From positions 1 through 32,460 of the forward strand of contig CACKTW010000005.1 of assembly GCA_902603215.1 (NCBI GenBank): 32,460 nt of DNA, in the 5' to 3' direction. Under the pieces are notes generated by a model. The model did no database searches. It was not told the origin of the DNA and worked only from the letters and a program-made list of their open reading frames with translations. Each line of letters begins with the position of its first letter. Within the stretch, counting starts at the first letter, position 1. Below, in pieces: positions 1 to 32,460 of the stretch. Made by a program: the position numbers and the translations under genes. This stretch comes from an uncultured Pelagibacteraceae bacterium (GTDB lineage: Bacteria; Pseudomonadota; Alphaproteobacteria; Pelagibacterales; Pelagibacteraceae).

Positions 1-1
1 T

Positions 2-499
2 GATGAAATAAAAAATGATTTACCCAAATTAGATTCCAAAAAATTTAAAGAAAAGATTAAAAATCGAATAATTCACTTAAACAAACTGGAAATTAATAAA
101 GATTTATTAAAAAAAATTAGTTTGAAACAATATAAATACGAAGATTTCTTAAAATTGTCTAAAGATCAGAATGCTACTATTGAAAAAATAACTATCAATG
201 GAATTAGGGATGACAAAATTCTTAGCTTGGAGACTAATAAACAAATATTTTATCAAAATAGAAATAAATTTTTTATTAATAAAAAAAAAGATTCAAATGA
301 TGAATATTTGTTTTTTATAGATAAGATTGAAAAAAATAATATTAAAAAAGATTCAAAAAAATATAATAAATATTTTAATGAAACAACCATTGCGCTTAAA
401 AATAACATTTATTCATCATTTGATTATTATTTGAATCAAAAATATAAAATAAAAATTAACAAGCAAACTTTGGAAAGGCTTAAAAATTATTTTCGATGA
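2..499 (+). CDS. C-terminal fragment of a probable periplasmic peptidyl-prolyl isomerase (PpiD/SurA_N-like), truncated by the window start
   Basis: Frame is open from base 2 through the called ORF (122..499), so the TTG at 122 is probably not the real start. Lys/Asn-rich C-terminus. Identity rests mainly on the common alphaproteobacterial position of a PpiD-like gene before trp genes; no catalytic motif is visible. Confidence 0.5.
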   Translation, partial: DEIKNDLPKLDSKKFKEKIKNRIIHLNKLEINKDLLKKISLKQYKYEDFLKLSKDQNATIEKITINGIRDDKILSLETNKQIFYQNRNKFFINKKKDSNDEYLFFIDKIEKNNIKKDSKKYNKYFNETTIALKNNIYSSFDYYLNQKYKIKINKQTLERLKNYFR

Positions 500-1959
500 A
501 AATAAATATTAATTTAAAGGATTTTAAAAAAAAACATTTACAAAAGAAAAATCAAGTTATTTATGTAACTGAAAAATTAAATAATCAAAATATTATTGAA
601 AATTTGATACAAAATTTCTTAATTTCTAAAAATAGTTTTGTTTTTGAATCTGTGGAAAAAGGTAAATATCGTGGTCGTTATACTATTTTTGGAAAAAATC
701 CTGATAAAATATGGGAATTAAACAATAACAATATTTATTTTTTAAAAGGTAAAATAAAAAAAAAAATTTTAAAAAAACCTTATTTCTTTTTGAAAAATTT
801 AATTGAAGAATTTAAATTTAAAACTCCAAAAGAATTGCCTCCTATCTGCTCACTTTTGGCTGGTTTTTTTTCTTATGATATAATTAGATATATTGAAAAA
901 ATACCTAATTCTTGCAAAAACGATCTTGATTTACCTGATGTAAGGTTAATGAGGCCAACTTCGCTAATCATTCATGACAATTTGAAAAAAAAAATATTTT
1001 TTGTTGTTAATTGTTATCATGATGAAAAAATTAAAGATTTTAATAATAAATATTTTCAAATAATTCAAGAGATACATCATTTAAAAGATTTAAGTAAAAT
1101 TAATCCTTTTTATTTAAATTCAATTACAAAAAACAAAGAAAATTTAAAAATTAAAAGTAACATTTCAAAAAAAAGGTTCAAAAATATTGTTCTAAAAGCA
1201 AAAAAACATATTAAGCAAGGTGATATATTTCAAGTTGTCCTTAGCCAAAGATTTGAAAAAGATTTAACAAAAGATCCTCTTGAAATTTATAGAAAACTTC
1301 GTTTAACAAACCCTTCTCCCTTCATGTACTTTTTTAATTATGATGATTTTCAAATTATAGGAAGCAGTCCAGAAATATTAGTTAGACTAAGAAACGATAA
1401 AGTAACTATTAGACCTATAGCTGGAACAAGACCTAGAGGAAAAAGTTATAATGATGATAAAAGATTTATGAAAGATTTATTAAAAGATAAAAAAGAACTT
1501 GCTGAACATCTTATGTTGCTTGATCTTGGAAGAAATGATGTTGGTAAAGTAGCAAAAATAAATTCAGTACAAGTCACAGAAAATTTTAAAATTGAAAAAT
1601 ATTCTCATGTAATGCACATAGTTTCAAATGTTGAAGGAAAGTTTAATAAAAATAAATCTAAACTAGATACTCTTTTATCTGGTTTTCCAGCTGGTACGGT
1701 ATCTGGGGCACCTAAAATTAGAGCAATGCAGATAATAGATAAATTAGAAAAATCAAAAAGAAAAATTTATGCTGGTGGAATAGGTTATTTTTCTTCAAAT
1801 GGAGAATTTGACACATGTATTGCTTTAAGGACCGCTATTACAAAAAATAACAAATTTTATATTCAGGCTGGTGCGGGTATAGTTTCTGATAGTGTTCCAG
1901 AGAATGAATTTAAAGAAACTATAAATAAAGCAAAAGCATTATTTAATGCTCTGAATTAA
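496..1959 (+). CDS. trpE: Anthranilate synthase component I
   Basis: Chorismate-binding motifs: GDIFQVVLSQRF, PSPFMYFF, GSSPEILVR, RPIAGTRPRG, LDLGRNDVGKV, SGFPAGTVSGAPKIRAMQII, YAGGIGYF, QAGAGIVSDSVPENEF. ATGA overlap with upstream gene; followed by trpG. Confidence 0.97.
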   Translation: MKININLKDFKKKHLQKKNQVIYVTEKLNNQNIIENLIQNFLISKNSFVFESVEKGKYRGRYTIFGKNPDKIWELNNNNIYFLKGKIKKKILKKPYFFLKNLIEEFKFKTPKELPPICSLLAGFFSYDIIRYIEKIPNSCKNDLDLPDVRLMRPTSLIIHDNLKKKIFFVVNCYHDEKIKDFNNKYFQIIQEIHHLKDLSKINPFYLNSITKNKENLKIKSNISKKRFKNIVLKAKKHIKQGDIFQVVLSQRFEKDLTKDPLEIYRKLRLTNPSPFMYFFNYDDFQIIGSSPEILVRLRNDKVTIRPIAGTRPRGKSYNDDKRFMKDLLKDKKELAEHLMLLDLGRNDVGKVAKINSVQVTENFKIEKYSHVMHIVSNVEGKFNKNKSKLDTLLSGFPAGTVSGAPKIRAMQIIDKLEKSKRKIYAGGIGYFSSNGEFDTCIALRTAITKNNKFYIQAGAGIVSDSVPENEFKETINKAKALFNALN

Positions 1960-1961
1960 TT

Positions 1962-2534
1962 ATGAAAATTTTATTAATAGATAACTACGATAGTTTTACT
2001 TTTAATTTATATCATTATTTGTCTTCGTTAAAATGTTCTGTTGATGTTTATAGAAATGATAGAATTTCAATCAGAGAAATCTCAAGAAAAAAATATAAAA
2101 AAATTGTCATTTCTCCAGGACCTGGAAACCCCGATCAATCTGGATTGTGTCCCAAAATAGTGAAATATTTTGGGCCAAAGCTACCTATTTTAGGTGTTTG
2201 TTTGGGTCATCAAATTATTGGCAAAGTCTATGGATCAAAAATTATCCAAGCAAAAAAAATTATGCATGGTAAATTAAGTGAAATAAAACATAACAAAGTT
2301 GGTATTTTCAAAGGAATTGCTTTGAAATTTAATGCCACCAGATATCATAGTTTAATAGTTGATAGAAAAAATTTGGGTAAAAATTTAATTATTACAGCAA
2401 AAACAAAAGATAACATAATTATGGGTCTAATGCATAAAAAATATAATGTTCACGGTGTTCAGTTTCATCCTGAAAGTATAAGAACTAAAATAGGATTAAA
2501 AATCTTATCAAATTTTTTAAATTACAAAAATTAA
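1962..2534 (+). CDS. trpG: Anthranilate synthase component II (glutamine amidotransferase)
   Basis: LLIDNYDSFTFNLYHYL, SPGPGNPDQSG, GVCLGHQIIG (nucleophile Cys), VHGVQFHPESI. Confidence 0.97.
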   Translation: MKILLIDNYDSFTFNLYHYLSSLKCSVDVYRNDRISIREISRKKYKKIVISPGPGNPDQSGLCPKIVKYFGPKLPILGVCLGHQIIGKVYGSKIIQAKKIMHGKLSEIKHNKVGIFKGIALKFNATRYHSLIVDRKNLGKNLIITAKTKDNIIMGLMHKKYNVHGVQFHPESIRTKIGLKILSNFLNYKN

Positions 2535-2537
2535 TAT

Positions 2538-3536
2538 ATGGAAAAGATATTATTGAAATTAAATAAAAAAGAAAATTTAAGTTTTAAAGATAGTACAGAT
2601 ATTTTTGAAGAGATAATGACTGGAAAAATAAACGAAGAACATCTTTTTAAATTTTTAACCCTTTTATCTTCAAAAGGAGAAACTGCTGAAGAAATAGCTG
2701 GGGGCGTAAATGTTTTAAGAAATAAAGCAAAAAGAGTTAATGTCGATTCAGAAACTATAGACACATGTGGAACAGGTGGTGATGGAAAAAATACTCTCAA
2801 TATATCAACAGCGTCAGCTTTGTTATTAGCAAGCATGGGCATAAAAGTTGCCAAACATGGAAATAAAGCTGTCTCATCAAAATGTGGTTCCGGAGATGTG
2901 CTTGAAAAATTAGGAATTAACATCAATTTTGAACCAAACAAGATTGAAGAAAGCATCAAAGAAAATAATTTTGGATTTATGTTTGCTCCAAATTATCACT
3001 CTGCAATGAAGTATGTGGGTCCTACAAGAAAAAAAATTGGAAAAAGAACAATATTTAATTTGATTGGCCCTTTAAGTAGCCCAGCAAAAGTTGGAAGACA
3101 AGTTATTGGGGTGTTCCAAAAAAAATGGCTAAAACCTTTTGCGGAAGCATTAAAAAATTTAAATATTAAATTTGCTTGGATTGTAAATAGTGAAGATGGA
3201 TTGGATGAAATATCACCATACGGAAAAACAAATATTATACAATTAAAAAATAACAATATTCAAGAATTTAATATAAATCCAAATGATTTAAATATTAAAA
3301 CAAAAGGTTTTAAAAGTATTCTTGGAGAAGATTCCGATTTTAATTCTAAAAGAATAAGAGAAATTTTTAAAGGCAAAGATGATGATTTTTCAATAGCAGT
3401 TTCGCTTAATGCAGCTGCTGGATTAATTGTTGCTGAAAAAAATAAAAATTTTAAAGAATCATATCAGTTAGCAAGAGATCATTTATTATCTGGAAAGGCA
3501 TATTCTCACCTAGAAAAAATTTCTAATTTTAAATAA
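2538..3536 (+). CDS. trpD: Anthranilate phosphoribosyltransferase
   Basis: DTCGTGGDGKNTLNISTASALL, KHGNKAVSSKCGSGDVLEKLG, FMFAPNYHSAMKYVGPTRKKIGKRTIFNLIGPLSSPA. Confidence 0.97.
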   Translation: MEKILLKLNKKENLSFKDSTDIFEEIMTGKINEEHLFKFLTLLSSKGETAEEIAGGVNVLRNKAKRVNVDSETIDTCGTGGDGKNTLNISTASALLLASMGIKVAKHGNKAVSSKCGSGDVLEKLGININFEPNKIEESIKENNFGFMFAPNYHSAMKYVGPTRKKIGKRTIFNLIGPLSSPAKVGRQVIGVFQKKWLKPFAEALKNLNIKFAWIVNSEDGLDEISPYGKTNIIQLKNNNIQEFNINPNDLNIKTKGFKSILGEDSDFNSKRIREIFKGKDDDFSIAVSLNAAAGLIVAEKNKNFKESYQLARDHLLSGKAYSHLEKISNFK

Positions 3537-4336
3537 TGAATGTTTTAAAAAAAATCATAGAACAAAAAAAGATACTTTTAACAAATGTTAAAAAAAAATT
3601 TACTAATTCTTTTATATCAGAAGAAATTAAAAAAAATAATACTTACTTAAATTTTACTGATGCTATAATAAAAAAAAATAAGGAAAAAAAAACTTGTATA
3701 ATAGCAGAAATAAAAAAGGCAAGTCCTTCTGCGGGAATAATTATAGAAAACTATAATCCTATTAATATTGGAAAAATATATAGTCTAAATGGTGCAACAT
3801 GCTTATCTATATTAACAGAGGAAAAATTTTTTTTAGGAAATTTAAATGATATAAAAAAAGTTAAAGAAAATGTAAAATTACCAGTTTTATGTAAAGATTT
3901 TTTCATTGATCCTTACCAAGTGCCTTTAGCAAAAAGCTTTGGGGCAGATGCAATATTAATCATTCTTTCTGGTGTTGATATTCAGCTTGCAAAAGAAATT
4001 TATCAAACTGCTATTGAATATGATGTCGCTCCGATTGTTGAAATTCACTCGAGTGATGAAGCTGAAAAAGCAATTAATTTTAAAAAAGCTTTAATTGGAA
4101 TTAATAATAGAAATTTAAAAACTTTAAAAACTGATATAAAAACAACATTTAATTTATTCAAAATTTTATCTAATCACTCAATGCCAATAATATGTGAAAG
4201 CGGAATCAAAAATGAAGAAGATATAAAAAGAATTATTAGTGAAACCGGAATATTGAATTTCTTGATTGGTGAATCATTATTAAAAGATATTGAAGGATCA
4301 AGTTTTTTAAAGAAAATAACTCAAATAAGTCAATAA
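3536..4336 (+). CDS. trpC: Indole-3-glycerol phosphate synthase
   Basis: IIAEIKKASPSAGII, LCKDFFIDPYQV, GADAILIIL, IGINNRNLKT, CESGIKNEEDI; TGA/ATG-overlapping arrangement with trpD. Confidence 0.96.
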   Translation: MNVLKKIIEQKKILLTNVKKKFTNSFISEEIKKNNTYLNFTDAIIKKNKEKKTCIIAEIKKASPSAGIIIENYNPINIGKIYSLNGATCLSILTEEKFFLGNLNDIKKVKENVKLPVLCKDFFIDPYQVPLAKSFGADAILIILSGVDIQLAKEIYQTAIEYDVAPIVEIHSSDEAEKAINFKKALIGINNRNLKTLKTDIKTTFNLFKILSNHSMPIICESGIKNEEDIKRIISETGILNFLIGESLLKDIEGSSFLKKITQISQ

Positions 4337-4361
4337 AATCAACTCTTTTAGAAGGTTGAAT

Positions 4362-4367
4362 TATAAT
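4362..4367 (+). promoter_or_regulatory. Candidate -10 element (TATAAT) of the lexA promoter
   Basis: Perfect TATAAT consensus just upstream of the SOS box; no strong -35 seen at 17-18 bp spacing. Confidence 0.5.
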
Positions 4368-4369
4368 GA

Positions 4370-4384
4370 GAACTTTTATAGAAC
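4370..4384 (+). promoter_or_regulatory. Alphaproteobacterial SOS box (LexA operator) for lexA autoregulation
   Basis: GAAC-TTTTATA-GAAC = GAACN7GAAC, reverse complement of GTTCN7GTTC, the established alphaproteobacterial LexA operator. Located between the TATAAT and the likely lexA start. Confidence 0.8.
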
Positions 4385-4407
4385 AGAATCTGTACGAGGT
4401 TTGTTCT

Positions 4408-5082
4408 ATGCTTACAAGAAAACAAAAAAACTTATTAAATTTTATTAATAAGAAAATAAGAAGTTCTGGAGTTTCCCCTTCATACGAGGAAATGAAAAAT
4501 TCTTTAAATCTTAAATCTAAATCTGGGATTCATAGATTAATTAGCGCTCTAGAAGAAAGAGGTTTTATAAGACGATTACCTCATAAAGCAAGAGCTTTAG
4601 AAGTGTTAAAGTTACCTGAAACAGCTGGGGCAAACGATATTTATAACAGTTTTTCACCAAGTGTTATTAGAGGTGGTTTGGAAGATGAAAAACCTTCATC
4701 AGATAATAAAGTTTCACTTCTTGGAGATATTGCTGCCGGAACACCCGTTGAAGCTATACAAAACGAGGTTGCAAAAATTAACTTGCCGGAAGGTTTTGAT
4801 GACAAAGAAAACTATTTTGGTCTTAAAGTTAAAGGTGACTCAATGATTGAAGCAGGTATTAACAATGGTGACACTGTGATAATTAAAAAAACGAACACTG
4901 CTGATAATGGAAAAATTGTTGTTGCTTTAATTGATGATCATGAAGCTATGCTTAAAAGAATTAGAAGAAAAGGTAAAACAATTGCGCTTGAAAGCGCTAA
5001 CAGAAACTATGAAACTAAAATCTTCGGTCCAGATAGAGTAAAGGTTCAGGGTGTTTTAGTATCTTTATATAGAAACTTCTAA
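4408..5082 (+). CDS. lexA: SOS regulator LexA, repressor/autopeptidase (ORF track start at 4366; likely true start 4408)
   Basis: MLTRKQKNLLNFINKKI wHTH N-terminus, Ala-Gly cleavage site in GDIAAGTPVEA, catalytic Ser in GDSMIEAGI, Lys in AMLKRI. GAGG Shine-Dalgarno at 4396-4399 precedes ATG 4408. Confidence 0.95.
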   Translation: MLTRKQKNLLNFINKKIRSSGVSPSYEEMKNSLNLKSKSGIHRLISALEERGFIRRLPHKARALEVLKLPETAGANDIYNSFSPSVIRGGLEDEKPSSDNKVSLLGDIAAGTPVEAIQNEVAKINLPEGFDDKENYFGLKVKGDSMIEAGINNGDTVIIKKTNTADNGKIVVALIDDHEAMLKRIRRKGKTIALESANRNYETKIFGPDRVKVQGVLVSLYRNF

Positions 5083-5105
5083 ATAAATAGTCTAACAATG
5101 TATTA

Positions 5106-6500
5106 ATGACAAAAGTAGCAACAAGATTTGCTCCATCTCCTACTGGCCCCTTGCATATAGGTGGTGTTAGAACAGCTTTATTTAATTGGCTATTTTCTAA
5201 AAATCAAAAAGGTTCTTTTTTTCTTAGAATTGAAGACACGGATAAAGAAAGATCAAAAAAAGAATATAAAAAACAAATTATTCAATCGTTAAAATGGATT
5301 GGTATTGAGCACGACGGTAAAGAATATATTCAATCTGAAAAAATTAATGAACATAAAAAAGTTGCAGAAGAACTTTTAAAAAAAGGTTTTGCATATAAAT
5401 GTTATTGTTCAGAAAAAGAAATCGAAGAACAAAAAAACATGGCTAAAAAAAAAGCAATGGCTTTTGTTTACAATAGAAAATGGAGAGAGCCAAAAAACCT
5501 AACAGTCCCGGCTGGTGTTAATCCGGTTATAAGATTTAAAAGTAAAATAGGTGGAAATACTATCGTTAAAGATTTAGTTCAAGGAGAAATTAATATTTCA
5601 AATTCAACAATTGAAGATTTTGTAATCCTTAGGCAAGATGGTTCTCCAACCTATCAATTGTCTGCCACTGTTGATGATCACTTAATGAATATTACACATG
5701 TCATAAGAGGTGATGATCATAAAATTAATACTGTTAAGCAAAAACAAATTTATGACTCTATGGGTTGGGAAGTGCCAAATTTTGCACACATACCTTTAAT
5801 TCATAGTAATGAAGGAAAAAAATTATCAAAAAGAGATAAGGCCTCAACGATAGAAGATTATATTAAAATTGGAATTTTATCAGATGCTCTAAGAAATTAT
5901 CTTTTAAGATTAGGTTGGTCTTTTAAAGATAAGGAAATATTTACATTGGAAGAAAGTATTAAACATTTTGCTTTATCTAGCGTAGGTAAATCTCCTTCTA
6001 GACTAGATATGAGTCGTATTTTATCAATTAACGAAACTTATATTAAAAATATAAATGAAGACAAGCTGTTTTTAAATCTTAAAACTTACTGTGAAATATA
6101 TAAAAAAAAAATTGATCCTAAGTTTGATTCCACTTTAAAAAAATCACTACATTTTCTAAAAAATAAAGCAAAAACATTAGGTAATATTTATGAAAATGCT
6201 CAATACATAATCAAAGATCAAATTCAAATTTCATCAGAAGATTTGAAACTTTTAGACGATTTAGCTAAAAAAATTTTAAAAGAATTTTTAAAAGAATTTG
6301 AAAATATAAAAAATTTAAATAAAGATAATTTAGAAAAAATAATAAAAGGACTAATTGATAAACACAAAATCAATTTTAAGGGTGTTGGTCAGCCATTAAG
6401 AATTGCTTTAACAGGTTCTAAATTTGGTCCTGGTATTTATGATATCATTTCATCTCTTGATAAAAACAAAGTTATCGAAAGATTAAAGATGATTAAGTAA
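5106..6500 (+). CDS. gltX: Glutamyl-tRNA synthetase
   Basis: TRFAPSPTGPLHIGGVRTALFNWLF (HIGH), KLSKRD (KMSKS), RGDDHKINT, LRLGWS. Confidence 0.97.
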   Translation: MTKVATRFAPSPTGPLHIGGVRTALFNWLFSKNQKGSFFLRIEDTDKERSKKEYKKQIIQSLKWIGIEHDGKEYIQSEKINEHKKVAEELLKKGFAYKCYCSEKEIEEQKNMAKKKAMAFVYNRKWREPKNLTVPAGVNPVIRFKSKIGGNTIVKDLVQGEINISNSTIEDFVILRQDGSPTYQLSATVDDHLMNITHVIRGDDHKINTVKQKQIYDSMGWEVPNFAHIPLIHSNEGKKLSKRDKASTIEDYIKIGILSDALRNYLLRLGWSFKDKEIFTLEESIKHFALSSVGKSPSRLDMSRILSINETYIKNINEDKLFLNLKTYCEIYKKKIDPKFDSTLKKSLHFLKNKAKTLGNIYENAQYIIKDQIQISSEDLKLLDDLAKKILKEFLKEFENIKNLNKDNLEKIIKGLIDKHKINFKGVGQPLRIALTGSKFGPGIYDIISSLDKNKVIERLKMIK

Positions 6501-7610
6501 AACTGAGCTTGCAATTTCAGAAGATTTTTGAGTTTTAAATTTATTAATAATTTCCTGCGATCTTATTATTTGATTTTCTAAAGCTTCTTTATTTTCTAAA
6601 AGTTCATCTACTTTTTTAAATATATTTTTTGAATTACAATTAGATTGCAATAATTCAGGTATAATTTCTTTATTAGCAGCAATATTAATAATATTTGCAA
6701 ATTTTACTTTAACGAGCATTTTGATAATAAAAAAATTGATCATATTCATTTTATATATAATCATTGATGGAATTTTAGCGTTGCAAATTTCTAAAGAAAT
6801 AGTTCCAGATTTTGAAAGCGCAAACATAGAAGATCTAAGAACATAAGATTTAATTTTTTCGTCACTAATAGCTCCACAGTTTTTAAAACCTTCTTTTAAT
6901 AAAAGGTTTTGTATTAAATGGTTATGTTCAGAAGTGGAATGAAAAACAAAAAATATATCTTTATATTTTTCATTCATCATTTTTATGAATTCAAATAAAA
7001 TAGGTAATAAAGTATTAATTTCTGACAATCTACTTCCTGGAAAAATAGAAAAAATTTTTTTATTTTCTTTTATAATTTGGCTAATATCAACTTTGCTTTT
7101 TTCTTGCTCTTCTAAAAGAGGATGTCCTGTAAATGTAGATTCAATATTTTCTTTATCAAAATATTCTTTTTCGAAAGGAAAAAGTAGTAAAATATGATTT
7201 AGAAAAGATTTTAACTTTTTAACACGGCCTTCTCTCCAAACCCATACTTGTGGGGCCACAAAATGAATAGTTTTAATATTTGGTTTTAATTTTTTAACTT
7301 GTTTTGCTACTCTTAAAGTAAAATCAGGGCTATCTACAGAAAACAATATATCTGGATTAAATTCTACAATCTTATGTACAGTGTCATTAATTTTTTTTTT
7401 AATCTTAAATATATTTAATAAAACTTTAGTAAAACCAAGATAAGTAATCTCGTTTAAATCATAAAGAGATTTGATTCCCAAACTTTTTAAATGTTCTCCG
7501 CCAACAGACAAATATTCAATATCAGGTTTTGAGTTTTTAAGTTTAGCAATAACTTTGGATGCCAATTTATCTCCTGATGGTTCACCTGTAATAATAAATA
7601 TTTTTTTCAT
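6483..7610 (-). CDS. lpxB: Lipid-A-disaccharide synthase
   Basis: IITGEPSGDKLA, YLGFTKVL, VDSPDFTLR, HFVAPQVWVWREGRVKK, FTGHPLLE, FPGSRLSEI, SKSGTISLE. Confidence 0.95.
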   Translation of the reverse strand: MKKIFIITGEPSGDKLASKVIAKLKNSKPDIEYLSVGGEHLKSLGIKSLYDLNEITYLGFTKVLLNIFKIKKKINDTVHKIVEFNPDILFSVDSPDFTLRVAKQVKKLKPNIKTIHFVAPQVWVWREGRVKKLKSFLNHILLLFPFEKEYFDKENIESTFTGHPLLEEQEKSKVDISQIIKENKKIFSIFPGSRLSEINTLLPILFEFIKMMNEKYKDIFFVFHSTSEHNHLIQNLLLKEGFKNCGAISDEKIKSYVLRSSMFALSKSGTISLEICNAKIPSMIIYKMNMINFFIIKMLVKVKFANIINIAANKEIIPELLQSNCNSKNIFKKVDELLENKEALENQIIRSQEIINKFKTQKSSEIASSVLLNHL

Positions 7611-8401
7611 TTTACTATTAAAAACATATTGTTTTTATTAGCAAATTTGATGCATTTCGTTCTTTCTAGAAATACATTTTTTTTTGCTTTTAAAACTACA
7701 CCTTTTAGTCTTGCTGATTTAGATTGTTTTAAAGTTTTTAATCCAACTGTAGGCAAATCAATTCTTAGATCTTGTTTTTTCTTTGGAAATTTAACTAGAA
7801 CACCTTGGTTTCTAAATTTTTTACTTTTACATTTCTTAAGCATTTTTTCAGTTCCACCCTTTCCTTCAGTGGCAACTACTTTTCTATTTCTAACAATCAC
7901 TCCTTGACTAAAATTATATTTGCCCAACTTATTTAAAGTTGTTATCGCTTTCTTGATATCTTTATTGTCTTGTTTATTTGGTTTTATGTTTGAATAAGTT
8001 CCCTTCTTAAGTGTTAGTTCAGGATTGTAAGCTAAAGAGCTTATTGTTTTTATTTTTTCTTGTTTTAATATACTAATTATTTCTTTTAATATTGCTACAT
8101 CTCCTAGTTTTGAACTTTTGATAATTCTTGGAATATAATAAATACCTTTTAAATCTAATTTAAGTTTAGAAAAATTTGGTTTATATACTTTTCCTGCAAA
8201 TAAGATTTTTTTGCATTTATTGCTTTTAAGAATATTTATGATTTTACCAAATTGACCAATAGAAACACTGTGAGAATTCCTGTCTTTTTTAAATTTTTTA
8301 CTTTTTGTTAAATCAATAATTAAATATTTTAGATGTCTTTTTTTTATTTTTTTTAGAATTTCGTTTGGAAAATTTGTTTCGCCAAATATTAATCCAATCA
8401 T
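7607..8401 (-). CDS. lpxI: UDP-2,3-diacylglucosamine diphosphatase LpxI (DUF1009)
   Basis: Small protein between lpxA and lpxB with LpxI-like motifs (FAGKVYKP, GDVAILKEI, QGVIVRNRKVVATEGKGGTEKML, DLPTVGLKTLKQ). LpxI replaces LpxH in alphaproteobacteria. Confidence 0.88.
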   Translation of the reverse strand: MIGLIFGETNFPNEILKKIKKRHLKYLIIDLTKSKKFKKDRNSHSVSIGQFGKIINILKSNKCKKILFAGKVYKPNFSKLKLDLKGIYYIPRIIKSSKLGDVAILKEIISILKQEKIKTISSLAYNPELTLKKGTYSNIKPNKQDNKDIKKAITTLNKLGKYNFSQGVIVRNRKVVATEGKGGTEKMLKKCKSKKFRNQGVLVKFPKKKQDLRIDLPTVGLKTLKQSKSARLKGVVLKAKKNVFLERTKCIKFANKNNMFLIVK

Positions 8402-8402
8402 T

Positions 8403-9188
8403 TTACTCCTTAGAAAAAGGTGTACAAATAGATCTTTTTTTATCCTTTGTTATAAAATCAATTACTTCTTTTACTAATGGGTTTTCCTTGAATACACCAT
8501 TTAATTTAGTCAAATTTTCACTAAGATTTTTTGTTAAAAAAATTTCTTTGTATGCTTCACTTAAACCTAAAATATTTTTATTATTATAATTCTTTCTTCT
8601 TAAGCCAATTAGATTCAATCCTTGTAAATAATTTCTGTTACCAATTGACAAACCAAAAGGAATAACGTCATGCAAGACTCCTGTCATTCCACCAATCATA
8701 GCTAATTTTCCAATTCTAACAAATTGTTGAACTGCTGAGTTGCCACCTATAACAACGTCATTTTCGATTGTTACATGCCCACCTAAAGGAACATTGTTTG
8801 CTATAACAACATTATTTCCAACGTGACAATCATGTGCTATATGTGAACAGATCATAAATAAACAACCATCTCCAATTTTTGTTAATCCACCTCCGCCTTT
8901 TGTTCCAGGATTTATTGTAACATATTCTCTGATTGTATTATTTTTTCCAATTTCAAGCTTTGTATCCTCTCCTTTATATTTTAAGTCCTGAGGAACATTT
9001 CCTATACTTGCAAATGGAAATATTTTATTTGTATCTCCTATTTTTGTGTTACCAGATATATTAACATGTGAGTGGATTTCTACGTTTTCTCCGATTTCAA
9101 CGTTAGGACCAATTACACTATAAGGTCCTATCTTAGCTGTGCTAGAAATTTTTGCTTTTTTATCAATAATGCAAGTTTTATGTATCAT
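8403..9188 (-). CDS. lpxA: UDP-N-acetylglucosamine acyltransferase
   Basis: Hexapeptide repeats, FASIGNVPQDLKYKGEDTKLEIG, IREYVTINPGT, HIAHDCHVGN, IGLRRKNY. Confidence 0.96.
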   Translation of the reverse strand: MIHKTCIIDKKAKISSTAKIGPYSVIGPNVEIGENVEIHSHVNISGNTKIGDTNKIFPFASIGNVPQDLKYKGEDTKLEIGKNNTIREYVTINPGTKGGGGLTKIGDGCLFMICSHIAHDCHVGNNVVIANNVPLGGHVTIENDVVIGGNSAVQQFVRIGKLAMIGGMTGVLHDVIPFGLSIGNRNYLQGLNLIGLRRKNYNNKNILGLSEAYKEIFLTKNLSENLTKLNGVFKENPLVKEVIDFITKDKKRSICTPFSKE

Positions 9189-9640
9189 TAAGTGTTCCTA
9201 TCAACTATTGTTGCTGACCATTCAGCATCGGCTATTTTTTTATCATTAACTTTAGCAATACCTTTATATTTCCAAACTCTTCCATGTGATCTTATAGCTT
9301 CAATATCAAGTATAAGTTTACAGTCTGGTACTACCGGACTTCTAAAACGTGCTTTGTCAACACTCATCAAATAAACTAATTTATTTTCATAAGTTTTTGG
9401 ATCAATTCCATGGGCTGTTAGTGCAGCTGCTGCCTGACCAAAAGCTTCAACAATTAGTACACCTGGCATAACTGGCTGACCTGGAAAATGTCCTTGAACA
9501 TAAAAAGATGTTTTTTTTACATTAATAATTGCAGTGGCAGATTTTAAAGGAACTATATTTATTAATTCATCCACTAAAAGCATGGGTTCTCTGTGTGGTA
9601 ATAATTTTTTAATTTGATCTCTGTTTAATGAATTACTCAT
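9188..9640 (-). CDS. fabZ: 3-hydroxyacyl-[acyl-carrier-protein] dehydratase FabZ
   Basis: LLPHREPMLLVDEL, GHFPGQPVMPGVLIVEAFGQAAA, FRSPVVPDCKL. Confidence 0.96.
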   Translation of the reverse strand: MSNSLNRDQIKKLLPHREPMLLVDELINIVPLKSATAIINVKKTSFYVQGHFPGQPVMPGVLIVEAFGQAAAALTAHGIDPKTYENKLVYLMSVDKARFRSPVVPDCKLILDIEAIRSHGRVWKYKGIAKVNDKKIADAEWSATIVDRNT

Positions 9641-10616
9641 TTGATTTCCATTTTTTTATAAATTCTTTAAATTCAATAGATGGATACCCCATAACTTTTG
9701 TATTGTCTGGAATATCTTTTATAACACCACTTCCTCCGCCAATTGAAACATTGTTTCCAATATTTAAGTGTCCAGATATTCCTGCTTGACCACCTATAAC
9801 AACATTATTACCAATGTTTGAACTGCCTGCAAAGCCAACTTGTCCTGCTATCATACAATTTTTTCCAATTTTAACATTATGAGCTATATGAACCTGATTA
9901 TCTATGAAAGTATTTTCGCCAATAATTGTATCAGTCATTGAACCTCTATCAATTGTAGAACCAGATCCCACTTCTGAACCTCGTTTAACTACAACTTTTC
10001 CTATATGAGGAGCTCTAAAATTTTTGTTAGGATCGGGTATAAATCCAAATCCTTTAACTCCAATCTTAACATTATCTTGTAACAAAACATCATTTTCTAA
10101 AATAGAATTTTTTATTGATACAAAAGATCCTATGTGACAATTTTCTCCTATTTGAACATCATGTTCAACAATAGTATTATTTCCAATCACAGTGTTTTTT
10201 CCTATTTGAACATTTTTTCCAACAAGAACATTTTTTCCAAAAACAACGTTTTTGTATTTATTTTTAACTTCATCACTTGGAAGTAAACTGTTATCAAGTG
10301 GATCTATGTCTGAATTTGGATAAAATAATATTCCAACTTTTGCAACTGATAAAAGAACATTTTTTACTAAAATTTTTAAACATTTTTCTGGCAAATATTT
10401 TTCTAATTCTTTTTTTGTAATACATGCTAATGCTTTAGTTTTTTTTGCTTCAGATTTATATTTTAAAGAATGAAAAAAAGTAATATCTTTAATACTTGCG
10501 GATGATAAATCTCTTATATCATCAATTTTTATTGATTCTGAATGCTTAGAATCACTATTTTCACAAATATTAGAAACCTTTTTTAAGGTGTGAGGACCTT
10601 TTTTTTCAAAAAACAT
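9633..10616 (-). CDS. lpxD: UDP-3-O-acylglucosamine N-acyltransferase
   Basis: Left-handed beta-helix hexapeptide repeats, GFGFIPD, STIDRGSMTDTIIGENTFIDNQVHIAHNVKIGKNCMIAGQVGFAGS. Confidence 0.96.
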   Translation of the reverse strand: MFFEKKGPHTLKKVSNICENSDSKHSESIKIDDIRDLSSASIKDITFFHSLKYKSEAKKTKALACITKKELEKYLPEKCLKILVKNVLLSVAKVGILFYPNSDIDPLDNSLLPSDEVKNKYKNVVFGKNVLVGKNVQIGKNTVIGNNTIVEHDVQIGENCHIGSFVSIKNSILENDVLLQDNVKIGVKGFGFIPDPNKNFRAPHIGKVVVKRGSEVGSGSTIDRGSMTDTIIGENTFIDNQVHIAHNVKIGKNCMIAGQVGFAGSSNIGNNVVIGGQAGISGHLNIGNNVSIGGGSGVIKDIPDNTKVMGYPSIEFKEFIKKWKSNE

Positions 10617-10631
10617 AATACTGAATTATTT

Positions 10632-11156
10632 TTAATTTAACTTTAAAGAAGGCAATTTCTTATTTAATTCTTCAATTATAAATTTTGTTACATCAAGTTC
10701 AGATTTGCCTAGTACAATATTTCTTTTATCTATTATAATAGAAATGCCATTTGTCTCGGAATACTCTGTAAGTACAGGTTGCAGATTTTCTAAAATGTTT
10801 TTTTTTGCATCATTTCTCATTTTGTTTAAAGCATCTAACTTTTTACGTCTGTTCGACTGATATTTTGCTGCTTCTTTTCTAAGTTCTATAATTTTTTTAT
10901 CGTATTCTTCTTTTTTCATAACATTTTTCTTCGATAAAATATCTTTTTCCTTACTTTTTAATTTTTCTTCAACAGATTTAAAATTTTTTATATTTTCTTT
11001 ATGAACTTTTTGCAATTTTTTTTGAATAGAAGATCCTGCTTTGCTTTCATTTAATACTTTATCCATATCTACATAAGCTATTTTTATTTCTGCCTGCACA
11101 TTATTAATCCCAAAGATTAAAAATGTAATTACAAAAAATTTTACCAAATATTTCAT
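10632..11156 (-). CDS. OmpH/Skp-family periplasmic chaperone
   Basis: Signal peptide (MKYLVKFFVITFLIFGINNVQAE), IAYVDMDKVLNESKAGSSIQKKL, coiled-coil Lys/Glu-rich middle; between bamA and lpxD as expected for skp. Confidence 0.88.
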   Translation of the reverse strand: MKYLVKFFVITFLIFGINNVQAEIKIAYVDMDKVLNESKAGSSIQKKLQKVHKENIKNFKSVEEKLKSKEKDILSKKNVMKKEEYDKKIIELRKEAAKYQSNRRKKLDALNKMRNDAKKNILENLQPVLTEYSETNGISIIIDKRNIVLGKSELDVTKFIIEELNKKLPSLKLN

Positions 11157-13399
11157 TAAAATGTGGTACCTATATTAAATCTAAAAGATTCGGTACTATC
11201 AGTTTCTGCTTTAGATATGTTTTGAGAAAATGAAAAACTTAAAGGACCTATTGGGGTGTACCAATTAGCGTTGACTCCAAAAGCTGATCTTAGTTTGTTT
11301 GAATCATCGCTTCCACTACCTCTATAATCTACCCCCCATACATTCCCCGCATTTATAAATAAGCTTATATCTGTGTTAGTAGAATTTGGTAATAATTTTG
11401 GAAGAGTTGCGTTTACATCTACTGAGCTTGCGTAATTGCCTCCAATGTGATCATTTCCTTCTACTGGCCCTATTTTTCCAGTTTGAAAACCTATTAAATA
11501 TCTTGATGGTATTCCTACTCTTCTTGAAATTTTAACATCATCTGAGCTACTAACTGTGTTAACTGCTTTCCCATAAAATCTTGTTTTAAGAGTTAAATTT
11601 TCACTAGGGCTATAATAATTTCTGAAGTTAATTCCATTAGTTATTGAGCTTGTTTCAGACATTAATGGCAAAGTTTGGCTAAAAGATAAACGATAACCAT
11701 CAGTTGTTTGAAACTTTTGATTTCTTTTATCTTGAATAATTGAATAAACAAAATCACTTTCAAAAGCTGTGCCATCTTGTTTTCTTAAAGTGCTCGATGC
11801 GTCAGTAGAAGTATCTAGAGTTTCGTAATATGTTGATATTGATGGAGAAATAAAAACATCTTCGTATTGTTCAAATTGTGTTCCAAGATTAAATCCCGTT
11901 TTTGTTGCATCATAACCAAACTCTTCCATTTTAGTTATTTTTGTACTTTGTACAGTAGTAATCAGTGAATTACCTGAATAATTATAATTTGGGTTAACTA
12001 CTGAAAACTCACCTCTTAAAGCAGTTTCTGTAACTGACAGACTTGCTGTCAACTGAGAACCTGTTCCTAAAAAATTATTCTCACTTACTCCAAAAGCAAT
12101 GGAACCACCATCTGATCCTATTCCCGCTCCTGCGGAAATTTCACCAGTTGGTTTTTCTTCAACTTCAATTTCAATTATTCTGCGATCTTTTGATGAACCC
12201 ATTTTAGTTTCATGCTTTACTTCTCCAAAAATATTTCGTGATTTAATATTATTTATTGATTTAGCTAATAACAATTCACTGAATGGATCTCCTTCATCGA
12301 TTACCATTTCACTTCTAATTACATTATCTCTAGTAATGGTATTGCCAAAAATATTAACTCTTTCAACAAATAGTTTTGGCCCTTCGTTAATTCTAATATC
12401 AATATCTAATTTTTTACCTTTCAGAGTTTCTGATATTGAAGTTTCTATAAATTGTAATTCTTTTACTGCTGACAAAGATTCTATTTTATCAATTATTTTT
12501 TTTAATTTTGCCGGAGAATAATATTTTGATTCTAATTTTTTTAAATTAGGAATTATTTCTTTAAAATGATTTTTATCAATATTTTCATTTACTAATAAAT
12601 TTACTTTGTCCACTACAAATCTATTTCCAGAATTTATGTTAAAAGTAAGTATAAAGCCTTCGCCTTGTTCAAAGTAAACATTTGTTGCTAAAACTTTAAC
12701 TTGATAAAATCCTTTACTTTTATAAAAACTTTCTAAAAGTCTTCTATCTAATTCTATTCTTTCTTTATTTAAAAATCTCTTGCTTGAAATAAATTTCCAA
12801 AATTGATCTTCTTCTGAAACAATTATATTTCTTAGCTTGCTATCTTTGTATTTTTTATCACCAATAAAATTTATTTTCGTTATCCTTGCTTTCTCACCTA
12901 AATCTACATCGTAAATTATATTCACGGTATTATTATCCCGCCTATTTATTGAAGCCTCTACTTTAACAAAATAATAACCAGAGTTTCTTAATATTGCTCG
13001 TACTTTTTCAACATCTTTTTCTAAACGACTTTCTACAAAAGAACTTTTTTCTTTAAGCTCTAATAATTCATATATCTTTTCAGTAAATTTTTTAGCTTTA
13101 ACACCATTGACTGTTATGCTTTGAATAATAGGATTTTCTGAAACGCTGATTTTTAAAATTTTTTCTTCAATATTAATTTCAATATTTGAAAAAAAACCCG
13201 TATCATAAAGTTTTATTATAATCTCATTTAATTGTTCAGGAGAATAGTTTTTTTCAATTTCAATATCTCCAAATAATATTATTGTTTCTTTGGATATTCT
13301 TTTATTACCTTCAATTTCAACTTTGTTGATAATTTCTGCGCTCGAAATAGCTAAAAATAAAAAATAAAATACTATTGTAATTAAAAAATTCTTTATCAT
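11156..13399 (-). CDS. bamA: Outer membrane protein assembly factor BamA
   Basis: Signal peptide, POTRA repeats (VEGNKRISKETI, INEGPKLFVERVNIFGNTITRDNVIRSEM), C-terminal beta-barrel with IGGNYASSVDVNATLPKLLP and terminal aromatic FNIGTTF. Confidence 0.96.
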   Translation of the reverse strand: MIKNFLITIVFYFLFLAISSAEIINKVEIEGNKRISKETIILFGDIEIEKNYSPEQLNEIIIKLYDTGFFSNIEINIEEKILKISVSENPIIQSITVNGVKAKKFTEKIYELLELKEKSSFVESRLEKDVEKVRAILRNSGYYFVKVEASINRRDNNTVNIIYDVDLGEKARITKINFIGDKKYKDSKLRNIIVSEEDQFWKFISSKRFLNKERIELDRRLLESFYKSKGFYQVKVLATNVYFEQGEGFILTFNINSGNRFVVDKVNLLVNENIDKNHFKEIIPNLKKLESKYYSPAKLKKIIDKIESLSAVKELQFIETSISETLKGKKLDIDIRINEGPKLFVERVNIFGNTITRDNVIRSEMVIDEGDPFSELLLAKSINNIKSRNIFGEVKHETKMGSSKDRRIIEIEVEEKPTGEISAGAGIGSDGGSIAFGVSENNFLGTGSQLTASLSVTETALRGEFSVVNPNYNYSGNSLITTVQSTKITKMEEFGYDATKTGFNLGTQFEQYEDVFISPSISTYYETLDTSTDASSTLRKQDGTAFESDFVYSIIQDKRNQKFQTTDGYRLSFSQTLPLMSETSSITNGINFRNYYSPSENLTLKTRFYGKAVNTVSSSDDVKISRRVGIPSRYLIGFQTGKIGPVEGNDHIGGNYASSVDVNATLPKLLPNSTNTDISLFINAGNVWGVDYRGSGSDDSNKLRSAFGVNANWYTPIGPLSFSFSQNISKAETDSTESFRFNIGTTF

Positions 13400-13406
13400 G
13401 AAGTCG

Positions 13407-14567
13407 TCATATTACACTTATGTTTCTTGTTTTCAACCTAACCATTTTATCAATGTTATAAATTTCTCTGATGGATAGAGGCTTTTTCGCAATATATTTT
13501 TTAAATTCTTTTAGATTTAAAACTTTATTCAAATAAAGAAGAATTTGATTATAAGATATTTTATTTTTTAAAAAAAGTTCAACCAACACTTCATTGGCAC
13601 TTGTTAAAACAGTATCGTATAAGCTATTTTTTTTTGAAATTTTTTTAATCAATTTAATAGAAGGAAATCTTTTTTTATCTACTTTTAAAAAACTTAGTTG
13701 ATTCAATATTTTGTTGCTTATTTTTTTTGTCTTAATGTTTTTTACTTGAAAATCATATATGGAATTCGAAATAGGAATTTTCATGTCTGTATCATGTAAT
13801 AATATTTTTGTTAAACCATTTTTAAATTTTACAATCGCATGAACATATGATTGTGGGTGTATAAGTATACTATATTTGTTTAAATCAAAATCAAACATTC
13901 TGTAAGCTTCCAGTATTTCAAAAAATTTATTCATTAATGTTGCTGAATTAACAGATATTTTTTTTCCCATTTTCCAATTTGGATGTTTGATGGCATCTTT
14001 TGATTTAACTTTTTTTAAATCAGAAATTTTTTTATTTAAAAAAGGTCCACCTGATGCTGTCAAAATTATTTGATCAATTTCATGATTTTTATGTTTTTGA
14101 GTAAGTTCCCAAATAGAAAAATGTTCAGAGTCAATTGGAATAAATTGTGTCTTATGTTTTTTTAATTCTTTATTAATTAAACTCCACCCGCATATTATGG
14201 ATTCTTTATTTGCAATTCCAATTTTTTTAGAAAATTTAATAGAATCTAAAGTTAATTTTAGGCCAGCTAAACCAGAGATTGCACACATTATATAATCTAC
14301 TTTTCCTTTTAAAATGTGTTTTAAATTAGTTTTATTTGAAAAAACTTTGGTTTTTTTTTTAATAATATTTTTAACTTTTTTTATATAATTTTCATTAACC
14401 TGGATATTTTTTGCATTAAATTCTTTAGCTTGTTTTACAATTTCTTTGTAATTATTGTTTCCTGATATTAATACAACTTCAAAATTTTTTTTATCTTTTT
14501 TAATTATTTCAAGAGTTGATTTTCCTATTGATCCAGTAGATCCTAAGATAGCAATTTTTTTTTTCAT
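13407..14567 (-). CDS. dxr: 1-deoxy-D-xylulose 5-phosphate reductoisomerase
   Basis: IAILGSTGSIGKSTLEII, ANKESIICG, IDSEHFSIW, TASGGPFL, HPNWKMGKKISVNSATLMNKFFEILEA. Confidence 0.96.
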   Translation of the reverse strand: MKKKIAILGSTGSIGKSTLEIIKKDKKNFEVVLISGNNNYKEIVKQAKEFNAKNIQVNENYIKKVKNIIKKKTKVFSNKTNLKHILKGKVDYIMCAISGLAGLKLTLDSIKFSKKIGIANKESIICGWSLINKELKKHKTQFIPIDSEHFSIWELTQKHKNHEIDQIILTASGGPFLNKKISDLKKVKSKDAIKHPNWKMGKKISVNSATLMNKFFEILEAYRMFDFDLNKYSILIHPQSYVHAIVKFKNGLTKILLHDTDMKIPISNSIYDFQVKNIKTKKISNKILNQLSFLKVDKKRFPSIKLIKKISKKNSLYDTVLTSANEVLVELFLKNKISYNQILLYLNKVLNLKEFKKYIAKKPLSIREIYNIDKMVRLKTRNISVI

Positions 14568-15214
14568 TATGGAATAATATTAAAATTATGTAAGAGAAAT
14601 CCAAAAATAATTACAAACATTAAACTATCAATTCGATCAAAAATTCCACCGTGTCCTGGCAAAATCTTTCCTGTATCTTTAATTTTTTCTAATCTTTTAA
14701 AATAAGAAATTATTAAATCTCCTGCTTGGGCAATTAAAGAAAGTATAATAGCAACGAAAAAAAATTTTGGCTCAAACCATTTTATTTCAATATTATATTT
14801 GAGAATATTTTCCATAATAAATAAAGAAAATAATGAAACTATAAATGAACCCAAAACACCTGATAAAGTTTTTCTTGGGCTAATTTTAGTTAGTTTTTTC
14901 CATTTAAATATTTTTCCAAACACATATCCTCCAATATCAGAACAAACGGTAAGAATAATAAACCAAACAAGTAAATAGAATGATTCCCAAGAATTATCTC
15001 TAAGATGGTAAATTGAAAATAAAGCCAAGATCAATGTTAAATCTAAAAATAATATTGTTGTTTTTTTTTTGAAAACTGAAAATAATTCATAATTAGCTAT
15101 AAAAAAAACTAATAGTAAAAAAGATAATAATAAATATCCGCCTTTAAAAACAAAAAAAATTGATAAAGGTAAAACAATCAATGATGTTAAAATTCTTTTT
15201 TGTAAATTTGTCAT
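14567..15214 (-). CDS. cdsA: Phosphatidate cytidylyltransferase
   Basis: Multi-TM protein with SDIGGYVFGK, SPRKTLSG and CTP-transferase signature SYFKRLEKIKDTGKILPGHGGIFDRIDS. Confidence 0.94.
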   Translation of the reverse strand: MTNLQKRILTSLIVLPLSIFFVFKGGYLLLSFLLLVFFIANYELFSVFKKKTTILFLDLTLILALFSIYHLRDNSWESFYLLVWFIILTVCSDIGGYVFGKIFKWKKLTKISPRKTLSGVLGSFIVSLFSLFIMENILKYNIEIKWFEPKFFFVAIILSLIAQAGDLIISYFKRLEKIKDTGKILPGHGGIFDRIDSLMFVIIFGFLLHNFNIIP

Positions 15215-15888
15215 ATTTTTCCAAAATTCCTTTTAATTTTAATAAAATCTTTTAGAATTTTATTAAAATCTTTTTCTTTAAAATCGGGCCACAGTTTATC
15301 TAAAAAAAACATTTCAGTATATGATAATTGCCACAACAAAAAATTACTAAGTCTTTTTTGACCTCCTGTTCTAATAAGAATATCTGGATTTGGTTGAGTA
15401 GATGTATACAAATTTTTTTCAAAATTTCTCATGGTAAGATTGGTATTTTTTTTCAAGATTTTTTTAAAAGCATTTATTATTTCGTATCTAGATCCATAGT
15501 TTAGTGCCAGCTGTACCAAAATTTTTTTATTATTTTTTGTCTTTAACTCTGTGTCATTAATAATATTTTTAATCTTTCTAGGTAGCTTAGATTTATTACC
15601 AATAATTTTAATTTTTATTCCGTTATCAATGACTTTTTTTAGATTTTTAACAAAATATTCTCCAAGAAGATTAAATAAAAAATTAATTTCGTATTGAGGT
15701 CTTTTCCAATTTTCAGATGAAAATGTAAACAAGGTAAGTATTGGTATTTTTTTTTTTATAGATAAAGAAATTATTTTTTCTACAACTTTTAATCCTACTC
15801 TGTGACCAAAATTTCTTGATTTTTTCTTCTTAATTCCCCATCTTCCATTACCATCCATTATTATGGCAATATGATTTACCGGGTTCAT
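15211..15888 (-). CDS. uppS: Undecaprenyl diphosphate synthase
   Basis: HIAIIMDGNGRWGIKK, GHRVGLKVVEKII, LTLFTFSSENWKRP, LALNYGSRYEI, PDILIRTGGQKRLSNFLLWQLSYTEMFF. Confidence 0.97.
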   Translation of the reverse strand: MNPVNHIAIIMDGNGRWGIKKKKSRNFGHRVGLKVVEKIISLSIKKKIPILTLFTFSSENWKRPQYEINFLFNLLGEYFVKNLKKVIDNGIKIKIIGNKSKLPRKIKNIINDTELKTKNNKKILVQLALNYGSRYEIINAFKKILKKNTNLTMRNFEKNLYTSTQPNPDILIRTGGQKRLSNFLLWQLSYTEMFFLDKLWPDFKEKDFNKILKDFIKIKRNFGKI

Positions 15889-16436
15889 ACAGTCATAATC
15901 TCTTTTTCTTTTTGAATTACCTTTTCATCGATTTTTTTAATTTCGTCATCAGTCATTTTTTGAATATCTTTTTCATATTTTTTATTGTCATCTTCACTTA
16001 TTTCTTTTTTTTTAAGCAAAGACTTTAAGCTATCGTTTCCTTCTCTCCTGACATTTCTAATCGAAACTTTGGATTTTTCCCCAATAACTTTAATCATTTT
16101 TTTTAATTCATTCCTTCTTTCTTCGCTTAAGTCAGGAATGGGTATTCTTATTAGTTGACCATCAACCTGTGGATTTAGTCCTATTTCTGATTTTCTAATT
16201 GATGAATCTATAATTGCTACATTTGTTTGATCCCATACTTGAATATTTAAAACTCTAGGTTCTGGAGCTGTAATTGTTCCCAGTTGATTTATTGGCATTT
16301 TTTGTCCATAGACATCAACCTTAATTATATCAAGCATACTTGCATTAGCTCTTCCAGTTCTAAGAGCTGATAATTCTTTTAAAAAAACCTCGAAGGTTTT
16401 ATTCATTTTTTCTTGATAATTTTTTTTATCAAACAT
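15885..16436 (-). CDS. frr: Ribosome recycling factor
   Basis: LSALRTGRANASMLDIIKVDVYGQKMPINQLGTITAPEPR, IPIPDLSEERRNELKKMI, RNVRREGND. Confidence 0.97.
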   Translation of the reverse strand: MFDKKNYQEKMNKTFEVFLKELSALRTGRANASMLDIIKVDVYGQKMPINQLGTITAPEPRVLNIQVWDQTNVAIIDSSIRKSEIGLNPQVDGQLIRIPIPDLSEERRNELKKMIKVIGEKSKVSIRNVRREGNDSLKSLLKKKEISEDDNKKYEKDIQKMTDDEIKKIDEKVIQKEKEIMTV

Positions 16437-16462
16437 AATTTTAATTTTTTAATATGATAAAT

Positions 16463-17323
16463 TTATTCGCCAAGTTTATATCTTATAAAATCTTTTACAA
16501 CTATTTGCTTATTTGGAGATATTTCAGATATTACATTTTTTACCTTTTTTTTCGGATCCATTACCCAAACTTGATTAAGTAAAGTATTTTCTTGCTTAAA
16601 TTTTTCTATTCGTCCTACAGAAATTTTGTCTATAATTTTTTGATCTTTTCCAGAGTTTTTGAGCTCTTCATTAATAAGATTTTTTTCTTTTTCTAAAATT
16701 TTTGAATCTAAATTATCAACATCAATTGATAAAGGATTGGATGCTGCTACATGCATTGCTAGTTTGTGACCAAATTCTTTTACTTCATTATTATTTTCTG
16801 CATCTAAATTAATTATAACTCCCAGTTTTCCAATGTTAGGTTTGATTGGAGAATGAATATATGAAAAATTTATGCCACCAGTATTATCAAAAAACTTTGA
16901 TCTTCTAATAGTAATTTTTTCACCTATTTTAGAAATCAAAGAAATTAAATTTTCTTCGACTGGTTTTGAATTGGCCATGTTTGTTTTCTTTATTTTTTCT
17001 AAATTACCTTTTTCTTTAAAACAAATTAATGAAAGCTCTTCAGAAAAATTTATGAATTCTTTATTTTTAGCAACAAAATCTGTTTCACAATTAATTTCAA
17101 TAATGGATATTTGATTTTTTTCTTCTTTAATACAAATCAATCCATCGTTTGCAACTCGTTCCAGTTTTTTGCTAGCTTTTGAAATACCTTTTATTCTTAA
17201 ATATTCAATGGATTTTTCTATATCACCTTTATTTTCATTAATTGCATTACTGCAATCTTTAAAACCTGCGCCTGTTAATTCTCTTAATTTTTTGACTTTT
17301 TCTAGATTTGTCTCTCTAGGCAT
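16463..17323 (-). CDS. tsf: Translation elongation factor Ts
   Basis: VKKLRELTGAGFKDCSNAINENKGDIEKSIEYLRIKGISKA, NCETDFVAKN, HVAASNPL. Confidence 0.97.
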   Translation of the reverse strand: MPRETNLEKVKKLRELTGAGFKDCSNAINENKGDIEKSIEYLRIKGISKASKKLERVANDGLICIKEEKNQISIIEINCETDFVAKNKEFINFSEELSLICFKEKGNLEKIKKTNMANSKPVEENLISLISKIGEKITIRRSKFFDNTGGINFSYIHSPIKPNIGKLGVIINLDAENNNEVKEFGHKLAMHVAASNPLSIDVDNLDSKILEKEKNLINEELKNSGKDQKIIDKISVGRIEKFKQENTLLNQVWVMDPKKKVKNVISEISPNKQIVVKDFIRYKLGE

Positions 17324-17333
17324 AAAATATTTA

Positions 17334-18233
17334 TTATTTAGTCTTTTTTTTTGAACTGTCTTGCTTGATCTGTTTGAGTTGCTTGACTTGCTTGATCTGT
17401 TTGGTTTGTTTTGTTGGTTTTGTTTTTATTTCTTTTGTTGGTTTTATTTTTACTTCTTTTGTTGATTTTATTTTTACTTCTTTTGTTGATTTTATTTTTG
17501 TTTCAATTTTTGTTTTATCTTGATCTTTTCCATTAGTATTAACATTAATATTTTTTTGTGCATCTAAAATTGTTTTCTTTAAAAGTTCACAATATAATTC
17601 TATTGCTCTTCGAGCATCATCATTTCCTGGTATTGGATAATCTATATCGCTTGGATCAGAATTGGTATCTACAATTGCAACAATTGGTATTCTTAATTTT
17701 GAAGCCTCTTTAATTGCTAAAGTTTCATAATTTGTATCTATTACAAAGATAAGATTTGGAACACCTTTCATTTCTAAAATTCCGCCTAGAGATCTTTGAA
17801 GTTTATCCCTTTTTATACCCATTTTTAAAATTTCTTTTTTTGTAAAACCTCTATTTTCAGAACTTAAATTTTCTTCAATTTTTTTTAATTTTTTTATTGA
17901 ATTAGAAATAGTGCTAAAATTTGTTAACATTCCACCTAACCATCTATAATTAACATAGTACTGAGATGTTTCTTTTGCTAGTTTAGCAATTGCTTCTGAA
18001 GCCTGCTTTTTTGTAGAAACAAATAATACTTTTCCATTATTTTTGATAACGTCGCTTACTTTTTGTAATGCATTTTTTGTAAGTTCTACTGTTTGTATTA
18101 AATCAATTATATGAATTGAATCTTTTTTACCAAAAATATAAGGTTCCATTTTAGGATTCCATCTAAAGGTTCTGTGACCCAAATGTACTCCTGCTTCCAA
18201 TAATTCTTTGATTGATATCTCTGGTGTGCTCAT
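17334..18233 (-). CDS. rpsB: 30S ribosomal protein S2 with a repetitive Lys-rich C-terminal extension
   Basis: [84 protein letters not shown]; tail [44 protein letters not shown]. Confidence 0.97.
17404..17499 (-). repeat. Four imperfect 24-nt tandem repeats in the 3' end of rpsB (plus shorter 9-nt XKQ repeats at about 17355-17403)
   Basis: Units 17404-17427, 17428-17451, 17452-17475, 17476-17499; the last two are identical (ACTTCTTTTGTTGATTTTATTTTT on + strand), encoding KIKSTKEV-like octapeptides. Confidence 0.85.
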
Positions 18234-18240
18234 AATTTTT

Positions 18241-18320
18241 TCCGGTTATTCCACCACAGTCTTACCATTTAAGGACCGGCGGTCTTTCGACCAATAACTG
18301 TGTGCGTATTTAGGGTGGTT
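18241..18320 (-). ncRNA. Structured 5' leader of rpsB, candidate S2 autoregulatory element
   Basis: Locally GC-rich island. Minus-strand RNA contains GGUC-GAAA-GACC hairpin (18281-18292), CACAGU/ACUGUG (18297-18302 with 18255-18260), CCAC/GUGG (18315-18318 with 18251-18254), CCGGU/ACCGG (18275-18279 with 18242-18246, next to the SD), and alternative GUUAUU/AAUAAC (18293-18298 with 18245-18250). Confidence 0.75.
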
Positions 18321-18335
18321 TTTACATTTTAATTT

Positions 18336-18360
18336 AAAAAAAAACAACTTTTTTAAAGTT
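18336..18360 (-). terminator. Possible weak Rho-independent terminator at the dnaE 3' end
   Basis: Minus-strand AACTTT-AAA-AAAGTT hairpin followed by G and nine Ts, overlapping the dnaE stop codon. Stem is AT-rich, so weak. Confidence 0.4.
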
Positions 18361-21300
18361 CAATTTTTTTTAAAAAAGGCTCATTTTTCAACAATTTTAG
18401 TATTTTTGGATCAATTTTTCTTCTTTCTTTAAGTTTAAAAGTAAGATTCTTTGTTTTATTTAGAATTACAACCTTCACATCGGTATTTCCTTTTTCAGAT
18501 ATAAGATTAGAAAATTTTTCCAAGTTTTCTAACTTTTCTAACTGAAATGTAACCTTTGAAATGTTTTGAGAAATAGACTCGTTTAAATTTGCAAGGTTAA
18601 CAACTGTAATTCTTCTAAATCTATTTTCTTGATTAGAATTATCTTTCAAAACAGTAATTAGTAAAGATTTTCCTTCTTTGAGAAAATCTTTTTTTGATTC
18701 AAGCATTTCAGAAAAAATAAAAAGTTCAAAAATTCCTCCTAAATCACTGAACTTAATGATTGCAAACCTATTACCTTCTTTAGTTTTTTTTTCTTGAATT
18801 TTCATTATAGTAGCGGCTAATACTGATTGATTGCTTTTTGAATCTAAAAAATCACGAAAATTTTTAATCTTATAAATATCAAATAAATGTTTAAATTCAC
18901 TTATAGGATGATCAGAAATAAAAAAACCAATTGATTCAAACTCTTTTGAAAGCTTTTCTTCAAATTCCCAGTCTTTTAAGTTTCTAGGTATAATATCTAA
19001 ACTATTTTCATTTTTTTCATCAAATAAATTGATTTGATTATTATTGTTGTTTTCAAAAACTGATTTGGATGCCAATATAATATTTGGAATTGAATCATGA
19101 AAAGCTTTTCTGTTTTTTTCTAAATCATCAAATGCTCCTGCTTTTACTAATCCTTCTAATTGTAATTTATTAATATTTTTTGGATTTGTTCTTTTAATAA
19201 AATCATTCAATGATTTGAATTTTCCATTTTTTTCTCTTTCTTTAACAATTTGATCAATTGCTTCAAAACCAACACTTTTAATAGAACCTAATGCATAGTA
19301 AAAAATTTCTTCAGTTGTTTTAAATTCAGCAAAACATTTATTTATGTTTGGTCTTTCAATTTTTATATTAAGTCTTTTTAATTCTTCGTAAAATTCACTT
19401 AATTTTGATTGATTGCCTAATTCCATTGACATAGAAGCGGCAAAAAATTCTTTTGGATGATAAGTTTTTAAAAAAGCTGTTTGGTAGGCTATAATTCCAT
19501 ATGCGGCAGCATGACTTTTGTTAAAGCCATATTCTGCAAAAGGTTTTATTTTTTGAAAAATATATTTTGCAACATCTTTTGTTATTCCTTTTTTTACAGC
19601 TCCATTAACAAATTTTTCTTCTTGTTTTTCTAATTCTGCTCGCTTCTTTTTCCCCATAGCTTTTCTTAAAATATCTGCTTCACCAGCTGAAAAACCTGAT
19701 AATGTTTGTGCAATTTGCATTACTTGCTCTTGATAAATAATCACACCATACGTTGGCTCTAAAATTTCTTTTAGTTTTGGATGAAGATATTCAGGTTTTT
19801 TTCTTTTATGTTTACAATCGTTATAAATTGGTATGTTGCTCATTGGTCCAGGTCTATATAAAGCAACTAAAGCAATAATATCTTCTAATTGATTTGGTTT
19901 CATTTTCATTAGTGCATCCCTCATTCCTGAACTTTCTAATTGAAACAAGCCAACCGTGTAACCTGAGGATAATAAATCATAAACTTTTTTATCTTCAAAA
20001 TTTATTTTATTGATATCGACTTCAATATTTTTTTCTTTTAAAATTTTTTGTGTTTTATTAATTACAGTTAAAGTTTTAAGACCTAATAAATCAAATTTTA
20101 TTAATCCAGCATTTTCAGCTGAATACATGTCAAATTGAGTTGCTGGAAGTAATAAATCTGAAGATGAATCTTTATATAACGGAACAGTTTCTGATAAATT
20201 TTTTTCAGCAATAACTACTCCTGCCGCATGTGTTGCAATATTTCTGTTTAACCCTTCGAGTTTTAAAGATAAATCCATTAATTTTCTAACACGGTTGTCA
20301 CTTGTGATCATTTTTTGGATTCTGGGTTCTCGATCTATACACTCTTGTAGTTTAAGTGGTCTAGATGGATCAAAAGGTATCATCTTGCAAATTGAATCAA
20401 CAAAACCATAAGGAAAACCAAGAACTCTTCCTATATCTCTTATAGCCATTCGAGCTTTTAGTTTTCCAAAAGTGATAATATGAGCAACTCCATTCCCGTA
20501 TTTTTTTTTAAGATATTCAAAAACTAAATCTCTTTTATCTTCACAAAAATCAATGTCAAAATCTGGCATTGAAATTCTATCTGGATTTAAAAATCTTTCA
20601 AAAATTAAATTAAATTTTATTGGATCAACATCTGTAATAGATAAACACCAGGCAACAAGAGAGCCTGCGCCAGAGCCTCTACCAGGGCCAACTGGTATAC
20701 CATGTCCTTTTGCCCATTTTATATAATCTGAAACAATTAAAAAATATCCAGAATATTTCATCTTTTGAATGATATTTATTTCATGCAATAATCTCTGTTT
20801 ATATTTTTCTAAATTTTTTTGATTTTCTTTTTCATTTTCTTTAACAAAAACAAATTCTTTAAATTTTTTATTTAAACCTTCTAAAGCTAGTTTTTTCAGC
20901 TCATCATCTACTTCTAAATTATCGCTTGTTTTAATATTTGGTAAAATTGGTAATGAACTTTTTGGTTTAAAATTACAAAGATAGGGAAAATTAAAATTAT
21001 TTTCAAGTGCTTCGGGCAAATCAGAAAAGACTTCTGCCATTTCTGAAGAGCTTTTTAAATAATGCTGATTAGAATATTTTTTTCTATCTTTTTCGTTAAC
21101 ATAGGTTTTTTCGCCTATGCAAATCAAAGCATCATGTGCTTCGTGCATTTCTTTCTCAAAATAAAAGGTTTCATGAGATGCTAAAAGAGGAAAGTCAAAC
21201 TTTTTAGATTTTTCTAATAAAAACTTTTCATATATATCTTCGCCAGTATCTTTATGTCTTTGAATTTCCAAATAAAATCTATTTTGAAATTTTTTATTAA

Positions 21301-21772
21301 TAGAATTAAAAATTTCATCTATTTCATCAATCAAATTTTTTTTAAATAGGTCTCCAATAAGTCCGTTTATTGATCCTGATAACAATGTAATGCCTTCTTG
21401 AATTTTAAATAAATCTTCAAATTTACAGTGTGGTATTTCATTAGAATTATTTTCAATATATGATTTTGATGATAAATTGATGACACTTTTGTAGCCAGAA
21501 AAATTATTTGCAATAATAGGTAGTAGATTTATATAATTTTTATACTTAAAATTTATTTGTGTTCCTATTATTGGTTGCGTACCAATTTTAGAAATATTTT
21601 CAGAAAACTCTAGTGCGCCACATAGATTTTGAGTATCACTCAAACCAATTGCTTTTATTTTGTTTTCTTTACAGTAGTTTTTTAAATCTTCAATTTTTAT
21701 AGCACCTTCACATATTGAATATTGAGAATGAACTTTTAGGTGCGTAAATTGTTTTTTATTTTCTTTAAGCAT
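18353..21772 (-). CDS. dnaE: DNA polymerase III alpha subunit
   Basis: N-terminal PHP-like HSQYSICEGAIKIEDL, GHGIPVGPGRGSGAGSLVAWCLSITDVDPIKFNLIFERFLNPDRISMPDFDIDFCEDKRD, YQEQVMQIAQTLSGFSAGEADILRKAMGKK, FNKSHAAAYGIIAYQTAFLKTYHP. Confidence 0.98.
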   Translation of the reverse strand: MLKENKKQFTHLKVHSQYSICEGAIKIEDLKNYCKENKIKAIGLSDTQNLCGALEFSENISKIGTQPIIGTQINFKYKNYINLLPIIANNFSGYKSVINLSSKSYIENNSNEIPHCKFEDLFKIQEGITLLSGSINGLIGDLFKKNLIDEIDEIFNSINKKFQNRFYLEIQRHKDTGEDIYEKFLLEKSKKFDFPLLASHETFYFEKEMHEAHDALICIGEKTYVNEKDRKKYSNQHYLKSSSEMAEVFSDLPEALENNFNFPYLCNFKPKSSLPILPNIKTSDNLEVDDELKKLALEGLNKKFKEFVFVKENEKENQKNLEKYKQRLLHEINIIQKMKYSGYFLIVSDYIKWAKGHGIPVGPGRGSGAGSLVAWCLSITDVDPIKFNLIFERFLNPDRISMPDFDIDFCEDKRDLVFEYLKKKYGNGVAHIITFGKLKARMAIRDIGRVLGFPYGFVDSICKMIPFDPSRPLKLQECIDREPRIQKMITSDNRVRKLMDLSLKLEGLNRNIATHAAGVVIAEKNLSETVPLYKDSSSDLLLPATQFDMYSAENAGLIKFDLLGLKTLTVINKTQKILKEKNIEVDINKINFEDKKVYDLLSSGYTVGLFQLESSGMRDALMKMKPNQLEDIIALVALYRPGPMSNIPIYNDCKHKRKKPEYLHPKLKEILEPTYGVIIYQEQVMQIAQTLSGFSAGEADILRKAMGKKKRAELEKQEEKFVNGAVKKGITKDVAKYIFQKIKPFAEYGFNKSHAAAYGIIAYQTAFLKTYHPKEFFAASMSMELGNQSKLSEFYEELKRLNIKIERPNINKCFAEFKTTEEIFYYALGSIKSVGFEAIDQIVKEREKNGKFKSLNDFIKRTNPKNINKLQLEGLVKAGAFDDLEKNRKAFHDSIPNIILASKSVFENNNNNQINLFDEKNENSLDIIPRNLKDWEFEEKLSKEFESIGFFISDHPISEFKHLFDIYKIKNFRDFLDSKSNQSVLAATIMKIQEKKTKEGNRFAIIKFSDLGGIFELFIFSEMLESKKDFLKEGKSLLITVLKDNSNQENRFRRITVVNLANLNESISQNISKVTFQLEKLENLEKFSNLISEKGNTDVKVVILNKTKNLTFKLKERRKIDPKILKLLKNEPFLKKIEL

Positions 21773-22445
21773 TTAGACGCTTAATACTACCATTATTTAT
21801 TAATAACTTGTAGTCAGCTTTATTTGCTAGCTCTCTATTATGAGTTGCATAAATGATTGTTCTTTTTTGAGATTTTAATTTTAAAAATAAACTAAATATT
21901 TCTTTTGCAGTTTTTTGATCTAAACTTCCGGTAGGTTCATCCGCTAATATTAAATTTGGCTCATTAACAAAAGCTCTAGCAATAGCCACTCTTTGCTGCT
22001 CTCCTCCAGACAAATCGGAAGGAAAATGTTCTAACCTGCTATTTAGTCCAACTTTATTTAATATTTTTGTTGATTTTGTAATTGAAAGTTTTTTGTTTTG
22101 ATTTGCGGAAATCATTGCAATTGAAACATTTTCTAAAGAAGTAAAATCATTAAGAAGATTATTTTGTTGATAAATAATTGATATATTTTTTCTTCTAATT
22201 TGATCTTTTTCATTTTCATTCATTTTGTTTGTTATTTTTTCTTGAAAATAAATTTGACCGCTAGTTGGTTTATCAAGTAATCCTATCATATGTAAAAAAG
22301 TAGATTTTCCTGAGCCTGAAGGGCCAAGCAAAGCTACCATCTCTCCTTTTTTAATATCAATATTAATATTTCTTAAAATATTTAGTTTTTTTTTTTGAAA
22401 ATAAAAAGTTTTATTAAGGTTGGTGACTTTTATTAAACTATTCAT
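21765..22445 (-). CDS. lolD: Lipoprotein-releasing ABC transporter ATP-binding protein
   Basis: Walker [10 protein letters not shown], signature [15 protein letters not shown], Walker [13 protein letters not shown]; adjacent to lolC/E permease. Confidence 0.93.
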
Positions 22446-23688
22446 ACTTTAAAGCCTTTATTGGATCTAGTTTTGATGCTGATAATGAAGGAAAAATTGA
22501 TGCAAAAGTTGTAATCAAAAGAGAACTAATACAAATAATTAATATTGAAAAAAGATTAATTTCTGAAGGCATTTTGCTTAAAAAATAAATCTCTTCGGGA
22601 AAAAGAGTAATATTAAACAAGTTTGATAATATAAATCTAATCTCCTCAATATAATATGAAAATAAAACGCCCAAAATAGCTCCTGTAAGAGTAGCAAAAA
22701 ATCCTATTGAAAAACCTACTAAAAAAAAAATCTTTGAAATCGATTTCCTGCTCACGCCAATTGTTCTTAGTATTGCAATTTCTTTAGTTTTATTTTTAGA
22801 TAAAATTGTTAAACCTGAAATAATATTAAAAGCTCCTACAATTATTATTAAAGATAAGATTATAAACATTACATTTCTTTCTACTTTTAAAGCTCCAAAA
22901 AGAGATTTATTAAGATCAGACCAAGAATAAACAAAATAGTCTGAAAATAAGTTTTGAATATTATTTTTAATTAAATCAACATTTTCTGGGTTTTTTAAAA
23001 AAATTTCTAAAAACATATCTTTTTCATTTTTATCAAATAAACTAAAGGCATCTGGTATAGGCATAAATATTACATTTTGATCAAAGTCAGATAGCCCACT
23101 GCTAAAGACTGAAGAAATAATAAAAGTTTCTTGTTTTGGAAGGGTACCAAAAATAGTAGATATGCTTGAGGAAGACATTAATGTTATTTTGTCTCCAGTA
23201 ACTAAATCTAATGAAATTGCTAAATCTTTACCAATAGATATTGTTCCCTTATCAAAATTTTTTATTGAACCATCAATTATACTTTCTTGAATTAATTTTA
23301 TTTTATTAAACTCTTCTTTTGAATAGCTTCGAACTAATATGCCCTTGGTATAATCTTCTTTTAGTAAAATTGCCTCTCCGTTAATAGTATAAATTACGTT
23401 TTTTATATTCTTAGATAAGGATTGGATTTTTTTCAAATAATCCCTTTCGATTCTTTTTTCATAAGGTTTTAAAACAATGTGTGCATTGAAACCTAATATT
23501 TTATTTACTAACTCTGTTCTAAAACCATTCATTACGGACATAACAATAATTAACACCGCAACTCCTAAGGAAATTCCTAAAAAAGAAAAGATAGAAACTA
23601 CTTTTAAAAAACCTTCTTTTCTTTTAGGTCTTAAATATCTAAAAGCTACTGTTTTTTCAATTTCAGAGATCAATTCTTTTTTTCTCAC
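22438..23688 (-). CDS. Lipoprotein-releasing ABC transporter permease (LolC/LolE family)
   Basis: FRYLRPKRKEGFLKVVSIFSFLGISLGVAVLIIVMSVMNGFR, KTKEIAILRTIGVSRKSI, C-terminal [16 protein letters not shown]. Single copy here; C versus E not distinguished. Confidence 0.93.
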   Translation of the reverse strand: MRKKELISEIEKTVAFRYLRPKRKEGFLKVVSIFSFLGISLGVAVLIIVMSVMNGFRTELVNKILGFNAHIVLKPYEKRIERDYLKKIQSLSKNIKNVIYTINGEAILLKEDYTKGILVRSYSKEEFNKIKLIQESIIDGSIKNFDKGTISIGKDLAISLDLVTGDKITLMSSSSISTIFGTLPKQETFIISSVFSSGLSDFDQNVIFMPIPDAFSLFDKNEKDMFLEIFLKNPENVDLIKNNIQNLFSDYFVYSWSDLNKSLFGALKVERNVMFIILSLIIIVGAFNIISGLTILSKNKTKEIAILRTIGVSRKSISKIFFLVGFSIGFFATLTGAILGVLFSYYIEEIRFILSNLFNITLFPEEIYFLSKMPSEINLFSILIICISSLLITTFASIFPSLSASKLDPIKALKYE

Positions 23689-24997
23689 TAATTACTTTAT
23701 TTACTATTTTTGCAATAGTTAAATTTTCAGACTCTTTATCAATTTCTTTAAATTCAAAAAGATCTTCTTTAGATTTTTCACCAACTATTACTTGATAAGG
23801 AATGCCCATTAATTCAAATTTTTTTAATTTTGCAGACAAGCTTTCATCAGAATCATCTAGTAAAACATCAATATTGTTTTTCTTTAATTCTTTATAAAGG
23901 TTTTCAGCTTTTTTTAAGTTTGAGTTGTCGTTCTTTTTAATCATAGGAATAATAACTGTTTCATATGGTGCAACAGACAAGGGCCATTTCATGACATTGT
24001 TATTAAATTTTGCCTCAATTATAGCGGCAACTAGTCTAGATACACCAATTCCATAAGATCCCATTTTTACAGCAACTTTTTTTCCTCCTTGTAAATCTAC
24101 AAAAGCATTTAACGGTTTTGAATACTTATCTCCAAAATAAAATATGTGACCAACTTCAATGCCTTTTGTAATCAAATGATTATTTTTTATAACTTTTTTA
24201 TCAAAATCCTCTTTGTTAAATTTTTCATCTGTAACTGCATAATATAAATCAAATTTTTTTCTCATTTCATTTAAAGATTCATCATTTAGTTTGAAATTTT
24301 CTGTGTTAACTTCAAAAATTCTTTTGTCTGCATAAATTTTACTTTCTCCTGTTTCTGCTAAAATTATAAATTCATGAGATAAATTTCCTCCAATAGGGCC
24401 TGTGTCTGCAGCCATTGGAATAGCTGTAAGTCCTAGTCGCTTAAATGTTTTTAAGTAAGCAAAAAACATTTTATTATAAGATTTTACAGCATCTTCATCG
24501 CTAAGATCGAATGTATAAGCGTCTTTCATAAGAAATTCTCTGCACCTCATTACACCAAATCTTGGTCTCAATTCATCACGAAATTTCCATTGAATGTGAT
24601 ATAAACTTTGTGGAAGTGATTTGTAAGATTTTACACTAGCTCTAAATATCTCAGTGATTAATTCTTCATTTGTTGGCCCGTAGAGCATTTCTCTACCTTG
24701 TCTATCTTTAATTCTTAACATTTCTTCTCCATAATCATTATATCTTCCACTTTCTTTCCAAATATCAGCTGATTGAATAGTTGGCATTAATAATTCTTGA
24801 GCACCAATTTTATTTTGCTCTTCTCTAACTATGTTTTCAATTTTCTTCATTATTTTTAAACCTAAAGGCAACCAGGAATAAATTCCCGCTGATGATTGTT
24901 TTATCATACCAACTCGCAGCATAAGTTGATGAGACTTTATTTTTGCCTCTGAAGGATTTTCTTTTAAAATAGGAATAAATAGTTTTGATAAATACAT
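23663..24997 (-). CDS. proS: Prolyl-tRNA synthetase, short form apparently lacking the editing-insertion domain
   Basis: SSAGIYSWLPLGLKIMKKIENIVREE, YGPTNEELIT, QIQWKFRDE-like QSLYHIQWKFRDELRPRFGVMRCREFLMKDAYTFD, GSYGIGVSRLVAAIIE. 444 aa. Confidence 0.95.
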   Translation of the reverse strand: MYLSKLFIPILKENPSEAKIKSHQLMLRVGMIKQSSAGIYSWLPLGLKIMKKIENIVREEQNKIGAQELLMPTIQSADIWKESGRYNDYGEEMLRIKDRQGREMLYGPTNEELITEIFRASVKSYKSLPQSLYHIQWKFRDELRPRFGVMRCREFLMKDAYTFDLSDEDAVKSYNKMFFAYLKTFKRLGLTAIPMAADTGPIGGNLSHEFIILAETGESKIYADKRIFEVNTENFKLNDESLNEMRKKFDLYYAVTDEKFNKEDFDKKVIKNNHLITKGIEVGHIFYFGDKYSKPLNAFVDLQGGKKVAVKMGSYGIGVSRLVAAIIEAKFNNNVMKWPLSVAPYETVIIPMIKKNDNSNLKKAENLYKELKKNNIDVLLDDSDESLSAKLKKFELMGIPYQVIVGEKSKEDLFEFKEIDKESENLTIAKIVNKVISEKKRIDL

Positions 24998-25042
24998 TTT
25001 TTTATAAAGAATCTCTTAAATTAAAATTAACTTAACATATTG

Positions 25043-26710
25043 CTAAACTCTAACCAAATTAATATTTGTAAAAGGTTTTTTTCCAGTCTTTTCCTTTACA
25101 ATTTTCCTACAACTAATTTTTATTGCTTCAATTAAATTGTTTTCTTGTTTTTTGCTATTTAATGAAAAAGACTTAGTTGTTTTTTGAACTTCATTTTCTA
25201 AATCAAATAAAAAATCTTCTACCTCTGTTTCAATTGGCAAACCTTTGAAAGAAAATATTGGTTTCTTAACAAATTTTCCTTTGCTGTTGATAATTAATGT
25301 TATTTCCAAATACCCATTATTTGCAAGATTTTTTCTTTCTTTGATTGATTGTGAATCTTCACTTACACTAACATTCCCATCAACGTATAATCTTCCTGAT
25401 GGAGCTTTATCAACAACATGTGGTTCTTTACCTGGATATATTTGGACAATATCACCATTTTCTATTTGAACTGGAAAAGGTACCTGCATCTCCTTAGCAA
25501 AATTAATATGTTCCATCATATGTCTGTGTTCACCGTGCACAGGAATTATCGACCTTGGTTTTACCCAATTATACATATCTTTTAAATCTTCTCTATTTGG
25601 ATGCCCCGAAACATGAACAAATTCATTTTCTTCAGAAATTACTTCAATATTATTTTTAACTAATTGGTTATGTAATTTATAAAGTTTTTTTTCATTTCCA
25701 GGAATAATTTTTGATGAAAATATTACTGTATCTCCTTTTTCAATAAAAACATCTGGATGAACATAATTGGTAATCCTCATCATTGCACCCATTGGTTCAC
25801 CTTGGCTTCCTGTACATAAATAAACAATTTTATCTCTAGAAATTTTTTTAGCTTCTCTTGGATCAATGGGCTCAATAACATTTTTTAAATATCCACATTG
25901 TCTTGCTGCCTTAAAAATTTTGTTCATTGATCTTCCAACTAAGGAAATTTGTCTTCCTGTATTTTTTGCACAATAAAAAATACTTTCCATTCTTGCTACG
26001 TTTGATGCAAAAGAAGTTACTAAGATTCTTTTATTTAATCTTTTCATTATATTTAATAAATTTTTTCTAACATCTAATTCTGAGCCAGCTCGACCTGGGC
26101 TAAAAACATTTGTGGAATCGCAAATCATTGCAAGAACTCCGTTTTGACCTATTTCTTTTAATTTTTCTTCATTTATAGTGTTTCCAATTAATGGGTTTGG
26201 ATCGCATTTCCAATCACCCGTATGCAAAATCATTCCTGATGGTGTTTTAATGCTTAGTCCATTTGGCTCAAGAATTGAGTGAGTCAATGTAACAAATTCA
26301 ATTTCAAAAGGTCCTAAGTTTATTTTTCCATTAAGCTGAACTATTTTTAACCTATTACCTATATCAATTTTTTTTTCTTTAAATTTTTCGTTTATTAAAA
26401 CACTTGTGAATGGAGTTGCATAAATATCGCATTTTAATTGGGGCCAAATATGTGCTATTGCACCTATATGATCTTCATGTGCGTGGGTTAATATTATTCC
26501 AAGAAGATCTTCTTTTTTATCAATAATATATCCGGGGTCAGGATAAATTAAATCTATACCTGGAACAGTATCATCAGCAAAGGTAACTCCTATATCAACT
26601 ATCAACCATTTTTGATTCCCGGTATTACCATAAGCAAAAAGATTCATATTCATTCCAATTTCGCCTGAACCTCCCAATGGACAAAACAAAAACTGCTCTC
26701 TTTTATTCAT
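25043..26710 (-). CDS. rnj: Ribonuclease J
   Basis: Metallo-beta-lactamase motif LTHAHEDHIGAI, LTHSILEPNGLSI, HTGDWKCDP, CDSTNVFSPGRAGSE, TGSQGEPMGAM, VHGEHRHMMEH. Confidence 0.95.
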   Translation of the reverse strand: MNKREQFLFCPLGGSGEIGMNMNLFAYGNTGNQKWLIVDIGVTFADDTVPGIDLIYPDPGYIIDKKEDLLGIILTHAHEDHIGAIAHIWPQLKCDIYATPFTSVLINEKFKEKKIDIGNRLKIVQLNGKINLGPFEIEFVTLTHSILEPNGLSIKTPSGMILHTGDWKCDPNPLIGNTINEEKLKEIGQNGVLAMICDSTNVFSPGRAGSELDVRKNLLNIMKRLNKRILVTSFASNVARMESIFYCAKNTGRQISLVGRSMNKIFKAARQCGYLKNVIEPIDPREAKKISRDKIVYLCTGSQGEPMGAMMRITNYVHPDVFIEKGDTVIFSSKIIPGNEKKLYKLHNQLVKNNIEVISEENEFVHVSGHPNREDLKDMYNWVKPRSIIPVHGEHRHMMEHINFAKEMQVPFPVQIENGDIVQIYPGKEPHVVDKAPSGRLYVDGNVSVSEDSQSIKERKNLANNGYLEITLIINSKGKFVKKPIFSFKGLPIETEVEDFLFDLENEVQKTTKSFSLNSKKQENNLIEAIKISCRKIVKEKTGKKPFTNINLVRV

Positions 26711-26717
26711 AATATTT

Positions 26718-27476
26718 TTAAATTTTTTTATTTTTTAATAAATAAATTAAACCTTTAATCGTAATATCTTGATCAATAATCACTTTTAACTTTATAGTAT
26801 TTTTAAATAAGTTTGCAAAACCACCGGTTAATATAATTTTATATTTTAATTTTGTTTCTTTAATAATTAAATTCAAGATATTATTAATTAATCCTGAATA
26901 CCCAAGATAAAATCCTGATCTAAGAGCTGAAATTGTATTGTTGCCTATTACCTTGTTAATCTTTTTTAATGTAAAGAACGGAATTTGTTTGGCTGTTTTA
27001 ACAAGATTATTCAAAGACAGGCTAACTCCTGGGGCAATCACACCTCCGTAATATATTCCTTTTTTAACAACATCAAAAGTAGTTGCGGTACCAAAATCTA
27101 AAATTATACAATTATCTTTGTATGAATATCTTGAACCTATAGCGTTAGCTATTCTATCTGAGCCAATTTGCTTTTTATTTACTTTAACACTGATCAAATC
27201 AGAATATTTAGTTTCTTTTAACTCTTTACATCTTATTCCATAATTTTTTTTTAAAAATTTTTTTAAACTTTGATATTTTTTTGGAACAACATTTGCAAAT
27301 AATGCTTTTTCATTAAAATGTTTTTTATTTTTCATAAAAGAAAATTTATTTTTTAAATATTTTTTTTTATTTAGTTTAAATGTTTCCAATTTAATTTTTT
27401 TTAAAATTTTAAACTTTTGATCCAAAACACATATTTTGGTTTCAGTATTTCCTATATCTCCAATTAAACTTTTCAT
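26718..27476 (-). CDS. coaX: Type III pantothenate kinase
   Basis: IGDIGNTETKICV, IGSDRIANAIGS, ILDFGTATTFDVV, YYGGVIAPGVSLSLNNL, LTGGFANLF. Confidence 0.93.
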   Translation of the reverse strand: MKSLIGDIGNTETKICVLDQKFKILKKIKLETFKLNKKKYLKNKFSFMKNKKHFNEKALFANVVPKKYQSLKKFLKKNYGIRCKELKETKYSDLISVKVNKKQIGSDRIANAIGSRYSYKDNCIILDFGTATTFDVVKKGIYYGGVIAPGVSLSLNNLVKTAKQIPFFTLKKINKVIGNNTISALRSGFYLGYSGLINNILNLIIKETKLKYKIILTGGFANLFKNTIKLKVIIDQDITIKGLIYLLKNKKI

Positions 27477-27482
27477 AAAAAA

Positions 27483-28070
27483 TTATACCCTCATTAACAA
27501 ATTTTTTGATTTGCTCTTAAAATTTTTAAAATTATATCTACTCAAATTTTGAAAAAAAATACTATATTTATTACAAATTTTAATTACAATTTTTTTAGGA
27601 TCATTTTTTTTTTTAGTCTCAAGAAATAAGTTTGTAGATTTATATTTTTTAAGCAAAGGATTTGAAACAACATTGATTCCAATACCAATAATTAAATATT
27701 TTTTTTTATCTTTAACAATAGTTTCTTGCAAAATTCCACAAATTTTTTTTCTATTTAAAAAAATATCATTAGGTTTTTTAAATTCGATTTTTGATTTTTT
27801 GCAATAAGATTTTAAAACATCTATATTCAAAATTGCATTTATTAATGTAAATTCTTCAATATTTGGAAAATTTTTTTTTAGATTAAAAAAAATTGAAGTA
27901 AATAGATTACCTTTTTCTGAAATCCATTTTCTACCATATCTTCCTCTACCTTTTGTTTGTTCTAAAGCAAACACTATTCCTTTTTCATAATTTTTCTTTT
28001 TAATTAAATCAATTGCAACATCGTTTGTGCTGTTTACTTCTTTATAATTAAAAATTTTGAATTTCATCAA
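27483..28070 (-). CDS. birA: Biotin-[acetyl-CoA-carboxylase] ligase
   Basis: EVNSTNDVAIDLI, EQTKGRGRYGRKWISEKGNLFTSIFF, KKPNDIFLNRKKICGIL, IGIGINVVSNP. Confidence 0.93.
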   Translation of the reverse strand: MMKFKIFNYKEVNSTNDVAIDLIKKKNYEKGIVFALEQTKGRGRYGRKWISEKGNLFTSIFFNLKKNFPNIEEFTLINAILNIDVLKSYCKKSKIEFKKPNDIFLNRKKICGILQETIVKDKKKYLIIGIGINVVSNPLLKKYKSTNLFLETKKKNDPKKIVIKICNKYSIFFQNLSRYNFKNFKSKSKNLLMRV

Positions 28071-29488
28071 ATGATCTGAATCCTAGATATAAAATCTAAT
28101 AGAATATTTGGATATAAAAAATAAATTAAAATTATTAATGTAGAAAAGATTATTGAAAAGTTTAATCCAAAATTTTTTTCAATATCAAATTTTTCCTTTT
28201 TGTCATCAAAATAAATAATTTTAATAATTCTTAAATAATAAAAAGCAGAAATTACAGTAGAAACTAATCCTATAATAGCGAGTGTATACATTTTTGCATT
28301 GATAACTGACATAAAAATATAAAATTTTGCAAAAAACCCTGCTAAAGGTGGTATGCCAGCTAAAGAAAATAATAATATAAGTAAACTTATAGAAATTAGA
28401 GGATGGTTTTTTGATAATCCAGAAAGATCTTCTATATCTTCATAAAAAATTTCTTTTCTTTTCAGACAATAAATACAAGAAAATATTCCAAGATTCATAA
28501 TTAAATAGATTGAGATATATGATATTGAGCTTTGAATTCCTTCATTGCTACCCGTAGCTAAACCAGCTAGTGCATAACCCATATGACCTATGGAACTATA
28601 TGCCATCAACCTTTTAAGATTTTTTTGCCCTATTGCTGCAACAGCTCCAAAAATCATTGAAGCTAAAGAGATAAAAATAATAATCATTTGCCATTGTTCA
28701 AATGCATTTAAAAAAGGAACAAATAAAAATCTTATAAAGACAGTTAAAGCTGCTATCTTAGGAACCATTGAAAAAAAATTAGTAACTGATGTTGGGGAAC
28801 CTTCATAAACATCAGGTGCCCACATATGAAATGGGACTGCTGAAATTTTAAAAGCAAGACCAACTAATATAAACACAATTCCAAAAACAGAACCTTCATT
28901 TAAACTATTTAGATTGTTCGAAATCACTTCAAAATTTGTTGAACCAGTAAAACCATATATTAACGAAGATCCATAAAGCAGTAAGCCAGATGAAAGAGCG
29001 CTTAAAACAAAGTATTTAAGACCTGCTTCTGATGATCTAAGATTATCTCTATTAAAGGCACATAAAACATAAAGAGAAAGAGACTGTAATTCTAATCCAA
29101 TATAAAACACAATTAAATCATAAGAGCTTATCATAACCATCATTCCTAGTGAGGAAGATAATAAAAGAATTGGGTACTCAATTTTATTTATACCAGTCAA
29201 TTTTATATAATTATATGAAGCCAACATAATAAAAAAAGTTGATATTAAGACTAAAGTTTTCATAAAGGATGACAAGTAATCAACAACATAGCTATCATTA
29301 AATAAATGAACAGGTTGATCTAAAGTAAATTGAAAAATAAAAATTAAGATAAAACTAATAAAAAATACTAAAATAGATAATTTATAAATTAAATCTGCGC
29401 TTTTTTTTTTAAAAACGCCCATCATAAGCAAAAACATTATAGAAACTGATAAAAAAAGTTCAGGAATAATATAGTTGATTTCACTCAT
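28067..29488 (-). CDS. nuoN: NADH-quinone oxidoreductase subunit N
   Basis: Proton-translocating antiporter-like subunit: YIGLELQSLSLYVLCAFNR, AVPFHMWAPDVYEGSPTSVTNFFSMVPKIA, LKRLMAYSSIGHMGYALAG. Confidence 0.96.
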   Translation of the reverse strand: MSEINYIIPELFLSVSIMFLLMMGVFKKKSADLIYKLSILVFFISFILIFIFQFTLDQPVHLFNDSYVVDYLSSFMKTLVLISTFFIMLASYNYIKLTGINKIEYPILLLSSSLGMMVMISSYDLIVFYIGLELQSLSLYVLCAFNRDNLRSSEAGLKYFVLSALSSGLLLYGSSLIYGFTGSTNFEVISNNLNSLNEGSVFGIVFILVGLAFKISAVPFHMWAPDVYEGSPTSVTNFFSMVPKIAALTVFIRFLFVPFLNAFEQWQMIIIFISLASMIFGAVAAIGQKNLKRLMAYSSIGHMGYALAGLATGSNEGIQSSISYISIYLIMNLGIFSCIYCLKRKEIFYEDIEDLSGLSKNHPLISISLLILLFSLAGIPPLAGFFAKFYIFMSVINAKMYTLAIIGLVSTVISAFYYLRIIKIIYFDDKKEKFDIEKNFGLNFSIIFSTLIILIYFLYPNILLDFISRIQII

Positions 29489-30990
29489 TGATTTATTTCA
29501 CCTTGCAAAAAATAAGCAATATTTGTTTCATGGTTATTAATCAAATTAGTTATTGAAACATTAATAGTTTTTAATAGTGGTTCAGGATAAAATCCAAAAA
29601 ATAATACAAAAACAGCTAAAGATAATAGAACAAAAGATTCAATTTTATTTAAGTCAAAAAGCTTTTTTAATTCAACATTTTTAATTTTTCCAAAAATTAC
29701 TCTTTTATAAAGCCATAACATATATGCTGCAGCAAGAATTACGCCTGTTGTTGCCAAAAAAGCCACAAAAATATTCTTTTGGAAAATACCTATTAAAATT
29801 AAAATTTCACCTACAAAACCGCTGGTTCCTGGCAAACCTAATGCGGCTAATGTGAAAATCATAAAAATAAAAGCATATTTTGGCATTATATTTACAAGCC
29901 CGCCGTATGAAGAAATTAATCTTGAATGAAATCTGTCATAAACTACGCCAACGCACAGAAATAATGCTGCTGAAACTAAGCCATGACTAATCATTTGTAT
30001 TATGCTTCCTTCTAAACCTTGTTTGGTTAAAGTGAAGATACCAATTGTTACAAAGCCCATGTGTGCAACTGAAGAATATGCAATTAACTTTTTCATATCA
30101 TCCTGCATCAAAGCTACAAGGGAAGTATATATAATTGCGACAACGCTTAAGAAGTATATTAATGGAGTAAAATAATCTGATGCCAAAGGAAACAAGCCGA
30201 TTGAAAAACGAATAAAACCATATCCAGCCATTTTTAATAAAATTGCTGCTAATATCACTGATCCAGCTGTTGGAGCTTCAACATGTGCATCTGGTAGCCA
30301 TGTATGAACAGGCCACATAGGCAATTTAACTGCAAAAGAACTAAAAAAAGCTAACCAAAGTATATATTGATATTTTTCTGGTATTGTTAGCTGATATAAT
30401 TGAATAACATCAGTGGTTCCGGTCATCCAATAAATTGAGATTATAGCTATTAACATGAATACGGAACCCAAAAGAGTAAATAGAAAAAATTTAAAAGCAG
30501 AATAAACTCTTCTTGGTCCACCCCAAATTCCAATAATTAAAAACATTGGAATTAGACCTCCTTCAAAAAACAAATAAAATACTACTAAATCTAAAGAGCA
30601 AAAAACTCCAATCATTAGAGTTTCCATGATTAATATTGCAATTAAAAATTCTTTAACCCTTACTTTCACGCTTTTAATAACTGATAAGATACAAAGAGGT
30701 GTAATAAATGCTGTAAGCAATATAAATAAAATTGAAATACCATCAATTCCAAATTGAAAATTAAAGTATCCCTTCATCCATTGTTTGTTTTCAATAAATT
30801 GAAATTCAGAAGTTGATAGATCAAAAGAAAACCATAGATAAAGTGTAAATAAAAAATTTACAAATGAAGTAAATAAAGCAACATATTTAATGCTTCTATT
30901 TTCATTGTTTGGATGCGTTTTTATTAAAAAAATAAAAAAAGAACCAAACAAAGGTAAAAAAGTTACAACTGATAAAATAGGAAAATTCAT
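29485..30990 (-). CDS. nuoM: NADH-quinone oxidoreductase subunit M
   Basis: FYLFFEGGLIPMFLIIGIWGG, KLPMWPVHTWLPDAHVEAPTAGSVILAAILLKMAGYG, DDMKKLIAYSSVAHMGFV. Confidence 0.97.
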   Translation of the reverse strand: MNFPILSVVTFLPLFGSFFIFLIKTHPNNENRSIKYVALFTSFVNFLFTLYLWFSFDLSTSEFQFIENKQWMKGYFNFQFGIDGISILFILLTAFITPLCILSVIKSVKVRVKEFLIAILIMETLMIGVFCSLDLVVFYLFFEGGLIPMFLIIGIWGGPRRVYSAFKFFLFTLLGSVFMLIAIISIYWMTGTTDVIQLYQLTIPEKYQYILWLAFFSSFAVKLPMWPVHTWLPDAHVEAPTAGSVILAAILLKMAGYGFIRFSIGLFPLASDYFTPLIYFLSVVAIIYTSLVALMQDDMKKLIAYSSVAHMGFVTIGIFTLTKQGLEGSIIQMISHGLVSAALFLCVGVVYDRFHSRLISSYGGLVNIMPKYAFIFMIFTLAALGLPGTSGFVGEILILIGIFQKNIFVAFLATTGVILAAAYMLWLYKRVIFGKIKNVELKKLFDLNKIESFVLLSLAVFVLFFGFYPEPLLKTINVSITNLINNHETNIAYFLQGEINQ

Positions 30991-32460
30991 TTAAGTTAAT
31001 ATGAAGTAGGTTAATATAATAGAAAATCCAATAAGCATTACATAAGCATAATGATAAATATATCCATTTTGAAATTGAACAGCTTTAGATGAAAAAAACT
31101 TTATCAATTTAGATAAACCATCCGGACCAAAACGATCTATTGTTCTTTCATCTATTTTTTTCCATAAAAATAAACCAGTTTTTTTTAAAGGTTTTACAAA
31201 AATGAATTCATATAATTCATCAAAATACCATTTGTTTAATAAAAATTGATAAATAAAATTATTTTTTTCTTTAACTCTATTTAAAAATTTCTTATCTCTA
31301 ACGTAAAAATAATAAGAAACAGGAATAGAAATTAGCACTAGCAAAGGTGTTAAAAATATTAACCAATATGGTGGATGAAGATGACTAAATTCGTTAATAA
31401 ATTTAATAGAATTTTTCCAAAAAATCATGTTGCTATCAGGTCCAATAAATAAATCTTTAAAAAGATAGCCAGAAAAAACTGCACCTATAGATAATACAAT
31501 TAATGGAATAAGCATAACCAAAGGTGACTCGTGCATTTCGTTCAATTTAATATTTTCGTTCTGATATTTTCCATGAAAAGTTTTAAATATAAGTCTCCAA
31601 GAATAGATTGAGGTAATTAAAGCTGTTATTATACCAGCTATCGAAGCATAAATTCCTAGATTTGAGTGACTTAAATAAGCAAATTCAATAATTGCATCTT
31701 TAGAATAATATCCTGATAAAAAAGGAAATCCGGTTAATGCTAAAGTTCCTATTAACATTAAAGTCCATGTGTAAGGTAATTTTTTCCATACACCACCCAT
31801 AAAACGAATATCTTGTTCATTTTTAAATGAATGAATTACAGAGCCGGAACCTAAAAATAATAAAGCTTTAAAAAAAGCATGTGTAAATAAATGAAACATG
31901 GCTACATGATAAGCTCCTACTCCAGCAGCAAAAAACATATAACCCAATTGACTGCAAGTTGAATAAGCAATAACTTTTTTAATATCATTTTGAACCAATG
32001 CAACGGTGGCTGCAAAAAAAGCAGTTATAATTCCAACAATGCAAACTACATTTAATGCTACTTGAGAATACTCAAATATAGGAGAACAGCGCACCACTAA
32101 AAAAACGCCGGCTGTTACCATTGTGGCTGCATGAATTAATGCTGAAACAGGAGTTGGACCTTCCATGGCATCTGGTAGCCAAGTATGTAAAAATATTTGA
32201 GCTGATTTTCCCATTGATCCAAGAAATAATAACAAACAAATCAGTGTGATTAGGTTTAAATTAATTCCTAAAAAACTAATTTCTTTATTTGTATGAAGAC
32301 TAACTTGAGAAAAAACTTCAGAATAATTTAGAGTTCCAAAAAAATAAAAAATTAAAAAGATTCCTAGTGCAAAACCAAAATCACCTACTCTATTAACAAT
32401 AAATGCTTTGATTGCTGCTACATTAGCTGAAGGTTTTTTAAACCAAAAACCTATCAATAA
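30991..32460 (-). CDS. nuoL: NADH-quinone oxidoreductase subunit L, partial (N-terminus lies beyond the window end)
   Basis: GFWFKKPSANVAAIKAFIVNRVGDFGFALGIF, FLHTWLPDAMEGPTPVSALIHAATMVTAGVFL, NDIKKVIAYSTCSQLGYMF. The ORF start at 32457 is internal to the family; the frame runs off the end. Confidence 0.96.
   Translation of the reverse strand, partial: LLIGFWFKKPSANVAAIKAFIVNRVGDFGFALGIFLIFYFFGTLNYSEVFSQVSLHTNKEISFLGINLNLITLICLLLFLGSMGKSAQIFLHTWLPDAMEGPTPVSALIHAATMVTAGVFLVVRCSPIFEYSQVALNVVCIVGIITAFFAATVALVQNDIKKVIAYSTCSQLGYMFFAAGVGAYHVAMFHLFTHAFFKALLFLGSGSVIHSFKNEQDIRFMGGVWKKLPYTWTLMLIGTLALTGFPFLSGYYSKDAIIEFAYLSHSNLGIYASIAGIITALITSIYSWRLIFKTFHGKYQNENIKLNEMHESPLVMLIPLIVLSIGAVFSGYLFKDLFIGPDSNMIFWKNSIKFINEFSHLHPPYWLIFLTPLLVLISIPVSYYFYVRDKKFLNRVKEKNNFIYQFLLNKWYFDELYEFIFVKPLKKTGLFLWKKIDERTIDRFGPDGLSKLIKFFSSKAVQFQNGYIYHYAYVMLIGFSIILTYFILT

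Follow-up and report, generated by a model that had tools for sequence, protein, structure and literature searches.

In the leaders of the S4 alpha operon and of the S15 gene rpsO, a protein-stabilised pseudoknot occupies the initiation region. For ribosomal protein S2, the corresponding operator in Escherichia coli is the rpsB-tsf leader, filed in Rfam as t44 (RF00127), through which excess S2 represses the translation of rpsB-tsf with the help of S1; the ribosome site has been reported to lie outside this operator (review PMC10931766). Closer to the DNA considered here, Meyer et al. (2009; PMC2704228) described an rpsB motif located between dnaE and rpsB in Pelagibacter HTCC1062. It consists of a stem P1, the helices P2 and P3, which are given as short specifically for Pelagibacter, and a pseudoknot in which the junction J2-3 pairs with the 3' extension.

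Assignment of the locus to the rpsB leader motif

The window, by which we mean the whole stretch of 32,460 nucleotides that was analysed, is contig 5 of an 805-kb genome that is about 70% complete, and its S2 protein has its nearest named relatives in the Pelagibacteraceae (SAR11). The identities of dnaE (DNA polymerase III alpha) and rpsB (PF00318) are backed by Pfam, and the gap between them measures 119 bp (18234-18352), as given in an earlier note on this DNA. Read along the minus strand, the gap passes from promoter-like hexamers to a structured element (18306-18242) and then, after 8 nt, to the rpsB ATG (18233-18231; Table 1). Downstream of rpsB lie tsf, frr, uppS, cdsA, dxr and bamA. 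Within 15885-17323 (minus strand) frr comes immediately after tsf and pyrH is absent between them, and an frr homologue is found in the flank beyond rpsB at about 28 of 29 other rpsB loci of our first set, consistent with the same order. For pyrH, the window's own genome, at 70% completeness, yields one weak kinase match (G000:C1:58360-59079).

The element is almost certainly the known rpsB leader motif. It lies directly upstream of rpsB and ends at the start codon, its P1 is capped by a P2/P3 junction in which P3 amounts to only 2 bp, and CCGGU in J2-3 pairs with ACCGG in the 3' extension; P2 has 4 bp closed by a GAAA loop here, whereas the reported length in HTCC1062 is 3 bp. The Rfam model RF01815 ('rpsB') matches the leader from its first to its last position. 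The initial Rfam scan of the window reported no match because 31.9 bits falls below the RF01815 gathering cut-off of 40 bits, which is a curation threshold outside the published definition of the motif, and we assign the element to that published motif rather than as an Rfam-threshold match. RF01815 matches were found in 73 of 147 genomes of the order, with none reaching 40 bits. The cut-off leaves out the whole SAR11 order as sampled, where the motif was first described, and annotation pipelines that depend on it consequently miss the element. Our own model, R1, which was built from 40 SAR11 leaders, detects the element in 320 of 397 genomes from the order (135 of the 151 better ones) and, at class level, in 38 of 289 genomes. 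The t44 model scores 17.9 bits in the window, below its gathering value of 44, and the leader is hence not filed as t44. A permissive Rfam scan also returned MIR6224, CRISPR-DR54 and DUF3800-XI, at E values of about 1 to 5, which we set aside as chance. The earlier note had suspected that the class might already be known, and this proved correct: it has been known since 2009, from the same gap, and the window holds a further copy of the described motif.

Table 1. Features of the rpsB leader and neighbouring sequence in the window.
Feature	Positions	Strand	Basis
rpsB (ribosomal protein S2)	17334-18233	-	PF00318, E 9e-89; ORF
rpsB leader element	18228-18306	-	whole-model RF01815 match, 31.9 bits, E 4.9e-5
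rpsB leader element by own model R1	18231-18306	-	85 bits, E 6e-22, with the window copy in the R1 training set
P1 5' arm CACAGUU	18296-18302	-	covariation
P1 3' arm GACUGUG	18255-18261	-	covariation
P2 hairpin GGUC-GAAA-GACC	18281-18292	-	partial covariation, two-sided changes in 2 of 4 pairs
Pseudoknot 5' arm CCGGU (junction J2-3)	18275-18279	-	invariant in SAR11; covaries across Proteobacteria
P3, short CC/GG helix	18265-18274	-	weak: 2 pairs, two-sided changes in 1
Pseudoknot 3' arm ACCGG, 8 nt upstream of rpsB start codon	18242-18246	-	
Conserved CGCA preceding P1	18303-18306	-	near-invariant in 40 leaders
Conserved GGUGG/GGAGG following P1, first G paired in P1	18251-18255	-	
Promoter-like -35 TTGTTT	18342-18347	-	pattern in 51 of 71 leaders versus 1.8 in shuffles (post hoc pattern)
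Promoter-like -10 TGTAAA	18321-18326	-	same counts as -35

Conservation of the leader and its upstream sequence

Three complementarities picked out in the earlier note, the GNRA-capped hairpin GGUC-GAAA-GACC, CACAGU with ACUGUG (18302-18297 with 18260-18255) and CCGGU with ACCGG at the ribosome-binding region, are all present on the minus strand, and the stems covary across related genomes, strongly in P1 and partially in P2. Among 40 aligned SAR11 leaders, two-sided changes that preserve pairing occur in six of the seven P1 pairs; the structure as a whole has 60 cells with two-sided changes (shuffles, 18.1) and a paired fraction of 91% of cells, which falls to 28-52% once the partner is slid. 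The folding energy by itself would be compatible with chance complementarity within a GC-rich stretch, as the minimum free energy of the leader gives z = -0.19 and 80 of 200 shuffles fold equally well. That explanation is, however, already refuted by the covariation, and conservation throughout the lineage also speaks against it, such that we accord it practically no weight. When the element is dinucleotide-shuffled, the 6-bp stem, 4-bp hairpin and 5-bp pseudoknot turn up together in 7 of 3000 sequences, a combination that chance seldom produces, and the comparative data are strong evidence. Judged from these alignments, the leader structure is real.

Other parts of the original proposal fared less well. 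A competing GUUAUU/AAUAAC pairing reaches at least five of its six pairs in 11 of 74 leaders, versus 16.8 expected from shuffled partners, and only 5 of 74 leaders have CCAC, the proposed partner of GUGG, at 25 nt or less from P1; with both pairings unconserved, the suggestion of mutually exclusive structures is unsupported. The position of CCAC in the window is that of the predicted transcript start. We likewise rejected the lower extension of P1 in the RF01815 drawing, CGC with GUG, whose middle pair breaks in relatives (G-A and U-C), and the bases concerned are therefore better viewed as conserved sequence. The CGCA before P1 is a possible protein contact, and the motif after P1 is present as GGAGG in E. 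coli t44.

Inside SAR11 the CCGGU/ACCGG pseudoknot shows no variation, and its covariation was consequently tested outside the group, with support coming from relatives only. A perfect pseudoknot partner is present in 68 of 77 leaders from Alpha- and Gammaproteobacteria, including the window's own copy, against 8.4 expected from shuffled loops, in what is a biased sample since leaders were located with patterns and models favouring the known core. Six five-base forms of the 3' arm occur among these 77 leaders. The ACCGG, ACCCC, ACCAG, ACCCA and ACCGA arms nearly always have the matching partner; for ACCCG, a perfect partner is present in 3 of 11 gammaproteobacterial leaders and absent from 8, which perhaps use a wobble pair, a type of pair left unscored in the count. 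The variation outside SAR11 thus supports the pseudoknot that had been placed beside the start codon of the S2 gene.

Upstream of the element, 51 of 71 SAR11 leaders have a TTGW-N16 to N20-TRTAWA pair, in most cases 10-23 nt ahead of P1. Dinucleotide shuffles give 1.8 and random stretches taken from these loci 0.8, a contrast that is optimistic because the pattern was written after inspection of the sequences. From these hexamers, a transcript start is predicted near 18312-18315, just upstream of P1.

Spacing at the ribosome-binding region

The distance from the last base of the pseudoknot to the start codon has a median of 8 nt in 74 SAR11 leaders, versus 16 nt in 23 other Alphaproteobacteria, for some of which the choice of start codon is uncertain (e.g., L074, L082 and L173) and single values may shift, and it is 24 nt in E. 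coli. AGGA, GGAG or GAGG occurs between the arm and the start codon in 3 of the 74 SAR11 leaders as opposed to 19 of the 23 others. When the 16S tail is assumed to be the common CACCUCCUUU, its best pairing with the SAR11 leader overlaps the pseudoknot arm, marginally so for the few leaders that have an AGGA of their own. The 5-bp, GC-rich pseudoknot helix has a computed energy of -6.6 kcal/mol, versus -3.5 for Shine-Dalgarno pairing. Sequestration of a Shine-Dalgarno sequence, as the earlier note proposed, agrees with the SAR11 geometry, but there is scarcely any Shine-Dalgarno sequence to sequester, only GGA or GGGA overlapping the pseudoknot arm. Across the window, AGGA, GGAG or GAGG stands upstream of only 4 of 25 genes, and the genome seems little reliant on Shine-Dalgarno sequences.

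In a sister family of the order (L120-L138), the P1/P2 layout of the rpsB leader differs (CACAGCGAUAGC...GCUGUGGAUG), while CCGGUCC and ACCGGAG are retained. The arm there continues into GGAG (CCGGAG), with the GGAG overlapping the pseudoknot arm.

Candidate mechanism and comparison with known leaders

We propose that the rpsB leader would be transcribed from its own predicted promoter just downstream of dnaE. The leader folds into P1 capped by the P2/P3 junction, with CCGGU of the junction pairing with ACCGG downstream of P1. By analogy with E. coli, free S2 would most likely bind P1 and the junction and stabilise the pseudoknot, the arm of which spans positions 9 to 13 upstream of the SAR11 start codon; 30S loading would then be blocked and rpsB turned down, and downstream tsf with it. 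Given the short gap and the missing separate Shine-Dalgarno sequence in SAR11, direct occlusion is the most likely mechanism, and we regard the entire chain, including S2 binding and a pseudoknot that directly occludes the ribosome site, as reasonably probable.

The ribosome site of E. coli, reported outside the operator (PMC10931766), raises the possibility that S2 acts otherwise than by occlusion. The same leader might be used by S2, with S1, as in E. coli, the pseudoknot leaving the ribosome site uncovered and the short SAR11 spacing reflecting only genome compaction and Shine-Dalgarno loss, and such loss is indeed general in the window. One would nevertheless expect a clash between a bound 30S subunit and a 5-bp GC-rich helix at -9 to -13, and the arm is present in 74 of 74 SAR11 leaders, albeit leaders picked by a pattern that contained it; on balance we think this account unlikely. 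More improbable still is a ligand-free reading, in which a standing RNA fold tunes the translation of rpsB or the stability of its mRNA with no protein bound. Conservation by itself is no proof of a ligand, but CGCA and GGUGG are retained as sequence, and the core is common to E. coli t44, where S2 represses in vivo (PMC10931766).

More tentatively, we suggest that the rpsB leader may have come to work differently in the SAR11 lineage, which would have lost the spacer carrying a separate Shine-Dalgarno sequence, such that the pseudoknot's 3' arm itself took over ribosome binding and a remote operator turned into a direct on/off switch. As a group of cells, SAR11 ranks among the ocean's most abundant, and to our knowledge few of its regulators have been described. 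An S2 feedback switch, if true, would be one of the few known SAR11 controls over ribosome production, and the compact geometry of these leaders would simplify tests of how S2 repression works.

Set against described systems, the element represents the proteobacterial rpsB leader as it occurs in SAR11, and E. coli t44 is the gammaproteobacterial counterpart. It shares with the RF01815 motif its place in the dnaE-rpsB gap, the P1 stem, the shortness of P2 and P3, and the pseudoknot. With t44 it has in common the core CACAC...GUGGAGG..UAAC, and t44 offers a pseudoknot-compatible GGGGU/ACCCC at the equivalent place; unlike the window, t44 has a separate GAGG within its arm-to-start gap. This is no new kind of system, and the less ordinary detail is the lineage-specific geometry. 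In its mode of action the SAR11 leader would be akin to the S4 alpha operon and S15 rpsO leaders, to which it is unrelated in sequence, structure and ligand.
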